Positions 1-64,000 of a DNA stretch of 64,000 nt are shown piece by piece. The notes below the pieces were generated by a model, which worked only from the letters and a program-made list of their open reading frames with translations, searched no databases and had not been told where the DNA came from. How positions within the stretch are numbered: the first letter of the stretch is position 1; each line of letters begins with the position of its first letter. A program made the position numbers and the translations under genes. This DNA comes from Ensifer sp. IC4062. GTDB taxonomy: Bacteria > Pseudomonadota > Alphaproteobacteria > Rhizobiales > Rhizobiaceae. Where the stretch lies: assembly GCF_020193575.1 (NCBI RefSeq), contig NZ_JADYVD010000032.1, forward strand, positions 1-64,000. Reading direction: 5' to 3'.

Positions 1-2
1 GT

Positions 3-191
3 TACCTCGTCCACGAGATCATCTCCGATCCGGCGCGGCTCACGGCCGCCAAGGCCTTCATCCTCGAGGGACTGACGGAAGGCTCGCTCCGGCCGGTGAT
101 CGCCAGGACCTTTCCCTTTGATGAGATCGTCGAGGCGCATCGCTTTCTGGAGTCGAACGAGCAATTTGGCAAGATAGTCGTGACGCTGTGA
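3..191 (+). CDS. Zinc-type alcohol dehydrogenase / NADPH:quinone oxidoreductase, C-terminal end (partial)
   Basis: Only the last 62 codons are in the window; the gene runs in from the left and ends at TGA 189-191. The readable tail has the usual MDR (medium-chain dehydrogenase/reductase) ending: a helix followed by FPFDEIVEAHRFLES and then the short G-K-I-V-V-T-L strand that closes the catalytic domain. In the quinone oxidoreductase subgroup these enzymes reduce quinones or activated alkenes with NADPH in the cytoplasm. Cofactor and zinc motifs lie outside the window, so the substrate cannot be inferred. The GFA gene that follows is on the opposite strand and converges with it. Confidence 0.75.
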   Translation, partial: YLVHEIISDPARLTAAKAFILEGLTEGSLRPVIARTFPFDEIVEAHRFLESNEQFGKIVVTL

Positions 192-208
192 TCGCGCGGG
201 GCCGCGCC

Positions 209-634
209 TCAATCGTCGGGAAAGCATTCGTATTGCGGCAGGCCGTCAGTGATCTCAAACCATTCCGCCTTCGATCCGACGAAAATGTGCCCCGAGGGCC
301 GGATCGTCGGCGCATCGATGAGCGTGCCGAGCGTCACATGCGCATAGGCGCCTTCGCGCACAACGGAATAAAGCAACGAGCCGCAGGCGGCACAGTGGAC
401 GTCGTGCGCGTCGCCCTCGTCGCCATAGATCAGGCGCGCGTCCTCACCTCGAACGAGGCTCAGTTCGCCGCGCTTGACGCCTGCGAACGGCTTGAAGGCC
501 GAACCGGTCGCGCGTCGGCAATTCGAGCAATGGCAGTTCATCGCATATTCGAACCGGTCCGCCACCCGGTATTCGACTGCCCCGCACAGACATTTGCCGC
601 TCAGCATCCTGGCGCCGGAACTCGCTTCAGCCAT
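209..634 (-). CDS. GFA/CENP-V family zinc protein
   Basis: A 141-residue protein of the GFA fold (glutathione-dependent formaldehyde-activating enzyme family). The zinc ligands are visible as C-L-C-G near residue 16, C-H-C-S-N-C-R near residue 34 and C-A-A-C-G near residue 82, the normal spacing for the family. A GGAGG with 5 nt spacing supports the start at 634. It is much shorter than true Gfa (about 190 aa, also in this window at 19908-20483) and belongs to the broad group of small GFA-domain proteins with unproven substrates. It converges with the upstream oxidoreductase. Formaldehyde-glutathione chemistry should not be assumed. Confidence 0.8.
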   Translation of the reverse strand: MAEASSGARMLSGKCLCGAVEYRVADRFEYAMNCHCSNCRRATGSAFKPFAGVKRGELSLVRGEDARLIYGDEGDAHDVHCAACGSLLYSVVREGAYAHVTLGTLIDAPTIRPSGHIFVGSKAEWFEITDGLPQYECFPDD

Positions 635-752
635 GGCATCCTCCTGTCGTTGAGCGGCAAGCTACATGACAGTCCACCAGATCCGCAACCGGGTCAGCGC
701 GCTTGGTCTAAGGTCGCCATGCAGGCTGCAGTCGAGGTCGTCGATCACCGCT

Positions 753-1820
753 TCAAGCCCTCGGCGTCGGAAGGGCCTGATCGGCCTCCACATCGTGGCC
801 CAACAATTCCGAAAGCCACTTGATGGACGGATGCTGGCTGCAAAAGGTCAACAGTGCGATCGTTATGGGCACGCCGATGAAGGCGCCAAAGACACCCCAG
901 AGATAGCCCCATGCGAGAACCGAAAACAGGACAACCACGGGTGACACCGATAGCGCACTGCCTGCGACCCGTGGCTCGATATAGCTGCTCACAACAAACT
1001 GAATGAGATTCAATCCCACGAAGACCAGCAAGACGGTTTCCGCGGTGCCGAACTGGATAAGGGCAAACAACGTCGGGAACAACGTAGCGAAAAGCGGCCC
1101 CAGAAACGGGATGTAGTTGAGAGCGAACGCAATGAAGCCCCACTCCTCGGCGAGAGACAGCCCGACAGCGCGGGCGAAAATCCAGACCAGAAGGCCGGTG
1201 ACGACACTCATTGCCGTCCTGATCATCATGTAGCGGCGGATCTTCATGGCTGTCAGTCGGCTACCGTGAAGAAGCAATGCACTGGCGGTCTGGTTCTGCA
1301 GCGCCCCGATCCTGCGCTCGAAGGCCTCGACCTCCATCAGCCCGAGCAGGACATAGACGAGAGCGATTAGCCAGAAACTGAAAGTGCTGTTAAGGCGGCC
1401 GCTCACGGTCTGTACCGTACGCAAAATCCAGCCAACGCCGAAGTTATCCGACCAAAGGACGTCAACGACGACGCCATGTTCCTCGAGCCAGAGGCGAACG
1501 TCGTCATAGAGCTGCTGAAAACGCGTGGCATCCGCGATGATCCACCGGCCGACCTGCCCGAATGCCCAGGCTATGAGCCAGCCGAATGCGAGGAATGCAA
1601 GCACGACCACCAGAAAGCTGATGATGAACGCCAGATAGCGAGGGAGCACCCCCTGCAGCCGGCGCTGCGCCGGCCAAACCAGCGCGATGATGAACAGCGC
1701 AAAGGCAACTGGCGCAAAAACCGAACTCGCCACCGAAAGCATCGCGACGAAGAGCAGAGCCGCGATCAGGATTTGGGTCGTGTAAATTGCCTTGTATCCT
1801 GCGGCCCGCACGCTCTCCAC
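753..1820 (-). CDS. AI-2E family transporter (PerM/UPF0118)
   Basis: A 355-residue polytopic inner-membrane protein. Paired hydrophobic helices near the N-terminus (from IYTTQILIAALLFVAML) are followed by a soluble loop around residues 100-150 and a second block of helices. The block contains the family-typical stretches EEWGFIAFALNYIPFLGP and GVFGAFIGVPITIALL. Members export small molecules or act as Na+/H+ antiporters; the substrate is usually unknown. A second, more diverged member lies at 59478-60635. The gene stands alone, with the amidohydrolase next on the same strand about 190 bp upstream. Confidence 0.85.
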   Translation of the reverse strand: MESVRAAGYKAIYTTQILIAALLFVAMLSVASSVFAPVAFALFIIALVWPAQRRLQGVLPRYLAFIISFLVVVLAFLAFGWLIAWAFGQVGRWIIADATRFQQLYDDVRLWLEEHGVVVDVLWSDNFGVGWILRTVQTVSGRLNSTFSFWLIALVYVLLGLMEVEAFERRIGALQNQTASALLLHGSRLTAMKIRRYMMIRTAMSVVTGLLVWIFARAVGLSLAEEWGFIAFALNYIPFLGPLFATLFPTLFALIQFGTAETVLLVFVGLNLIQFVVSSYIEPRVAGSALSVSPVVVLFSVLAWGYLWGVFGAFIGVPITIALLTFCSQHPSIKWLSELLGHDVEADQALPTPRA

Positions 1821-2007
1821 CTTCCAGTTAATTCCACCTGTCCTGTCGCGACGTCAGGCCAATCCGCTCTCTCGGAGGTGTACCGCATGTCGAAAGGACG
1901 CATCGGCTATAGGCTCCCCCCAATGTTGCGCCAGATGTGAAGGGTCGGGAGCGAGACTATAGGTCGTGCTTCGTCTGAGCAGCGGCCCTCCTGGCGCGTA
2001 TCGAGGC

Positions 2008-3444
2008 TCAAAGCGTATTCTTATGGATCGTGCCGTCTTTCATAATGACGACCAGGTTCTTTCCGGGGTCTTCGATGAGGCGAATGTCCTCGAGCGGATT
2101 GCCATCCAGAACCAGCATATCCGCGAGCGCACCTTCCTCAATGACGCCCAGTTCGCCGGGATACGGCGTGCGAAGGTTGGAAAGCGCAAGCAGCTCCGCA
2201 TTGACCGACGTCGCCATGCGCAGGGTTTCGGCGTTGGTGTACCAGTTGCTGAGATGGGTCAGCATGATGCCCTGGCGTGGGGTGACTTCAGGTGAGAACA
2301 GGATATCCGAACCCCACGCCGTCTTGATGCCATGCTTGCGAATAAGATCGTAGATCTTCGGAGTCCCGGCGAAGACCTGAAGCATCCGTTCGGCGGCTGG
2401 CCCTGTCTGCTGGGCGACATCCTCCGTCGACAGGAAAGGCTGCGTGCTGAGCCAGACACCCTTGTCGGCCATAATTCTTGCCGTCTCCTCGTCCATCAGG
2501 TGCGCGTGCTCGATGCAGGCCGCTCCCGCCGCGATCGCCCGCTGGACGGTGTTCGGGGCGTAGGCATGGACGGTGACATAGGTGTTCCAGTCCCGGGCAA
2601 CGTCAATCGCCGCACGTAGCTCTTCTTCGCTGAACGTGGACATGTCGAGCGGACTGCGCGGAGACGACACACCACCGCCTCCGACGATTTTGATCTGCGA
2701 GGCGCCCTGTAGCAGCTGCTCCCGTACGCGTTTCTTCAAGTCTCCGATACTGTCGACGATCGCTGCGGCGCCCATCAGTTCGCTCACGCTGAGCCGCCCA
2801 CCGTCCCGTGGAATCTCACTCAGCATGCGAAGGTCGCCATGCCCGCCGGAGGTCGTGATCATCGCACCTGACGGAAAGATGCGGGGCCCGGGGATGACAC
2901 CGCTGTCGATCGCTTGCTTGAAGGAAAAGACGGGACTGCCCAGATCGCGTACGGTGGTAAAGCCGCGCATGAGGGTCCGTTCGGCTTCAGCCGTAGACGC
3001 GGAGAAGACGAAACCGGGATCGCCCGTCGCTACCACCGCCAAAGGAACAGCGGCATACAACGTGTGCCAGTGTGCATCGATCATGCCCGGCATCAGAACT
3101 CGATCGCCGCAATCGATCACGGTCGCGTCGGACGGCGGAGCGCTGTTCGTCGCATCGACGGACGCGATCCTGTTGCCCTCGACCAGAACCTGGACCCCTG
3201 CCCGCAACGCGTCGGACTTGCCATCGAACAACCGGACCTTGCTCAAGAGAACCTTGGAGAGCGGTCCCTGGGCAAAGGATGGCCCAGGCGCCATTCCGGC
3301 GATTGCCGCCGCTCCGGCCCCTGCGAGAAAGTCCCGTCGCGAAAATGCATCAAGACGACGTGACGCCTGTTGGAGAACGGGACTGAAGCAGGCGCAGCCG
3401 GCGCCATGAACGAAGTGCTGATACTTCCTGCCCAACCGAAGCAT
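2008..3444 (-). CDS. Tat-exported metal-dependent amidohydrolase (imidazolonepropionase-like)
   Basis: A 478-residue amidohydrolase-superfamily enzyme. The N-terminus has a twin-arginine signal, SRRDFLAG followed by an alanine-rich helix ending near SFAQG, so the enzyme should be folded and exported to the periplasm. Metal-binding landmarks are D-A-H-W-H near residue 124, the IKIVGGGGV strand with a candidate bridging lysine, V-H-A-Y and E-H-A-H, and W-G-S-D near residue 380. This set is typical of the imidazolonepropionase/prolidase-like COG1228 group, whose members hydrolyse cyclic amides or dipeptides. GGGAGGGACC just before the ATG supports the start at 3444. The substrate is unknown. The gene diverges from ohrR across 195 bp. 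Confidence 0.82.
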   Translation of the reverse strand: MLRLGRKYQHFVHGAGCACFSPVLQQASRRLDAFSRRDFLAGAGAAAIAGMAPGPSFAQGPLSKVLLSKVRLFDGKSDALRAGVQVLVEGNRIASVDATNSAPPSDATVIDCGDRVLMPGMIDAHWHTLYAAVPLAVVATGDPGFVFSASTAEAERTLMRGFTTVRDLGSPVFSFKQAIDSGVIPGPRIFPSGAMITTSGGHGDLRMLSEIPRDGGRLSVSELMGAAAIVDSIGDLKKRVREQLLQGASQIKIVGGGGVSSPRSPLDMSTFSEEELRAAIDVARDWNTYVTVHAYAPNTVQRAIAAGAACIEHAHLMDEETARIMADKGVWLSTQPFLSTEDVAQQTGPAAERMLQVFAGTPKIYDLIRKHGIKTAWGSDILFSPEVTPRQGIMLTHLSNWYTNAETLRMATSVNAELLALSNLRTPYPGELGVIEEGALADMLVLDGNPLEDIRLIEDPGKNLVVIMKDGTIHKNTL

Positions 3445-3577
3445 GGTCCCTCCCGACGATGCGCTGCAAGAAGAAGTTGTTCAACCTAACATTTCACTCG
3501 CGTAGAATCCACCTGAAGCAGCTCCTCGGTCATGTTTAATCGGATCCCCTAAATCAGCCGAACCCGCGTCAATACCA

Positions 3578-3614
3578 TTGCGATTTAATCGCATCCGATT
3601 TATATAAATCGCAA
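3578..3614 (+). promoter_or_regulatory. ohrR promoter and operator
   Basis: A -35-like TTGCGA (3578-3583) and a -10-like TATATA (3601-3606) are 17 bp apart and embedded in inverted repeats. TTGCGATTTA (3578-3587) is mirrored by TAAATCGCAA (3605-3614), and positions 3596-3611 form a perfect 16-bp palindrome. The block at 3581-3603 matches 21 of 23 bases of the block upstream of ohr (11087-11109). Operator and promoter overlap, which fits autorepression by a MarR-family protein. OhrR binding is inferred. Confidence 0.7.
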
Positions 3615-3639
3615 TACGAAAACCAGATTGGAAAATTCC

Positions 3640-4134
3640 ATGACCACGTCCCAGACAGCAAAGAAACCGGATGCCGCCCCGCGGGCAGGCAAGGGAAATC
3701 CGAAGCTGGCGAACTTTCTGTGTTTCGCGATCTACTCGGCAAATCTTGCCTTCGGCCGCGCCTACAAGCCGATCCTGGATGAGCTTGGCCTCACCTATAC
3801 CCAATACATCGCTCTGGTGGCACTCTCCGACCAGGACGACCAGACGGTCGGCGAGCTCGGCGAAAAATTGTTCCTGGAATCGAATACGCTGACGCCGATC
3901 CTCAAGAAGCTTGAGCAGATCGGTTTGATCAGCCGTCGCCGCGACCCGGCAGACGAGCGGCAGGTTCGGGTGAGCCTCACGCCGGCCGGCCGCAGGCTGG
4001 TGGACGCCGACCCTGGCGCGTCGCTGACGGATGCCACCGGGCTCGGAGACGACTTTGACGAGGTACAGCAGAGCGTGGCGAGGCTGCGCGACAACCTCCT
4101 GCGCGCCACGCAGGGCGAATCGGGCAAGCCGTGA
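3640..4134 (+). CDS. ohrR: MarR-family organic-hydroperoxide sensor (OhrR type)
   Basis: A 164-residue winged-helix repressor. The N-terminal helix has L-C-F-A-I-Y-S-A-N with a cysteine at residue 28, followed by YKPILDELGLTYTQYIALVAL, as in OhrR proteins where this cysteine senses organic hydroperoxides. The wing contains SRRRDPADERQVRVSLT. It is the only cysteine, so this is a one-Cys OhrR. ATG 3640 is preferred over an in-frame TTG at 3628 because GGAAA precedes it. The overlapping palindromic promoter suggests autoregulation. The usual partner ohr is not adjacent but lies at 10600-10995 behind a matching site. Confidence 0.85.
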   Translation: MTTSQTAKKPDAAPRAGKGNPKLANFLCFAIYSANLAFGRAYKPILDELGLTYTQYIALVALSDQDDQTVGELGEKLFLESNTLTPILKKLEQIGLISRRRDPADERQVRVSLTPAGRRLVDADPGASLTDATGLGDDFDEVQQSVARLRDNLLRATQGESGKP

Positions 4135-4147
4135 CGCAGCAACTTAA

Positions 4148-4190
4148 AGTGCTACAGCGTCTTTGCTCGTCTAGACGCGCGGCGCTGCAG
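4148..4190. repeat. RIME-like palindromic repeat, partial copy
   Basis: AGTGCTACAGCGTC is followed by a short spacer and AGACGCGCGGCGCTGCAG, the first hairpin of a repeat family seen again at 11225, 17592, 18926, 32981, 54216 and 57022. It lies between ohrR and the next gene. Confidence 0.6.
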
Positions 4191-4324
4191 CCAGCCGTTC
4201 CTGCTTGTCGGAACAAAGTGTGAGCTTCGGAATTTATAGGACGTCGTCCTTCATCCAAGGTCGGCGTACGCGTCACACAGGAAGCAGTGTCCGCAATCCG
4301 GCGGGCACTGCCGGGGTTGCGGCA

Positions 4325-4594
4325 ATGTCTCTAGTGCGCAACGGAAGAGCCAGACTCGCACTGGCTTTGCCACGTCATCGACAAAAGCTCCGGGCCCTCA
4401 AAAACAAGGAAATGGAAGATCTGTTCGAGGCCTACGCTTTAGCCGAAGGGGCCATTGAAAGCCTGCGGAACGAGTATCCTCTGCGGGAGGAACTCTTGCG
4501 CGAATATCAGAACCTGTGCCTCGACATGCAGGCCGAAGTCATAGCCTTTCTGGAGGGTGGCCGGGCTCCTGACGCACAGCCGCAAGAGGAGTGA
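4325..4594 (+). CDS. Small conserved-type hypothetical protein
   Basis: An 89-residue protein of unknown function. A basic first third (RNGRARLALALPRHRQKLRALKNK) is followed by an acidic amphipathic helical part (MEDLFEAYALAEGAIESLRNEY) and a short charged tail. There are no membrane segments or known motifs. The start is uncertain: the frame is open back to TTG 4205, ATG 4325 has only a weak G-rich region upstream, and ATG 4412 has an AAGGA too close to serve it. The upstream part overlaps repeat-derived sequence, so the gene probably starts at 4325 or 4412. The composition looks coding and no overlapping frame competes. Confidence 0.5.
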   Translation: MSLVRNGRARLALALPRHRQKLRALKNKEMEDLFEAYALAEGAIESLRNEYPLREELLREYQNLCLDMQAEVIAFLEGGRAPDAQPQEE

Positions 4595-4652
4595 CAAGGT
4601 CCCAACCGTCTGAAACAAGCGCTTGGTTGATCCCTCCGTTGACCCAACGGTT

Positions 4653-4705
4653 GTAGCAAACAGAGCCCCCTGTCATCTCTCAGGGGCTCTGCTCTAAATT
4701 GCTAC
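4653..4705. other. Two-tier inverted repeat
   Basis: An outer stem GTAGCAA (4653-4659) / TTGCTAC (4699-4705) encloses an inner 9-bp stem CAGAGCCCC (4661-4669) / GGGGCTCTG (4683-4691). A further short palindrome, GCTACAA-AG-TTGTAGC, lies at 4732-4747. No T-run follows on the plus strand. The rest of the gap from 4595 to 5083 shows no gene that I can support. Confidence 0.5.
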
Positions 4706-5083
4706 TGAAAAGGAATGGGTGATCTAATGACGCTACAAAGTTGTAGCCGAATCATTTTGCCAAACTAGAATTGCATGTCTACTAGCCCATAAGAATTATT
4801 TTCGAGAGCCGACGGCCCCACCCGTAAGCGCTGCACGCCTTACAAGACGCGCAATGGGGGCCTCCGCATCTGCGTTTCCGAAGATGAATGAAAAAAGGAG
4901 CCCGCATGGAGTGATCGGGAAACCGGCGGGCCCTGAGTTTGACGCCAATTATGTTGGCCTTTCAATCGTGCCAGAATTGGCCGATTTGTCTACTAATCGA
5001 TGGGGCTAGATCAACCAGTGCTTGCGACGGCAACAGATCCATCCACGCCAGCGTGTTCGCCATTCGTCGAAGGAACTAAAGAA

Positions 5084-5105
5084 GCCCACTTCCGGAGAAG
5101 TGGGC
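5084..5105 (-). terminator. Rho-independent terminator of the DMT transporter gene
   Basis: Read on the minus strand, a perfect 9-bp stem (GCCCACTTC/GAAGTGGGC) with a TCCG tetraloop is followed by TTCTTT. It lies about 75 bp past the stop codon of the transporter gene. Confidence 0.75.
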
Positions 5106-5179
5106 CCTGACAACGTACTCAAATGGCTTAACAATATGGATATAGCCTGCCAGATTTTCTGCCTGTTTCCAGTAACATT

Positions 5180-6124
5180 TTAGGGGTATTCGGCCTGTGC
5201 CGCATGAGCCGCCTTTTGCGATCGCGCGACGATGACGATGCCGATCAGCGAAACGGCCAGTCCTCCGCCCATCGCAAAGGACAAGGGCTCGCCAAACATC
5301 ACCCAGGCCCAGATCATCGTCACCGGCGGGCTCAGATAGAGAATCGCCGTAACTCGGGCCGGAGAGGATTTGCGAAGCGCGATGTAGTAGAGGCTCCATG
5401 CTCCGAACGTGGCTACGAACACGAGCCAGAGAATGCCGCCGATGAAGCCCATGTCGAGGACGGGGAGGACGCCTCCCTCGTGCCAGGCGAACACGGCGAA
5501 GATCGCCGAAGCCGAAAGGCATTGGATGCACAGGCGCTGATAGACGGGCATGGCGTTGGTCGGGCTGCGTTTCTGCAGCAGCGTCGCGATCGACAGCGAA
5601 AGCGTGCCGAGAACAGGCAGGCCATAGGCCCAAAGCGGCACATCGCCCATGTTGAGTGACCAGCCCGAGGCGATCAACACGCCAGCCATGCCGAGGACGG
5701 AACCCAGCCACTGGCGCGCGGTTAGCGCCTGTCCGAGGACCGGCCAGGACAATAGCGCCACCGCTAGCGGCAGCATGTCGGCAATCAGGGCGACGAGGCC
5801 CGTCGGCACCCCATGCGAGATCGCAAGCGCGAACCCGGCGAGGTAACCCGACATCGCCAACGCGCCGAACACCATCTGCGAGAAGGCATCTTTCCATCGG
5901 ATCGCCGGCCCCATGGTGAGCGCGAGAGGAAGCAGCAGAAGTCCCGAGACCAGGCTTCGCCACAGCAGGATCAGGAAGATCGGAGCGTGATCGATCGCGA
6001 ACCGTATGCCGACAAAGCCGGCGCTCCAGGAAATCACCAGAGCCGCTTCGAGGATGACCAGGATGACGACCGCCGAGATTCCTTTCCTCGGGCGGTAGGA
6101 GGCCGCGGCAACAGCTTCACTCAT
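5180..6124 (-). CDS. DMT-superfamily (EamA) transporter
   Basis: A 314-residue inner-membrane protein with about ten hydrophobic helices in two EamA repeats. The first begins at AVVILVILEAALVISWSAGFVGIR and the second around AYGLPVLGTLSLSIATLLQKR. SLYYIALRKSSPARVTAILYLSPPVTMIWAW is the typical end of repeat two. Such proteins export amino acids or other small metabolites, or act as drug/metabolite permeases. ATG 6124 is chosen because the upstream extension to 6214 is proline-rich and lies in a repeat. The tetR-type gene directly upstream on the same strand is a plausible regulator. A strong terminator follows at 5084-5105. Confidence 0.85.
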   Translation of the reverse strand: MSEAVAAASYRPRKGISAVVILVILEAALVISWSAGFVGIRFAIDHAPIFLILLWRSLVSGLLLLPLALTMGPAIRWKDAFSQMVFGALAMSGYLAGFALAISHGVPTGLVALIADMLPLAVALLSWPVLGQALTARQWLGSVLGMAGVLIASGWSLNMGDVPLWAYGLPVLGTLSLSIATLLQKRSPTNAMPVYQRLCIQCLSASAIFAVFAWHEGGVLPVLDMGFIGGILWLVFVATFGAWSLYYIALRKSSPARVTAILYLSPPVTMIWAWVMFGEPLSFAMGGGLAVSLIGIVIVARSQKAAHAAQAEYP

Positions 6125-6192
6125 TGATGCGGTTCCGTTTTCTGGCGGTGGTAGCAGTTGTGAGAAATTCGGAGACTGAGCGCGGAAAAATC

Positions 6193-6243
6193 TGAGCGCG
6201 GGAGGAGGAAACATGCGCGCGGTTTTCCGCCCGCACCCCGCGC
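6193..6243. repeat. Short palindromic repeat of the GCGGTTTTCCGC family
   Basis: GAGCGCGGGAGGAGGAAA, then GCGCGGTTTTCCGCCCGC and CCCGCGCT: inverted ends around a GCGGTTTTCCGC centre. Related copies are at 13842-13893, 17200-17245, 10466-10574 and 59342-59394. It occupies most of the gap between the transporter and tetR genes. Confidence 0.55.
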
Positions 6244-6250
6244 TACCTTC

Positions 6251-6826
6251 TTAAAATTGCTCCAAGATCGAGATGGCGATTTTGCGCGCCGTTTTTAACC
6301 GCGCATCGTGCCCGTCGAGGCCAGCACGCGCCATTGCGCCTTCGAGTAGAAAGGACAGATGTTGCGCGGTCTCGTCGATCCCTGTGCCGGCTCCCGGTTG
6401 CATCTCGAGCAGATGCTCCTTGAACAGCCGCTCCACCTCGGCCTTCTGAAAGGCGACCACCGCCCGGCCGGGATCGTCAACGGGGAGCTCCGCGGCGGCA
6501 TTGAGGAGCCCGCATCCTCGAAACCCCCACTCATAGGCAAGGGCCGCATGGTCCACATAGGAATCGAACACCGCCAGGATACGCTCCTGAGGCGTCGTCG
6601 CGTTTCTCAGCCGCTCCTGGTAGACGTCCCGCCACTCGTCGAGACGTCTCTGCATATACGCATTGACGAGATCGGCCTTGGACGAAAAATTGTTATAGAG
6701 GCTCATTTTCGCGACCCCCGCATGGGCGGTGATCGCATCTATGCCCGTCGCTCCCACCCCCTCGCGATAAAACAGCTCGGCTGCGGCCTTCAGCAGGCGC
6801 TCCCTGGCTGGCGTTCTCTCGACCAT
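6251..6826 (-). CDS. TetR/AcrR-family transcriptional repressor
   Basis: A 191-residue regulator. The N-terminal helix-turn-helix is clear: RERLLKAAAELFYREG, then GIDAITAHAGVAKMSLYNNF with the typical S-L-Y-N-N-F recognition helix, then SKADLV. The C-terminal ligand domain matches the TetR_C group found with short-chain dehydrogenase or transporter genes (GFRGCGLLNAAAELP). An 8-4-8 perfect inverted repeat lies at 6844-6863, 17 bp upstream of the start codon, so it probably represses itself. The EamA transporter downstream on the same strand is the likely target. The inducer is unknown. Confidence 0.88.
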   Translation of the reverse strand: MVERTPARERLLKAAAELFYREGVGATGIDAITAHAGVAKMSLYNNFSSKADLVNAYMQRRLDEWRDVYQERLRNATTPQERILAVFDSYVDHAALAYEWGFRGCGLLNAAAELPVDDPGRAVVAFQKAEVERLFKEHLLEMQPGAGTGIDETAQHLSFLLEGAMARAGLDGHDARLKTARKIAISILEQF

Positions 6827-6843
6827 CTTGTCTCTCCAACAAC

Positions 6844-6863
6844 TAGGTAGACTGATCTACCTA
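6844..6863 (-). promoter_or_regulatory. TetR operator
   Basis: A perfect inverted repeat, TAGGTAGA (6844-6851), CTGA spacer, TCTACCTA (6856-6863), lies 17 bp upstream of the tetR start. Its position and symmetry are those of a TetR-family autoregulatory site; binding is inferred. Confidence 0.72.
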
Positions 6864-6947
6864 TTTCGCCGATCTGTCAAGCCTGCGGGGTGCAGTTGTT
6901 TGCGATGGATGGCGCAGAAGACGCGGCTGCGATTTAAAGCAGTCTCC

Positions 6948-7005
6948 CCGCACCGCCGACGCGGTGCGGCTGGATTCCTGTGACGAGCACAGGAATGAGG
7001 AATCC
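6948..7005. repeat. CACAGGAAT palindromic repeat, single unit
   Basis: A GC-rich hairpin (CCGCACCGC/GCGGTGCGG) stands next to ATTCCTGTG-ACGAG-CACAGGAAT (6974-6996). It is the same unit as at 17436-17550, 41272-41300 and 45812-45987. The rest of the 6864-7249 gap shows no gene. Confidence 0.7.
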
Positions 7006-7249
7006 AAAGGCACGGGGCAGTTCAAGAGCGCATGGGACTGCCGATGCAGTCCAAAGTTGGCGCGAGCACGCGACTTTGCCGGTCAAGACCGCAAACGGCG
7101 CTCTGGGCCATGAGCAGAAGTTATCCCGCAAACCCAGTTCCCCTCACTACCTTTAGCGGATTGGCAGTTAGCTGAAGCCTGAACACACAGTCGCTACTGC
7201 CAGGTTCTCTCGACGCGAGGTAACTATTGGTAACAGGGTATATAGCGGG

Positions 7250-9001
7250 TCACTCCGCCAAGTTTGCTTTGCGCAAGCCGTAAGTGAACTTCTCGGCATC
7301 TGCAGGGTCTCGGAATGGCAGGCGGCCGATATGCTCAACGGGGGAGTACTTTGGATTGATCTCCTTGAGCTCGCGCCAAACCTCGCGCGCCTCATCAAGT
7401 TTGCCCAGATGGCCCAATGTTGAGGCGAGGAATGCGCGCGACAGGTCTGTGGCCGGATTGACGGCGATCCGGTCCCTGAACAGGGCTGCCGCTTTTTCGT
7501 ACTCGCCCATCACGAAATGGGCCGTGCCGAGAAAGTGCAGGTATTGCTGTTGTACGGCAGGATCGAGGCGCATGGCCCGTTCAATGTAAGGAATCGCCAT
7601 TTCCGGCTGACCCGTATAAATGTGCAACACGCCGCGGGCGTTGAGGGCGGGGGCAAAATTGGGGTTGAGCACTAGTGCCCGGTCGGCCTCATCCGCCCAC
7701 CGCTGATAATCCATCTTGAACATGGCCGCGAGCGAGGCGACCAGGTGGGCGTAAGGATCCTGGTCGTCCCTAGCGATCGCCTCGCTGGCGAAGCGCTCGG
7801 CCAGGTCGAGAGACCTCTCGGGCGTGTCGCTCCAGCGGTTTTGAAAATCCAGGACATACGCCATGCTCTGACCCGCATAGGGGGCGGCGTAGTTCGGATC
7901 GAGCTCGATCGCCCGACGGAAGCACGCGGTCGCCTGATCGAACATCTCGCGATCTTTTTTGACGCCGCGGATCAGGTCACGCCCCCTCAAGAATAGATCA
8001 TGGGCGTCCATGTCCTTCGTGCCGCTATCAACGTTGCGCGATTTTTCCGCTTCGTTGAGCGTGACCTTCAAAGCAGCCACGATCTGCTTTGTAATATCGT
8101 CCTGGACTTCGAATATATCGGTGAGTTCGCGGTCGTAGCGCTCAGCCCACACATGACCGCCGGTCATCCCATCGATAAGCTGGGCGGTGACGCGAACCCT
8201 GTTGCCGGCCTTGCGAATGCTGCCTTCGAGAGCGAACTTGACGCCGAGCTCGCGGCAGACCTGAGGGACGCTGAACGCCTGGTTCTTGTAGACGAACGCC
8301 GAGTTGCGCGCGATGACGAAGAGACCGGAGACCTTGCTGAGGTCAGTGATGATGTCCTCCGTGATGCCGTCACTGAAATACTCCTGATCGGCGTCGCGGC
8401 TCATGTTGTCGAAGGGGAGAACGATGATCGACGGTCTCTCCGGGAATGGCCTTTCCACCTGAGCCGCCTTGGACGTCGGCGTGATGTCGTCCCGCAGCCA
8501 ACGCCAGACGCGCACCGGCCGGTCGATGTTTTTGAGCTGCTGCTTTCCTAGGTCTTCGAAGCGCAACTCGAGCCGATCGCGCACCTGGTCATACACCGCC
8601 TCCGAAACGTAGACGCCGCCTGGTTCCGCGAGCGTCTCCAGGCGGGCGGCGACATTCACCCCGTCGCCATAGATGTCCTCGCCATCAATGGCCACATCGC
8701 CCAAATTGATGCCGACGCGGAATTCGATGCGTTGCTCTTCCGGCACGGCGGCATTGCGCTCAGCCATCGCCTGCTGCATCTCGGCAGCGGCGCGCACCGC
8801 CTCCACGACGCTGGCGAACTCGACCAGCAATCCGTCACCCATGAGCTTGACGACGCGACCATGGTGATCCGCGATCCTCGGACCAATCAGGTCAGTCCGC
8901 AGCGCCTTGAGCGCCGCGAGTGTGCCGTCCTCATCAGTCCGGATCAGACGCGAGTAGCCAACTACGTCAGCGGCCATAATGGCGGCGAGGCGGCGTTCCA
9001 A
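7250..9001 (-). CDS. Class III adenylate cyclase with TolB-like and TPR domains (cyclase 1)
   Basis: A 583-residue protein likely to make cAMP from ATP. The cyclase homology domain (about 1-165) keeps the key residues: metal-binding Asp in A-A-D-V-V-G-Y-S, substrate-type Lys and second Asp in V-K-L-M-G-D-G, and the transition-state Asn and Arg in G-V-N-V-A-A-R. Residues about 185-320 form the TolB-like module (IIVLPFDNMSRD, FSDGITEDIITDLSK, WAERYDRELTDIFEVQDDI). The rest is TPR-like repeats. No transmembrane segment is evident, unlike cyclase 2. The start is TTG 9001, with GGGAGGA upstream and the family's usual E-R-R-L-A-A-I-M right after it. Paralogues are at 24890-27097 and 39322-41127. 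Confidence 0.88.
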   Translation of the reverse strand: MERRLAAIMAADVVGYSRLIRTDEDGTLAALKALRTDLIGPRIADHHGRVVKLMGDGLLVEFASVVEAVRAAAEMQQAMAERNAAVPEEQRIEFRVGINLGDVAIDGEDIYGDGVNVAARLETLAEPGGVYVSEAVYDQVRDRLELRFEDLGKQQLKNIDRPVRVWRWLRDDITPTSKAAQVERPFPERPSIIVLPFDNMSRDADQEYFSDGITEDIITDLSKVSGLFVIARNSAFVYKNQAFSVPQVCRELGVKFALEGSIRKAGNRVRVTAQLIDGMTGGHVWAERYDRELTDIFEVQDDITKQIVAALKVTLNEAEKSRNVDSGTKDMDAHDLFLRGRDLIRGVKKDREMFDQATACFRRAIELDPNYAAPYAGQSMAYVLDFQNRWSDTPERSLDLAERFASEAIARDDQDPYAHLVASLAAMFKMDYQRWADEADRALVLNPNFAPALNARGVLHIYTGQPEMAIPYIERAMRLDPAVQQQYLHFLGTAHFVMGEYEKAAALFRDRIAVNPATDLSRAFLASTLGHLGKLDEAREVWRELKEINPKYSPVEHIGRLPFRDPADAEKFTYGLRKANLAE

Positions 9002-9360
9002 ACCGATTTCCTCCCACCTGAGAGAGTAGTGGATCGCCAGCCGAGAATCCACGAAAGTGTTGGGCCGGGGACGGTCCGGAGTCCCGAAGCGGCGTTTCTC
9101 GGCGAAGCGCTACTCGCTAGCCCTGGTGAGGGCCAAAGTTCGCCCCATTCCGGAAACTCCCAGCTTCCGGCGAAATGACGCTGCATCAAGCGTCCTTGCG
9201 AGCCCAGTAAGGGCACCGCCGCAAGCCTCCAGGACGACGTGCAGGCAGGCTGCACCGTGAAGAAGTCCAACGCCTTCGCCGGCCGAGCTTCTTACTGAAA
9301 GCGGCGTCCACGCCACACCGGATCGACCTACCAAATATTCTTCCGATGATCTCTTCTCAC

Positions 9361-10392
9361 CTAACGTGATGCCACAGCCGTAAGCTCACTCGCCTCCATC
9401 ATCTCGGCGGCCTTGGCATAGCCGCCGTCCATGCCGTCGAGGAAATGCAGGTGCGACTCCGGCTTGCCCGAAGGCACGAGGCAGGTCATCAGCGCGTGGG
9501 ACTGGCGATGCAGTCCGAAGTTGATCTCGCCGCACGCCTTTGCCGCGACAAGGATCGCCTCGACCGTATCGATCTGTTCGGGCGCGCAGTCGAGCGTCAG
9601 GCGCAAGCCGTCGTCGTATTTGCGGAAATCGGAGTTGGAGGCGACTTCCGACCAACATTCCAGATCGACATAGGTCGCCTTGTCCTTGGGAACGCCCAGG
9701 CGCTCTGGAACCGGGTGGGACTGGCGCGGTGCGGCGTCGAATACCGCGAGCACGCGCCGGGCGAGCGTAGCAAAGGCATCGGGGCTCGTGTGTTCATAAG
9801 GCTCGACCAGCAGCGACAGGATCTCGCCCTGCTGGCTCGCGAACGGGGTCCATTCACACATGAGGCCGGTCAGGTCCGGCTTCGTCGTGTACCGGCCCGG
9901 CTTGACCAGATAGCGCCCGGCCTTGATCTGCTCTTCCGCCCATTTGAGCCCGCCGCCGGAAAACATCGCGTAGGTGGCATTTTCCGAAGCAGCGTATTGC
10001 GCAACGCGTACGTCGCGTCCGCCGGCACGGATTTCGCTGACGGGCAGCAAGCCAATTCGAAGATTGAGCGCAAGATTGGTTTTGGCAAAGGCCGCGACCT
10101 GCCGCAACGCCGAAGTGGCGGCCATGACGCCCTCTGGCGGCAAGGCAAATGCTGCCCCGTCGCCGCGAAACACGAAGGGGAAATCGAACGTGCCCCAGGC
10201 GTTGCCGAGCGCGGCGATGATCGACGCACCGGCGTAGTTGACGTCCTCGTAGCGCCCCGCCTTGATTGCCAACGTCGAGCCGACGACATCGGTTATTCCG
10301 ATGAGCCAATCATCCGGCAAAGCCCGATAGATGGATTGGTCGAGCACAAGCGAAAACTCGCGATAGGCCTGCGGTGCGTGGCTGTCGGGCAT
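9361..10392 (-). CDS. DUF3095 protein with cyclase-like motifs
   Basis: A 343-residue protein recognised as DUF3095. It begins with the family's LPDDWLIGITDVVGSTLAI and later has VFRGDGAAFALP. These two stretches place Asp residues as in class III nucleotide cyclases (D-V-V-G-S-T and G-D-G), but the other catalytic positions are not obvious. There is no signal peptide or membrane segment. It lies on the same strand as cyclase 1, about 360 bp upstream of it; that gap shows no gene. The function is unknown; the resemblance to cyclases is my reading of the motifs. Confidence 0.7.
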   Translation of the reverse strand: MPDSHAPQAYREFSLVLDQSIYRALPDDWLIGITDVVGSTLAIKAGRYEDVNYAGASIIAALGNAWGTFDFPFVFRGDGAAFALPPEGVMAATSALRQVAAFAKTNLALNLRIGLLPVSEIRAGGRDVRVAQYAASENATYAMFSGGGLKWAEEQIKAGRYLVKPGRYTTKPDLTGLMCEWTPFASQQGEILSLLVEPYEHTSPDAFATLARRVLAVFDAAPRQSHPVPERLGVPKDKATYVDLECWSEVASNSDFRKYDDGLRLTLDCAPEQIDTVEAILVAAKACGEINFGLHRQSHALMTCLVPSGKPESHLHFLDGMDGGYAKAAEMMEASELTAVASR

Positions 10393-10465
10393 TGCGTGTT
10401 CTTCCCCTTGTTGTCATGTCGGCAGTTTTGTGAGGCGTCGGGTCCGCCTGCTCTACGCTTTGAAG

Positions 10466-10574
10466 CTCACGCAATTCCGGACGGAAAACCGCTCCGCACT
10501 TTTCCTGGACTTGCTTTTGAAAACTCACGCAATTCCGGACGGAAAACCGCTCCGCACTTTTCCTGGACTTGCTT
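10466..10574. repeat. Tandem duplication of a 51-bp repeat unit
   Basis: Two identical 51-bp copies (10466-10516 and 10524-10574), each running from CTCACGCAATTCCGGACGG to TTTTCCTGGACTTGCTT, sit head to tail with a 58-bp period. The unit is a variant of the GCAATTCC...GGTTTTCCGTCCGGAATTGC family seen at 41416-41510 and 59342-59394. It fills the space between ohr and the DUF3095 gene. Confidence 0.85.
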
Positions 10575-10599
10575 GAGAGGCAGACCCGACCGATCCCGC

Positions 10600-10995
10600 T
10601 CAGGCGAGGCTGGTAGTCACGTCGATGTTGCCGCGCGTTGCCTTGGAGTATGGGCAGATGCCATGCGCCGCCTCGATCAGCTCCTCAGCAAGCTGGCGCT
10701 CGAGGCCCGGTAGGCTCACGTTGAGGCGCGCCCGAAGGAAGTAGGAGCCGTCATCGAGGTTCAAGTCGATTTCGGCGTCGACCTCGGGACCTGCCGGAAG
10801 CTTGACCCCGCGCTGCGAGGCGGCGAGCTCGATCGCTCCGATATAGCAGGCGGACCAGGCTGCGCCGAAGAGTTGCTCGGCGGCCGGGTGCGGCTGCGAC
10901 AGCTTCAGGTCGAGCTTGCCGTCGCTACTCCGCGTACCGCCATTGCGGCCGCCGGTATTGTGGGTCTTGCCAGTGAAAAGAAGCTTCTCGGTCAT
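10600..10995 (-). CDS. ohr: Organic hydroperoxide resistance peroxidase (Ohr/OsmC family)
   Basis: A 131-residue thiol peroxidase of the Ohr type, which detoxifies organic peroxides in the cytoplasm. Both catalytic cysteines are in context: A-W-S-A-C-Y-I-G-A-I-E-L near the middle and G-I-C-P-Y-S-K-A-T-R-G-N near the C-terminus. The N-terminus MTEKLLFTGKTHNTGGRNG is typical. ATG 10995 is chosen over TTG 11016 because AGAAAGGA sits 7 nt before it. A strong promoter and OhrR-like sites lie upstream, matching those of the ohrR gene 6.5 kb away. Confidence 0.93.
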   Translation of the reverse strand: MTEKLLFTGKTHNTGGRNGGTRSSDGKLDLKLSQPHPAAEQLFGAAWSACYIGAIELAASQRGVKLPAGPEVDAEIDLNLDDGSYFLRARLNVSLPGLERQLAEELIEAAHGICPYSKATRGNIDVTTSLA

Positions 10996-11029
10996 GGGGA
11001 AATCCTTTCTGTTCAAGGTTAACGCGGAT

Positions 11030-11109
11030 CCGTTTAAATCGGACGCGAGTTAAATACGCGAAAGAAAAAACAGTGTCAAGCGGTTTCGATTTAATCGGAT
11101 GCGATTTAT
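11030..11109 (-). promoter_or_regulatory. ohr promoter flanked by OhrR-like operators
   Basis: On the minus strand, TTGACA (11079-11074) and TATTTA (11056-11051) are separated by exactly 17 bp. Upstream, 11087-11109 repeats 21 of 23 bases of the ohrR operator, including the palindrome CGATTTAATCG. Downstream, CCGTTTAAATCGG (11030-11042) is a second near-palindrome. The sites bracket the promoter, as expected for repression by OhrR. Confidence 0.72.
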
Positions 11110-11224
11110 TCAATGGCCAAATCCGCGAGGGGCGTTCGGTCGGATTTTCCTGTGCCCGGAGCGCTTTTTGTGCGACATTGGCGCTGCCCATTCTGGAGGC
11201 ATTACGGCTACTGCATGTTTTCTT

Positions 11225-11271
11225 AAGTGCTACAGCATCCTTTGCGCGTCTCATGAGACGCGGCGCTGTAG
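11225..11271. repeat. RIME-like palindromic repeat
   Basis: AAGTGCTACAGCATCCTTTG, then a GCGTCTCATGAGACGC hairpin and GGCGCTGTAG. Same family as the copies at 4148, 32981 and 54216. It lies between ohr and the phosphoketolase gene. Confidence 0.65.
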
Positions 11272-11381
11272 GGGCCGCAGCGGATATGGAGGATATGCCG
11301 CTGCCACGCGTTGTGAGTTCCGACGTCCGCATCTCGTAAATCGTCGCCCTATGACAGTCCGGCTTCGACTAGGAGGATTCG

Positions 11382-13823
11382 ATGTCTACGCTTGAGACCG
11401 CTCAGGAAATCCGAACCGAGACCCCCCTTTCGCCTGACGAGTTGCATCTGCTCGATGCTTACTGGCGGGCTTCCAACTATCTCTCGGTCGGCCAGATATA
11501 CCTTCTCGACAATCCGCTGCTCAGAGAACCGCTGAAGCGCGAGCATATCAAGCCGCGATTGCTCGGCCACTGGGGAACCTCCCCGGGCCTCAACATGCTC
11601 TATGTGCACCTGAACCGGGTCATCAAGCGCGACGACCTCAACATGATCTACATCATCGGCCCCGGCCACGGCGGGCCGTCACTCGTCGCTCACGCTTACC
11701 TCGAGGGCACCTACAGCGACATCTATCCCAATATCAGCCAGGATGCGGAGGGCATGAAGCGGCTGTTCAAGCAGTTCAGCTTCCCGGGTGGCATACCGAG
11801 CCACGTCGCGCCCGAGACGCCCGGCAGCATCCACGAGGGCGGCGAGCTCGGATACGCGCTCAGCCATGCCTATGGCGCGGCATTCGACAACCCCGATCTG
11901 ATCGTCGCCTGCGTCGTTGGCGACGGGGAAGCCGAAACCGGGCCGCTTGCCACCGGATGGCAGGGCAACAAGTTTCTCAATCCGGCCCGCGATGGCTGCG
12001 TGCTGCCGATCCTCCACCTGAACGGCTACAAGATTGCCAACCCGTGCTTCCTCGCCCGTATCCCCAAGGAGGAGTTGCAGAAGTTCTTCGAGGGCATGGG
12101 CTACAAGCCCTATTTCGTCGAGGGCCGTGACCCCGAAGAGGTGCACCGTCAGCTCGCCGGCGTGCTCGATACGGCGGTCGGCGAGATTCGGGAAATCTGG
12201 ACCGACGCGAGAACCAACGGCAATCTCAAGCGTCCGGCATGGCCGATGATCGTCTTCCGGACGCCAAAGGGCTGGACATGCCCGGCAGAGATCGACGGCA
12301 AGAAATGCGAGGACTACTGGCGCTCGCACCAGGTGCCCATGGGGGAGATGGACAAGCTGGAGCATATCCAGATCCTCGAACAATGGATGAAGAGCTATCG
12401 GCCTGAGGAGCTTTTCGACGACGACGGCCGGTTCAAGGCCGAGATCGCAGCGCTCGCTCCGAGGGGCAATCGCCGCATGAGCGACAATCCGCACGCCAAT
12501 GGCGGACTGCTGCTGCGTGATCTGAAGATGCCGGATTTCCGGAACTATGCCGTCGAGTTTTCAGGCCACGGTGCGACGGTCGCCGAGTCGGCCCGCGTCA
12601 TGGGCATGTTCCTGCGCGACGTGATGAAGGCGAACATGGAGAGCAAGAACTTCCGGCTGTTCAGTCCGGACGAGAACAACTCCAATCGCTGGCAGGATGT
12701 GCTGCAGGTGACCAACCGTTGCTACATGGCGGAGATCTATCCGGAAGACGACCATCTCTCGCCGGACGGCCGCATCATGGAGGTGCTCAGCGAACACCAG
12801 TGCCAGGGATGGCTGGAGGGCTACCTGCTTACCGGCCGCCACGGCTTCTTCTCCTGCTACGAAGCCTTCATCCACATCATCGACTCGATGTTCAACCAGC
12901 ACGCCAAATGGCTGAAGGTGTGCAACGAGATCCCGTGGCGCAGACCCATCGGCTCGCTGAACTACTTTCTCAGCTCCCATGTCTGGCGCCAGGACCACAA
13001 CGGCTTCAGCCATCAGGACCCCGGCTTCATCGATCACGTCGTCAACAAGAAGGCGGACGTGATCCGCGTATATCTGCCGCCGGATGCCAACACGCTGCTG
13101 TGCGTGACGGACCACTGCCTGCGCAGCCGCGACTACGTCAACGTGGTCGTCGCCGGCAAGCAGCCGGCGCCGCAATGGCTGACGATGTCGGAGGCTGTCC
13201 GGCACTGCGCGATGGGCGTCAGCATCTGGGACTGGGCGAGCAGCGACCAGGGCAGCGAGCCCGATGTCGTCATGGCCTGCTGCGGCGACGTTCCGACGCT
13301 CGAAACGCTGGCGGCAGTGCAGTTGCTCCGCGAGCACTTGCCGGAGTTGAAGGTCAGGGTCGTCAATGTCGTGAACCTGATGAAGCTGCAGCCAGAAAAG
13401 GAGCATCCGCACGGACTGTCGGACCGCGATTTCGACGGCCTGTTCACCCGGGACAAGCCGATCATCTTCGCCTTCCACGGTTATCCATGGCTGATCCACC
13501 GGCTCACCTATCGCAGGACGAACCACGACAATCTTCACGTGCGCGGCTACAAGGAAGAAGGCACGACGACGACCCCGTTCGACATGGTTGTGCTGAACGA
13601 GCTCGATCGCTTCCACCTCGTCGAGGACGTCATCGACCGGCTGCCGCAACTCGGCGCGCGGGCGGCCTATTTCAAGCAGGCAATCCACGCCAAGCTCATC
13701 GAGCATCGCGAGCATATCGAAAAATACGGCGACGACATGTCTCAGATCAGCGGATGGAAATGGGGCGCGAAGAGCACACCGCCAGCCCGCCCGAGGACAT
13801 CGACCGAGGGAGACAACGTCTGA
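11382..13823 (+). CDS. xfp: Phosphoketolase (xylulose-5-phosphate/fructose-6-phosphate)
   Basis: An 813-residue thiamine-diphosphate enzyme that cleaves xylulose 5-phosphate or fructose 6-phosphate with phosphate, giving acetyl phosphate and an aldose phosphate. The N-terminal domain has [20 protein letters not shown] and G-P-G-H-G-G-P near residue 97. The ThDP-binding motif [10 protein letters not shown] follows near residue 185. The C-terminal part carries [13 protein letters not shown]. The length is normal for bacterial Xfp. AGGAGG at 7 nt spacing fixes the start. The glycoamylase-like gene follows on the same strand after 87 bp. No acetate kinase gene is in the window. Confidence 0.96.
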
Positions 13824-13841
13824 GCGGCGTAAGGCGGCCTC

Positions 13842-13893
13842 AGAGCGGGATGAGGAAAAGCGTGCGCGGTTTTCCGCCCGCATTCCGCTCTAA
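13842..13893. repeat. Short palindromic repeat (AGAGCGGGAT...CCGCTCT)
   Basis: AGAGCGGGATGAGGAAAAG, a GCGCGGTTTTCCGC centre and ATTCCGCTCT form inverted ends around a central hairpin. It lies between the phosphoketolase and glycoamylase-like genes and could act as an intercistronic RNA hairpin. Confidence 0.65.
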
Positions 13894-13910
13894 CCCATCA
13901 GGTTAGCGAT

Positions 13911-15230
13911 ATGTCACGGATGCTCTCGATCGCCCCGAAACTGGAGCGTATGCCGACCGAGCAGGACCTCGGTCGGCTGCAGTTCACGTCGCTCCTCTAT
14001 TACCTCCACTGCACCAACCCGGATAACGGGCTCGTTCGCGACAAGACCGAGCCCGACGCTCCGGCAAGCATCGCCGCGATCGGCATGGCATTGGCCACGC
14101 TTCCCGTGGTCGTCGAACGCGGCGTCCTGATTCGCAAGTTCGCGGCCAAGCTCGCCCGCAAGAAGCTGGCGTTCCTGCTGGCCTGCCCCCAGGGACCGGA
14201 GCCCGACGCGTCCGGCTACAAGGGCTTCTTCTATCATTTCCTCGACATCGAGACCGGCCGTAGGGTCTGGGAATGCGAGCTGTCGACGATCGACTCGGCC
14301 TTCCTCTTCGCCGGCGCCTTGACCGTGGCCGCCTATTTCGACGGGGACAGCGCGGACGAGGTCGAGGTCAGATGGCTTGCCAACACGCTCTATGAACGGG
14401 CCGACTGGAACTGGGCCTGCGACCACGGGCTTACCTTGACCCATGGATGGCGACCGGAAAGCGGGTTCATCCCCTATCGCTGGCGCGGTTACGATGAGGG
14501 CCTGCTGCTCTACATCCTCGGACTGGGATCGCCGACGCATCCGCTGCCGCCCGAAGCCTATTCCGCCTATACCGAGAGCTACGAATGGCGAAACATCTAC
14601 GGGCGCGAACTGCTCTATTCGGGACCGCTCTTCACCCACCAGCTCTCGCATATGTGGATCGACTTCCGGGGCATCCGCGATAAATTCATGCGCCACCACA
14701 ATAGCGACTACTTCCAGAACAGCCGCCACGCGACTTATGTCCAGCGCGAATACGCCATTCGCAACCCGTTGAACTTTGCAGGCTACGGCGAGCACTGCTG
14801 GGGCTTCACCGCGAGCGACGGTCCCGGCTGGATCAAGAGAAATGTCGATGGCGGCGAAACGGAATTCTTCGACTATATCGCGCGCGGCGCGCCCTTCGGG
14901 CCGGACGACGGCACCGTCTCGCCCTGGGTGGTGGTGGCGTCCCTGCCCTTCGCTCCGGAGATCGTCATTCCAACCGTCTGGAACTTTGCGAGAATGCCTT
15001 TGGGAATGACCCGCCTCTACGGCTTCAAGCCGTCCTTCAACCGGACCTTCACGGTCGAAGATGGCGACCCGGGCTGGTGGGTAAGCCCTTACCACTTCGG
15101 CGTCGATCAGGGCCCTGTCGTGCTGATGATCGAAAACTACCGCACCGGCCTCCTCTGGAACATCATGCGCCGCTGCCAGCCCATCGTCGCCGGACTGCGC
15201 GCAGCGGGATTTAGCGGGGGCTGGCTTTAG
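13911..15230 (+). CDS. Glycoamylase-like protein (COG5368)
   Basis: A 439-residue protein resembling the glycoamylase-like family (PF10091), an (alpha/alpha)6-barrel related to glucan hydrolases. Typical stretches are GFFYHFLDIETGRR, STIDSAFLFAGAL, GFIPYRWRGYDEGLLLYILG, QLSHMWIDFRG and WGFTASDGPGW. Candidate catalytic acidic residues lie in E-L-S-T-I-D-S and Y-D-E-G. No signal peptide is visible, so it may act in the cytoplasm. Cyclic-glucan or storage-glucan turnover is a guess from the family. It probably shares a transcript with phosphoketolase, separated by a palindromic repeat. Confidence 0.8.
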   Translation: MSRMLSIAPKLERMPTEQDLGRLQFTSLLYYLHCTNPDNGLVRDKTEPDAPASIAAIGMALATLPVVVERGVLIRKFAAKLARKKLAFLLACPQGPEPDASGYKGFFYHFLDIETGRRVWECELSTIDSAFLFAGALTVAAYFDGDSADEVEVRWLANTLYERADWNWACDHGLTLTHGWRPESGFIPYRWRGYDEGLLLYILGLGSPTHPLPPEAYSAYTESYEWRNIYGRELLYSGPLFTHQLSHMWIDFRGIRDKFMRHHNSDYFQNSRHATYVQREYAIRNPLNFAGYGEHCWGFTASDGPGWIKRNVDGGETEFFDYIARGAPFGPDDGTVSPWVVVASLPFAPEIVIPTVWNFARMPLGMTRLYGFKPSFNRTFTVEDGDPGWWVSPYHFGVDQGPVVLMIENYRTGLLWNIMRRCQPIVAGLRAAGFSGGWL

Positions 15231-15281
15231 GCGTGGCCGGCGGCCATGGGCTACCGAACACCCGTCCCCCACTGGTTTTCG

Positions 15282-15311
15282 GCCACAGCAGCACTCCCTT
15301 ACTGCTGTGGC
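15282..15311. terminator. Hairpin between convergent genes
   Basis: A perfect 10-bp stem, GCCACAGCAG (15282-15291) / CTGCTGTGGC (15302-15311), with a 10-nt loop lies between the convergent glycoamylase-like and NUDIX genes. No clear U-tract follows on either side, so termination is probable from position only. Confidence 0.5.
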
Positions 15312-15316
15312 GAACG

Positions 15317-16054
15317 CTATCTCCCGTTCTTCGCAAACAGCCACTCGAGGATCGGCGGGATGAAATCCGGGTAGTTGTGAGCCTCAGGATCCGGCCCGCG
15401 GATCGCCACCGCCTCGTCGATTTCCGGATGCGGGTCGGTCGCGACATGCTCGGCAACCTGCGAAACGATTTCGTCGGCCGTCGCCGCCAGCCGGTGGACC
15501 CGAAAGACCGTGAGGGTGCCGTTCATGTGTACCGCCTGGTAGCCGGGTTCGGCTGTCGCCTCGGAGAGTTCGATGCCGGTCTCCTCCCGCACCTCGCGCG
15601 CGATATTGCCGTCGAGATCGCAGCGCCCGTCGACGATATCCTCGGGCTCCAACGAGCCGCCAGGGCTGTAGACCCGCCCCGGATTGGCCGTGTGACTCCC
15701 CATGCGGATGGCGATCATCGCGCCGTCCGACGAAAGCAGTAGCGGCATGCCGAAGATGTGCAAGGCCTCGGGCGTCCGGCTCCTGCGCCACCAGAGAAAG
15801 GTGGAATAGGGCACGACGTGGCCGCTCGCGGCGATGCGCCCGTCCTCGATGCGGATCGCCCGCTGCAGCACCATCTTGCCGTCGAAGAGATGCGGGTTTG
15901 CGGCGATCTCGCGCTGCCAGCTTTCCCGAGCCCGCTCCACCTCGGCCACATGGAACGGATGCGGCTCCGGCGAAACGTCGATACGGATTGCCGAAATTGG
16001 GAAGACAATACCCTCGGCGGGCCACTCGGCGCGGTTGCTTTGAAGAAGGCTCAT
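15317..16054 (-). CDS. NUDIX hydrolase
   Basis: A 245-residue protein with a C-terminal NUDIX domain: V-Y-S-P-G-G-S-L-E then R-E-V-R-E-E-T-G-I-E-L around residues 150-180, the metal-binding REUXEEXGU half of the box. The spacing before it is longer than the standard GX5EX7, so the box is non-canonical. The N-terminal half (FPISAIRIDVSPEPHPFHVA) resembles proteins of rhizobia with no defined substrate. ATG 16054 follows the stop of the nuclease gene (16057) by 2 bp, so the two genes form an operon. The longer open frame to 16255 is shadow sequence inside the nuclease gene. Confidence 0.8.
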   Translation of the reverse strand: MSLLQSNRAEWPAEGIVFPISAIRIDVSPEPHPFHVAEVERARESWQREIAANPHLFDGKMVLQRAIRIEDGRIAASGHVVPYSTFLWWRRSRTPEALHIFGMPLLLSSDGAMIAIRMGSHTANPGRVYSPGGSLEPEDIVDGRCDLDGNIAREVREETGIELSEATAEPGYQAVHMNGTLTVFRVHRLAATADEIVSQVAEHVATDPHPEIDEAVAIRGPDPEAHNYPDFIPPILEWLFAKNGR

Positions 16055-16056
16055 GG

Positions 16057-17163
16057 TCAGATATCCAGCGTCATTACGACCGGGCAATGGTCGGAGGCTT
16101 TCGGCCGGTCCCAGCCGGTGCGCGGGTAGCGCTCCACCGCCTGCCCGTCCGGAAAGATCGTGCGAAACGGCTGGCCGGCGCGGATGATGTCGGGCACCCG
16201 GCTGGCATTGCGGCTGGCGAGCGCCGGCGACAGCCAGATATAGTCGAGCTGGCAAAGATGCCGCTCCTCCGGCCCGCGGCTGTGGAACAGCGTCCAGCGA
16301 TCGAGCACCGGCCGGCGCAGCATCGGGTTTTCGACGAAACCATCAAACGTGAAGATGTCAAGTGCGCTTGTCGTCTCCTCGCTCGGCACGAATTCATAGC
16401 CGTTGCGCCGGTCGCCACGGATCTCCACCTTCTCCTGGTAGTCGTTCATGTCGCCGCAGATCGCGAACGTCTTGTCGGCGGTGCGGCCTCGCCCGAAGCG
16501 GCTTTCGATGATGTGGCGCACGGCCTTGGCCTCGGCGATGCGCAGCGGCATCGTCGCCTGCCGGCCGTCGAGCCCCTCGCGCGCCGGTCCCATCGATTTG
16601 AAGTGCACGACATAAAGCGTCAGAGGCCGGCCGCCGATCCTCAGGTCCACCTCCAGGCAGTCGCGCTTGAAGATGCGGTCACCCGGCCGGTTGGTCTGCG
16701 CCAGCTCGTCGTTAAAAAGGTCGAGGTCGGCATAGGTGAGCCCCGCATAGCTCTTGACGTCGAGGCACTCGATCGGCTGCCCGTCGCGCGTCTCCTCGCG
16801 CATCAGCACGGCGACATCGATGCCGCGTGAATCATTGCCCTCGATCAGGTATTTCTGCCGGTAGCCGTTGCCAACCATGCGGAAGAGGTAGCCGTATTCG
16901 AAGGCCTGCAGCGCCGCCATGTTGTCGGCTTCCTGCAGGCAGAGGATATCCGCGTCGCAATCGGCAATCGCCAGCGCCGACATCTGCCGTGTGTCGTCCG
17001 TATGCGCGATCGTGCGCGCCTCCTCCAGCCGCTGGTACTCCGCCTCGCTCCTGACGTCGAAAAGCCTCAACACGCGATCCTGTTTCAACTGGTTGCGAAA
17101 GCCGGAAAAATCGAAGCGGCTCATGAGGTTTTCGATATTGAAGGTGGCAAGGCGAAGCGACAT
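16057..17163 (-). CDS. Endonuclease/exonuclease/phosphatase family protein
   Basis: A 368-residue hydrolase of the DNase I-like fold. Conserved stations are A-T-F-N-I-E-N at the N-terminus, C-L-Q-E-A-D near residue 77, V-V-H-F-K-S near residue 188, C-G-D-M-N-D near residue 235 and the final A-S-D-H-C-P-V. These give the metal-binding Glu and catalytic Asp/His pair. The substrate could be DNA, RNA or a phosphoester. No signal peptide is present from ATG 17163, the start chosen because MSLRLATFNIEN is the natural fold beginning. It is cotranscribed with the NUDIX gene, so a nucleotide-processing role is plausible. Confidence 0.87.
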   Translation of the reverse strand: MSLRLATFNIENLMSRFDFSGFRNQLKQDRVLRLFDVRSEAEYQRLEEARTIAHTDDTRQMSALAIADCDADILCLQEADNMAALQAFEYGYLFRMVGNGYRQKYLIEGNDSRGIDVAVLMREETRDGQPIECLDVKSYAGLTYADLDLFNDELAQTNRPGDRIFKRDCLEVDLRIGGRPLTLYVVHFKSMGPAREGLDGRQATMPLRIAEAKAVRHIIESRFGRGRTADKTFAICGDMNDYQEKVEIRGDRRNGYEFVPSEETTSALDIFTFDGFVENPMLRRPVLDRWTLFHSRGPEERHLCQLDYIWLSPALASRNASRVPDIIRAGQPFRTIFPDGQAVERYPRTGWDRPKASDHCPVVMTLDI

Positions 17164-17199
17164 CAGGCAATTCCGGTGAGAAATTGCCGCGGAGCTTAG

Positions 17200-17245
17200 A
17201 GCGGGATCAGAAAAGTGCAAAGCGGTTTTCCGCTGCTATCTCTCT
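17200..17245. repeat. Short palindromic repeat (AGAGCGGGAT family)
   Basis: AGAGCGGGATCAGAAAAGTG, then AGCGGTTTTCCGCTG and a degenerate TCTCTCTAACTC. It lies in the leader of the nuclease gene. Confidence 0.55.
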
Positions 17246-17282
17246 AACTCATTAGAATAGATTAGTTTTTGAGCTTCCCTGC

Positions 17283-17362
17283 TATATGATTCCTCAAATC
17301 GGAGTCGATTTAAGGACAAAATCCTGCAGCAATTCAAAGTGCTAGAGCGACCTTTTGCGCGT
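17283..17362. repeat. RIME-like repeat, reverse-oriented copy
   Basis: TCCTCAAATCGGAGTCGATTTAAGGA forms one hairpin and is followed by CTGCAGCAATTCAAAGTGCT, the complement of the AGCACTTTGAATTGCTGCA seen at 33031 and 54259. This is the second domain of the RIME-like element in inverse orientation. Confidence 0.6.
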
Positions 17363-17435
17363 GTGGTCACAGGACCCGACAGAAGCCAACTCGGTCTCTC
17401 GTCGGTTGCGGTAAGGTAATGCATCTCCTCCTCTC

Positions 17436-17550
17436 CTCATTCCTGTGCTTGTCACAGGAATCCAGCCAGCCCAAGTCCTTGGGGCTGAGAAGAGTCTTCC
17501 GCGCCGCAGACGCGGCGCTACTGGATTCCTGTGACAAGCACAGGAATGAG
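17436..17550. repeat. 115-bp composite element with 30-bp perfect inverted ends
   Basis: 17436-17465 and 17521-17550 are exact reverse complements (30 of 30), each itself a hairpin with the stem ATTCCTGTG/CACAGGAAT. The 55-bp core has two more hairpins (CCCAAG/CTTGGG and a GCGCCGC/GCGGCGC stem). It looks like a small non-autonomous mobile or structural element; no coding capacity is evident. Confidence 0.85.
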
Positions 17551-17591
17551 GGCGAGAAAAGCATCCGCCAAAGCCAATTAGGCTACTGGTA

Positions 17592-17622
17592 CTGTGGCGT
17601 CCGATCGGACGCGCGGCGCTGT
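17592..17622. repeat. RIME-like hairpin fragment
   Basis: TGTGGCGTCCGATCGGACGCGCGGCGCTGTC: a GCGTCC-GATC-GGACGC hairpin followed by the family's CGGCGCTGT end. With the copies at 17283 and 17436 it fills most of the 17164-17643 gap. Confidence 0.55.
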
Positions 17623-17643
17623 CGAGCCCTCCGCAGTGTAACC

Positions 17644-17751
17644 CTAATCGAGCCAGCCGAATTTCCTGAGCCAGGTCGCGTTCCATGCCATCAGAGCGTC
17701 CTGGGCCTCTTCATAGTGACGCGAGGCGACTTCATACGATACTGAGGTCAT
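17644..17751 (-). CDS. 35-residue small protein, uncharacterised
   Basis: An open frame of 35 codons plus TAG. The product starts MTSVSYEVASRHYEEAQ and ends with the tryptophan-rich TWLRKFGWLD. It has an acidic amphipathic helix and three tryptophans. GGGAACAGG lies just upstream of the ATG. A strong imperfect hairpin (17764-17796) sits in the leader about 12 bp upstream. I do not recognise the family. The clean start, stop and upstream structure, and its position outside the repeats on either side, favour a real gene. A DUF1127-like short protein is a possible analogue but the match is not clear. Confidence 0.5.
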   Translation of the reverse strand: MTSVSYEVASRHYEEAQDALMAWNATWLRKFGWLD

Positions 17752-17763
17752 TGCCTGTTCCCT

Positions 17764-17796
17764 GGGAACAAGTCCGCGGTCATGCGGACGGTTCCC
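17764..17796 (-). promoter_or_regulatory. Leader hairpin of the small gene
   Basis: GGGAAC (17764-17769) pairs with GTTCCC (17791-17796) and GTCCGC (17772-17777) with GCGGAC (17784-17789), a 12-bp interrupted stem. In the minus-strand transcript it ends about 12 nt before the start codon and could control access to the ribosome binding site. Confidence 0.5.
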
Positions 17797-17924
17797 GCTT
17801 TACGAAACCGGCGTCCATGCAGGCATAGTTTCCAGTGAACGCAATCTAGGTTAACAAGGTCTGAAGCACGCGCGAAACTCCGCCGCCCCATCGTTACGCG
17901 CCCACTTGAACTGAAAAAACCGTG

Positions 17925-18845
17925 CTACCGCGCCGGTGCGCCGTTCGCGTGAAGATGAAGCGCCCGGTAAACCGCCGTATGTGCCGGCGTCGGCACGCCG
18001 AATTCCTGTCCGAGCGCGTGCATCCGCCCCGACAGCCATTCGAGCTCGATCCGCTTGCCGCGCTGAAGGTCGTTGGCCATGGAGGATTGCGTTTCCGGCG
18101 GCAGCATCTGCCAGAGCGATGTGGTCTGTTGCACATAGCCCTCCGGCATCGGATGGCCCTTGGCCGCGGCGATCGCCATGCCTTCGTCGCGCAATTGCTC
18201 CATGAATTTCCGGCCTTCCGGGTCGGCGACGATCGCGCCGATGCCGGAGCGCATCAGGCTGGTGCCGCCGGAAAAGGCTGCGAGCGTTACAAACTTCATC
18301 CATAGCACCGGCTCGACATCGTCGACCACCTGCAGGGAAATGCCCTCGGCCCGCGCGCAGGCGTCGCGGAAGGCGGCAATCATCAGGTCGCTGCGCCCGC
18401 CGACCGTCATCTGCGTCATCCCGCTTGTCTGCTTGATCAGACCCGGCTCTTCCAGATAGGTGGAAACGTAGATGACGCCAGCCACGACCTGCGAGCTTGG
18501 TACGGAACGGGCGAGGATGTCGACCCCATCAACACCGTTCTGCAACGTCAAGACGGTTGTCTTCGGCCCGACCATCGGGACGATCGCGGCCGCCGCTTCC
18601 TCGCTGTCGTAAAGCTTGACTGCAAAGATCACGAGATCGACGACACCGACCTCGACGGGATCGTCCGTGGCGTTGACGCCAGGCAGGCTAACATTGCCGA
18701 GCGGGCTTTCGAGGCGCAGCCCCCGGCTGCGCATCGCATAAAGATGTTCGCCACGCGCGATGAAAGTGACGTCTTCGCCCGCTTTCGCGAGCCTCAGGCC
18801 GATATAGCCCCCGATGCCGCCCGAGCCCATCACCGCGATCCGCAT
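17925..18845 (-). CDS. Ketopantoate reductase family protein (PanE/ApbA)
   Basis: A 306-residue NADPH-dependent reductase. The Rossmann motif G-S-G-G-I-G-G-Y is at residue 7. The family's F-A-V-K-L-Y-D is near residue 74, with Lys as the usual cofactor-domain residue. V-L-T-L-Q-N-G-V near 99, W-M-K-F-V near 182 with the catalytic Lys, and E-L-E-W-L-S-G near 265 follow. The enzyme reduces 2-dehydropantoate to pantoate in coenzyme A synthesis, but rhizobia hold several paralogues and some act on other 2-keto acids. I therefore give no symbol. The SDR gene lies upstream on the same strand, beyond a RIME-like hairpin. Confidence 0.85.
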   Translation of the reverse strand: MRIAVMGSGGIGGYIGLRLAKAGEDVTFIARGEHLYAMRSRGLRLESPLGNVSLPGVNATDDPVEVGVVDLVIFAVKLYDSEEAAAAIVPMVGPKTTVLTLQNGVDGVDILARSVPSSQVVAGVIYVSTYLEEPGLIKQTSGMTQMTVGGRSDLMIAAFRDACARAEGISLQVVDDVEPVLWMKFVTLAAFSGGTSLMRSGIGAIVADPEGRKFMEQLRDEGMAIAAAKGHPMPEGYVQQTTSLWQMLPPETQSSMANDLQRGKRIELEWLSGRMHALGQEFGVPTPAHTAVYRALHLHANGAPAR

Positions 18846-18925
18846 GGCCTGCCCTCCCCGCGTTTCAGTCTCCGCACGATATCAGTTTCGCCATGCCAAA
18901 TCACGCCTCGGCCGGCGCCCGCATC

Positions 18926-18960
18926 TACAGCGCCGCGCGTCTTTCGAGACGCGCACGGGC
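18926..18960. repeat. RIME-like hairpin with UUCG loop
   Basis: A perfect 8-bp stem GCGCGTCT (18935-18942) / AGACGCGC (18947-18954) around TTCG, preceded by CTACAGCGCC. It lies between panE-like and SDR genes and may work as an intercistronic stem. Confidence 0.65.
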
Positions 18961-19008
18961 GCCGCCGGCCCGGTTCGTCGGTCGTTCCTTGTTGTCATGC
19001 GGTGTTTT

Positions 19009-19788
19009 TCAGGCGACCGACCAGCCGCCGTCGACGAGCAGATTCAAGCCCGTGATCAGCGAGGCGGCCGGCGAGGCCAGGAAGACCACCGCGCCCACGA
19101 CGTCATCCGTGTCGCCGATGCGGCCGAGCGGAATGTGCCCCACCGTCCGTTCGTAAAAGTCCTTGTCGGAAAGCGCCGGCTTCGTACCATCGGTCCAGAT
19201 GAAGGTAGGCGCGACGGTGTTGACGGTGATGCCGTAGCGCGCCCACTCCGCGGCTAAGCACCGAGAGAGATGGTTGATCGCCGCCTTGCTCATGCAGTAG
19301 ATCGCCTCGCCGCGCAGCGTCACGGTGCCCGCCTGGGAGCTGATGCTGATGATACGGCCGGCCTTCTGCGCAATCATCTGCCGGCCGACCGTCTGCGTCA
19401 TCAGGAAAGTGCCCTTGACGTTGACCTTCAGGATTTCGTCGAGATCGGCCTCGACGACGTCCTCCGCGAGATTGCCGGGCGCGACCCCGACATTATTGAC
19501 GAGCACATCGATCCTCTCAAACATCGCAATTGCCTCGGCCACTGAGGCCTCGATGTCGGCGCGTTTCGAAAGATCGAGCTGCACGGGAAGGACTTTCCGT
19601 CCCATGTCCCGGATTGCGCCGATCAGCTCCGCGGACGCCGCGGTGTCGCGCAGGCCGAGCACGATGTCGGAGCCGGCACCCGCACAGGCCAGTGCGCAGG
19701 CCCGACCGATCCCGCGTGAGGCGCCGGTGACAAAGGTGACCTTGCCCTTGAGGCTGAAATCCGGCGCATGCTTGAGTTCGTTTGCCAC
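19009..19788 (-). CDS. Short-chain dehydrogenase/reductase
   Basis: A 259-residue classical SDR. The motifs are T-G-A-S-R-G-I-G near residue 21 for the cofactor, L-V-N-N-V-G near 95, the catalytic serine in S-I-S-S-Q-A-G and Y-C-M-S-K as the YxxxK pair. It ends with the usual G-L-N-L-L-V-D-G-G. These NAD(P)-dependent oxidoreductases act on alcohols or ketones; the substrate cannot be read from the sequence. The start is GTG 19788 with GGAGG 10 nt upstream; an ATG closer to it is out of frame. Confidence 0.9.
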   Translation of the reverse strand: MANELKHAPDFSLKGKVTFVTGASRGIGRACALACAGAGSDIVLGLRDTAASAELIGAIRDMGRKVLPVQLDLSKRADIEASVAEAIAMFERIDVLVNNVGVAPGNLAEDVVEADLDEILKVNVKGTFLMTQTVGRQMIAQKAGRIISISSQAGTVTLRGEAIYCMSKAAINHLSRCLAAEWARYGITVNTVAPTFIWTDGTKPALSDKDFYERTVGHIPLGRIGDTDDVVGAVVFLASPAASLITGLNLLVDGGWSVA

Positions 19789-19907
19789 GGTCGCCCATCC
19801 TCCCGTTGGTCGTTTGCACAGCCATAACGTGAAGTCGACCGGAAAGACTCCGCGCCGGCCTCACTCAGGTGCGCCGAAAACGATTCTACCCGATCCGCTG
19901 CTGTTGC

Positions 19908-20483
19908 TCACTGTGTCAGCACGCCGATCTTCTTCGCGACCCAGGTGGAGAGGAAGTCCATCAGTTCCGGCGACAGGCAGTCATAGGGTTCGAGCCCAAT
20001 CCGCCTCAGGTGGTTGCGCACGCCGTTCATCTTCGCCGGATCGACGCCGCTTTCGATGATCGAGGAGACGAAGGCGGCAAAGCCCGGCTCCGGCCAGCCG
20101 CTCTCCTCGAACCGTTCGGGATGGATGAAGTCGAGCCCCTGAAAGGCGTGCTCGCGCTCCACAGGCCCGTACATGTGCACACCGCATTCCCTGCAGGCGT
20201 GCCGCCGTATGAGCGCGGTAGGATCGACGATTTCGAGCTTGTCGCCGTTTTCGACAACGGTGATGCTGTCATGCGGCGCAACCGCGACGATCGAGAATGC
20301 CGCCCCTTTCGGCTTCCAGCATTTGGTGCAGCCGCAGGCGTGATTGTGTGCGATCCCGCCGTTGACGCGGACCCTGACGGGACGATCCTTGCAGGCGCAT
20401 ACCAGCGTTCCACCGTTGAAGGTGGCACTGGCCTTGCCCATGCCGGCGTCGAGATAAGGGTGTAGTGGAACAGGAATTTCCAT
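19908..20483 (-). CDS. gfa: S-(hydroxymethyl)glutathione synthase (Gfa)
   Basis: A 191-residue protein of the length and sequence type of Gfa, which speeds the condensation of formaldehyde with glutathione in the glutathione-dependent oxidation route. Zinc ligand groups are C-A-C-K near residue 29, the central C-G-C-T-K-C-W near 50, and [10 protein letters not shown] near 96. The C-terminal [10 protein letters not shown] and [17 protein letters not shown] are typical of true Gfa. GGGAGGAAAGC before ATG 20483 fixes the start. The usual partner, a glutathione-dependent formaldehyde dehydrogenase, is not in the window. Confidence 0.9.
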
Positions 20484-20497
20484 GCTTTCCTCCCTTA

Positions 20498-20542
20498 GAT
20501 CACGACGGTTTGGGGCCGAGTCCACCCAAAACCATCGTGATC
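20498..20542. repeat. Long imperfect hairpin
   Basis: GATCACGA (20498-20505) pairs with TCGTGATC (20535-20542), continued inward by GGTTTGGG against CCCAAAACC. It lies in the 20484-20845 gap upstream of gfa and plsC. The rest of the gap holds a GCGGGATG...CATCCCGC repeat (20561-20603) and no gene. Confidence 0.6.
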
Positions 20543-20845
20543 TCTTCTAGAAGTTGAGACGCGGGATGCGCGCGGCAAAGCGCGCCCACTTTCCTCATCC
20601 CGCTCTCCTCGCCGTGTCCTCCCCTGCCGGTGGCGGCAACCTCATGTTTCATTCTCCCCTCCGGAATATACCACCGCATCCGGAAGATTGTCTCCGGGCG
20701 TGGAGACGGAGCGCAACGGCTTCTAGAAGCCCCGAAAGCGCCATCGCGCCCCTCCGCTTTGCACCAAACAAGGCATCTTCCCAGCCGCAACGGCCGTGCT
20801 ACAGTCTGCACATGCGTCAAGGGGGCTGGCGGGGGTGATATCCGG

Positions 20846-21490
20846 ATGAAGGCTTTGGTTGCGAAGGTCGCTGCGGCTTCCTTCGTTATATTCGCCCGCG
20901 CCATAACCGCGGTTCGCGCCATCTGGCCGGAAGAGGGATTGCCGGCTCGCCCTTGCGTCTATTTTGCCAATCATTCGAGCCACGGCGATTTCGTCCTCGT
21001 CTGGGCCGTGCTGCCGCCGAGGCTGCGCCACCGGACCCGCCCGGTGGCCGGCGCCGAATACTGGCTGAAATCGCGCACCAATACCTTCATCGGGCGCGAC
21101 GTCTTCAATGCGGTGCTGATCGAGCGTGAACGGGAGAAGCGGACGCATGATCCGGTGGCCCTGATGGTCTCAGCGATCGATGCCGGCTCGTCGCTGATCG
21201 TCTTTCCCGAGGGCACGCGAAACCAGACCGAGGAACGGCTGCTCCCCTTCAAGAGCGGAATTTTTCATCTGGTCGATCAGCGCCCGGAGGTCGATCTCGT
21301 GCCGGTGTGGATCAACAATTTGAACCGCGTCATGCCCAAGGGCGAGATCGTGCCGATCCCGCTGATCTGCACCGTCACCTTCGGCAACGCGCTCCGTTTT
21401 GCGCCCGGCGAAGACAAGCAAGCATTTCTCGAACGGATGCGGGCCGCTCTCCTGGCGCTTGCTCCGAAACCGGCAGGAAGCGGCGAATGA
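20846..21490 (+). CDS. Lysophospholipid acyltransferase (PlsC family)
   Basis: A 214-residue acyltransferase that would add the second acyl chain to lysophosphatidic acid or a similar lysolipid at the inner membrane. The catalytic N-H-S-S-H-G-D (NHx4D) is near residue 41 and the phosphate-binding F-P-E-G-T-R near residue 118. One N-terminal hydrophobic stretch (AKVAAASFVIFARAIT) anchors it. ATG 20846 follows GGGGGTG. Its stop overlaps the start of the CDP-diglyceride synthase-like gene by 4 bp (ATGA), the first of three such junctions in this operon. It is probably a second, specialised PlsC rather than the housekeeping copy. Confidence 0.9.
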   Translation: MKALVAKVAAASFVIFARAITAVRAIWPEEGLPARPCVYFANHSSHGDFVLVWAVLPPRLRHRTRPVAGAEYWLKSRTNTFIGRDVFNAVLIEREREKRTHDPVALMVSAIDAGSSLIVFPEGTRNQTEERLLPFKSGIFHLVDQRPEVDLVPVWINNLNRVMPKGEIVPIPLICTVTFGNALRFAPGEDKQAFLERMRAALLALAPKPAGSGE

Positions 21491-22437
21491 CTGCGGCAAG
21501 CTCCGATCTCGTGACTCTCGTCCTCGGCATCTTCGGTGTGCTGATCGTCGCCTCCACCGTCGGCTACATACTCGAGCGGCGTCTCGCGACCGACGGACCG
21601 AATGCCGCGGTCGAAAACCTCAACGCCCGTATCCGCGCCTGGTGGGCGATGGTCATCCTGATCGGCCTCGCCTTCATCGCCGGCCGGGTCGGCGTCCTCG
21701 TCCTCTTCGCCTTCTGCTCCTTTGCGGCGCTGAGGGAATTCATCACACTCATCTACACCCGGCGCGCCGACCATTGGGCGCTCGCCTCGGCCTTCTTCCT
21801 CATCCTGCCGATCCAGTATTACCTGCTCTGGGCCGAGGAATACGGTATCTTCTCGATCTTCATTCCGGTCTACGCCTTCCTCCTGATGCCGATCATCTCG
21901 GTACTCCGGGGCGACACCGAGCGCTTCCTGCTTCGCGTCGCCGAAGTGCAGTGGGCCTTGATGATCTGTGTCTTCTGCGTCTCGCACGTGCCGGCGCTCC
22001 TGACCCTCGACATACCCGGCTACGAGGGACGCAATGTGCTGCTGATCGCCTTCCTGGTGATCGTCGTGCAGCTGAGCGATGTGCTCCAATATGTCTGGGG
22101 CAAGCTCTTCGGCCGCACCAAGATCGCGCCGAAGCTCTCGCCGTCGAAGACGGTCGAGGGCTTTGTCGGCGGCATTGTCAGCGCCACGCTGATCGGGGCC
22201 GCCCTGTGGTGGATCACCCCGTTCACGCCGCTCCAGGCCGGCATCATGTCGTTCATCATCACCCTCATGGGCTTCCTCGGAGGGCTGGTGATGTCGGCGA
22301 TCAAACGCGACCGCGGCGTCAAGGACTGGGGTCATCTCATCGAAGGCCATGGCGGGCTGATCGACAGGCTGGATTCCGTCGTTTTCTCGGCGCCGATCTT
22401 CTTCCACATCGTGCGCTACTGGTGGTCGCTCTCATGA
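21487..22437 (+). CDS. Phosphatidate cytidylyltransferase-like protein (CdsA family)
   Basis: A 316-residue integral membrane enzyme with about eight helices, expected to make CDP-diacylglycerol from phosphatidate and CTP. The C-terminal signature is clear: S-A-I-K-R-D-R-G-V-K-D-W-G followed by G-H-G-G-L-I-D-R-L-D-S, with the metal/CTP-binding aspartates. Upstream are QLSDVLQYVWGKLFGRTKIAP and LSPSKTVEGF, also typical. ATG 21487 overlaps the plsC stop and the next gene starts inside its stop codon. Location in an operon with plsC and a CDP-alcohol phosphatidyltransferase suggests supply of CDP-DAG to that enzyme. Confidence 0.92.
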   Translation: MTAASSDLVTLVLGIFGVLIVASTVGYILERRLATDGPNAAVENLNARIRAWWAMVILIGLAFIAGRVGVLVLFAFCSFAALREFITLIYTRRADHWALASAFFLILPIQYYLLWAEEYGIFSIFIPVYAFLLMPIISVLRGDTERFLLRVAEVQWALMICVFCVSHVPALLTLDIPGYEGRNVLLIAFLVIVVQLSDVLQYVWGKLFGRTKIAPKLSPSKTVEGFVGGIVSATLIGAALWWITPFTPLQAGIMSFIITLMGFLGGLVMSAIKRDRGVKDWGHLIEGHGGLIDRLDSVVFSAPIFFHIVRYWWSLS

Positions 22438-22826
22438 GATCAATGTTGAGCGGGTGGGCGCGCAGCAACACCGTGCATGTGCTCTTTGCCTTTCTGGCCA
22501 TGGGTGGCTGGGCGGTCTTCGCCAACAGCGCTCATCCCATGCCGCAGCCGCTTATTTCCGGGCTTCTGCAAGGCGCGCTTTCGGCCGGTCTAACGCTTTT
22601 CCTCAAGTCGGTGATCGACGGGCTTTCGAAGCGCTTCCACGGGCCTGCGCGTTTCTGGGCGCCACCGCTCATCGCCTGCCTCGGCTCGGCAAGCCTGCTC
22701 ATGTCGCTCCACGCCCTTGGTGGAACGCCCGAAATACTCAAAACCGTGGCGGTCCCGCTCTTGGTCTCGACGACCTACGCGTGGACCTATGCCTATTCGA
22801 TTTCCAGGAAAAGAGGCGAACCATGA
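22434..22826 (+). CDS. Small membrane protein of the lipid operon
   Basis: A 130-residue protein with three to four hydrophobic segments: VHVLFAFLAMGGWAVFA near the N-terminus, a glycine/alanine-rich LLQGALSAGLTLFLKS, PPLIACLGSASLLMSLHAL, and VAVPLLVSTTYAWTYAYS. I recognise no catalytic motif. It is coupled on both sides by ATGA overlaps, so it is likely made in equal amounts with the CdsA-like and CDP-alcohol transferase proteins, perhaps as a partner or regulator. The start at 22434 rests on the overlap with the previous stop codon. Confidence 0.75.
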   Translation: MRSMLSGWARSNTVHVLFAFLAMGGWAVFANSAHPMPQPLISGLLQGALSAGLTLFLKSVIDGLSKRFHGPARFWAPPLIACLGSASLLMSLHALGGTPEILKTVAVPLLVSTTYAWTYAYSISRKRGEP

Positions 22827-23473
22827 CCGAGAAAGGCGACCGGCGGCCGCTCGCAAGCCGCAACACCCGCTGGGCCGGCGCGATCGCCCGCTGGATGGCC
22901 TCGCGGGCGATCACCCCCAACCAGATCTCGCAAGCAAGCATGGTGGCCGCCGCTCTCGCCGGCGGTGCGTTCTTCCTGGCAGGGCAGAACACGGGCACGA
23001 CACGGATCGTCTGCCTGCTCTTGGCCGCCCTGTTCTGCCAATTGCGCCTGCTCTGCAACCTCTTCGACGGCATGGTCGCCGTCGAGGGCGGCAAGGGAGA
23101 GCCGGATGGCCCTTTCTGGAACGAGTTTCCCGATCGCGTCGCCGACCTCCTCATATTCACGGGGCTCGGCTATGGCATCGGCACGCCGGGCCTCGGATGG
23201 GCGGCCGGCGCCTTCGCCGTGCTCACCGCCTATGTCCGCGAGCTTGGCCGCGCCACCGGAAATCCGAGCGATTTTTCCGGTCCGATGGCCAAGCAGCACC
23301 GCATGGCGACCGTCACCGCCGCCGCGGCCATCTCCATCCTCGAGCCCCTGTGGCAAGGCCACAACGAGGTGCTGACGATCGCCCTCTGGGTGGTCGCCCT
23401 CGGTGCGGCAATGACTGCCTTCCGCCGCGGACTGGTATTGGTCCAGCGGCTGAAGAAGGTGGGTGGACGCTAG
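22823..23473 (+). CDS. CDP-alcohol phosphatidyltransferase family protein, variant motif
   Basis: A 216-residue membrane protein of the CDP-alcohol phosphatidyltransferase family, which transfers a phosphatidyl group from CDP-DAG to an alcohol. Helices are visible at MVAAALAGGAFFLAG, TRIVCLLLAALFCQLRLL, GLGWAAGAFAVLTAYV and LTIALWVVALGAAM. The signature reads D-G-x2-A-V-x8-G-x3-N-x3-D from residue 81, where the family norm is D-G-x2-A-R-x8-G-x3-D-x3-D. One metal-type Asp is thus Asn and the Arg is Val. The acceptor alcohol is unknown. ATG 22823 overlaps the preceding stop. It is last in the four-gene operon. Confidence 0.85.
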   Translation: MTEKGDRRPLASRNTRWAGAIARWMASRAITPNQISQASMVAAALAGGAFFLAGQNTGTTRIVCLLLAALFCQLRLLCNLFDGMVAVEGGKGEPDGPFWNEFPDRVADLLIFTGLGYGIGTPGLGWAAGAFAVLTAYVRELGRATGNPSDFSGPMAKQHRMATVTAAAAISILEPLWQGHNEVLTIALWVVALGAAMTAFRRGLVLVQRLKKVGGR

Positions 23474-23519
23474 AGCAATTCCAGGAAGATTGCGCAACGG
23501 CTTGCCGCCGGAACTGCTC
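23473..23519. repeat. GCAATTCC-family repeat, degenerate copy
   Basis: AGCAATTCCAGGAAGATTGCG, then GGCTTGCCGCCGGAACTGCTC: the inverted ends of the repeat at 41416 and 59342, starting in the stop codon of the last lipid gene. It could serve as the 3' hairpin of the operon. Confidence 0.5.
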
Positions 23520-23723
23520 TTTCGACATCCGCCGCGCGATGGTCCTTCGCCCCGCCGGGCTGGATCATTTCATTGTCTCAATAGAACCGTGAATGACCCA
23601 ACTCTCTGCGCCCTCCCCGCCGCCGGCCGCAGTGACGTTAGACCGGGTCGGGTTTGTCACCTGGGAGGATCAAGACCAGTCGCAAAAAATTCGTGAGTCC
23701 GCCGTCGGAAGCGTCCTACTCCG

Positions 23724-23933
23724 TCATGCTTTCCAGGCGGCCTCGCTCTTTTGTTGGTAATGCGTGAAAGCCTTGACCAGCCCGCCGAGCACCTCCGCCG
23801 AGGTCTCGAACATCGCCTTGAATTGCGGGTCATCGACCTTGTTGATGTCCTCGCGCAAATGGTCGATCAGCGCGTTTAGCTTGCCTTTCACCTTCTGCGT
23901 ATGATGCGTCGCATTTGCGTCGGTGTGAGTCAT
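23724..23933 (-). CDS. Small conserved-type hypothetical protein
   Basis: A 69-residue soluble protein of unknown function. The product begins MTHTDANATHHTQKVKGKL and continues as one or two amphipathic helices (LNALIDHLREDINKV, KAMFETSAEVLGGLVKAFTHY), ending KSEAAWKA. GAAAGGAGACCGGAG gives a strong ribosome site right before ATG 23933; the longer frame to 24011 is arginine-rich noise. There is no cysteine or membrane helix. It resembles small cytosolic stress-associated proteins common in rhizobia, but I cannot name a family. Confidence 0.72.
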   Translation of the reverse strand: MTHTDANATHHTQKVKGKLNALIDHLREDINKVDDPQFKAMFETSAEVLGGLVKAFTHYQQKSEAAWKA

Positions 23934-24096
23934 CTCCGGTCTCCTTTCGGAATCGGTTTTTCTCCGGCGCCGCGCGCCACATCGAACGCGTGAAGGACCG
24001 CCTGTAACCAATTGGATTCACGCGCGATCTCTTCCCGCTCCACCACGGTTCAGGAGGCCATGCAACAGGCTCAACGTTTCGGATTTTGGACTGGTT

Positions 24097-24117
24097 CCGT
24101 AGCGACTCTCGCTACGG
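24097..24117. other. Perfect 9-bp hairpin
   Basis: CCGTAGCGA (24097-24105) and TCGCTACGG (24109-24117) around CTC. It is the first of three strong hairpins in the 23934-24889 gap, with 24209-24228 (GAATTCTT/AAGAATTC) and the terminator at 24427. No gene can be supported in the gap. Confidence 0.6.
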
Positions 24118-24426
24118 GGGAGACAAATCGATTTTCGTTACAGATCGCCCCTAAAAGTTACTGGACCGGAGCGTGGGATTTGGCAAATATGACTACGCAA
24201 ATCCGTGAGAATTCTTTTCTAAGAATTCATTTCAGTAGCCATTTAGATCAGAGCTCGCTACTGACAGTGGGCTCTGATTGGGAGTGAGAACTCGCAGGAA
24301 TGGCGGCGGTTCCCGAGGGGGGGATTACAACGGATTGGCCCGAAGTCATCGTCGGGCGGGCACGGCGTTTCTGGCAATAGATGAGCGCCAGCAAGTTGGC
24401 AGGCATTTCGTCGCGAACTACCATCC

Positions 24427-24464
24427 GAGCCCGTTCCAGCTGAACGGGCTCTGTTTTTGTGTTT
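24427..24464 (+). terminator. Rho-independent terminator with no assigned gene
   Basis: A perfect 10-bp stem, GAGCCCGTTC (24427-24436) / GAACGGGCTC (24442-24451), with a CAGCT loop, is followed by TGTTTTTGTGTTT on the plus strand. The nearest upstream plus-strand gene ends at 23473, so this probably terminates an unannotated transcript. Confidence 0.75.
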
Positions 24465-24889
24465 CGGGGCACGCCGTCCCCTCGTAACCAAAGATGGGGC
24501 GAAATGCAAAAGCCCACTGGCGGGAGTAATACCGCGTAAATCCGGCGCGCGGCTCGTCCAAGGCCGAGGAAGCCGCGCGAACCACAACCTCAACGACAGC
24601 GCGCTGCTGTCCGATCACGTCCAAGGATCCCGCCCGCAGCGCACCCCAGTACGCGCACAAGGGCCGTGCCTCCCGCTGCCGCAATGGCGTCGGCGAAGCA
24701 CCTGCTGTAAGCTGTTGTGGAAGTTGGGGGCCGATTCCGGCCCACGTCCCTTTCTGACCTTTGCGGCCGCCGCGCGACTTTCCTGACGTGCGGCGGTCAT
24801 TATGACACGTGAATGGCGGCATGAATATCATGCCGAGGAAGCCGGCGGAGTACACGCACTGCGGGAAAGCCGCGCATGGAAGACCGGGC

Positions 24890-27097
24890 ATGGAGCGCCG
24901 TCTCGCAGCCATCCTGATTGCCGATGTCGTCGGTTACAGCCGCTTGAGCCGGACCGACGAGGAGGACACGCGCATCCGCTTCCAGGCGGATTTTGCGGAA
25001 GTTTTCGAGCCGCAGATCGCCGAACATCACGGGCGCCTGGTCAAGACCATGGGCGACGGCCTGCTCGTCGAGTTTCACAGCGTCGTCGATGCGCTTCGCT
25101 GCGCAGTGGAGGTGCAACGGCAGATGGCACGGCGCAATGCCGGCATACCGCCGGAGCGGCGGCTCGATTTCCGCATCGGCGTCAACCTTGGCGACGTCAT
25201 CGTCGAGGGGGATGATATCCACGGCGACGGCGTCAACATCGCCGCCCGACTGGAGCCGCTCGCCGAACCGGGCGGCATCGCGATTTCCGGCTCTGCCTAC
25301 GACCAGCTGAGGACGAAGCTTGCCGTCGGCTTCGTCTCCCTTGGCGAGCAGAAGGTGAAGAACATTCCGGAGCCGGTACGCGTCTATCGCGTCGTGCTCG
25401 ATCCGGCGGCGGCCGGCAAAACGGTGGCCGCACCCAGGCGCCGCTCCTGGCTCGTTGGCGCCGTGGGCGGTGCGATCGTGTTTGCCGGAGCGGCCATGCT
25501 CTGGTGGCAGCCCTGGACGCTGTTCTGGCCCGAGCCCCCTCCCCAGCGTATCGCCTATCCGCTGCCGGACAAACCTTCGGTCGCCGTGTTGCCCTTCATC
25601 AACGTCAGCGGCGACCAGACGCAGGACCACTTGGCACAGGGCCTGACCGACGATCTGATCACCGAGCTCTCGAAGCTCTCCGGCCTCTTCGTGATTGCCC
25701 GTCATTCCGTCTTTGCCGTGCGCGATTCCGAGGCGACCATCCAGGACGTCGCCTCCGAACTCGGTGTCCACTACGTGCTCGAAGGCACGTTGCAGCGGGC
25801 CGATACGCGGCTGCGCATCAACGTCAAGCTGATCGACGCGACGACCGGCCTCTCGCTCTGGGCCGAGCGCTACGATCGCCAATACCGGGACATCTTCGCC
25901 GTCCAGGACGACGTCATCGGCAAGATCACCTCAGCCCTCGAAGTCAAGCTCAGCCAGGGCGAGCAGGACCAGCTCGCCCGCATACCGACCGACAACCTGG
26001 AGGCCTACGACAATTACCTGCGGGCCGAGCAGGAAGGGCTGATCTACAGCGACGTCAACACCTATCGCCGCACGCTTTCCTTCTACCAGAAGGCGATCGA
26101 TCTCGACCCGCGTTTCGCCGACGCCCATGCCGGCATCGCCCGCGTTGCAGTCGATGTCTGGCGCAATGATTACAACTATCTCTGGTCCGCGGCGGTCGCC
26201 CGCAAGATCGCCTATGACGCCGCCGGCGAGGCGCTGAAGCTCGACCCCAACAATGCCCGTGCCCGCACTGTGCTTGCTCTCCTGCAACTCGTCGATGGCC
26301 GCGTCACTGAGGCGCTCGATTCTGCCAATCGTGCGGTCGACGCACAGCCGAGCGACGCGGAGGCCTATGGCAACCTGGCGCTGATCCTGGCGCATACCGG
26401 CAATCACCAGCGGGCGATCGGAGAGATGCAGCGAGCCTTGCGGCTCGACCCCTCGCCGCCGCCGAGCTTCCAGTTGCTCGCTGGCATCGTCTTCTATACC
26501 GCCCGCGACAACGATCGCGCCATCCCGCTGATCGAAGCGGCGAGCCACGCATTGCCCGAGGCCGAGCCCGCCCATGAATATCTCGCCGCAGCCTATGCGC
26601 ATCGTGGCGATGCGGCGCGTGCCGTCGAGGAGGCCGGAAGGCTGAAGGCGCTCTTCCCGGAAGCGAATTTCACTTATTACAGCTATCTATACGACTACTG
26701 GAACAAGGAGGATCTGGCGTACCACCTCTCCGGCCTGAAGGCGGCGGGCATGCCCGAATGGCCCTTCGGCTTTGCAGGATCAGCGGCCAACCGCCTGGCC
26801 GAGGCCGACCTCACCGGCCTCACTGCCGATAAGACCTGGATCGGCAAACACAAGAACGGCACAGAGTTCATCCAGGCTTTCGACAGGGCCGGCAACACCG
26901 CCTACCGCACCGCGAACACCAGCATCACCGGCATCGCGGAAATCCGGGGCGACCAGCTCTGCGAAAAGATCGGCGGCTATTTCCTCGATCGCCTGGTCTG
27001 CGGCTATGTCTATCGCAACACGACCGGCGAGCAGACCGACATGGACTATATCCACGTCACCCCGCAGGCGCTGAAGTTCTTTTCGCTGGAGCGATAA
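24890..27097 (+). CDS. Class III adenylate cyclase, membrane-anchored, with TolB-like and TPR domains (cyclase 2)
   Basis: A 735-residue protein. The N-terminal cyclase domain keeps A-D-V-V-G-Y-S, V-K-T-M-G-D-G and D-G-V-N-I-A-A-R, so both metal-binding Asp, the ATP-selecting Lys and the transition-state Asn/Arg are present. A single transmembrane helix follows (WLVGAVGGAIVFAGAAML, near residue 190). After it come a TolB-like module (VAVLPFINVSGD, GLTDDLITELSKLSG, WAERYDRQYRDIFAVQDDV), TPR repeats and a C-terminal extension of about 130 residues not seen in the other two copies. The helix should place TolB/TPR in the periplasm as a sensor. ATG 24890 has GGAAG at 7 nt; the frame is open to 24809. 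Confidence 0.88.
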   Translation: MERRLAAILIADVVGYSRLSRTDEEDTRIRFQADFAEVFEPQIAEHHGRLVKTMGDGLLVEFHSVVDALRCAVEVQRQMARRNAGIPPERRLDFRIGVNLGDVIVEGDDIHGDGVNIAARLEPLAEPGGIAISGSAYDQLRTKLAVGFVSLGEQKVKNIPEPVRVYRVVLDPAAAGKTVAAPRRRSWLVGAVGGAIVFAGAAMLWWQPWTLFWPEPPPQRIAYPLPDKPSVAVLPFINVSGDQTQDHLAQGLTDDLITELSKLSGLFVIARHSVFAVRDSEATIQDVASELGVHYVLEGTLQRADTRLRINVKLIDATTGLSLWAERYDRQYRDIFAVQDDVIGKITSALEVKLSQGEQDQLARIPTDNLEAYDNYLRAEQEGLIYSDVNTYRRTLSFYQKAIDLDPRFADAHAGIARVAVDVWRNDYNYLWSAAVARKIAYDAAGEALKLDPNNARARTVLALLQLVDGRVTEALDSANRAVDAQPSDAEAYGNLALILAHTGNHQRAIGEMQRALRLDPSPPPSFQLLAGIVFYTARDNDRAIPLIEAASHALPEAEPAHEYLAAAYAHRGDAARAVEEAGRLKALFPEANFTYYSYLYDYWNKEDLAYHLSGLKAAGMPEWPFGFAGSAANRLAEADLTGLTADKTWIGKHKNGTEFIQAFDRAGNTAYRTANTSITGIAEIRGDQLCEKIGGYFLDRLVCGYVYRNTTGEQTDMDYIHVTPQALKFFSLER

Positions 27098-27172
27098 AGG
27101 CAGAATGACCCACTCGCTCATTGCTGCGACAAGCACGGCAACGAGCGAGTGGCGTAGGACTGCGGGGGCCCG

Positions 27173-27481
27173 TCAGGGCCGACCGCCACGGCTTCGGCTG
27201 TTTGCCACAAGCCTCAGCCAGGGCGCCGAGTGGAAGACGCTCATCAGCAGGTACATCGGCACCATTCCGGTCAAGGACGACGCATCCTCGGTAGACGAGC
27301 AGAGCATGTCCGCCGGGCCGCCAAGGACGCTGGTCAGCAGCGCCATGATCGCGAAGGTCGGCGCCGCCGCGAAGGACAGCCAGTCGGCGGCACCGAACGT
27401 GGTAGTGTTACCGCCTGGGTCGCGGGCCGATCCGCTGCCTGCGACCGGCATCCTGTTCGCGTGGTCGGAGCCCCGCAACAT
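27173..27481 (-). CDS. Small membrane protein following the DUF899 gene
   Basis: A 102-residue protein with two hydrophobic segments, AADWLSFAAAPTFAIMALLTSVL and a second around MVPMYLLMSVFHSAPWL. It resembles small conserved membrane proteins of rhizobia with no known function. The start is 6 bp after the DUF899 stop, with GGAG about 10 nt upstream, so both genes probably share a transcript. Its first 25 residues are low-complexity and the true start could be further in. The stop lies 75 bp from the end of cyclase 2, which converges with it. Confidence 0.6.
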   Translation of the reverse strand: MLRGSDHANRMPVAGSGSARDPGGNTTTFGAADWLSFAAAPTFAIMALLTSVLGGPADMLCSSTEDASSLTGMVPMYLLMSVFHSAPWLRLVANSRSRGGRP

Positions 27482-27487
27482 CGGACG

Positions 27488-28279
27488 TCAGCTCCGGCCA
27501 TAGGCGTCGCGGTGGCGCCACCAGACACCTTGCTCGTTTCGCCCGAGAGGCGCCCGGTCGAGCCATTGGTACACGCCCCACAGGCCGTCCAGTCCGCGCG
27601 CATAGCTGGAATAGGTGTGATAGACGATGCCGTCGTCGAGCGCGAATGCGCTGACGCCCGGCCTGTCACGCGTATAGGTGGGAACGTCGGTGCCGGTCAT
27701 GGCCGCGATTTGGGCGACCGGTCCCTCGTCGCCGCGCCATTCCTGAACGGTCTTTCCGGCAAGTGGCTCCGGCGCCGGCGGTTCTCGGCGGAAGTTGTAT
27801 TCTATCGTCCCCTTGCGCTGCTCTTCCTCGGTGAACCAGACGCTGAAGTCGCGGTTGAAATCGCCGTCATTCGAGGAGGCCCAGGGAAAGGTCCACCCCA
27901 TCCGCTGCTTGAACGCCTGCAGTTTTGCAAGCGGTGCGCGCGAAATCGCCGAGAAGGCGACATCGTGGTTCTCGAGATGGACGACGATCCCGTTGAACCC
28001 GTCCGCGATCGAGGAGCAGGAGGGGCAGCCGGCCTTGTAGTCGGGGCCGAACATGAAATGGTAGACGAGCAACTGCGAGCGACCTCCGAAGAGGTCCTTG
28101 AGCGAGACGTTTCCGTCCTCGGTGTCGAATCGGTAGTCCTTGTCGATCCGCACCCAGGGCAGCGCCTGACGCCTGAGCGCCAGTTCATCGCTGCGCCGCG
28201 TCAGTTCCTTCTCCTCCTGCAGCAGGTCAAGCCGTGCTGCCAGCCACTCGTCACGGGTTCCGGTTGCATGTGCCGTCAT
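27488..28279 (-). CDS. DUF899 thioredoxin-like protein
   Basis: A 263-residue protein of the DUF899 family. Characteristic parts are an N-terminal helix with WLAARLDLLQEEKELTRR, LPWVRIDKDYRFD, LLVYHFMFGPDYKAGCPSCSS with a C-P-S-C pair in the position of a thioredoxin active site, and YHTYSSYARGLDGLWGVYQWLD near the end. The fold is thioredoxin-like; the substrate is unknown. GGAGAAGAG precedes ATG 28279. It diverges from the winged-helix gene and is followed by a small membrane protein gene in the same orientation. Confidence 0.88.
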   Translation of the reverse strand: MTAHATGTRDEWLAARLDLLQEEKELTRRSDELALRRQALPWVRIDKDYRFDTEDGNVSLKDLFGGRSQLLVYHFMFGPDYKAGCPSCSSIADGFNGIVVHLENHDVAFSAISRAPLAKLQAFKQRMGWTFPWASSNDGDFNRDFSVWFTEEEQRKGTIEYNFRREPPAPEPLAGKTVQEWRGDEGPVAQIAAMTGTDVPTYTRDRPGVSAFALDDGIVYHTYSSYARGLDGLWGVYQWLDRAPLGRNEQGVWWRHRDAYGRS

Positions 28280-28396
28280 TACTCTTCTCCTTTGGCCATC
28301 TGTCGTCGTACCTTCCCGGGGCGACGTGTTTCTTCGTTGGTCGTAGGTTAGGAGCGGATTTCGAATGGTGAGAGTGACAAGTGTGACGGGATTCCG

Positions 28397-29617
28397 ATGG
28401 ACTCGCTGATCACCGCCGCGGCACACGCCCTTGCGACGGGTGATCCGCTCGGCGCCTTGAAGCGGGTTGCGCTCCGCGACGACCCGCCCGCCCTCGCGCT
28501 TCGGGGCATCGCCATGGCGCAACTCGGCGATCTTGTCCGGGCAAAGGCGCTCCTCAAGAGTGCCGCCCGCGCCTTCGGCCGGAAGGAGGCGGTGGCGCGC
28601 GCCCGCTGCGTCGTCGCCGAAGCCGAAATCGCCCTCGTCTCGCGCGATCTTACCTCGCCGGAGAAGGCGCTCGACGCCGCGCGCGCGACGCTCGAAGCGC
28701 ACGGCGACCGGGTGAATGCCGCGCATGCACGCAACGTCGAGGTCCGGCGCCTGCTCCTGATCGGCCGCCTCGACGAGGCCGAGCGCATGCTTGCCGGGTT
28801 CGATCCCTCCCCGCTTCCGCCGGCCTTGCGGGCAGCCCACGAACTGGCGGTCGCGGGCATCGCTGCCCGGCGCGTGCAGACGAAGGCCGCGCGCGCCGCC
28901 CTCACGCGCGCCGCCGAGGCCGCGCGCAAGGCGGATGTCCCGGCGCTGACGGCGGAGGTCGAAAACGCATCGCTGGTGCTGAAGACGCCGGCGGCGCGCC
29001 TGATCGCGCAGGGCGCGGAACGGCCCCTGCTGCTCGAAGAGGTCGAAGCGCTGCTTTCGTCCGGGGCACTCGTCGTCGACGCCTGCCGCAATGTCGTGCG
29101 GGACGAGAGGCTGGCCGTCTCGCTCGCGACCCGCCCGATCCTTTTTGCGCTGGCGCGGGTGCTCGCAGAGGCCTGGCCGGGAGACGCCACGAGGAGCGCG
29201 CTGCTTTTTCGCGCCTTCCGCGCCAAACACGCCGACGAATCCCATCGCGCGCGGCTTCGGGTGGAAATCGGCCGGCTCCGCGCCGAGCTTCGGGCGCTCG
29301 CTGACATAAGCGCGACGAACCGAGGTTTTGCGCTGGCACCGCGTCATGCCCGCGACGTTGTCGTGCTCGCGCCGCCAGTCGAAGAACGGCACGCGGCCGT
29401 GCTCGCCTTCCTTGCCGACGGCGAGTCCTGGTCGAGCTCGGCGCTGGCGATCGCGCTTGGCGCGAGCCCGCGCACCGTCCAGCGCGCGCTCGATTCCCTT
29501 GCGGCAGCCGGCAAGGTGCAGTCCTTCGGCCGTGGGCCGGCGCGTCGCTGGATGACCCCGCCGCTTACCGGTGTCCCGACAATCTTGTTACTCCCCGGCC
29601 CGCTCCCGAGCGACTAG
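28397..29617 (+). CDS. Helical-repeat protein with C-terminal winged helix
   Basis: A 406-residue protein. The first 300 residues are alanine- and arginine-rich helical repeats of TPR type. The C-terminal part, from HAAVLAFLADGESWSSSALAIALGASPRTVQRALDSLAAAGKVQSFG, is a winged helix-turn-helix. It is therefore probably a transcription regulator with a protein-binding or ligand-sensing N-terminus. It diverges from the DUF899 gene and is followed by the beta-propeller gene in 32 bp, suggesting it controls both. No good ribosome site precedes ATG 28397. A GTGACAAGTGTGAC element lies at 28374-28387 just before the start. Confidence 0.7.
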   Translation: MDSLITAAAHALATGDPLGALKRVALRDDPPALALRGIAMAQLGDLVRAKALLKSAARAFGRKEAVARARCVVAEAEIALVSRDLTSPEKALDAARATLEAHGDRVNAAHARNVEVRRLLLIGRLDEAERMLAGFDPSPLPPALRAAHELAVAGIAARRVQTKAARAALTRAAEAARKADVPALTAEVENASLVLKTPAARLIAQGAERPLLLEEVEALLSSGALVVDACRNVVRDERLAVSLATRPILFALARVLAEAWPGDATRSALLFRAFRAKHADESHRARLRVEIGRLRAELRALADISATNRGFALAPRHARDVVVLAPPVEERHAAVLAFLADGESWSSSALAIALGASPRTVQRALDSLAAAGKVQSFGRGPARRWMTPPLTGVPTILLLPGPLPSD

Positions 29618-29649
29618 TGTGATGCGGCACCACCAGCAAGGAGGAAAGC

Positions 29650-30282
29650 ATGAAACGATCCGCTGCCGAAATTCTTCGTGAGTACGGCCCCTTCCCCGAA
29701 ACAGAGCAGGTGCACGGCGTCACCTTCGACGGTCACCACGTCTGGTTCGCCTCCGGCGAAAAACTGAACGCCGTCGATCCGGAGACCGGCGAAATCACGC
29801 GTTCGATCAATGTCGCCGCTCACGCCGGGACCGCCTTCGACGGTCGACACCTCTTCCAAATCGCCGAGGACCGCATTCAGAAAATCGATCCGCAGACCGG
29901 TCGCGTGCTCGCGACAATCCCGGCACCGGGCGGCGGTGGTGACTCAGGGCTCGCCTGGGCCGAAGGCACGCTCTGGGTGGGCCAGCACCGTGGCCGCAGG
30001 ATCCACCAGATCGATCCCGAGACCGGCAAGGTCCTCCGCACGATCGAGTCCAACCGCGTCGTCACAGGTGTGACCTGGATCGATGGCGAGCTCTGGCACG
30101 GCACCTGGGAGGACGACGGGGCCGATGTCCGGCGTGTCGATCCCGAGACGGGCGCGGTCCTGGAGCGGCTCGACATGCCGCCCGGTATGGGCGTGTCCGG
30201 GCTTGAGTCCGACGGCGCCGATCGCTTCTTCTGCGGCGGTGGCAGCACCGGCAAGATCCGAGCGGTCCGGCGGCCAAGGTAA
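29650..30282 (+). CDS. Beta-propeller (YncE/glutamine cyclotransferase-like) protein
   Basis: A 210-residue protein made of repeated blades: DPETGEITRS, DPQTGRVLATI, DPETGKVLRTI and DPETGAVLERL recur about every 40-45 residues, each following a W-x-G or W-F-A strand. This layout is typical of YncE and glutamine-cyclotransferase-like propellers. No signal peptide is visible, so the protein is probably cytoplasmic. The function is unknown. AAGGAGGAAAGC before ATG 29650 gives a strong start. It probably shares a transcript with the winged-helix protein. Confidence 0.78.
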   Translation: MKRSAAEILREYGPFPETEQVHGVTFDGHHVWFASGEKLNAVDPETGEITRSINVAAHAGTAFDGRHLFQIAEDRIQKIDPQTGRVLATIPAPGGGGDSGLAWAEGTLWVGQHRGRRIHQIDPETGKVLRTIESNRVVTGVTWIDGELWHGTWEDDGADVRRVDPETGAVLERLDMPPGMGVSGLESDGADRFFCGGGSTGKIRAVRRPR

Positions 30283-30407
30283 GGTGGGCCCGACGCCGGC
30301 TACAGATTCTTTTTTGAGGCGTGTCGATTTTCAAGCAACTCGTTCGTCTTTGAAAAGCGCCGCCCATCCGAGGCTCGGCGTCGCCTATTTTGCCGCGAGG
30401 TCTTTCC

Positions 30408-31643
30408 ATGTCGAATGCGCAGGTTCAGACGCAAAGTTCATATCGCTGGGTGATTGTCGCCGCCGGCGGCCTGTTGGGCTGCATCGCAATCGGCGCCATG
30501 TTTTCACTGCCGGTTTTTCTCCGGCCGATTTCCGAGGACACCGGCTGGTCGGTGACCGGTGTTTCCAGCGCCATGACCATCGGATTTATCGCGATGGCGG
30601 TGGCAAGCATGATCTGGGGTAGTCTGTCCGACCGCTGGGGCCCCCGCCTCGTCGTGTCGATCGGCTCGGCTGTGCTGGCCGCGGCGCTCGCCCTGGCGAG
30701 CCAGGCGACCTCCCTTGTCGAGTTTCAACTCGTCTTCGGGCTGGCTGTCGGCGGAGCCACCGCCGCGATCTTTGCCCCGATGATGGCCTGCGTGACCGGC
30801 TGGTTCGACACGCACCGCAGCCTCGCCGTGTCTCTCGTGTCGGCCGGCATGGGAATGGCGCCGATGACCATGTCTCCCTTCGCGGCCTGGCTCGTGACCA
30901 TTTACGACTGGAGAACGTCCCTCCTGATCATCGCCGCCTTTTCTGGCGCCGTCATGATTCCGGTCGCGCTGCTCGTACGCCGCCCGCCCGCTCTCGAAGG
31001 CCAACATGCCGTCGCTTCTCCGGATGGACAACAGGCCGATATGTCCGTTGGGCAGGCGATCAGATCGCCCCAGTTCATCATCCTGTTTCTGACGAACTTC
31101 TTCTGTTGCGCCACGCACTCTGGCCCGATCTTCCACACGGTGAGCTACGCGATTAGCTGCGGCATCCCGATGATCGCGGCGGTGTCGATCTACAGCGTGG
31201 AGGGGCTCGCCGGCATGGGCGGCCGCGTCGCCTTCGGTCTTTTCGGCGACCGGTTCGGCGCCAAGCGCGTCCTGGTCTCGGGACTGCTGTTGCAGGCGTT
31301 CGGCGCACTGGCCTATTTTTTCGTCCGCGATCTTGGCGCGTTTTATGCCGTCGCGGCCGTGTTCGGCTTCATCTACGCCGGCATCATGCCACTCTACGCC
31401 GTTATCGCCCGCGAGAATTTTCCGCTGCGCATGATGGGGACCGTCATCGGCGGCACGGCAATGGCCGGAAGCCTGGGCATGGCGACCGGTCCCTTGGCCG
31501 GCGGTCTGATCTACGACGCCTTCGACAGCTATGGTTGGCTTTATATCGGCGCCTGGGGCATCGGGATCGGCGCCTTCCTGATCGCCTTGACCTTCAGGCC
31601 GTTCCCCAAGTCCAAGGCCGAGCCGGCGCCGTTGCCGGCGTAA
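30408..31643 (+). CDS. MFS transporter (monocarboxylate/oxalate-formate antiporter-like)
   Basis: A 411-residue transporter with twelve predicted helices. The first begins at WVIVAAGGLLGCIAIGAMFSL, and the MFS signature G-S-L-S-D-R-W-G-P-R follows helix 2. A second copy lies mid-protein as FGLFGDRFGAKRV. Features such as FSLPVFLRPISEDTGWS resemble the OFA/monocarboxylate subgroup (COG2223-like), but the substrate is not determined. GAGG at 8 nt supports ATG 30408; the upstream MPRGLS extension is probably not used. It stands alone on the plus strand. Confidence 0.87.
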   Translation: MSNAQVQTQSSYRWVIVAAGGLLGCIAIGAMFSLPVFLRPISEDTGWSVTGVSSAMTIGFIAMAVASMIWGSLSDRWGPRLVVSIGSAVLAAALALASQATSLVEFQLVFGLAVGGATAAIFAPMMACVTGWFDTHRSLAVSLVSAGMGMAPMTMSPFAAWLVTIYDWRTSLLIIAAFSGAVMIPVALLVRRPPALEGQHAVASPDGQQADMSVGQAIRSPQFIILFLTNFFCCATHSGPIFHTVSYAISCGIPMIAAVSIYSVEGLAGMGGRVAFGLFGDRFGAKRVLVSGLLLQAFGALAYFFVRDLGAFYAVAAVFGFIYAGIMPLYAVIARENFPLRMMGTVIGGTAMAGSLGMATGPLAGGLIYDAFDSYGWLYIGAWGIGIGAFLIALTFRPFPKSKAEPAPLPA

Positions 31644-31700
31644 GGGGAGACGGACGCGGTCGGCCCCGAACAGATCGTGTCGCGGCCGCTTCGCAGCGCC

Positions 31701-32237
31701 TCACTCGGCGCTCGCCCGCCAGTTCGTCTGAAGCTTTTCGGTCACCAGCGTCTGCTGCACCTCGGACCAGTGCTTCTGTGAATCGACGACCTTGTTCGGA
31801 TTCTTTTCGAAGCCGTCGGCGGCACCCGGGTCGTAGCTGATGTAGAGCTTGCCGTCGATGATGCGCCACGCCTTCGGGTCGATATTGGTGGTGACCGTCC
31901 CGAAGGAAACGCCATCGGCGCAATAGCCGCCATATTGCGGGGCGTATTTCGCGGGCTCGCGCATGAAGAGGTCGCGATGTTCGGCGCTGGCGAAATGCCA
32001 GGTCGCGCCGAGCCAGCGGTGCGAATATTTCGGCGAGCCCTCGACCGCCTTGTTTTCAGTGAAGTACGCGACGGGGTCATAGCCCTTGATGGCGACGTCG
32101 CCGAAATAGCCGGTGTTGACGAGGTCTTCGGCATAAGCAACCCCGCCCAGGGAGAAGAGGATAGTCGCAGCACCAAGCGCGACGCCTATCCGCAACCCGT
32201 ATCTGCGTTGCTCATTCTTACGTTGAATGTCCGTCAT
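31701..32237 (-). CDS. YHS-domain protein with signal anchor
   Basis: A 178-residue exported protein. The N-terminal hydrophobic segment (GLRIGVALGAATILFSLGGVAYAED) looks like a cleavable signal. It is followed by the YHS domain: V-A-I-K-G-Y-D-P-V-A-Y-F, a middle helix with HRDLFMREPAKYAPQYGGYCADG and the F-G-T-V-T-T-N-I-D turn. YHS domains bind metals in oxidase and transporter contexts; its role here is unknown. GGAGGACTGTC before ATG 32237 fits. It lies 60 bp beyond the ankyrin gene on the same strand and may be cotranscribed with it. Confidence 0.85.
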   Translation of the reverse strand: MTDIQRKNEQRRYGLRIGVALGAATILFSLGGVAYAEDLVNTGYFGDVAIKGYDPVAYFTENKAVEGSPKYSHRWLGATWHFASAEHRDLFMREPAKYAPQYGGYCADGVSFGTVTTNIDPKAWRIIDGKLYISYDPGAADGFEKNPNKVVDSQKHWSEVQQTLVTEKLQTNWRASAE

Positions 32238-32297
32238 GACAGTCCTCCGAAATTCCGACCGCTATCCTCTGCGCGCTGCTGCACGGCGCTGAAGGCG

Positions 32298-32903
32298 TTA
32301 TTTCCGCTTGGTGCACTCTGTGTAGAGCCATTCGCCGACGAGATCGGCGCCCTGGCAGACGGCTCCCGCCTTGAGGAGCAGCCCCGCGGCATCCCAATGC
32401 TCACGCCACCCCGCCTGGGTCAGAGGCGTGTAGCCGTTTCTTTCCTTCGCTTCGACTACCGCCTTGTTGGCGAGCAGAAAGGCAACCACGTCGGCGTGGC
32501 CTTCTTCGGCCGCCGCATGGAGCGGCGTCATCCGGTAGAAATTCTTGTCGTCGTTGACCGCCGCGCCCTTTTCTACGAGTAGCTTCACGGTGTCGAGGTT
32601 TCCGCCATAGGCGGCCGCATGCAGCGCGGTCAGCCCGCCCTTGTTGCGGATCTCGACATCGCTGCCCCGCTCCAGGAGAAGCGTGACGACATCGCTCTTC
32701 CCCGCAAGGGCGGCGATCAGCAATGGCGGCTCGCCGGAATCGTCCGGTTCCGCCACCTTGGCGCCCTGGTCGATGAGTTCCTTCACCCGCCCGGCGTCGC
32801 CGTCCCTCGCGGCGTCATGGAGCGGCCCAGCCGTCGCGGCTGAGGCCGAAAGCAGGACGCCAAGAACAGGCACACAAAGAAGATACGAAATGCTCCGCGC
32901 CAT
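32298..32903 (-). CDS. Exported ankyrin-repeat protein
   Basis: A 201-residue protein with a signal peptide (ISYLLCVPVLGVLLSASAATAGP) followed by four to five ankyrin repeats: PLHDAARDGDAGRVKELIDQG, PLLIAALAGKSDVVTLLL, ALHAAAYGGNLDTVKLLV, PLHAAAEEGHADVVAFLL and a last partial repeat. The C-terminus has two cysteines (C-Q-G-A and the final T-E-C-T). It probably acts as a periplasmic protein-binding scaffold. GGGGAGAACGAAG supports ATG 32903. The long open frame continuing upstream to 34937 is the shadow of dctM. Confidence 0.88.
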   Translation of the reverse strand: MARSISYLLCVPVLGVLLSASAATAGPLHDAARDGDAGRVKELIDQGAKVAEPDDSGEPPLLIAALAGKSDVVTLLLERGSDVEIRNKGGLTALHAAAYGGNLDTVKLLVEKGAAVNDDKNFYRMTPLHAAAEEGHADVVAFLLANKAVVEAKERNGYTPLTQAGWREHWDAAGLLLKAGAVCQGADLVGEWLYTECTKRK

Positions 32904-32980
32904 CTTCGTTCTCCCCGGGGGGCGGAAAGACGCCAAATTACCACAGCGGCGTGAGGCGAGGCAAGAATGTGCGGATACGT

Positions 32981-33051
32981 TGCAGTGCCACAGCGCCGCG
33001 CGTCTTCTCGGACGCGCAAAGGACCCTGCAGCACTTTGAATTGCTGCATCC
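32981..33051. repeat. RIME-like repeat, nearly full copy
   Basis: TGCAGTGCCACAGCGCCGCGC, a GCGCGTCTTCTCGGACGCGC hairpin, AAAGGACCCTGCAGCACTTT and GAATTGCTGCATC. The same order of parts occurs at 54216-54320. It lies between the TRAP operon and the ankyrin gene. Confidence 0.75.
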
Positions 33052-33070
33052 GGAGAAACGCCGCCGGCGC

Positions 33071-34813
33071 TCAGCCGTAGAGATATTCGGGGAGCCAGAG
33101 CGTCATGCCGGGCCAGAGATACATGATGATCATGCAGAGGATGACGATCAGCATGTAGGGCATCATGCCTGCGAAGATCTGGTTCAACGTAACACGCGGA
33201 GGCGAGACGCCTTTCAGATAGTAGGCCGACATTGCAACCGGCGGCGACAGGAAGGCCGCCTGCAGGTTGATGAAGACGAGCACACCCCAGAGCACCGGAT
33301 CGATGTCGAAGTGCCTCAGCATCGGCAGGAAGATCGGCACGAAGATGATGATGATTTCGGTCCATTCGAGCGGCCAGCCTAGGAGAAAGATGATCGCCTG
33401 CGACAGGATCATGAACTGAACGGGCGTGAGATCGAGCGCCAGCACCCATTGCTCGATCAGCGCCTGCCCGCCGAGGATGGCGAAGACGGCGGAGAAGAGT
33501 GCCGACCCCACGAAGAGCCAGCACACCATGGCCGTGGTCTTTGCCGTCAGGAACACCGCCTCCTTCGTGCGTTTCCAGTCGAGCGTGCGCGCCTGGAAGG
33601 CGAGCAGAAAAGCACCGGCGGCGCCGACGGCTGCGGACTCCGTCGCGGTCGTGATGCCAAACAGGATGACAGCGAGCACAACGATGGTCAGGATGGCGAG
33701 CGGCATGACGGAGGAGACGAGCAGCTTCATCACCTGAAGCCGCTCCGCGCCCATATTGCGATAGTAGCGGATGAGCACCAGGGCTGCGATTGCTGCGGCG
33801 ATACCGAAGGACACATAGAAAGCGGTCGTCGGTCCATTGACGACCGCCGGTCCGGCATCGGCGGCGGGCGCGCCAAGCTGTTCCAGCCCCTCCGGCGCCT
33901 CCGTATCGGCCGAGTCCTGCGGATGGATGACGACATACCACCACACCAGCGCCAGCGTGAAGGCCGTCAACGAGAAGGGCACCAGGGCCGCGCCGAAATT
34001 CTTGACCAGCCGCCAATAGGTCACCCGCCCCTCGCCTGTCTCCAGCGCCAGCGCCTTCGCCGGCGAGACCAGGGCACGGAAAAGCCCGGCCAGCATGTTT
34101 GGCGAATAGGCTGCCTGCAGGTTGCGCATCCAGGAGGAGACTGGAACCCGCGTCTGCTCCTCGGGCAAGGTCGGCGCGATCTTCGGATTGATCGCCGCCC
34201 AGCCGAGAATATAGGCGAGATAGAGGAACGACAGGAAGAAGCCGGGAAACATCGTGGCGGCATAGAGCTTGACCACGGACTGCCCCGCCACCGCCGCGTA
34301 GACGATGATCATCACCGAGGGCGGGATCAGGATCCCGAGCGTGCCGCCCGCAGTAATCACGCCCGAGGCGAGCTTGACGTCGTAGCCGGCGCGCAGCATC
34401 GGGTTCATGGCGATCACGCCCATCAGCACCACCACGGCGCCGACGAGGCCGCTGGCGATGCCCCAGAAGGTGCAGACGATCAGCGTCGCGACGGCCAACG
34501 ATGCCGGCAACCGCCGGAACGAAAGCTGGATGCTGTAGAACATCTTGTCGACCAGGGCCCCGCGCTCCATCACGTAGCCCATCAGCACGAAGAGCGGGAT
34601 CGAGATCAGCACATCGTTTGTCATCGCCCCATAGGTGCGCTGGACCATCAGGTCGAAGACGCGGTTGTCGATCCAGTGCTCGGCCGGATTGTAGAAGGCG
34701 TAGAAGCCGAAGAGCATGCCGAGCCCCATCAGCGTGAAGGCGGTCGGGAAGCCCATGATGATGACGACGATGATGAGCACCAGCATCATCAGTCCAAGGA
34801 ACGGATCGCTCAC
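33071..34813 (-). CDS. dctM: TRAP transporter large permease (DctM, mannitol/chloroaromatic type)
   Basis: A 580-residue inner-membrane protein, longer than the usual 430 of DctM because of an inserted loop and helix in the middle (about residues 235-330). Family landmarks are IPLFVLMGYVMERGALVDKMF, GTLGILIPPSVMIIVYAAVAGQS and AFLSPPVAMSAYYLKGV. The longer form belongs to the FcbT3/COG4664 group, found with FcbT1-like binding proteins. It couples Na+ or proton flow to uptake of a carboxylate. The start is GTG 34813, whose GTGA overlaps the stop of the small permease; GAGAGG lies upstream. Confidence 0.92.
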   Translation of the reverse strand: MSDPFLGLMMLVLIIVVIIMGFPTAFTLMGLGMLFGFYAFYNPAEHWIDNRVFDLMVQRTYGAMTNDVLISIPLFVLMGYVMERGALVDKMFYSIQLSFRRLPASLAVATLIVCTFWGIASGLVGAVVVLMGVIAMNPMLRAGYDVKLASGVITAGGTLGILIPPSVMIIVYAAVAGQSVVKLYAATMFPGFFLSFLYLAYILGWAAINPKIAPTLPEEQTRVPVSSWMRNLQAAYSPNMLAGLFRALVSPAKALALETGEGRVTYWRLVKNFGAALVPFSLTAFTLALVWWYVVIHPQDSADTEAPEGLEQLGAPAADAGPAVVNGPTTAFYVSFGIAAAIAALVLIRYYRNMGAERLQVMKLLVSSVMPLAILTIVVLAVILFGITTATESAAVGAAGAFLLAFQARTLDWKRTKEAVFLTAKTTAMVCWLFVGSALFSAVFAILGGQALIEQWVLALDLTPVQFMILSQAIIFLLGWPLEWTEIIIIFVPIFLPMLRHFDIDPVLWGVLVFINLQAAFLSPPVAMSAYYLKGVSPPRVTLNQIFAGMMPYMLIVILCMIIMYLWPGMTLWLPEYLYG

Positions 34814-35478
34814 GGTTCGACCTCTCCCCCCATGCCCCGTTGCCGGGCCGCCTTTTCGATGTTCTGCGCCCGTTCGATCGCCGCTTGGCGGGCTTCCAGG
34901 TCGACATATTCGCTGTGGGCGAGCTGCTCCGCGACAACGTCGATCTCCTCGACGTCGCGCAGCCGCTCCGGCCATGTCCCGGTTCTGAGGCACAGGACGC
35001 AGCGAACGATCTCCGCGAGCCCCTGCAGCATCACCAGCGCACCCGCGATCGGAATGACCGTTTTGAAGTGGTAGATCGGCGGGCCCTCCGCCGTCACGGT
35101 CGAATGCTCGCCGATCCGCCAGGACAGCGCCGCATAGTCGTAGCCGGCATAGACCAGAGCGGCGACGCCGGGCAGGAAGAACAGGATGTAGAGCAAAAGA
35201 TCGAGCGCAGCCTGCGTCCGGGGTTTAAGCGAACTGTAGAGGAAATCGCCGCGCACATGGGCGTTCTGCGCCAGCGCATAGGCGCCGGCAAGCATGAACA
35301 GCGTGCCGTAAAACATGTTGCTGGCGTCGAAGATCCACGCCGTCGGCATGTTGAGGATGTAGCGCTTGAAGACCTCGACGCAGACGAGCGTCATCAGGCC
35401 AATAATCAGCCAGGCTGCGGCCTTGCCGATCCAGACGCTGATCGCATCGACCCTCAGGAGAAAATGCTGAACGTTCAC
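34810..35478 (-). CDS. dctQ: TRAP transporter small permease (DctQ)
   Basis: A 222-residue protein with four transmembrane segments: ISVWIGKAAAWLIIGLMTLVCVEVF, AWIFDASNMFYGTLFMLAGAYAL, a third around LLLYILFFLPGVAALVYAGYD, and VIPIAGALVMLQGLAEIV. Together with DctM it forms the membrane part of the TRAP carrier. A 35-residue charged C-terminal tail with an acidic end extends beyond the usual DctQ length. It is coupled to dctM by a 4-bp overlap. The 198-bp gap from dctP carries a strong hairpin. Confidence 0.9.
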   Translation of the reverse strand: MNVQHFLLRVDAISVWIGKAAAWLIIGLMTLVCVEVFKRYILNMPTAWIFDASNMFYGTLFMLAGAYALAQNAHVRGDFLYSSLKPRTQAALDLLLYILFFLPGVAALVYAGYDYAALSWRIGEHSTVTAEGPPIYHFKTVIPIAGALVMLQGLAEIVRCVLCLRTGTWPERLRDVEEIDVVAEQLAHSEYVDLEARQAAIERAQNIEKAARQRGMGGEVEP

Positions 35479-35594
35479 CCCGCGCCTCCCACCGGCGGCG
35501 GCAGACGCGGCCGTGGCCGCATCACCGCTCTATCTTATTGCAATCGGTGACGTTTCCGGCCCTGGGCCAGGCGGCCCAAGGCCCTGTCGAGCTA

Positions 35595-35628
35595 GAGCGT
35601 CGTGCGTTCAAATGAACGCAAGACGCTC
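35595..35628 (-). other. Intercistronic hairpin between dctP and dctQ
   Basis: GAGCGTC (35595-35601) pairs with GACGCTC (35622-35628), and TGCGTTC (35603-35609) with GAACGCA (35614-35620), closed by an AAAT loop. Such stems between a binding-protein gene and its permease genes often protect the upstream mRNA or reduce read-through. Confidence 0.65.
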
Positions 35629-35676
35629 TCGTGCATCTTATCCGCTTTCAATCAAGCCACTTGAAAGTGGGATTCC

Positions 35677-36819
35677 CTAGAGCTCCTTGGCCACGCCCTC
35701 TTGGCCGAAGTAATGATCGAAGACCAGCCGCCGGCCGACGACGGTATCCTGTTCCCATCGCGTCGCCCGATCGGCAAAGGCAATTTGGGACTGGATAACC
35801 TCCTTGAACAACGGGTTTTCCGCCGCCTTCTTCTTCACCACCTCGTCATAGACTTCGAGCTGCCTCTTGAGGATCGCCTCGGGCGTCTTGTAGAACTTGA
35901 CCTGATCGGTGGTCTGCATCTCGACATAGTCTTTCGAATAGCGGTCGATTGCCTTCCAGTGCATGTCCTGCGACGCGGCCTCCGCCGCGTTGGAGATTAT
36001 CGCCTTCATCTGCTCGGGCAGGCCGTCATACTTGGCCTTGTTGAACAGGATCTCGAACTGTTCGGCATTCTGGTGATAGCTCTGCAGCATGCAGATCTTC
36101 GAGACGTCTGGGAAACCTAGCACCCGGTCGGACGAGGCATTGTTGAACTCGGCCGCATCGAGCAGGCCGCGGTCCAGAGCCGCGACGATTTCTCCGCCCG
36201 GCAGTGCGTTGACGGCGGCACCGAGACCAGTGAAGACGTCAATCGAGATGCCGACGGTGCGGAACTTCAGCCCCTCGATATCCTCGGCCTTGGCGACCGG
36301 CTTCTTGAACCAGCCGAGCGGTTGCGTCGGCATTGGCCCGTAGAGCAACGAAACGACGTTGGCGCCGATCGATTCATAGAGCTTGGCGAGCAGTTCCTTG
36401 CCGCCGCCGTACTTGTGCCAGGCAAGCAGCATGTTGGCATCCATGGCGAAGCCCGGTCCGGAGCCCCAAAGAGCTAGCGCCGACTGCTTGCCATAGTGGT
36501 AGGCGACGACGCCGTGGCCGCCGTCGAGCGTCCCTTCCGAGACGGCGTCGAGCAGGCCGAAGGCCGGCACCACGGCCCCCGCCGGCAGCACCTCGATCTT
36601 GAGGTCCCCACCGGTCATGTCGTTTACCTTCTTGGCGAAATCCAGCGCAAATTCGTGAAAGATGTCCTTCGAAGGCCAGGTGCTTTGCCAGCGCATGTTC
36701 ACCGGCCCCTGTGCCTTGACGACACTCGGTGCAGCGACCATTGCCGCACCGGCCATTGCTGCGCCGCTCAGGAACTTGCGACGCGACGTCCTCCCCCCAA
36801 ACTGGGTTCTACGCTTCAT
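35677..36819 (-). CDS. dctP: TRAP transporter substrate-binding protein (DctP, FcbT1-like)
   Basis: A 380-residue periplasmic binding protein. A Tat signal, RTSRRKFLSGAAMAGAAMVAAP ending SVVKAQG, begins it. The mature protein has MRWQSTWPSKDIFHEFALDFAKKV and FGLLDAVSEGTLDGGHG. The usual TRAP arginine is found in L-K-F-R-T-V-G near residue 185, and the ALDRGLLDAAEFNNASSDR loop follows. This matches COG4663, 'mannitol/chloroaromatic' TRAP binding proteins; real ligands of that group are mostly 2-oxo acids or carboxylates. GGGAGGAAAAG precedes ATG 36819. It is first in the dctP-dctQ-dctM operon. Confidence 0.92.
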   Translation of the reverse strand: MKRRTQFGGRTSRRKFLSGAAMAGAAMVAAPSVVKAQGPVNMRWQSTWPSKDIFHEFALDFAKKVNDMTGGDLKIEVLPAGAVVPAFGLLDAVSEGTLDGGHGVVAYHYGKQSALALWGSGPGFAMDANMLLAWHKYGGGKELLAKLYESIGANVVSLLYGPMPTQPLGWFKKPVAKAEDIEGLKFRTVGISIDVFTGLGAAVNALPGGEIVAALDRGLLDAAEFNNASSDRVLGFPDVSKICMLQSYHQNAEQFEILFNKAKYDGLPEQMKAIISNAAEAASQDMHWKAIDRYSKDYVEMQTTDQVKFYKTPEAILKRQLEVYDEVVKKKAAENPLFKEVIQSQIAFADRATRWEQDTVVGRRLVFDHYFGQEGVAKEL

Positions 36820-37003
36820 CTTTTCCTCCCGAAAACATAGGCTTTTTCGCCTAAGTGCTACAGAATACTCCTCTCTAACGCCCCAAGCAAAGATTGCAGG
36901 GAACGATGCTCGCACGCCCGTGTTAGGACCGCACGAGGAGTAATCTGGAGCGGACCGAAATCTTGTGTAGGGGAGCGAGGCATTTCCGCTCGAAGGATGC
37001 GAG

Positions 37004-38338
37004 ATGAAGACCGGTTTGCTTGGAATTGTCACTATTGTCCTCACCGGTGCGCTCGTCACGGCTTGCGCCGGAGTTTCGGCACAAGGACGTGCAGAGCAAA
37101 GCGGCAGCTATGGGCCGGATCCGAAACTGCCGGCGCCCACCCGCACGCTGATACCGACGGTCAACATCGCCGAAGCCAAGGGTTGGCCAAGTGGCGCCAA
37201 GCCGAAGGCGGCAAGGGGATTGGCGGTGAACGCCTTTGCCGGCGATCTCGACCATCCGCGTTGGCTGCATGTGTTGCCGAACGGCGACGTGCTTGTCGCC
37301 GAAAGCAATGCTCCGGCCAAACACGACGAATATTTCAGCATCAAGAAGGTCTTCACGGACCAGGCCCAGAAGCGCGCCGGTGCCGCCACCCCGAGCGCCA
37401 ACCGCATCACACTCTTGCGTGACACCAACGGCGACGGTGTCGCCGATCAGCGCAGCGCCTTCATCGAGGGCCTGAACTCGCCCTTCGGCATGACGCTGTC
37501 GAGGGGCAAACTGTATGTCGCCAACACCGACGCCCTCGTCGCCTTCCCCTACTCCGATGGCCTGACGCGAATGACCGCAGCTCCCGAAAAGATTGTCGAT
37601 TTGCCGGCTGGAAACCTCAATCACCACTGGACAAAGGACGTCATTGCCAGCCGCGACGGCCGCAAGCTCTACGTCACCGTCGGGTCGAACAGTAATGTCG
37701 GCGAGAACGGCATCGAGGCGGAGCGAAACCGCGCCGCCGTTTTGGAGGTCGATCTTGCGAGCCGCCGCACGCGCGTTTTTGCCTCGGGCCTCAGGAACCC
37801 GAACGGGCTTTCCTGGAATCCAGACGACGGCAGGCTCTGGGTCGCCGTCAACGAGCGCGACGAACTCGGCGACGATCTCGTGCCGGACTACATGACTTCC
37901 GTCCGTGCCGGCGGCTTCTACGGCTGGCCCTACAGCTATTTTGGCCAGAACGTCGACGAACGCGTCAAGCCGCCGCGCCCGGACCTCGTCGAAAAGGCGA
38001 TCAAGCCCGACTATGCGCTCGGAGCTCACACTGCCTCGCTGGGGCTGACATTCGCCAACGGTGCGCGGCTCGGGCCGGACTATCGCAACGGCGCCTTCGT
38101 CGGCCAGCACGGCTCATGGAACCGCAGCGTGCGCAGCGGCTACAAGGTGATCTTCGTGCCCTTCCGGGACGGCAAGCCCGCCGGGCCGCCCAAGAATGTC
38201 CTGACCGGCTTCATCGACACAGACGATAAGGCCTTGGGCCGTCCGGTCGGCGTGGCGATCGATAAGAAAGGCGCCCTGCTGGTGGCCGACGATGTGGGTA
38301 ACGTAATCTGGCGCGTGGCGCGGGCAAGCGGTCGGTAG
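37004..38338 (+). CDS. Sorbosone dehydrogenase-like (PQQ-type) beta-propeller lipoprotein
   Basis: A 444-residue protein with a lipoprotein signal, IVTIVLTGALVTAC, cleaved before the cysteine at about residue 21. The propeller has DHPRWLHVLPNGDVLVAESN, RITLLRDTNGDGVAD, NSPFGMTLSRGKLYVANTD, FASGLRNPNGLSWNPDDGRLWVAVNERDELGDD and GQHGSWNRS. This is the sequence type of L-sorbosone dehydrogenase and soluble PQQ glucose dehydrogenase homologues. It should oxidise an aldose or polyol at the periplasmic face if PQQ is available; no PQQ synthesis gene is in the window. AAGGATGCGAG precedes ATG 37004. It diverges from dctP. Confidence 0.86.
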   Translation: MKTGLLGIVTIVLTGALVTACAGVSAQGRAEQSGSYGPDPKLPAPTRTLIPTVNIAEAKGWPSGAKPKAARGLAVNAFAGDLDHPRWLHVLPNGDVLVAESNAPAKHDEYFSIKKVFTDQAQKRAGAATPSANRITLLRDTNGDGVADQRSAFIEGLNSPFGMTLSRGKLYVANTDALVAFPYSDGLTRMTAAPEKIVDLPAGNLNHHWTKDVIASRDGRKLYVTVGSNSNVGENGIEAERNRAAVLEVDLASRRTRVFASGLRNPNGLSWNPDDGRLWVAVNERDELGDDLVPDYMTSVRAGGFYGWPYSYFGQNVDERVKPPRPDLVEKAIKPDYALGAHTASLGLTFANGARLGPDYRNGAFVGQHGSWNRSVRSGYKVIFVPFRDGKPAGPPKNVLTGFIDTDDKALGRPVGVAIDKKGALLVADDVGNVIWRVARASGR

Positions 38339-38397
38339 GCGCAAGACGAACCGAACGGCGGATCCGTTCGGGCCATGATGGTAAGAGGAACAGAGAC

Positions 38398-39150
38398 TCA
38401 GGCTTGGGCCTGTGCTTGGGGGGAAGCCAGCGGCTCCTGATGTACGACGATCCGGGCATGGTACGGCACGCGCGCGTAGAGATCGATGACATCCTGGTTC
38501 ACCAACCTGACGCAGCCGGACGACGTCGCCTTGCCGATTGATTGCCATTCCGGCGTACCGTGTAGACGATAGAGCGTATCCTGGCCGTTCTGGAAGATGT
38601 AGAGCGCGCGCGAGCCGAGCGGATTCGAGACGCCAGGTTCCATGCCGCCATTCGCAACCGAATACTTCTCGAGATGCGGCTGACGCGCGATCATCTCGCC
38701 CGGCGGTTTCCAACGCGGCCAGGCCTGCCGCCAATGGATAACGCCTTCGCCTTCCCAGGCAAAACCGTCGCGGCCGATACCGACCCCATAGCGCATTGCC
38801 GTACCGCCCGGTTCGACTAGGTAGAGAAACCTTCCGGGGGTATCGACCACGACCGTGCCTGCCGGCTCGCCGGTCGGATCCGCAACACGCTGGCGATAGT
38901 ATCTCGGATCTATCTGCTTGTACGGAACGGCCGGAATAAGATGGCCGCCATCCTCGATGGCGGCGTACCGGGCCTCCAGTTCCGCGTTCGTCGCCGGCAC
39001 GATCGGCCGGCTGACCTCTTTCGGGATCGGCACGTGTCGCGGGGATGGCGTCGTGCTCGCGCATCCCGCGAGCGTCGCCGTGGTGGAGATGGAGCCCACG
39101 ATGAAGGCCCTCCGCGACAGGCGGTATTCTCTTGGCATTTTTGAAAACAT
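38398..39150 (-). CDS. L,D-transpeptidase (YkuD domain) lipoprotein
   Basis: A 250-residue exported enzyme that would crosslink peptidoglycan peptides or attach proteins to them. The N-terminus combines an S-R-R-A-F twin-arginine-like motif with a lipobox, T-L-A-G-C, near residue 29. The YkuD catalytic part reads Y-R-L-H-G-T near residue 193 and S-S-G-C-V-R-L near 210, with the nucleophilic cysteine. The stretch GTVVVDTPGRFLYLVEPGG is the usual YkuD beginning. ATG 39150 or the ATG at codon 5 may be used; GAGAG lies before the latter. It is convergent with the sorbosone dehydrogenase-like gene. Confidence 0.9.
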   Translation of the reverse strand: MFSKMPREYRLSRRAFIVGSISTTATLAGCASTTPSPRHVPIPKEVSRPIVPATNAELEARYAAIEDGGHLIPAVPYKQIDPRYYRQRVADPTGEPAGTVVVDTPGRFLYLVEPGGTAMRYGVGIGRDGFAWEGEGVIHWRQAWPRWKPPGEMIARQPHLEKYSVANGGMEPGVSNPLGSRALYIFQNGQDTLYRLHGTPEWQSIGKATSSGCVRLVNQDVIDLYARVPYHARIVVHQEPLASPQAQAQA

Positions 39151-39321
39151 CTCTCGTCAAAGAAGCGGTGGATACAGATAGGCCCCTATCCACCACGCCC
39201 GAGAGTCGCAAGACGCGCCCGGATCACATCTCTGGCATCTTGCCGATAAGCCCTCCAGTGCCAGGCTTGATGGACTTCCAATCACGCGATTGCTACTCTT
39301 CCAAACCGGGAGACGGGGCGC

Positions 39322-41127
39322 ATGAAGCGGCGGCTGGCAGCAATCCTGGATGCGGACTTTTCCGGCTACAGCCGGATGATGCGGCACGACGAGGCCGGCA
39401 CTTTCGCGGCGCTGAAGGCCCATCAGACAGAGGCCATTCTTCCCGCCATCGCCGGACATGGCGGCCGGGTCGTCAGGTACATCGGCGACGGGCTGCTCTC
39501 CGAGTTTTCGAGCGTCGTCGAGGCGGTGAACTCAGCGCTCGAGATTCAGCAGGCAATGCTCCGGCGCAACAAAGCCGTGGACCCCGACCGGCACATGCAC
39601 TTGCGCATCGGCATCCATCTCGGCGACGTCATCGTCGAGGATGACGGCATCCACGGCGACGGCGTCATCGTCGCCACGCGGCTTCAGGAAATCGCCCCAC
39701 CGGGCGGCATCTGCCTGTCGCAACAGGTCCACGACCATATCGGCGCAAAGCTAGATCTTCCCCTGACCGATCTCGGCCGCTGCACCCTTGCCGACATCCG
39801 CCACGCCGTTCGTGTCTGGCGCTGGACGCCAGACGAAACGCCCGGCGCCGCGCCGGCGACCCAAGCAGACGAACAGGCGCGGTCCAACCGCCCCTCCTCC
39901 GCTCGGGCCCTGTCCGAACGCAAGCGACCGTCAATCGCAGTGCTACCATTCATCAACCTGTCGAGCGTCGACGAGCAGGAGCATTTTGCCGACGGCTTCA
40001 CCGAGGAGCTCATCCACACGCTCGCGCGCTGCCGCTGGTTGCAGGTCGTCGCCCGCAACTCCTCTTTCGCGTACAAGGGCAAGCCGGTTGACGTTCGCAA
40101 AGCCGCCGAAGACCTTGGCGTCAAATACGTGATAGAAGGCAGCGTCCGGCGCTCCGGCGACCGCATCCGCATCACCGCCCAGCTTCTGCGCGCCGAGAGC
40201 GCCACCCTTCTCTGGGCGGAACGCTACGACCGGACGCTCGACGATCTCTTCGTGCTCCAGGACGAGATCGCCGGCGAGATCACCGGAACGGTCGGGCCCG
40301 AGCTCGGAAGGATCGAATTCGCCGCGCTGCGCGGGCAGACGGCGGCCGACATGGATGCCTGGGACATCTACCTGAAAGGTCTCTGGCATCTCTACAAGTT
40401 CAACCTCGACGACCTGAGGATCGCCAAGGAACTTTTCGAACGCGCAACCAATGTCGATCCGACATTCGCGCAGGCCTACGCACGGCTCGCCTATGTTCAC
40501 ATCCAGCTCGGCTGGTACGGCGCCATGGACGAGCGGGGCGCCAGGATCGCCGACGCCATCCGACTTGCGGAGCGGGCGATCGCGCTTGACAGCCGGGAAC
40601 CCGCCGCCCATCTCGCGCTTGGCCGGGCGCTGGCGCTGCGCGGCCAGCCGGAACGAGGGATCACGCATCTGCGCAATGCGCTCGAACTCGACGCGAGCTT
40701 CGCGCAAGGACACTTCGCCCTAGGACAAGCCCTTTGCTACGTCGAGCGCCCCGAGGAGGGTATTGCCGAGATCAACGAGGCGTTCCGGCTGAGCCCCCGC
40801 GATCCGCATCTCTGGACGTTCCACAACATGCTTGCGATCGCGCACTACCAGTCGGGACGGCTTGTGGAGGCCGAAGCCGCCGCCCGTGCTTCGCTCAGGC
40901 AGGAAAACGCCACCTTCTGGCCGGCCATGGTGTTGACGGCGATCCTCGGCGCTCAAGGCAACGCCGGGGCCGCCCCTGCGGCGCTCGCCGAGCTTCTAAA
41001 GTTCCGGCCGGAGATGACACTCGAAAAGGCCCGCGCCGAATTCTATTTCGGCGGCATTCCAGCCATGCCGGAACACTTCATCGACCGCTTCGCCACCGAC
41101 CTCGAGCGGGCCGGGCTGCCGGGATAA
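39322..41127 (+). CDS. Cyclase-like TolB/TPR protein with degenerate active site (cyclase 3)
   Basis: A 601-residue paralogue of cyclases 1 and 2. The first metal Asp is kept (D-A-D-F-S-G-Y-S) and the second is in R-Y-I-G-D-G. The ATP-selecting lysine is replaced by that Arg, however, and the transition-state Asn is Ile (G-V-I-V-A-T-R instead of G-V-N-V-A-A-R). The TolB-like module follows (IAVLPFINLSSVDEQ, FADGFTEELIHTLAR, WAERYDRTLDDLFVLQDEI), then TPR repeats with the pattern AIALDSREPAAHLALGRALAL. No transmembrane helix is evident. Catalysis is doubtful; it may be a sensor or a partner for another cyclase. GGGAGACGGGG precedes ATG 39322. Confidence 0.85.
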   Translation: MKRRLAAILDADFSGYSRMMRHDEAGTFAALKAHQTEAILPAIAGHGGRVVRYIGDGLLSEFSSVVEAVNSALEIQQAMLRRNKAVDPDRHMHLRIGIHLGDVIVEDDGIHGDGVIVATRLQEIAPPGGICLSQQVHDHIGAKLDLPLTDLGRCTLADIRHAVRVWRWTPDETPGAAPATQADEQARSNRPSSARALSERKRPSIAVLPFINLSSVDEQEHFADGFTEELIHTLARCRWLQVVARNSSFAYKGKPVDVRKAAEDLGVKYVIEGSVRRSGDRIRITAQLLRAESATLLWAERYDRTLDDLFVLQDEIAGEITGTVGPELGRIEFAALRGQTAADMDAWDIYLKGLWHLYKFNLDDLRIAKELFERATNVDPTFAQAYARLAYVHIQLGWYGAMDERGARIADAIRLAERAIALDSREPAAHLALGRALALRGQPERGITHLRNALELDASFAQGHFALGQALCYVERPEEGIAEINEAFRLSPRDPHLWTFHNMLAIAHYQSGRLVEAEAAARASLRQENATFWPAMVLTAILGAQGNAGAAPAALAELLKFRPEMTLEKARAEFYFGGIPAMPEHFIDRFATDLERAGLPG

Positions 41128-41171
41128 GCATTTACAGGCGAAGTGTAAAAAGCGGTTCGCCGACCGGAGAT

Positions 41172-41208
41172 GTCTTACAGCGCCGGGCGTCCTTTTTAGA
41201 CGCTACGG
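41172..41208. repeat. RIME-like hairpin, partial copy
   Basis: CTTACAGCGCCGGGCGTCC, then TTTTTAGACGC and a degenerate end. With the copies at 41272 and 41416 it fills the gap between cyclase 3 and ftsZ2, where no gene is seen. Confidence 0.45.
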
Positions 41209-41271
41209 TACACGACAGTAACCGAGCGCTGCCTCGTCGGTTGCGGTGAGGCAAGTCATCTCCGCCCCACC

Positions 41272-41300
41272 CTCATTCCTGTGCTTGTCACAGGAATGAG
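41272..41300. repeat. CACAGGAAT palindrome, single unit
   Basis: A perfect 12-bp stem, CTCATTCCTGTG / CACAGGAATGAG, with a CTTGT loop. The 50 bp before it (CCTCGTCGGTTGCGGTGAGGC...CATCTCC) also match the left flank of the 17436 copy, so the element extends beyond the hairpin. Confidence 0.8.
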
Positions 41301-41415
41301 GCAATCCGGGTTGGCCGCACGCGCCGCAACTGGCTTGGGCCTGAGATAGTGCCGGAGAAGCTTGCGGCGCGAGAAGACTCGCCTTTCGCCGCCTGCTTCT
41401 CCGGCTCCCCCGCCT

Positions 41416-41510
41416 AAGCAATTCCAGGAAAAGTATCCGGAATTGCGTAATTCAAAGCAATTCCGGTGTGCGGTGGCTTCCCCTCCGGAATTGCGTCAAG
41501 AAACTATTGC
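41416..41510. repeat. GCAATTCC/GGAATTGC repeat cluster
   Basis: AGCAATTCCAGGAAAAG, CCGGAATTGCGTAATTC, AGCAATTCCGG and CCGGAATTGCGTC: two nested pairs of inverted GCAATTCC/GGAATTGC boxes. It ends a few bases after the ftsZ2 stop and may act as its 3' hairpin. Confidence 0.65.
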
Positions 41511-42547
41511 AGCGTGCGCGATGGCGCCTGCGCCGGCTGGCCGTTGACCAACTCGGGCTGGCCCTGAATGTCAACGGTCGTGCGCGGGCTGTCGAGACCC
41601 GTGGCCACCACAGAGACGCGGAAGGTGCCGTCGAGCGTGCGATCGAAGATCGCGCCGACGACGATGTCGGCCTCGTCATAGACCTCCTCGCGGATGCGGG
41701 TCGCCGCCTCGTCGACCTCGAACAGCGTCATGTCCATGCCGCCGGAGATCGAGACCAGCACGCCCTTGGCGCCCCGCATCGAGACTTCGTCGAGCAGCGG
41801 ATTGGCGATCGCCGCTTCCGCCGCCATCATCGCGCGGCTCTCGCCGGTCGCCTCACCCGTTCCCATCATCGCCCGGCCCATGCCCTTCATCACCGTCTTC
41901 ACGTCGGCGAAGTCGAGGTTCATCAGCCCTTCCTTGACGATCAGGTCGGTGATGCAGCTCACCCCCGAATAGAGCACCCGGTCGGCGATCATGAAGGCAT
42001 CGGCAAAGGTGGTCTTGGCATCGGCGATGCGGAAGAGGTTCTGGTTGGGGATGACGATGACGGTGTCGGCACTTTCGCGCAGCCGATCGATGCCCATCTC
42101 CGCCGTCTGCATCCGCCGCTTGCCCTCGAAGCTGAAGGGCTTGGTGACGACCGCCACCGTCAGGATGCCGGCCCGCCGCGCCGCCTCCGCAATCACCGGC
42201 GCTGCCCCGGTGCCCGTGCCGCCGCCCATACCGGCGGTGACGAAGCACATATGCGTGCCACCCAGGTGATCCATGATCTCGTCGATCGACTCCTGCGCCG
42301 CCGCATTGCCGATGTCAGGCAGCGAGCCGGCACCGAGCCCTTCGGTGACGGCGGCGCCGAGTTGGATGCGCCGCTCCGCCTTCGACATCGAAAGCGCCTG
42401 CGCGTCGGTATTGGCTGCGATGAAATCGACGCCCTGCAGGTTCTCGGCAATCATGTTGTTGATGGCGTTGCCGCCCCCGCCGCCGACACCGATGACAGTG
42501 ATTTTCGGACGCATCTCCGTAATGATCGGCTTCTTGTACTCTGTCAT
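41504..42547 (-). CDS. ftsZ2: FtsZ2, tail-less cell-division protein homologue
   Basis: A 347-residue tubulin-fold GTPase. The GTP-binding segments are [10 protein letters not shown] near residue 18, the tubulin signature G-G-G-T-G-T-G-A-A near residue 107 and the synergy-loop part [11 protein letters not shown] near residue 208. The globular domain is complete, but the protein stops about 25 residues after it. The long linker and the C-terminal peptide that recruits FtsA, ZapA and others are absent. This matches FtsZ2 of Sinorhizobium, a paralogue of the housekeeping FtsZ1. AAGGAGAAGAGCC precedes ATG 42547. The gene stands alone, away from the division cluster. Confidence 0.93.
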
Positions 42548-42902
42548 GGCTCTTCTCCTTGGGCAGTTTCGTGGGGTCTCGTCCGTCCCCGGAAACTGCG
42601 ACGAAAGCGGTGCGGGCGCGAATCAGTCACATATTTTAGGAACTCAAAAAGGCCACGGAGAAGGCAAGAACGGCAAAAAGGGGGCAAGTCCACAGTTACG
42701 TGCAATCCAGCCCACCTCGGGCGGCGCGATCGCTGCCTTCTGCTCGCCGCGGTGCAACTGGCGAGGAACAGGGGCGAGGCGATCATGGCTACGGCCGCGG
42801 TGACTGAAAGAAATGCGACCGCCGAAGCTGCTCGGCTTTCGAAGGAACAAAGAAACCCCCCGCACGTTCAAACTCAGTTTCGCTCACGGAGGAGTGGCAG
42901 CA

Positions 42903-43097
42903 ATGGGTGTCGAAAAAGCCCCGACAGCGAAGGGCAAGCAATCGTCGCGCGGCCTGCACAAAAGCGCCGCCAAGGAAGAGAAAAAGGTGGAAGAACAAAA
43001 GGGTTCCGATCTCGCCAAAGGCGCCGACCGGTTCGACGAGCGCTCGAAAAGCTCGGACGGCAGGAGCGCCGGTGCGAAGCAGAAGCCGAAACGGTAG
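42903..43097 (+). CDS. Small lysine-rich protein
   Basis: A 64-residue highly charged protein, MGVEKAPTAKGKQSSRGL at the start and AKQKPKR at the end, with KEEKKVEEQKG in between. Low complexity and strong basicity suggest an unfolded nucleic-acid-binding or stress protein; no family is recognised. GGAGGAG about 8 nt before ATG 42903 is a strong ribosome site. The rest of the 42548-42902 gap shows no gene. It is convergent with the HAD-ATPase gene. Confidence 0.7.
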   Translation: MGVEKAPTAKGKQSSRGLHKSAAKEEKKVEEQKGSDLAKGADRFDERSKSSDGRSAGAKQKPKR

Positions 43098-43152
43098 AGG
43101 CCCTTTTGATCCAACGGCTCAAAATGCGACCGCTATTGCCGCCGGCTCGGTT

Positions 43153-44856
43153 TTACCCTGATGCGGGTGCGCTGTAGCGGCGGCGCACGGCCTCGGCGAT
43201 CCTGTCGCGGCTTTCGGCGGGCGAGAGCGAGCGATCTTCCTCGATCCCTGCGGCTTCCTCCGCCAGCTCCGCATCACCAATGCCTTCCCCGAACCATTTC
43301 GAGTAGTCGCCGCCCCGCAAGTGATGCTCCCAGGTCTCGTCGTTGATGCCTTCGGCAATCTGCAGGAAGATCGTCAGGTTGTGGGCGCGCAGGTTCATTT
43401 CCTGCTCCGGACCGCGGAAATAGAAGCTCGCCTCCTCGTCCAGATGGCCTTCGGCAACTTTGCGCGTGTGCCGCTTGCGGACCTGCCGCGGCTTTTCTAC
43501 CCGGATTCGCCGCACAGCCGCGCCGCTCGAGCATTGCCAGAAGAGCACTTCGTCGCGCGCCTGCGGCTCGTCAAGACCGTCCGGCGGCGCTTGTCCGACA
43601 GCCGCGCAAACAGCCTCGATCGCCTCGCGCGCCGTCGGACCGAGCGCCACGACGGCGGTGACTGCCGCAAGCACGTCCGGGGAAACGGATTCCGGGTGAA
43701 CGGTGATCATGATCATGCCCGAGCGATCGTCCGCAAGAGCGAGCGACGCGCTGTCGCGTGAGGCTGGGGCGAGATGCGCCTGGTCGATGATCAGCCAGTG
43801 CGGCCTGCCTGTCCTGGCACGAAACGCCGACAGGGCCGGCATCAACTCGGAGAAGAACTCCGGATATTCCTCGACTTCCAGGCCGAGCGCGTTGATCACG
43901 ACATTGTCGTCCGGATTGGCGAGGAGTTCCACCACCTCGCTCCCCGTGGGCGGTACCAGACTGCTGCCCACGCTCACCGTACCCTCGAGGCCGTCATAGT
44001 CGCCTTTCGCGTCGAAAACGCAGAACTGTGAGTGCCGCTCCTGCAGCCGCTCCGAAAGGGCGGCCACCAGCGTCGACTTGCCGCTGCCGGAACGTCCGGC
44101 AATCAGCAGCACATCGCGCGGCCCGATTTCGGCCGCTCCGTCAACGTCCTCGCCGATCGGGATCCGGTGCCGCTCGCTGACGCAGAGCGCATGGTCGCGC
44201 GCGATGATCTCGGCGATCAGTTCCTCGACGCCTTCGCCGCGCGCACCGGCGAGCACGAGGTCGGCGGTATCCTTCAGCGCCGGCAGGGCATTCGCGACCG
44301 CGGCGCCGCAGCCGGCCGTCCTCAGCAGCGCGTGATCGTTCTCCGCGTCGCCGACAGCCGCGACGTTCAGGAACGAAAGCTGCATCTCCTTGAGTGCCGA
44401 TTTGAGCCCGGTCGCCTTGTTGACGCCGGTCGGAAGCACCATCACCGCGCCCTTGTTGAAAATGATCTCGAGCTCGAGCCCGAGTTCGTTGATTGCTTCG
44501 AGGGCCGCAGTTTGATGCGGCTCCCAAGTGGCGACGATGGAGCGCCCCACGGATATGTTGTCGACGCCCTTCTGCCGCAGACGTTCGATGAACTCGGGCG
44601 GCGGTGCAGGCGCGACAGGCTTCTCCTCTTCGCTATCGGGCGAATAGAGCAAGGCGCCGTTTTCGACGACGACCTTGTCGAACAGGTCGGTATGGGGGAA
44701 GACCCGCTTCAGATCCGGCAGCTCGCGCCCGGTGACGAGGAGGAGCTTGCGGCCGGTTTCCTTCAGTCTCTTCAGAGCCTCCAGCGTCTCCTGCCGAACG
44801 ACGCCGTCCTCGGCCAGCGTGCCGTCGTAGTCTGTCGCAAGGGCCATCAGATACAT
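43153..44856 (-). CDS. HAD phosphatase fused to a P-loop ATPase
   Basis: A 567-residue fusion of at least three parts. Residues 1-225 are a Cof-type HAD hydrolase: D9-Y-D11-G-T, K147 in G-V-N-K-A-T-G, and G169-D-A-E-N-D. Residues 245-420 are a P-loop NTPase with Walker A G254-R-S-G-S-G-K-S and a Walker B-like W-L-I-I-D-Q. The last 130 residues contain HNLTIFLQIAEGINDETWEHHL and DYSKWFGEGIGD, a helical domain seen after HAD proteins in other bacteria. Sugar-phosphate or phosphoglycerate dephosphorylation coupled to ATPase control is possible; the real function is unknown. The start may be M1 or M4 (MALATDYDG). Confidence 0.85.
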   Translation of the reverse strand: MYLMALATDYDGTLAEDGVVRQETLEALKRLKETGRKLLLVTGRELPDLKRVFPHTDLFDKVVVENGALLYSPDSEEEKPVAPAPPPEFIERLRQKGVDNISVGRSIVATWEPHQTAALEAINELGLELEIIFNKGAVMVLPTGVNKATGLKSALKEMQLSFLNVAAVGDAENDHALLRTAGCGAAVANALPALKDTADLVLAGARGEGVEELIAEIIARDHALCVSERHRIPIGEDVDGAAEIGPRDVLLIAGRSGSGKSTLVAALSERLQERHSQFCVFDAKGDYDGLEGTVSVGSSLVPPTGSEVVELLANPDDNVVINALGLEVEEYPEFFSELMPALSAFRARTGRPHWLIIDQAHLAPASRDSASLALADDRSGMIMITVHPESVSPDVLAAVTAVVALGPTAREAIEAVCAAVGQAPPDGLDEPQARDEVLFWQCSSGAAVRRIRVEKPRQVRKRHTRKVAEGHLDEEASFYFRGPEQEMNLRAHNLTIFLQIAEGINDETWEHHLRGGDYSKWFGEGIGDAELAEEAAGIEEDRSLSPAESRDRIAEAVRRRYSAPASG

Positions 44857-45065
44857 TTGCTCGCCGCCTCCGTTGCTGGCGGTGCGCTCGGTTCCTCCCA
44901 GCCGCCGCCGTTGTCATGCGGAGAGAGGAACGTGCAGACCCGGTGCTGGTTCCCCGGCCCTAAGTCCGATTTGTCGAGGAAAACGGGTTATCCCGAGCGG
45001 CCGAATCCTCGCTGCGACAAGCGACAGAACTAGACCACCGCTCCAAATCGCAATGGCATCCGCGC

Positions 45066-45673
45066 TCACGCGTTCCAGCTCGGCCGGCTCCTGACCCGCT
45101 CGTTCCAGCGTTTCACATTCTCAAGCGTGTCCGGGATTTCCATGCCGAAGACCTCCCCCAGCCAGCCGCAGACCCCGGCGGTAATGTCGGCGATCGAGAA
45201 ATTCTCGCCGGCGAGAAACGGCCGGCCGTCGGCAAGCTCCCGGTCGAGCCAGGCCCATTTCGTCGGCACCGCCTTTCGCTCGGCCTCCGCGAAGGCCGGA
45301 AACTGCGTGAGGCGATCCTTGAAGAGCTCGTCGGAATGAAGCGGGACATTGCCGATCGTGGCGAAGATCACCAGTTCCGCCCGCCGATTCCACATCTCGA
45401 CCTTGGCACGGCTGACGGCGTCGCTGCCGAAGAGCGGCGGCTCGGGATGCGTCTCCTCGAGATAGCGGCAGATCGCCACGCTTTCGGTGATGATCGTGCC
45501 GTCGTCGAGCTCCAGCACCGGGATCTGTCCAAGCGAATTGAGCTTCAGGAATTCCGGTAACTTGTGCTCGCCCTTGGCGAAATCGATGTAAGCCATCGGC
45601 AGCGTGATGCCCTTTTCCCCATGAAGATGCGCACGCGATACGAGTTCGGCCCCATGCCCTGGTAGAGCTTCAT
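45066..45673 (-). pseudogene. Glutathione S-transferase, frameshifted near the N-terminus
   Basis: The open frame 45066-45596 encodes a GST without its first strand. Upstream, ATG 45673 with a strong AAGGGAGGAAACA ribosome site begins MKLYQGMGPNSYRVRIFM, the expected N-terminus, in another frame. The frames would join by adding one base near 45617-45620, where the gene reads ATGGGGAAAAGGGC and an Ala-Glu-Lys-Gly stretch is expected. Repaired, the protein would be about 202 residues with the typical C-terminal helices (NFSIADITAGVCGWLG). It is either a recent pseudogene or a sequencing error. Confidence 0.8.
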
Positions 45674-45811
45674 TGTTTCCTCCCTTGTTGCTTCCTTCCG
45701 CTTAGCCTCTCAGATATGCTTGTGAAAAGCAACCAGTTTTCTTTTTTATCTGGTTTTATTCGGTGTCCACGTTTGCGAACGCCCCTGCGATGCGACGCCT
45801 GCCCAACCTCC

Positions 45812-45987
45812 CTCACTCCTGTGCTTGTCACAGGAGTCCAGCCACGGCGCGTCCGCGCCGTGAATGACCCGCTTTCAGCATGTGTGACGGCGCAGGAAAT
45901 AACGGCCAACCCACCGCCGCCCCTACGGAGTCTCCTGCGCCCAAGGACTTGGGCGCGCTGGATTCCTGTGACGAGCACAGGAATGAG
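45812..45987. repeat. Composite CACAGGAAT element, 176 bp
   Basis: Ends at 45812-45841 and 45958-45987 are inverted copies of the 30-bp unit of 17436-17550, with four differences. The left unit has ACTCCTGTG/CACAGGAGT where others have ATTCCTGTG/CACAGGAAT: both stem bases changed together. The core has other hairpins (CACGGCGCG/CGCGCCGTG; CGCCCAAG/CTTGGGCG across 45938-45955). It fills the 45674-46028 gap. Confidence 0.8.
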
Positions 45988-46028
45988 GTGCGCATGATCA
46001 GCCGACCGCGACCGCCGCCCCACCCACC

Positions 46029-47069
46029 TCAAAGCCGCCAACCGCTCGCAACCACAAACGGCACCGTCTGTCCCTCGGCGATCGCCACGCTACTGTAAGC
46101 CTTCAGCCGCTGGCCATCGCCAAGCGCAAGGTCGAGCGTGAAGCGTTCGCCTTCGAAGACGCACGACATGACCCGCATGAGAATACCGTCGGTGCCACGG
46201 TGGACCTGTTCCGGCCTAACCAGTACGTCGGCGAGCGGCCCACCAGTCCCGCCACTCGCATCGCGCGACCCAAACGCCTCGCGCAGCACCGGCCAGCCGA
46301 GCTGTCTTTCACCACTCTCCGCCAGCGGCAGCCGCAGGATGCTGCCGCGGCCGATCAGCCCGCCGACGACGCGGCCCTCGGGCCTCGCATAAATCTCCGC
46401 CGGCGGCGCCACCTGCAGAAGCCTGCCTTCCGACATCACCACGACGTCGGTCGCGAGCGCCATCGCCTCGGCCTGGTCGTGGGTGACATAGACCATGGTG
46501 GCGCCGGAGCGCTCGTGGAAGGCGCGGAACGTCTCCTCCATCGCTTTCCTCAGATGCTGGTCGAGATTGGCGAGCGGCTCGTCGAGCAGCACGACATCCG
46601 GCTGGGTGACGAGGCAGCGGGCGAGCGCCACCCGCTGGCGCTGGCCGCCGGAAAGCGCCGACGGCCGACGCTCGGCAAAGTCGGTGAGTTTGACGAGTGA
46701 CAGCGCATCGCCCACGAGCTTCTGCCAGGCGGCACCGGAAATGCCCCTCACCTTCAAGGGATAGCCGACATTCTCCGCGACGGTCATGTGCGGCCAGAGC
46801 GCGTAGGACTGGAACACCATCGCCATGTTGCGCTTTTCCGGCGGCAGCGCGCGCTCGGCATCCGAAAGCCGCCGCCCGCCATAGAAGATCGAGCCGTCGC
46901 TCGGCTGCTCGAAGCCGGCGATCATGCGGAGCACCGTCGTCTTGCCGCAGCCGGAGGGGCCGAGGAGCGCGAGGAAGGCCTGTCTGCGCAGCGACAGTGA
47001 GACGTCCGCCACCGCCGGCCGGCCACCACCGAAATCCTTGGTGAGATGATTGAGGATCAGTTGCGCCAT
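46029..47069 (-). CDS. ABC transporter ATP-binding protein (FbpC-like)
   Basis: A 346-residue ATPase of the iron/spermidine-putrescine type. Walker A is G-P-S-G-C-G-K-T-T near residue 37, the Q-loop V-F-Q-S-Y-A-L-W near 84, the signature L-S-G-G-Q-R-Q-R near 138, and Walker B V-V-L-L-D-E-P near 158 with H-D-Q-A-E-A beyond it. A TOBE-like regulatory domain of about 100 residues follows. It powers import through the fused permease. The start overlaps the permease stop by 13 bp, so the genes form one operon, fbpA-B-C order, read on the minus strand. Confidence 0.9.
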   Translation of the reverse strand: MAQLILNHLTKDFGGGRPAVADVSLSLRRQAFLALLGPSGCGKTTVLRMIAGFEQPSDGSIFYGGRRLSDAERALPPEKRNMAMVFQSYALWPHMTVAENVGYPLKVRGISGAAWQKLVGDALSLVKLTDFAERRPSALSGGQRQRVALARCLVTQPDVVLLDEPLANLDQHLRKAMEETFRAFHERSGATMVYVTHDQAEAMALATDVVVMSEGRLLQVAPPAEIYARPEGRVVGGLIGRGSILRLPLAESGERQLGWPVLREAFGSRDASGGTGGPLADVLVRPEQVHRGTDGILMRVMSCVFEGERFTLDLALGDGQRLKAYSSVAIAEGQTVPFVVASGWRL

Positions 47070-48823
47070 GGCAGCACGCCCTCCGGCAGGTACTTTGCGA
47101 AAAATTCGAGCGCCGCCATCAGCGCGATCACCAGGACCACGACGAGCACCGAGAGCGCCGAGGCGAGATCGGACGAGCCGCTGTCATCGAGATTGAAGAT
47201 CGCGACGCCGAGCGTCTGCGTCCCCGCCGACCAAAGCAGCGCCGAAACCGTCAACTCGTTCGCCGCGATCAGGAAGACGAGGATGACAGACGCCCCGGCC
47301 GCCGGCGCAATCAGCGGCAGCAGCACGTCGCGCATGCGGCGGGAAAAGCCCGCCCCGGCAAGCCGCGCCGCCTCCTCGAGCGAGGGGTCTAACTGGAGAA
47401 ACGCGCTCAGCACCGGCTTCAGGCTGACGGCGAGGAAGGAGGAGAAATAGGCGGCAAGGATGATCCAGATCGTGCCGTAGAGGGAGACGCCGACGACCGG
47501 CAGCGGTGCGGCGAAGGTGAGGATGAAGGCGACGGCGAGGACGATGCCGGGCAGCGCATAGGGAACCTCGATCAGGATCGCGATGAGGTTGGCAAGCGCT
47601 CCGTTCCGCCGCGTCATGAGATACGCGGCCGGCACGGTGACGACGAGCAGACCGAGGGCGGCGGCCGAGGCGAGGAAGAGAGAATTTTTGAGCGCCGTCA
47701 GCGTGATCGATTGGCGGAAGAGGATTTCGCCATAGGCGCTGAGCGATACGGTCTTGAAATTGAGCGGCACGCCATAGGCCGGCACCAGCGAGCTTGCGAC
47801 GAGCGCGAGCAGCGGCGCGACCAGCACCAGCGCCAGCACGGCCCACAGCAGCGCCTCGAGAGCGATGCGAAAGCGCCCGAGCGCGAAGGCGGCGCGCACG
47901 CCGGAATGGCCGATCAGGCGATAATCGCGGCCGGAGAGCGCCCGCTGCTGCACGATGAGCCCGCCTGCGGAGATCGCCGCGATCAGCGTCGAGATCAGCG
48001 CGACCTCGCCGAAGGTGTCGGCGCCGAAACTTGCGAGCCGGCTGAAGATCAGCGTCGGTAGCGTCTCGATCCCGGCGGGAATGCCGAGGATCGCCGGAAT
48101 GCCGAAATTGCCGATGCCGGAGACGAAGGCGATCGCCCCGCCGGCAATCAGCCCCGGAGTAGCCAGCGGCAACACGATATCACGGAAGACGCGGAACGGC
48201 CCCGCGCCCGCAAGCCGCGCCGCCTCGATGCCGTCGCGCGGGCTTGCGGCGAGCCCGGCTTTGAGCGCCAGGAAGACGAGCGGCGCATGCTGCACGCCCA
48301 AAAGAAGCGCGATGCCGGAAAGCGAATAGAGCGGCTGCGGACTGCCGAGCGGCGGCGCGAGCCCCAGCGTCTTCAAAAGCGGGCTTGCCGGCCCCGACAT
48401 CTCCACCCAGGCAAGCGCGGTCACCTGCGGCGGGATCATCATCGGCAGCATGAAGGCGAAGCTTAAGACCAGCTTGCCCCTGATGTCGGTGAGCGCCACC
48501 GCGAAGGCGAAGAGCGAACCGAGGGCGAGCGAGACGACCATGCCGCCCGTGGCGGTGACAAGTGTGTTGCGGAGTGCCGCAAAGGTCGCCGCCTCGAAGA
48601 TCAGCCGCGCCGCCTCACCGCCGACAAGCCCGCTCAAGCCCGCAACGCCCAAGCGGGCAAGCGGCAGCACCGAGAGCAAGAGCACCGCACAAAGCACGAA
48701 GGGCAGCAGCCAGGCCGGCTCGCCAGACGCCACCCGCCGCTTGCGCGCGCGGAAGCCCCGCCCTGCCCCGGCGCCATGCGGCGGCATCGCCTTGCGGGAA
48801 GAATCTTCCGTAACGTGAGGCAT
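47057..48823 (-). CDS. ABC transporter permease with two fused membrane domains (FbpB-like)
   Basis: A 588-residue permease with two binding-protein-dependent transport domains in one chain, as in FbpB/SfuB and related carriers. Domain 1 contains the EAA-type loop DGIEAARLAGAGPFRVFRDI, followed by LPLATPGLIAGG. Domain 2 has its own loop, LEEAARLAGAGFSRRMRDVLLPL. About twelve helices are visible. The start is uncertain: ATG 48823 (MPHVTEDSS) is given. The frame is open past 49072, where another ATG follows the fbpA stop by 7 bp, but the extra 80 residues are low-complexity and arginine-rich. Confidence 0.82.
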   Translation of the reverse strand: MPHVTEDSSRKAMPPHGAGAGRGFRARKRRVASGEPAWLLPFVLCAVLLLSVLPLARLGVAGLSGLVGGEAARLIFEAATFAALRNTLVTATGGMVVSLALGSLFAFAVALTDIRGKLVLSFAFMLPMMIPPQVTALAWVEMSGPASPLLKTLGLAPPLGSPQPLYSLSGIALLLGVQHAPLVFLALKAGLAASPRDGIEAARLAGAGPFRVFRDIVLPLATPGLIAGGAIAFVSGIGNFGIPAILGIPAGIETLPTLIFSRLASFGADTFGEVALISTLIAAISAGGLIVQQRALSGRDYRLIGHSGVRAAFALGRFRIALEALLWAVLALVLVAPLLALVASSLVPAYGVPLNFKTVSLSAYGEILFRQSITLTALKNSLFLASAAALGLLVVTVPAAYLMTRRNGALANLIAILIEVPYALPGIVLAVAFILTFAAPLPVVGVSLYGTIWIILAAYFSSFLAVSLKPVLSAFLQLDPSLEEAARLAGAGFSRRMRDVLLPLIAPAAGASVILVFLIAANELTVSALLWSAGTQTLGVAIFNLDDSGSSDLASALSVLVVVLVIALMAALEFFAKYLPEGVLPWRN

Positions 48824-49079
48824 CGCCGGCAACTTGACGCCGCGTAACGCGCGCGTCAGTTCGCCGGGCAGTTTTGCGGGAGCCGTTTGGGGAGGCCGGC
48901 TTTCCGCCGCCTCCCCGCCGCCGAAGAGAAACCGCAATGGGCCAAAGCGCCGCGCCCGCGACAGAAGGCGTCGAGGCGGCCCCGGGAGTTTCAGCCCGGA
49001 GCCGCCTTCCGCGTCAGATTCCACCGGAGCGCTCGCGCGCCGGCTGCGGGCGATCTCGTCCGCTCGCGTCATGAGGCGA

Positions 49080-50060
49080 TCAGTTCGTCCCGAAAATGCC
49101 GGAGAAAGTCTTGAGGTCACTTTCCGAATTCTTGACCGCCGCGGCGGCATCGACCGGCAGCACCTTGATCGTCTCGCGGGCCGGATAGCCTTCCGGCAGC
49201 GCCACGCCGTTGCGGGCCGGGATATAGCCCATCTTCACCGCAACCTTCTGGCCTTCCTCGGAGATGAGGAAGTCGACGAACTTCTTCGCGGCATCGACGT
49301 TCTTTGCGGTCTGCAGGATGCCGACCGGCTCGGTGACGGCGGAAACGCCCTCGGCCGGGAAGACGAATTCCACCGGCGCGCCCTTGGCCTTCTCGCGGAT
49401 CGCCATGAAATCGACGAGCATGCCATAGGCCTTCTCGCCGGTCGCAACCGCCTTCAACACGCCGCCATTGCCGCCGGCGGCCGTCGCGCCGTTTTCGGCA
49501 AGCGCCGTGTAATAGTCCCAGCCGAGGCCGGGAATGGCGGCGAGCGTCTCGGCATGGATCAGCGCAGCACCAGAGGTAAGCGGGCTCGGCATGGTGACGA
49601 GGCCCTTCGCCTCGGGCTTCACGAGATCCTGCCAGCCTTCCGGCTTCATCGCGGCAGAGGTGTTGTAGACGATGCCTGTCGTGATCATCTTGGTCGAGTA
49701 ATAGGCGCCGTCCGCATCATAAAGCGCGGCATCATAGCCCGCCGCCTCAGGCGACTTGTAAGGCAGCAGATGCCCGCCCTCCTTCAGCCGCTGCATCGTC
49801 ACCGTGTCGGCGATCAAGAGCACGTCCGCCACCGGATTGCCCGCCTCGATCTCCGCCATCAGCTTGGCCATGATCTTCGTCGTCCCCTCGCGCACCCACT
49901 CGACCTCGACGCCCGGGTTCGCCGCCTTGAACGCATCCACCGTCGCCTGCGCATCCTCGTTAGGCTGGCTGGTGTAAAGCACCAGGCTTTCGGCATAGGC
50001 CGCGGTGGACATGAGGCCAGCGATGAGCGCGGCGGTGACAGCGGAGAGAAGCGTTTTCAT
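49080..50060 (-). CDS. ABC transporter substrate-binding protein (FbpA-like)
   Basis: A 326-residue periplasmic binding protein with a Sec signal ending S-T-A-A-Y-A-E. The mature N-terminus SLVLYTSQPNEDAQATVDAFKAANPGVEVEWVREGTTKIMAKL is typical of the FbpA/thiamine-phosphonate cluster. Tyrosines in G-A-Y-Y-S-T-K may be ligand residues. The most likely ligand class is Fe(III), but 2-aminoethylphosphonate binders look similar, so iron is unproven. It is the first gene of the operon, followed by the fused permease and ATPase. No Fur box can be shown in the 124 bp upstream. Confidence 0.85.
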   Translation of the reverse strand: MKTLLSAVTAALIAGLMSTAAYAESLVLYTSQPNEDAQATVDAFKAANPGVEVEWVREGTTKIMAKLMAEIEAGNPVADVLLIADTVTMQRLKEGGHLLPYKSPEAAGYDAALYDADGAYYSTKMITTGIVYNTSAAMKPEGWQDLVKPEAKGLVTMPSPLTSGAALIHAETLAAIPGLGWDYYTALAENGATAAGGNGGVLKAVATGEKAYGMLVDFMAIREKAKGAPVEFVFPAEGVSAVTEPVGILQTAKNVDAAKKFVDFLISEEGQKVAVKMGYIPARNGVALPEGYPARETIKVLPVDAAAAVKNSESDLKTFSGIFGTN

Positions 50061-50184
50061 GGGTTTGCCCTCGGTGGGTGAAAGATGGCGCCGAGGGATA
50101 GAGCGGGTGTTTTACAGGGGTGTGACAGGGGGTAGAGAGTCAAAGTCAGCTTTGCGCCATTGCGGTCATCGACACTCCATCGTC

Positions 50185-50808
50185 CTATGGCAGTAATCGA
50201 CCGACGTGCTGAAAGACTAAATGGGCATAACTTTGAGCCAATTGCTCACCAGCGTCCCAGAAGTCTGACTCGTCCAGATAGCCGCCATCGATCAGCATAA
50301 GTACGTCGCTGCGATCTTTCACTAATTCGGGATGGTCAAGTCGCAGATGTTTGATCATATTTAAGGCTCCACCGTCGCCGTCAATCGTCGGCTCGATAGA
50401 ACCATTCAGCATCAAGCGAAATCTTTGAGTGCAATTCGGATACGTTGGGTGAACGTGCTGGTCCTCATCGAACCAATCGGCTTTTTTCGCCCCACACGTC
50501 TGCGAAGGCTTGCCATGTTCATCTTTCTGACCACAACTCAGAAAAAGGTTCGAATACGTGGTCGAGAGAGCGTTGTAATGCCTTTGAGGACGGAAATGTT
50601 CTATGTGGTAAGTTTCTCCGGGTCGAGCCAAGTCGAGGCGGCGTCCGCAATATACGCATAAACCACGCTGCTCAACGAACAGGCATGATCTAACCTCATC
50701 CCTCACGTCCTTACGGTCAAACGGATAAGCTGGCTGCCAATCTGGACTAGCGTCATCCAGCCAAGCCAGTAGCGTTGGAGGAGTAGGACCTTTTCGACTG
50801 CCCTTCAT
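50185..50808 (-). CDS. ptuB: Septu-type HNH endonuclease (PtuB-like)
   Basis: A 207-residue nuclease with an HNH fold: C-V-Y-C-G near residue 50, then Y-H-I-E-H-F-R-P-Q near 68 with the catalytic histidine, an asparagine in S-N-L-F-L-S-C-G, and further zinc-type cysteines (T-C-G, N-C-T). This matches the TIGR02646-like HNH proteins found as PtuB in Septu and in retron Eco78 defence modules. The start ATG lies inside the stop region of the ATPase gene (ATGA overlap, 50805-50808). The AT-richer base composition differs from the neighbours. DNA or tRNA cleavage on phage infection is inferred from known systems. Confidence 0.85.
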   Translation of the reverse strand: MKGSRKGPTPPTLLAWLDDASPDWQPAYPFDRKDVRDEVRSCLFVEQRGLCVYCGRRLDLARPGETYHIEHFRPQRHYNALSTTYSNLFLSCGQKDEHGKPSQTCGAKKADWFDEDQHVHPTYPNCTQRFRLMLNGSIEPTIDGDGGALNMIKHLRLDHPELVKDRSDVLMLIDGGYLDESDFWDAGEQLAQSYAHLVFQHVGRLLP

Positions 50809-52055
50809 GCCGGAGCGCGCAGCGCTTTCAACCGCTTACGGAGTACCAGCAGTTCCGGAGGATCGCCCTCGACTTCAGACAAAATCATTTCAAGCAAACG
50901 AGTGGCCTTCGCTTCGTCTTTCTCATCAACCGCTACATTGAAAGAATCTATGAGCCTATCAATTTCTGGATATCGCTCGTGAGACTCAAAAACGCCCTCT
51001 AAAAGGTAGTTGCTCGTCTGCCCTTTTGTTCTAAGCGGTTGACTGACCTCGATGTCATGGCCATTCCGCGTCAGCATGCGAACGTGGTGGCTTTCAACAG
51101 AAGAAATTACCTGTGGGGAGTGGGTCGTGACGATGAACTGGCAAGACTTAAAAACACGAGCAAGCGTCGCAATGATCTTGCTTTGCCATGAGGGGTGAAG
51201 ATTAAGTTCAATCTCGTCGATCAAAATGACCCCGGCTATTTGGTCGATTGTAGCCTCTGGCTTAGAAAGTTGGAGGCGTCGAGCAAGGTCAGCAAGTAAT
51301 ATAATGAATGACCTCTCACCGGTAGACAACGAGCTGACGTGAATTCTTGCTCCGTCCTGCCTTCGAAAATACAACCCCTCGGGGTCCCCAGTAGATGAGT
51401 ATTCCAGTCCAACAAACCCGTCAATTTCCTTGATCAGATCACGAACGGCTTGGAGCTGTGGATCACGGTAGTTTCGATCAACATCCCGGACACGGCGCGC
51501 TTCTTCAGCATCTCGTTTATCCCACCAACTTTCCAACTGAGAAATTGCCCTGAGGGGACCGAAGAGGGAGGTCGTCGGATCAGCTCCTCGGCGAATGCCT
51601 AAGTTTCTATCGTCATCAAACCCGCGATCTTGCCTATAGTATAGGAGAAGAACATCCTTTTCCGAAGAAAAAGTCTGATTCAAAACAAAGTTCCGAACTT
51701 GTTCAAAAGTCCCCTTCTCCCCTCTAAAATGCAACTCTTCACTAAGTCGCAAATCAAGTCGCAATGGTACTTCTGAGCCAATAGCATCCTCAAGAATGAA
51801 TTCTAACTGTAATTCGTAATCATCCTGACCAATTCTTCTATCGCTCAGCTTAATTACACCCGGCGGGAAAGATGGCTTAACTCTCTCGCGATACCATGTA
51901 CTGTGAAGTTGAAAAAGCATTAAAGCCAATGCATCGAGTATCGACGATTTACCCAGTCCATTTCGTCCGACGATGATCGTCATGCGTGGATCAAGCGTCA
52001 CGTTAAGATGTGGAATTCCTCGGAAGTTATCCAAGGTGATCGCGGATACTCTCAT
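50805..52055 (-). CDS. ptuA: Septu-type ATPase (PtuA-like)
   Basis: A 416-residue ABC/SMC-type ATPase. Walker A G-R-N-G-L-G-K-S is near residue 30 after I-T-L-D-N-F-R-G-I-P; the signature-type S-L-S-T-G-E-R, Walker B V-I-L-I-D-E-I-E-L-N-L-H-P and H-loop V-T-T-H-S-P-Q-V-I follow. A long insert with coiled-coil character lies between. It forms the partner of PtuB; in known Septu systems the ATPase oligomer holds and controls the nuclease. ATG 52055 has GGAGGCAGGA upstream. A 384-bp divergent region separates it from the HEPN gene. No reverse transcriptase is nearby. Confidence 0.88.
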   Translation of the reverse strand: MRVSAITLDNFRGIPHLNVTLDPRMTIIVGRNGLGKSSILDALALMLFQLHSTWYRERVKPSFPPGVIKLSDRRIGQDDYELQLEFILEDAIGSEVPLRLDLRLSEELHFRGEKGTFEQVRNFVLNQTFSSEKDVLLLYYRQDRGFDDDRNLGIRRGADPTTSLFGPLRAISQLESWWDKRDAEEARRVRDVDRNYRDPQLQAVRDLIKEIDGFVGLEYSSTGDPEGLYFRRQDGARIHVSSLSTGERSFIILLADLARRLQLSKPEATIDQIAGVILIDEIELNLHPSWQSKIIATLARVFKSCQFIVTTHSPQVISSVESHHVRMLTRNGHDIEVSQPLRTKGQTSNYLLEGVFESHERYPEIDRLIDSFNVAVDEKDEAKATRLLEMILSEVEGDPPELLVLRKRLKALRAPA

Positions 52056-52253
52056 TCCTGCCTCCAAGCCTTGGCCGCGGGTATTGGAACTTACAAACGA
52101 ACAACATCCCTAAAGTCGATATTTCTGCAGAACGCAACATCTCGTGATCGTCGGCGTCGTCAATTTTGAAACTGCCTAAACTCCAAGCCTAGCAGAAATC
52201 AAGACCCATGCGGCAGTCTGGCCTAAACAGACCTTTCTGGGAGAAGCCGATGC

Positions 52254-52279
52254 GCTAATCCTTTAGGCTAATCCTTTAG
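52254..52279. repeat. Tandem 13-bp repeat in the defence-island control region
   Basis: GCTAATCCTTTAG is repeated exactly at 52254-52266 and 52267-52279 between the divergent ptuA and HEPN genes. Nothing else in 52068-52451 is clearly a gene; promoters for both sides must lie here. Confidence 0.75.
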
Positions 52280-52451
52280 AAGGTGTTGGATTGAGCGAGA
52301 GTCCGCTTGGGGCCAATGCGGACCTTGCTACTGGAAGCCGCGAAGGTCGCGATCCGACCCAAAGCGGCCACTCTCTTCTCGGGTTTGAGCTAGATTTCGA
52401 TCATGCTTGAGCTTGATCATTCTTTCTGACATTCGATGGAGGAGGATCCCT

Positions 52452-53501
52452 ATGCGGCTCGACTACATAAAGGTTTGGAAGCTTTTGGGCGTCAGCAAGC
52501 TACCAGCGGAACCCCCGATCTCAAGGCTCGGCGATCCTCCAATGGACTTCTTACTGACCGCAGACCCGGAGCCGTATTTCGTTCACATCGACAAATCCCG
52601 AGCACTCGCTAACGGGCTGCTGAAGGGGCTGTTCAAGGGCGAAGAAGATGGTTCTCTGGACGAGCGGCTTGTTAGTGAAATCGGGGCCGCCAAGGCGCGT
52701 CGAGCGAAAAACCAACGGCCAGGCTGCTACTTGATCGCATTAGCAGTGACGGATGCGCCTGAGCCGAAATTCGAAGCTCGTCGCGATGGAGCGGATTTTG
52801 AGGTCGCGATAGATGGTCTCGACAAAGAAGCGGTTCATAAAACTTATCGACCGACAATCGACGCGCTCCTCACAGGACTGGCATTGCGTCTTCCGTCGAA
52901 TGCTGACTTGAGGTGCGAGGAGATCGGGTCTGTGATCTTCCTAACGACGAATGACGCTAAGCCTTTGTATGCGCTCTCATTCAAAATCGGAAGCGCCATG
53001 CTATCGGTCGCATCGTTGCCTCCGGCTGATCTGTTAGACGTCGCGGGCAGCCTGGCGGCAAAAATCTTGGACGACACCAAGTTGCGACGTCCAATTGCAT
53101 TGCTGACATCATCTATTAACAACACGTCCGACCCCCTCCAAGCCTATTTGGACGGGTGGAACGCTCTGGAGATATTTGTCCAATCGGTGTTCAAATCGAC
53201 TTACGACGCCCGGTGGCGCGAGATCATGGAGGCGGGAGTTCCATCGGCCGCAAAGCCTGTGGTCGATCGGTTGGTCGAGGTGATGAGCGATAAATATCGA
53301 TTGGCGGACAAATTCCTAATCATCGCCACCATACTCCATCCGGAGAATGCGGCGGACGACGACACTGAATTTCGAAGGCTTAAGAAATCTCGAGATGGCG
53401 TGTTTCACGGCACAGATGATCCCGCTGATGTGTTCCCGACAGGCGCGATCCAAAGGCTACTATTAAAATACCTCCACACGCATCTTCAGGCGGCGAAATA
53501 G
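52452..53501 (+). CDS. Uncharacterised protein with C-terminal HEPN-like domain
   Basis: A 349-residue protein with no recognisable N-terminal domain (about 230 residues, mixed alpha/beta). The C-terminal 110 residues form helices with W-N-A-L-E-I-F-V, DKFLIIATIL and F-R-R-L-K-K-S-R-D-G-V-F-H-G, in which R314-x4-H319 is the HEPN RNase motif. The end, GAIQRLLLKYLHTHL, is typical of Apea-like HEPN domains. It could be an RNase effector, a toxin or a non-catalytic HEPN protein. It diverges from the Septu pair in the same AT-richer island. GGAGGAGG at 6 nt makes ATG 52452 preferable to TTG 52407. Confidence 0.7.
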   Translation: MRLDYIKVWKLLGVSKLPAEPPISRLGDPPMDFLLTADPEPYFVHIDKSRALANGLLKGLFKGEEDGSLDERLVSEIGAAKARRAKNQRPGCYLIALAVTDAPEPKFEARRDGADFEVAIDGLDKEAVHKTYRPTIDALLTGLALRLPSNADLRCEEIGSVIFLTTNDAKPLYALSFKIGSAMLSVASLPPADLLDVAGSLAAKILDDTKLRRPIALLTSSINNTSDPLQAYLDGWNALEIFVQSVFKSTYDARWREIMEAGVPSAAKPVVDRLVEVMSDKYRLADKFLIIATILHPENAADDDTEFRRLKKSRDGVFHGTDDPADVFPTGAIQRLLLKYLHTHLQAAK

Positions 53502-53648
53502 GACAAAGGCTGCAATGCTGTCAAACGCCTCGTATGCCAACTTTACAGTATCACCCGCCGGGCGCCCTGAAGCACAGTTGGCCTCGCCTATTTGACCCTA
53601 TTGTGCCACGCGCGATTCAGCTCCGTCTTCGCCACCAAGGTGAGCAAA

Positions 53649-54068
53649 TTGACCACAATCCGCATCGCCGCCGCCCTTTTGATCCGCCCCGACGGCCAAA
53701 CGCTCCTCGTGCGCAAGCGCGGGGCGAGCGCCTTCATGCAGCCGGGCGGGAAGATCGGCCCCGGCGAAACGCCGGATGCGGCCTTGGCGCGGGAGCTCAG
53801 GGAAGAGATCGACCTTGACGTCGAGCCCGCGTCCTTCGAGGCCTTGGGTGAGTTCAGCGCCGAAGCATCCAATGAGCCGGGACACCGCGTCCATGCGGAT
53901 GTCTTCCTCGTCAGGACCGAACAGGTTCACTTTCACCCCGCGGCCGAAATCGAGGAAGTGAAATGGGTGTCGCCCTTTGATGCCGGCGGGGTGGCGCTCG
54001 CTCCGCTCAGCGCGGATCACATCTTTCCGCATTACCGGGAACTGATCGGGCGGAGCACACGCCGCTGA
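53649..54068 (+). CDS. NUDIX hydrolase (MutT type)
   Basis: A 139-residue NUDIX protein with a nearly perfect box near residue 30: G-x5-E-x7-R-E-L-R-E-E-I-D-L, where the usual Gly of EExGU is Asp. It should hydrolyse a nucleoside diphosphate linked to another group, such as oxidised dNTPs. The start is taken as TTG 53649 with AAGGTG at 6 nt; GTG 53640 is an alternative. It marks the return to host-like GC-rich sequence after the defence island. A terminator-like element sits at 54111-54140. Confidence 0.82.
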   Translation: MTTIRIAAALLIRPDGQTLLVRKRGASAFMQPGGKIGPGETPDAALARELREEIDLDVEPASFEALGEFSAEASNEPGHRVHADVFLVRTEQVHFHPAAEIEEVKWVSPFDAGGVALAPLSADHIFPHYRELIGRSTRR

Positions 54069-54140
54069 CTACAGCTGGACTGGCAGCGGCGCCAAGCGAA
54101 TGACAGGAAGACGTTGGGGTAACCCGAGGCTTTTGTTTCC
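54066..54140 (+). terminator. Terminator-type repeat after the NUDIX gene
   Basis: GACTGGCAGCGGCGCCAA, TGACAGGAAGACG and TTGGG-GTAA-CCCGA followed by GGCTTTTGTTT. The same order of sequence, with a better stem, follows cspA at 56543-56620. Confidence 0.55.
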
Positions 54141-54215
54141 TGCCTCAGATGCGGTAGCTCGCTGAGTTGAAAACAACGACATCGAAGCTCACGTCGTCGG
54201 AGGAGAATCGCCTAT

Positions 54216-54320
54216 ACTACAGCGCCGCGCGTCTTATCAGACGCGTAAAGGACGCTGTAGCACTTTGAATTGCTGCATGTTTTTATCCTTAAATCGGCTA
54301 CGACTTAAGGAAACATGCAG
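54216..54320. repeat. RIME-like repeat, full two-domain copy
   Basis: ACTACAGCGCCGCGCGTCTTA hairpin, AAAGGACGCTGTAGCACTTT, GAATTGCTGCATGTTT, CCTTAAATCGGCTACGACTTAAGG and AAACATGCAG. The second domain is a clear palindrome (CTGCATGTTT...AAACATGCAG). The best copy of the family in this window. Confidence 0.8.
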
Positions 54321-54344
54321 GAGGGGTCCGCCCGTCGCCCCCTC

Positions 54345-55025
54345 TCACCCCGCAAACCCACCCGCGTCGAGAAACCGCTGCTCCTCTTCCGTCATCGTCC
54401 GCCCGAGAATCCCGTTCCGGTGCGGGAAGCGGCCGAAGCGGCGGACGATTTCGCGGTGGCCTATAGCGTGGGAAAGACTCGGCTCCCCGAGACGGCTGGC
54501 AAGTTCGACGGAGCGCTCCTGGTCGACAAGCTCTTCCGAATGGCCGAACGGAAGATAGAAGAAGAGCTGCAGGTCGGCCGGCCCCGTGAGATCGTAGCCC
54601 GCGTCCACGGCGGCGCGTGCGATGCCAAGAGCCAGGGCGTCGGTCTCATACATGCGCGGCGTGCCGCGAAACGCGTTGCGGGGGAATTGATCGAGGAGAA
54701 GAAGGAGCGCCAGCGTCCTCTCCGGCGAGACCGTCCAATGCAAGAATTCGCCGCGGGCCGCCGCCTCGTGGCTTGCGAGGAAGCGCTCGCGAAAGGCGCG
54801 ATCGAACTCCGGCTCCTTGGCAAACCAACGTGTCGGCCCCGCGTCGCGCCAGAAGCCGATGACTGCCGCCGCCCTATCCTCGCCGACAAGCGCCTCGCCG
54901 GCGAGCGCCTCGCGCAGCCGCGCGTTGACGGCCGGATCCGCACGCGCCGCTGGCTGGCCCTGCCCCTCCGCTGGCTGCAAGCTGCGCAGCGCCAGGCTTT
55001 CGATATACCCGATGAAGTCGCTCAT
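54345..55025 (-). CDS. DUF924 family protein
   Basis: A 226-residue soluble helical protein of DUF924. Family stretches are VIGFWRDAGPTRWFAKEPEFDRAFRERF, LALLLLLDQFPRNAFRGTPRMYETD and LQLFFYLPFGHSEELVDQE, followed by HREIVRRFGRFPHRN. No enzymatic role is known for the family, although its fold is TPR-like. GGAGGACGAA precedes ATG 55025. The first 45 residues (SLQPAEGQGQPAARADPAVN) are atypical and probably a lineage-specific extension. It diverges from the LysR gene across 92 bp. Confidence 0.87.
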   Translation of the reverse strand: MSDFIGYIESLALRSLQPAEGQGQPAARADPAVNARLREALAGEALVGEDRAAAVIGFWRDAGPTRWFAKEPEFDRAFRERFLASHEAAARGEFLHWTVSPERTLALLLLLDQFPRNAFRGTPRMYETDALALGIARAAVDAGYDLTGPADLQLFFYLPFGHSEELVDQERSVELASRLGEPSLSHAIGHREIVRRFGRFPHRNGILGRTMTEEEQRFLDAGGFAG

Positions 55026-55108
55026 TTCGTCCTCCAGCTGGTTGGGAGACCGCACGGGCCCCGCCGAAAGACCTACGACTTTGTGGATACTGAATGAAGT
55101 GATATGAT

Positions 55109-55125
55109 TTCAGCATTATGCTGAA
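55109..55125 (+). promoter_or_regulatory. Palindrome overlapping the lysR start codon
   Basis: TTCAGCAT (55109-55116), T, ATGCTGAA (55118-55125): a perfect 8-1-8 inverted repeat whose right half is the start codon region of the LysR gene. It could be an autoregulatory site. Confidence 0.55.
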
Positions 55126-56020
55126 TGAAATCGACCTGTCGCGCGCCGATCTCAACCTGCTGGTGCTCTTCGAAACAGTGCTTGACGAAGGGAATGTCGG
55201 CCGCGCCGCCGAAAGGCTGAACCTCTCCGCCTCGGCCGTCAGCCACGGTCTCGGCCGCTTGCGGCGGCTGCTCAATGATCCGCTCTTCCTGAAGACTCCG
55301 AAGGGCGTGGTGCCGACCGATCGCGCCAAGGAACTGGCGACGCCGATAGCCGATATTCTCGCGCGGGTGAGAAGCGTCATCTCCACGGCCGAGCCCTTCG
55401 ATCCGGCGCGCGCCAGTCGCCGCTTCACGATCGGCACGGCCGATGGCTTCTCGGTTTTCCTGCCGCCGCTGCTCGACGAGATCGCCCGCAACGCGCCGGG
55501 CATAGATCTCGTCGTGCGTCACATGCAAATGGAGACGGCGCTTTCCGATCTCGATGGGCGGCTGATCGATGTGGCGATCGCCCCTTTTTACGAGCTGCCG
55601 GCCCGCTTCGCCGCACAGCCGCTTTACGAGGAAGAGTTCGTGGTCGCGGCGCGGAGCGGCCATCCCTTCCTCAAACACCCGACGCTCGAGAACTATTGCC
55701 GCATGCAGCACCTGCTTGTCGCCCCGAGAGGCGACCCCCGGGGCCTTGTCGACGAGCTGCTCGAAAGCCGCGGCCTTTCTCGCCGCGTAGCCTTGGCCGT
55801 GCCGAATTTTTTGCTGGCGCTCGATCTCGTCAGCAAGACGCAGCTGATCTGCGTCCTGCCGAAGCGCTTCGTCGCGATGCATGCGGAGCGCTTCGCCGTC
55901 GCCACCACAAAGCTGCCGCTAGGCCTCGGCAGCCCGAGCGTCCAAGCGGTCGTGCCGAAGGCGGCGCTGATGGACACCGGTCTGGTCTGGCTCCTCGACG
56001 TGCTCGGCCGGCCCGGTTAG
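55118..56020 (+). CDS. LysR-family transcriptional regulator
   Basis: A 300-residue regulator. The N-terminal winged helix is clear: DLNLLVLFETVLDEGNVGRAAERLNLSASAVSHGLGRLRRLLNDPLF, followed by PTDRAKELA. The rest is a periplasmic-binding-like effector domain from RRFTIGTADGFSVFLPPLL on. Its sequence is closest in style to the NodD-like/LeuO group of LysR proteins (S-A-S-A-V-S-H, D-P-L-F). The start ATG 55118 has no ribosome site and lies in a palindrome. The divergent DUF924 gene is the likely target; the ligand is unknown. Confidence 0.9.
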   Translation: MLNEIDLSRADLNLLVLFETVLDEGNVGRAAERLNLSASAVSHGLGRLRRLLNDPLFLKTPKGVVPTDRAKELATPIADILARVRSVISTAEPFDPARASRRFTIGTADGFSVFLPPLLDEIARNAPGIDLVVRHMQMETALSDLDGRLIDVAIAPFYELPARFAAQPLYEEEFVVAARSGHPFLKHPTLENYCRMQHLLVAPRGDPRGLVDELLESRGLSRRVALAVPNFLLALDLVSKTQLICVLPKRFVAMHAERFAVATTKLPLGLGSPSVQAVVPKAALMDTGLVWLLDVLGRPG

Positions 56021-56321
56021 CTCGTCTGCACCCCACTCCCAAACCGCTGCCTACACCTCGGCCGGCGTGCCGGTGGTCTTCCGAATATTATCCTGGCTTC
56101 CAGTCTGGCTCGATCGTATTTCCGCATCCTCTAAAGTCCTCTTTCCCGATTAAATTCCGCCTGTCCATTGCATATTCGGCAATAGCGTCTATATAAGACC
56201 TGTCGAACATTGCTTGTGACCTTTGCCTCAGCGCCGACGCGCTCGACAGATTTCCTCTCAAATATCGATCAATTCGGATGAATATTCGTCCGGGAACTCC
56301 AACGATTGAAAGGAAATCGTT

Positions 56322-56531
56322 ATGAATTCAGGCACCGTAAAGTGGTTCAACAGCACCAAGGGTTTTGGTTTCATCCAGCCCGACGACGGCACGACGGATG
56401 TGTTCGTGCATATTTCTGCCGTTGAACGCGCCGGCATGCGTTCGCTCGTCGAGGGCCAGAAGGTCACCTACGACATCGTGCAGGACAAGCGGTCCGGCAA
56501 GAGCTCGGCCGACAACCTGCGCGCCGCGTAA
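56322..56531 (+). CDS. cspA: Cold-shock protein
   Basis: A 69-residue single OB-fold protein that binds single-stranded RNA and DNA. RNP1 is K-G-F-G-F-I near residue 13 and RNP2 V-F-V-H-I-S near residue 27; W-F near residue 8 is also conserved. A long leader without genes (56021-56321) precedes it, as in cold-inducible csp genes where the leader RNA controls translation. GAAAGGAAATCGTT lies before ATG 56322. A strong terminator follows and then rpsU, so the two are probably separate transcripts with some read-through. Confidence 0.95.
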
Positions 56532-56590
56532 TTTGTCATTCGCCGCCGCTGACCACGGATGTACTGGCAGTGGCGCCAATGACAGGAAGA

Positions 56591-56620
56591 GGTCGGGGTA
56601 ACGCCCGGCCTTTTTGTTTT
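56591..56620 (+). terminator. Terminator of cspA
   Basis: GGTCGGG (56591-56597) and CCCGGCC (56604-56610) form a 7-bp stem with one U-G pair and a 6-nt loop, followed by TTTTTGTTTT. The surrounding sequence is repeated after the NUDIX gene at 54066-54140. Confidence 0.8.
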
Positions 56621-56691
56621 GCCTCCGGACGTTCTCGGCGCCGAGAGGCCCCGATAAACACGGCACCAGCCGTTGAAAGGAAGGATACAGT

Positions 56692-56928
56692 TTGCAAGTA
56701 CTCGTCAGGGACAACAATATCGAGCAAGCCCTTCGCGTTCTGAAGAAGAAGATGCAGCGCGAGGGCATTTTCCGCGAAATGAAGGCGCGCAGCGCCTACG
56801 AAAAACCGTCCGAAAAGCGCGCGCGCGAAAAGGCGGAAGCCGTACGCCGCACCCGCAAGCTGGCCCGCAAGAAGCTCCAGCGCGAGGGCCTGCTGCCCGG
56901 ACCCAAGAAGGTGGCCCGCTCCCGCTAG
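56692..56928 (+). CDS. rpsU: 30S ribosomal protein S21
   Basis: A 78-residue basic protein of the small ribosomal subunit, with the alphaproteobacterial S21 sequence: [29 protein letters not shown], then the arginine/lysine-rich [20 protein letters not shown]. The start is TTG 56692, because QVLVRDNN is the normal N-terminus and AAGGAAGGA lies 5 nt upstream; no ATG or GTG is available at that place. The extended C-terminal tail ([16 protein letters not shown]) is common in rhizobia. S21 often has more than one copy there, and this one is close to cspA. Confidence 0.93.
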
Positions 56929-57021
56929 CAGGTACTGGCAAAAAAGGGCTCGTCCTTGCGCCGGAGACACGAAAAATGATGCGGAGATAGAAGCCGCGGG
57001 AATGACGTCGCGCGCCTCACG

Positions 57022-57113
57022 AGGCGCCGCGCGTCATCTCAGACGCGCAAAGGACCCTTCAATTTGAATTCCTGCATATCCGTGGATCGGGCCACGATTT
57101 AAGGAAACGTCCA
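57022..57113. repeat. RIME-like repeat, two-domain copy
   Basis: GAGGCGCCGCGCGTCATCTCAGACGCGCAAAGGACC is followed by AATTTGAATTCCTGCAT and GTGGATCGGGCCACGATTTAAGG. The order of parts is that of 54216-54320, with decay in the middle. The rest of the 56929-57390 gap has no supportable gene. Confidence 0.65.
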
Positions 57114-57390
57114 GTAGGCGTCGCAGCTTTCCCGATAATCGGCGCTCGCCTTCTGGACGCTACGGGCCAGGCGGCATCTTACCGCTGCCGCGGCATGTCC
57201 CCCGCCGCCAGATCTCACCCTGCCCTCCGCGGTCGCACTTGCGCCGTCAGTAAGAAAAACTTTGCCGCGGAAGCGTTATCCTGCGCGTGGCCTATTGACG
57301 TTTGCAGATTAAACCGATGGACTGTCTGAGCCATTCCAAAGAGGGAACAAAACCCTGCTGATCAGCGAAGCGTTTTCCAGAACGGGCGAG

Positions 57391-59208
57391 ATGGCAAGTC
57401 TCATCCAGGCCCACGACTGGCAAGACAGCAGTCTCGGTTCGATAGATGCTTGGCCCCACTGTCTGAAGTCGGCAGTGGACATCATGCTACCGTCGCAGGC
57501 CGAGATCGTTATCTTCTGGGGCGAGGATTTCGTCGCTCTCTATAACGATGCATATGCACGCACAATCGGAAGCAAGCATCCTCACGCACTTGGTCGGCCG
57601 GCGCATGAGAGCTGGGGCGAACTGTGGAGCGATCTCGAGCCGCTCTTGAGGCGTGTGCTCGATCATGGCGAGACGGTGGTTGCGAAAGATCGTCCGTTCT
57701 ATATCGAACGCCACGGATATCCCGAGACAGTCTACTTCGACATTTCCTACTCGCCTATTCGCGATGAAACGACGAGAGTCCGCGGCGTCCTCTGCATTGT
57801 GAACGAGACGACCGAACGCGTGCGTTTCGAAACTGCGCTGCGGAAGAGCGAGGAGCAACTCCGCGCGATTTTCTCGCACTCCGCCGCCGGGATCTTTCAG
57901 TCGGATCTCACCGGGCGCATACTTCTTGCCAACAAGCGCTTCTGTCAGATTGTCGGCTACAGTGAAGCTGAGCTGCTGACAATGCGGTTGCAGGATTTGA
58001 CTTTTGCCGGCGACCCCTCGGATGAAATCCGCTTGTTCGAGACTATGGTGCAAACCGGGCAGAGCTTCGAGATCGAGAAGCGCTACGTTCGCAAGGACGG
58101 AAGCCTCGTATGGGTGGCAAACTCGGTTTCCGCGCTTCGTGATGAGGACGGTGGCATACGAAAAGCCGCCGCCGTCGTCGTGGACATCACCGAACGCAAG
58201 CTTGCGCAGGAGATGGAGCGTCGGCTAGCCGCGATCATCGCCTCGTCCAATGACGCCATTCTCGGCACTGATCTGAACATGAGGATAACAAGCTGGAATG
58301 CCGGAGCTGAGAAGCTTTACGGCTATTCGGCGGAAGAGGCGGTCGGGCGCTCGGTCCTGATGCTGGTTCCGGATGATCGCGTCGAGGAAGAGCCCGCCAT
58401 TCTGAGGCAGGTCAGTGCGGGCCTGAAAGTCGAGCCATATGAGACGAAGCGGCGCCGCAGGGATGGGCGGCTTGTCGACGTCCTGCTTAGCGTCTCACCG
58501 ATCTTTGACGTCTATGGCCGAATTATTGGAGCTTCGAAGATCGCTCATGACATTACGGCGCGGAAGGAGGCTGAGCGTCTCCATGCGGTGCTGGTCGGCG
58601 AACTGAACCATCGTGTGAAGAATCTGTTTGCAACCGTCATGGCAATCGCCCGCCAGACGCTTGGCCGCGACAAAGTGAACAGACAAGACGTGGATGTTTT
58701 CGAAGCGCGCCTGGTTTCGATGGCAAGAGCACACGACCTCCTGAACCACGGAAACTGGGAACAGGCCGATCTCAGGGCCGTCATAGAACAGTCCCTTTCG
58801 CCATACCCGAGGGACAGGTTCGAAATCTCCGGCCCCTCGATTGAACTGTTGCCGAGGGCAGTGGTGTCGATTTCGCTGGCATTTCACGAGCTCGCTACGA
58901 ATGCCGCCAAATACGGCGCTCTCTCGGTGGAAACCGGCCGCGTTTCAATCACCTGGTCACTTGAGGGTGATGCGCCTACCAAACTGAAGCTGCTCTGGCA
59001 GGAGAAGGACGGACCAGCCGTAGGCGAGCCTTCGCGCAAGGGATTCGGTTCGCGGCTCATCGAGAGCCTGCTGGCGGCGGAATTGAATGGCACGGTAAAG
59101 ATCACCTACCATCCTGCAGGCCTGATCTGCGAGGTTGACGCCGCCCTGAAAAACGGATGGGACGCTCACGCTTCGTTCGAAGTAGAAGAAGTTGTCGCAG
59201 GCGCATAA
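57391..59208 (+). CDS. HWE-type histidine kinase with three PAS-like domains
   Basis: A cytoplasmic sensor kinase of 605 residues. A first PAS/GAF-like region (HDWQDSSLGSIDAWPHCLKSAVDIML, FWGEDFVALYNDAY) is followed by two PAS-PAC modules starting at EEQLRAIFSHSAAGIFQSD and RLAAIIASSNDAILGTD, each ending in a D-I-T-x-R-K/E type linker. The transmitter has E-L-N-H-R-V-K-N-L-F with the phospho-accepting His, then H-G-N-W-E of the HWE family, F-H-E-L-A-T-N-A-A-K-Y-G-A and G-F-G-S-R-L-I. No response regulator is adjacent. ATG 57391 is given, but related kinases have conserved sequence upstream that is open here without a standard start codon. Confidence 0.9.
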   Translation: MASLIQAHDWQDSSLGSIDAWPHCLKSAVDIMLPSQAEIVIFWGEDFVALYNDAYARTIGSKHPHALGRPAHESWGELWSDLEPLLRRVLDHGETVVAKDRPFYIERHGYPETVYFDISYSPIRDETTRVRGVLCIVNETTERVRFETALRKSEEQLRAIFSHSAAGIFQSDLTGRILLANKRFCQIVGYSEAELLTMRLQDLTFAGDPSDEIRLFETMVQTGQSFEIEKRYVRKDGSLVWVANSVSALRDEDGGIRKAAAVVVDITERKLAQEMERRLAAIIASSNDAILGTDLNMRITSWNAGAEKLYGYSAEEAVGRSVLMLVPDDRVEEEPAILRQVSAGLKVEPYETKRRRRDGRLVDVLLSVSPIFDVYGRIIGASKIAHDITARKEAERLHAVLVGELNHRVKNLFATVMAIARQTLGRDKVNRQDVDVFEARLVSMARAHDLLNHGNWEQADLRAVIEQSLSPYPRDRFEISGPSIELLPRAVVSISLAFHELATNAAKYGALSVETGRVSITWSLEGDAPTKLKLLWQEKDGPAVGEPSRKGFGSRLIESLLAAELNGTVKITYHPAGLICEVDAALKNGWDAHASFEVEEVVAGA

Positions 59209-59341
59209 AGCGCTGTTCGAACTTGGTTTGCCGCAGCCACTCGCCTGAGCGAATGCGCTGCCGGAAGCAGTCGCGCCTTTCCCCCACCCCGCCCCCGCTG
59301 TACACTCCGCTTGCCGCCTGATCCCGTCCCTCGCTCGGACT

Positions 59342-59394
59342 TGGAGCAATCCCAGGAAAAGTGTCTAACGGTTTTCCGTCCGGAATTTGCCTAA
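59342..59394. repeat. GCAATTCC repeat copy
   Basis: TTGGAGCAATCCCAGGAAAAG, TAACGGTTTTCCGTCCGG and AATTTGCCTA: inverted ends with two mismatches around a CGGTTTTCCG centre. It lies between the kinase gene and the AI-2E family gene. Confidence 0.6.
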
Positions 59395-59477
59395 GTTCAA
59401 AGACCCGGATCACGCGGCCAGCCGGCCGTTGCGGGGGCGCACGGCGGCGGGCGTTTCTCGCCCCGGAGGGAAGTCGC

Positions 59478-60635
59478 ATGGACGATGTGCAAACTCCGGT
59501 TAAAACGGAGGCCGGCGCAAGTAGCCGGGAGAGCCCGGCGTCGATCGAGCCGCGGGTCACCGAATTCCTGCGGCTTGGGGTGCTCGCGCTTTTCGCCTAC
59601 TTGTCGCTGACCCTCGTCGCGCCATTCGCGCTCATTGCCGTCTGGGCCGGCATTCTCGCCGTTGCGCTCTATCCGCTGTTCAAGGCGCTTACCGTCCTCT
59701 TCGGCGGCCGGCCGCGCCTTGCGGCGGCGGCGCTCACGGCTCTCGCCCTGCTGGTGATCGCCGGCCCCCTGGCGGCAATCGCGCTGAGCTTCGCCGAAGC
59801 CGTGCAGGCGCTTCTTGCAAAACTGTCGACGGGAACCCTCGCCGTCCCGGCGCCGCCGGATGCTGTGCGTGACTGGCCGCTGATCGGCGAATGGCTTCAC
59901 ACCGCCTGGGTCCAGGTCTCGGGCAATCTCGAAGCGACGCTGCAGCGCCTTGCACCCTCGCTGCTGCAGACGGGCGGCACGGTGCTTAGCAAGATCGCCC
60001 GCATCGGCATGGACCTCATCGGCTTCATCGTTTCGGTCATCATCGCCGGCTTTCTCTTCCGCCCCGGCCCGCGGCTCGGCGAAGGCCTAAAACTTTTCGG
60101 CCGGCGGGTCGCCGGCGAGCGCGGCGTCGGCTTCGTCGATCTCGCCGCCGCAACGATCCGCAATGTCGCGCGCGGGGTGATCGGCGTGGCGTTGCTGCAG
60201 GCGCTGCTTGCCGGTCTCGCCTTCTCGCTCTTCGGCATTCCCGCGGCAAGCGTGCTCGCCTTCGCCGTCCTCATCTTCTGCATCATCCAGATCGGCCCGG
60301 CCCCGGTGCTGCTGCCGGTCGCCATCTGGGCGTGGATGTCCATGGAGACCCGCGCCGCCCTCGGCCTGACGCTGATCCTCGTGCTGATCGGGCTGATCGA
60401 CAACGTGTTGAAGCCGATGCTGGTCGCCCGCGGGCTGAAGACGCCGATGCTCGTCATCCTCGCCGGCGTGATCGGCGGCACCCTCTCCTATGGGCTGATC
60501 GGCCTCTTCCTCGGTCCAATCGTGCTCGGCGTCTTCTACGATCTCGTCCTCGCCTGGATGGGTTCGGTCCGGCCCGACGCCTCGGCTCCAGATGCAATGA
60601 AACTGTCAAAAACGGATCAATCTGAAGTTGCGTGA
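59478..60635 (+). CDS. AI-2E family transporter (PerM/UPF0118), second copy
   Basis: A 385-residue polytopic membrane protein of the same family as 753-1820, with low identity. N-terminal paired helices (VLALFAYLSLTLVAPFALIAVWAGILAVALYPLF) are followed by a short soluble loop with WLHTAWVQVSGNLEATL. The C-terminal block has RGVIGVALLQALLAGLAFSLFGIPAASVLAF and GLKTPMLVILAGVIGGTLSYGLIGLFLGPI. GGAGGGAAG lies before ATG 59478. The substrate is unknown. It is followed on the same strand by the RND genes after an 87-bp gap. Confidence 0.87.
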   Translation: MDDVQTPVKTEAGASSRESPASIEPRVTEFLRLGVLALFAYLSLTLVAPFALIAVWAGILAVALYPLFKALTVLFGGRPRLAAAALTALALLVIAGPLAAIALSFAEAVQALLAKLSTGTLAVPAPPDAVRDWPLIGEWLHTAWVQVSGNLEATLQRLAPSLLQTGGTVLSKIARIGMDLIGFIVSVIIAGFLFRPGPRLGEGLKLFGRRVAGERGVGFVDLAAATIRNVARGVIGVALLQALLAGLAFSLFGIPAASVLAFAVLIFCIIQIGPAPVLLPVAIWAWMSMETRAALGLTLILVLIGLIDNVLKPMLVARGLKTPMLVILAGVIGGTLSYGLIGLFLGPIVLGVFYDLVLAWMGSVRPDASAPDAMKLSKTDQSEVA

Positions 60636-60722
60636 CTTGCCACGGCGAAAATGCTCTGGTTTCAATACTCCAGCGGAGAATAAGGGCCGCCTCAAGCTGT
60701 TTCGTTCATAGGAGGACGTTGC

Positions 60723-61835
60723 ATGCGTGGTTCGAGGATCCTGGCTGCCGCCCTTTCATCGGGCTTATTTGTCGCAATTCCATCGCCAACCGCCTTCGCC
60801 CAGCAGGCACCGGCGCCCGCCGTGGTCGTGGCGCCGGCCGCGATCATGGATCTGCGCGAAAGCGCGGATTTCACCGGCAGGGTCGTGGCGATCCAGAGGG
60901 TCGATATTCGCGCGCGCGTTTCCGGCTTCCTGGAGAAGGTCAACTTCACGGAAGGTGATAAGGTCACCGCCGGCACCTCGCTCTATGAGGTCGAGGACGG
61001 CACCTATCGCGCCGCCATCCAGGAGATCCAAGGCTCGATCGAGGCCGCCGAGGCAGCCCGCGACCTTGCCGTGCTCGAGCGCGACCGCGCGCAGCGGCTG
61101 ATCTCCAGCAACACGGTCGCGCAGGCAACGGTCGATACCGCCAATGCGCAGGTGAAAAAGGCCGAAGCGGATATCGTCCGCCTCACCGGCAGCAAGCAGG
61201 CGGCCGAGCTCAATCTTTCCTATACCCGGATCGTCGCGCCATTCGAAGGCGTCCTCGGCCTTTCCTCCGTCGATGTCGGGGCGCTGGTCGGTCCGGACTC
61301 CGGCGCGCTGGTAACATTGACGCGGCTCGATCCGATCAATGTCGAATTCCCGGTCTCGACCGCCATCTTTCTCGAATATCGCCAGCGGGCCCTTCGAGGC
61401 GAAGTCGGCCGCGATGCCAATGTCGAGCTTTTGCTGCCGGACGGCACCACCTACCCGGACAAGGGCAGGATCAACTTCGTCTCCAGCAACGTCGCGGCGG
61501 GCACCGACACGATCACGGTCAGGGCCGAGTTTCCGAACCCCAATGCGCTGCTGCTTGACGGCACGCTGGTGCGCGTGACGCTCGAGGCGACCGACAAGCA
61601 GGAGGTGCTCGCGGTTCCCCAGCAGGCCATCCAGCGCGACCAGCAGGGCGCCTTCGTCATGGTGGTCGGGGACGACTCGAAGGTCGAGCTTCGCCGTGTC
61701 GACGTCCAGCGTACCACCCGCGGCCAGGCAGTCATCGCCAAGGGCTTGAAGGAGGGCGAACGGGTGATCACCGACGGCGTCGGCAAGGTCAGGCCAGGCA
61801 TCGTCGTCGATGCCGCACTGGCAACAGGCGGCTGA
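60723..61835 (+). CDS. RND efflux pump periplasmic adaptor
   Basis: A 370-residue membrane-fusion protein of the AcrA/MexE type with a Sec signal ending T-A-F-A-Q. Lipoyl-type halves flank a hairpin: VDIRARVSGFLEKVNFTEGDKVTAGTSLYEVE before and NLSYTRIVAPFEGVLG after, with a coiled coil from residues 95-150 between them. The beta-barrel and membrane-proximal parts follow (TLTRLDPINVEFPV, VLAVPQQAIQRDQQGAFVMVV). It links the inner-membrane pump to an outer-membrane channel. No lipobox cysteine is present. GGAGGACGTTGC precedes ATG 60723. The pump gene starts 3 bp after its stop. Confidence 0.92.
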   Translation: MRGSRILAAALSSGLFVAIPSPTAFAQQAPAPAVVVAPAAIMDLRESADFTGRVVAIQRVDIRARVSGFLEKVNFTEGDKVTAGTSLYEVEDGTYRAAIQEIQGSIEAAEAARDLAVLERDRAQRLISSNTVAQATVDTANAQVKKAEADIVRLTGSKQAAELNLSYTRIVAPFEGVLGLSSVDVGALVGPDSGALVTLTRLDPINVEFPVSTAIFLEYRQRALRGEVGRDANVELLLPDGTTYPDKGRINFVSSNVAAGTDTITVRAEFPNPNALLLDGTLVRVTLEATDKQEVLAVPQQAIQRDQQGAFVMVVGDDSKVELRRVDVQRTTRGQAVIAKGLKEGERVITDGVGKVRPGIVVDAALATGG

Positions 61836-61838
61836 GCC

Positions 61839-64000
61839 ATGATCTCCGAGATCTTCATCGATCGTCCCCGCTTCGCCGCGGTCATCTCCATCGTCTTGAC
61901 GCTCGCGGGGCTGATCGCGCTCACCGCACTGCCGGTCGCGCAGTTCCCCGATATCGTGCCGCCGCAGGTGAGCGTGACCGCGAGCTATCCGGGCGCCGGC
62001 GCCGAAGTGGTCGAGTCGACGGTGGCGCAACCGATCGAAAGCCAGATCGTCGGCGTCGACGACATGCTCTACATGAAATCGACGAGCGGCGCCGACGGCT
62101 CCTACACGCTGACGGTGACCTTTGCAGTCGGCACGGACCCTGACATCGCCACCGTCAACGTGCAGAACCGCGTCTCGCTCGCCGAGGCGAGGCTGCCGTC
62201 CGAAGTCCGGCAGACCGGCGTCAGCGTGCGCAAGAGGTCTTCCGCGCTGATGCAGGTGATCGCCATCTATGGTGAGGGCGAGAACACCAACTTCGACAAC
62301 CTGTTCCTGTCGAACTACGCCACCATCAACGTGATGGACACGATCAAGCGCGTGCCGGGCGTTGGCGACGCCTCGCTCTTCGGCGCGCAGGATTATTCGA
62401 TGCGGGTCGTGCTCGACATTGACCGGCTGACGAGCCTCGGCATGACGCCGACGGACGTGATCAATGCGCTGAAGGCGCAGAATATCCAGGCGGCGATCGG
62501 CCGCATCGGCGCCCAGCCGATGACAAACGATCCTCTCTTCCAGCTGAACCTCCAGACCCAGGGACGGCTCACCGATCCGGCTGAGTTCGAAAACGTCGTG
62601 CTGCGCGCCGAGCCCGACGGCTCCTTCGTGCGCGTCCGCGACGTCGCGAAAGTGGAGCTCGGCGCGGCGAGCTCCGATTCGAGCGCCCGCTTCAATGGCA
62701 AGCCGGTAGCGATGATCGGCACCTACCTCGCGCCGGGCGCCAACGCGCTTCAGGCCGCCGAGGGCGTCAGGGCCGCGCTCGACCGCCTGGCGCAAGCCTT
62801 CCCGGAAGGTCTCACCTATAAGATTTCCTATGACACCTCCGAATTCGTCGAGGCGAGCGTCGAGAATGTCGTGGAAACGCTGGTCGAGGCCTTCGTGCTT
62901 GTCATCATCGTCGTCTTCCTCTTCCTCGGCAATTGGCGCGCGACGCTGGTTCCGCTCGTCGCCGTGCCGGTGGCCCTCATCGGCACCTTCGCGGTGATCC
63001 TCGCCATGGGCTTCTCGCTCAATACCGTGTCGCTGCTGGCGCTGGTGCTCGCAATCGGCATCGTTGTCGACGACGCGATCGTGGTCGTCGAAAACATCGA
63101 GCGGGTGATGGAGGAAAATCCCGGCATGCAGGCGCCGCAGGCCGCGCGCTTGGCGATGGGCGAGATCACCGGCGCGATCGTCGCCATCACCCTTGTGCTG
63201 CTTTCGGTCTTCGTTCCCGTCGCCTTCATCCCTGGCTTGAGCGGCCAGCTCTTCCAGCAGTTTGCGGTCGCCGTCTCGGTATCGATGGTGATATCCGCCA
63301 TCAATGCGCTGACCTTGAGCCCGGCGCTCTGCTCGATCCTGTTGAAGCCGCACCACGGCGAGAAGCGCGGCGTTCTCGGCTGGCTATCGCGCCGCATCGA
63401 CAACGGCCGCGACGGCTATGTCTACGTCGCGGAAAAGATCGCGCGGCGCGCCATCATCGGCCTCGTTCTGATCGCGGTCGCGATCGGCGCCGCGGGCTGG
63501 TTGTTCCGCATCGTGCCGACCGGCTTCCTGCCGAGCGAAGATCAGGGCATGTTCTTCACGGAAGTCCGCCTGCCCGAAGGCGCCTCCTACAACCGCACCA
63601 ATGTGGCGCTGCGCCAGGTGGAAAGCTTCCTCAGCGGCATCGAAGGCGTGCAGGACGTGACCAGCGTCGCCGGCTACAGCTTCCTCGACGGCATTTCGAA
63701 GTCGAACAGCGCCTTCGCCGTCGTCACCATGAAACCCTTTGCCGAGCGTGAGGCGATCTCGGCTTCGGTCGAGAGCGCGGTCGCGACTGCCATGGCCAAG
63801 GGCATGACCGTCCGCGAGGCACAGGTCTTCGCCTTCAACCTGCCGCCGATCCTCGGGCTCGGAACCGGCTCCGGCTTCGAATACCAGTTGCTCGACCTGC
63901 AGGGCCGCCCGCCGGCCGACATCGCCGCGACAGCAGGCGGGCTGATCGTCGCCGCGAACCAGGATCCGAAGCTCGGGCCAACCTTCACCACCTATTCGGC
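61839..64000 (+). CDS. RND efflux pump inner-membrane transporter (AcrB/MexF type), 5' part
   Basis: The first 720 codons of a pump of about 1040, open to the right edge. Typical parts are the N-terminal I-D-R-P-R-F-A-A-V-I-S helix, FPDIVPPQVSVTASYPGA, the periplasmic stretch with QNRVSLAEARLPSEVRQTGV, and transmembrane helix 4 with L-A-I-G-I-V-V-D-D-A-I-V-V-V-E-N, which carries the two proton-relay aspartates. The second large loop begins GFLPSEDQGMFFTEVRLPEG. It exports drugs or other small amphiphiles using the proton gradient. Adaptor and pump are cotranscribed. An outer-membrane factor could lie beyond the window. Confidence 0.94.
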   Translation, partial: MISEIFIDRPRFAAVISIVLTLAGLIALTALPVAQFPDIVPPQVSVTASYPGAGAEVVESTVAQPIESQIVGVDDMLYMKSTSGADGSYTLTVTFAVGTDPDIATVNVQNRVSLAEARLPSEVRQTGVSVRKRSSALMQVIAIYGEGENTNFDNLFLSNYATINVMDTIKRVPGVGDASLFGAQDYSMRVVLDIDRLTSLGMTPTDVINALKAQNIQAAIGRIGAQPMTNDPLFQLNLQTQGRLTDPAEFENVVLRAEPDGSFVRVRDVAKVELGAASSDSSARFNGKPVAMIGTYLAPGANALQAAEGVRAALDRLAQAFPEGLTYKISYDTSEFVEASVENVVETLVEAFVLVIIVVFLFLGNWRATLVPLVAVPVALIGTFAVILAMGFSLNTVSLLALVLAIGIVVDDAIVVVENIERVMEENPGMQAPQAARLAMGEITGAIVAITLVLLSVFVPVAFIPGLSGQLFQQFAVAVSVSMVISAINALTLSPALCSILLKPHHGEKRGVLGWLSRRIDNGRDGYVYVAEKIARRAIIGLVLIAVAIGAAGWLFRIVPTGFLPSEDQGMFFTEVRLPEGASYNRTNVALRQVESFLSGIEGVQDVTSVAGYSFLDGISKSNSAFAVVTMKPFAEREAISASVESAVATAMAKGMTVREAQVFAFNLPPILGLGTGSGFEYQLLDLQGRPPADIAATAGGLIVAANQDPKLGPTFTTYS

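Follow-up and report, generated by a model that had tools for sequence, protein, structure and literature searches.

Does the AT-richer island between two flanking genes of this rhizobial chromosome hold one three-gene defence system, or do its genes belong apart? Two of the genes look like the ATPase and nuclease of Septu, and a third, divergent gene encodes a protein of 349 residues. In the 64-kb stretch of DNA analysed here (the window), the island is, we think it likely, the cargo of a small Sinorhizobium chromosomal defence hotspot and holds two separate modules, a Septu system without a retron and the 349-aa gene.

The island and its composition

The features of the island are collected in Table 1. 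The first-pass annotation had placed three open reading frames here, two of them sharing an ATGA overlap, within an AT-richer island with sharp ends, and both points were confirmed. The start of ptuB and the stop of ptuA overlap by ATGA at 50805-50808 on the minus strand, and the 349-aa gene, divergent from the pair, starts 396 bases past the ptuA start. The GC content is 0.478 for ptuA, 0.506 for ptuB and 0.542 for the third gene. At third codon positions the values are 0.465, 0.500 and 0.609, respectively. Of nine flanking genes tested, the nearest eight have 0.797-0.838 and the ninth, a PAS gene at 57391-59208, has 0.677. GC is above 0.6 to the left of the island and again at about 53.5-56 kb; between roughly 55.5 and 59.5 kb it is 0.58-0.60. 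Up to 434 codons of the island run without a stop, whereas the longest such run in 300 mononucleotide shuffles was 218. Scans for promoters (1 site versus 2.5 in shuffles) and terminators (5 versus 4.0) were uninformative.

Table 1. Features of the island and its flanks (coordinates in the window)
Feature	Coordinates	Strand	Evidence or remark
Left flank, periplasmic ABC substrate-binding gene (SBP), presumably iron(III)-type	49080-50060	-	in 28/33 genus genomes
Variable slot	50130-53649		conserved DNA ends at 50130-50169 and restarts at 53522-53649, by genome compared
ptuB, HNH nuclease, 207 aa	50185-50808	-	PADLOC PtuB1, TIGR02646, solved PtuB chains
ptuA, ABC-type ATPase, 416 aa	50805-52055	-	PADLOC PtuA1, solved PtuA chains
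Segment common to the window and the same site of G027, a separate module	52303-53518		blastn, 93% identity; G027 without ptuAB
Third gene, 349 aa	52452-53501	+	no match in Pfam, NCBIfam or PADLOC; candidate C-terminal HEPN RNase (R314, H319)
Right flank, NUDIX-type gene (part scanned)	53652-54068	+	in 12/33 genus genomes

A Septu pair without a retron

The pair had been annotated as Septu, and the profile searches place it inside that family. PADLOC assigned PtuA1 at 1.9e-77 and PtuB1 at 8.8e-49, and TIGR02646 scored 92.8 bits for PtuB (cut-off 52.15). The ATPase keeps what we take to be Walker A (K36), the signature motif (LSTGERS, 243-249) and Walker B (VILIDE, 276-281), all intact, and the HNH residues C51/C54, H71 and N87 are present in PtuB. 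The solved structures closest to PtuA in sequence were retron Ec83 (7.4e-36) and PtuA 8ee4 (4.7e-33), while PtuB matched the retron I-A PtuB chains (1.4e-8) and, weakly, 8ee7 (0.0039). Profiles and PDB chains alike thus recover a PtuA-family ATPase and an adjoining PtuB-family HNH nuclease. Like the Septu systems of 8ee4 and 8ee7 and E. coli Septu EcB88, this is an ATPase and HNH pair in one operon with its motifs kept; the relatives are distant, the best matches in other genomes of the order being about 34-36% identical.

The retron effectors required a closer comparison, as Retron Ec78 and Ec83 (type I-A) have PtuAB effectors with homologous ATPase and nuclease. The window PtuA begins at residue 61 of the Ec83 protein. 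Against the retron Ec78 models, PtuA scored 206.5 bits (cut-off 500) and PtuB 92.4 bits (cut-off 150), both below the curated thresholds. No reverse transcriptase was seen among the window ORFs beside ptuAB, and a search of 49900-53750 against Rfam, with E up to 0.5, found nothing. A type I-A (Ec78) retron was rejected on these three grounds, in agreement with the earlier statement that the missing reverse transcriptase sets this locus apart from a retron Eco78 module. The pair is, judged from its sequence, an ordinary Septu without a retron.

With its catalytic motifs intact, the pair would be expected to act in phage defence, for which Septu needs both enzymatic activities. Infection would activate a complex of PtuA and PtuB, which would then cut nucleic acid and so stop phage growth; in those systems that have been studied, the nucleic acid cut is either phage DNA or host tRNA-Tyr. 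The spacing of H71 and N87 in the window PtuB equals that of H75 and N91 in EcB88, for which substitution of H75/N91 or of Walker A/B is reported to abolish immunity, and for which cleavage of tRNA-Tyr after infection is described (PMC13096335). For the Septu PtuAB of another E. coli strain, action on nicked DNA is reported, with the conclusion that PtuAB targets vary (PMC11555353).

PtuA is sparsely distributed. Counting the window's own genome, it was found in 1 of 33 genus genomes (E up to 1e-20), 2 of 397 order genomes (1e-40), 2 of 318 class genomes (1e-30) and 8 of 299 phylum genomes (1e-30); plasmids gave none at 1e-30 and 35 records at 1e-12. PtuB adjoins PtuA in nine of ten other PtuA loci (L050-L059), the tenth (L055) having no PtuB match in the 3.1 kb downstream of PtuA. 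A viral contig (L050) carries the closest PtuAB found, with a PtuA 64% identical to that of the window and a PtuB joined by the same four-base overlap. This pair stands directly downstream of a tyrosine-recombinase-like gene, and the recombinase-like stretch matches the annotated integrase of a Rhizobium etli phage. Because this pair adjoins a phage-integrase-like gene, related PtuAB pairs are probably carried by rhizobial prophages.

The third gene is separable from Septu

The first-pass annotation had raised the possibility that the third gene is a component of the system, and the distribution of the gene did not support it. At E up to 1, neither Pfam nor NCBIfam nor PADLOC gave a match for the 349-aa protein. 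Its relatives, with the window's own genome counted, occur in 3 of 100 genomes in one sample, 2 of 33 in the genus, 4 of 397 in the order and 1 of 318 in the class; one plasmid record (S. chiapasense pA) carries the family, and none was found in phage records or viral contigs. In the five other third-gene loci (L005, L006, L031, L032 and L033), whose flanks were read for about 2-12 kb per side (2.1 kb on one side of L032, where its sequence ends), neither PtuA nor PtuB was found at E up to 1e-3 (0/5). Conversely, a search with the family profile found the third gene at none of the ten other PtuA loci, four of which could be read for 2-3 kb or less on one flank. The two occur together in the window only, out of 16 loci compared. 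This lack of co-occurrence elsewhere is an outcome that the first-pass annotation had named as refuting its suggestion.

An optional accessory of Septu, a regulator or a second effector in a three-gene variant, would account for the adjacent and divergent placement of the gene in one compositional island with ptuAB, and there is a precedent in the Septu with an extra reverse transcriptase gene found by the authors of PADLOC (PMC8565338). We consider it very unlikely in view of the absent co-occurrence on both sides and of the third-position GC, which is 0.61 in the third gene versus 0.47-0.50 in ptuAB. G027, a genome of the same genus, taken to be Sinorhizobium, has a copy of the third gene at the same site (86% and 92% identical in two pieces) where ptuAB is absent. 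The DNA shared with the window begins at 52303, i.e. between the two modules. The third gene as a part of Septu was rejected on the co-occurrence counts; from these comparisons it is probably not a Septu component.

The copy in G027 is broken by a frameshift near codon 253. Between the window and G027 the synonymous divergence is 0.08-0.12 for the third gene and 0.19 for the neighbouring SBP gene, the lower value being consistent with a later exchange of the third gene. The dN/dS is about 0.5 for the third gene versus 0.09 for the SBP gene, and so the third gene is under relaxed constraint, as expected if one copy is broken.

A variable slot between the SBP and NUDIX genes

The island is indeed compositional and sharp-ended, but it turned out to be one occupant of a site whose content varies between species. 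Conservation of both flanks would mark a hotspot. With E up to 1e-100 the SBP gene has a match in 28 of 33 genus genomes; with E up to 1e-30 the NUDIX gene has one in 12 of 33. In all 12 genomes with both, they lie on one contig at a distance of 1105-4175 bp, and the DNA between them is mostly different, with a GC of 0.48-0.58 in the 11 other genomes. Neighbouring intervals are steadier: permease to SBP is -68 in 12/12, DUF924 to LysR is 61-62 (seven measured), NUDIX to DUF924 is 257-523 (seven measured) and GST to ABC ATPase is 232-654 (ten measured). In five of the 12, including one where the contig ends, DUF924 was not found beyond NUDIX, and the right side of the slot is therefore less conserved. 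This and the limited spread of the NUDIX gene count against the hotspot.

Genes matching defence families occur in nine of the 12 slots (Table 2), a raw count for this site, among them Septu, PD-T4-2/Nsn-like, PARIS-like, Dazbog and PifA; at least seven kinds of system occupy the site. As a control, two of six flanking proteins also matched PADLOC, the ABC ATPase (mad3, 2e-30) and the NUDIX protein (PDC-S07, 3e-14). Matches to ATPases and NUDIX proteins are thus unspecific, and the AAA matches of G010 and G019 weigh less than those to Dazbog, PDC-S45, PDC-M41, PifA and fused AriAB. The SBP gene occurs in 16 further genomes, none with a NUDIX match at 1e-30. Five of them are listed in Table 2, and the remaining eleven were judged by GC and ORF lists, with one ORF (G003) scanned and giving no match. 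Altogether, a defence-family match stands beside the SBP gene in 13 of 28 genomes.

Table 2. Content of the slot, or of the DNA beside the SBP gene, by genome
Genome	Place	Content
G000 (window)	slot	Septu + 349-aa gene
G002	slot	SBP_bac_3 gene
G004	slot	NsnA/PD-T4-2_A-like DUF262 protein (1.1e-73) + weak HEPN_RiboL-PSP partner
G005	slot	DzbA (3.9e-121), DzbB (2.2e-42)
G007	slot	PifA (1.7e-87)
G010	slot	AriA/AriB-like pair + PDC-M41A/B
G014	slot	ApeA_NTD1 protein + PDC-S45 (4.8e-108)
G019	slot	AriA/AriB-like pair
G021	slot	fused AriAB (2.6e-157)
G024	slot	136-aa ORF
G027	slot	broken 349-aa gene + 207-aa ORF without PADLOC match
G032	slot	same fused AriAB protein as G021, the one scanned
G001	beside SBP gene	NsnA-like protein + HEPN_RiboL-PSP-like partner
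G013	beside SBP gene	Drt6/Drt4-like reverse transcriptase in two ORFs
G016	beside SBP gene	apparent transposase
G025	beside SBP gene	PifA (7.4e-85)
G030	beside SBP gene	942-aa protein, partial PDC-M28B match, largely unmatched; 161-aa unmatched gene

Then, how does the cargo come and go? A prophage or another integrating element might have brought it to a specific site and lost its integration genes later, and the integrase-like gene directly upstream of the closest PtuAB on L050 points that way. Such an origin appears unlikely, as the 12 slots showed neither an integrase nor a transposase (ORFs of at least 90 aa, Pfam scans), no tRNA lies in the 64-kb window, and no common repeat was seen by eye in 28 left junctions, the side that was aligned. 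Several left junctions have a further short stretch in common. Homologous recombination through the flanking genes would most likely be the route of cargo exchange.

The nearest known kind of site is the core defence hotspots cDHS1 and cDHS2 of P. aeruginosa, where varied defence systems likewise sit between conserved genes; 29% and 47% of these sites are reported to lack a detectable mobile gene, and exchange of their content through transduction and through recombination in the flanks has been proposed (PMC10250203). The Sinorhizobium slot is smaller, 1.1-4.2 kb as compared with reported cDHS medians of 26 and 6 kb, and whereas tRNA/tmRNA is described in the cDHS flanks (PMC10250203), the window has neither. 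E. coli hotspots are reported to be mostly filled by known mobile elements (PMC10121019). In the open-licence literature of PubMed Central on rhizobial or Sinorhizobium defence hotspots, we found no description of the SBP-NUDIX site.

A candidate HEPN domain in the third gene

Five proteins of the third-gene family, the window's own being the fifth and the others 25-43% identical to it, have 20 invariant positions, including W236, L239, E240, R314 and H319. Two elements, R-[DN]-x3-H and W-x2-LE, are invariant in 5/5. HEPN RNases carry the motif R-x4-6-H, which R-[DN]-x3-H resembles and which R314 and H319 fit in all five. One of the five members matches HEPN_Apea at E 0.09 over residues 238-327, a score that unrelated families among the same hits equal (Urease_alpha 0.044, Citrate_synt 0.095), and no HEPN profile match of the third gene was significant. 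None of four hhalign comparisons, of the family with DzbB, the ApeA_NTD1 protein, a HEPN_RiboL-PSP-like protein and the HEPN_Apea protein L071, reached significance. In the last of these, the best segment against L071, the one protein over the HEPN_Apea cut-off, falls on the R-x4-H element in register. Within the window's own genome, HEPN_Apea found nothing at E up to 0.01. Two AlphaFold runs without an alignment gave a helical C-terminal half at low confidence (mean pLDDT 35.7 and 46.1). The protein is like the Apea-like HEPN family (PF18739) in its R-x4-H element and unlike it in giving no significant match. The invariant element suggests, weakly, a HEPN-type RNase domain in the C-terminal half of the protein.

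The third gene could instead be neither HEPN nor defence but an unrelated gene that moved along with the island, a reading to which we give somewhat less than an even chance. It accords with the broken copy in G027 and with a family that has no significant match and is tied to defence by its neighbourhood only; the invariant R-[DN]-x3-H, the patchy spread and a slot that holds defence families in nine of 12 genomes speak against it. We favour a second module in which the 349-aa gene is probably a stand-alone defence gene, its C-terminal half perhaps acting as a HEPN-type RNase.

Discussion

A bolder proposal, which we put forward tentatively and regard as more apt to fail than to hold, joins two statements. 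The 349-aa gene would represent a new single-gene anti-phage RNase family, with a HEPN-like C-terminal half and a family-specific N-terminal half, and the SBP-NUDIX site would be an integrase-free Sinorhizobium defence slot of one to four genes, exchanged by recombination, whose unmatched cargoes are further new defence genes.

The Septu system here is ordinary, and the slot is the useful part. Small defence systems stand within a few kilobases beside one conserved gene in many Sinorhizobium genomes, and the unmatched genes of the slot are therefore cheap candidates for testing, namely the 349-aa family and, in G030, the 161-aa gene and the largely unmatched 942-aa gene. As no integrase is visible, the small swaps of cargo would also offer a way to study how defence genes move in rhizobia.

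Relatives of ptuAB and of the third gene

The closest ptuAB found lies on a viral contig, where a tyrosine-recombinase-like gene is directly upstream; the third gene, the 349-aa gene divergent from ptuAB in the window, is absent from the 9.5 kb of this contig that was read. In a different genome of the order, a relative of the 349-aa gene has as its divergently oriented neighbour the gene for an SMC-like ATPase of 817 aa. S. chiapasense plasmid pA carries a further relative, which is convergent with an ORF of 212 aa and lies close to genes that, by sequence, are presumably IS21-like transposition genes.

Coordinates of the loci discussed
Feature	Locus	Positions
ptuAB region, viral contig	L050	1155-4203
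349-aa relative and ATPase gene, order	L033	5085-9042
349-aa relative and 212-aa ORF, pA	L006	12001-13756
NUDIX gene	window	53652-54068
Reverse transcriptase, G013	L021	444-2124
Two pairs, G010	L013	744-4491
942-aa and 161-aa ORFs, G030	L022	471-3717

Slot cargo and its flanks

The right-flank NUDIX gene, present in only 12 of the 33 genus genomes, matched candidate defence family PDC-S07 at 3e-14, which is probably a generic NUDIX match. In G013, the left-flank SBP gene (iron(III)-type ABC substrate-binding) is adjoined by a Drt6/Drt4-like defence reverse transcriptase; it comprises two overlapping ORFs in different frames, matching consecutive parts of the Drt6 profile, and looks frameshifted. 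One 4-kb slot in G010 holds an AriA/AriB-like pair and a PDC-M41A/B pair, the latter including a DUF5131 gene, back to back. Adjoining the SBP gene of G030 are two candidate new defence genes: one encodes a 942-aa protein with a partial PDC-M28B match, and the other is an ORF of 161 aa for which PADLOC gave no match.
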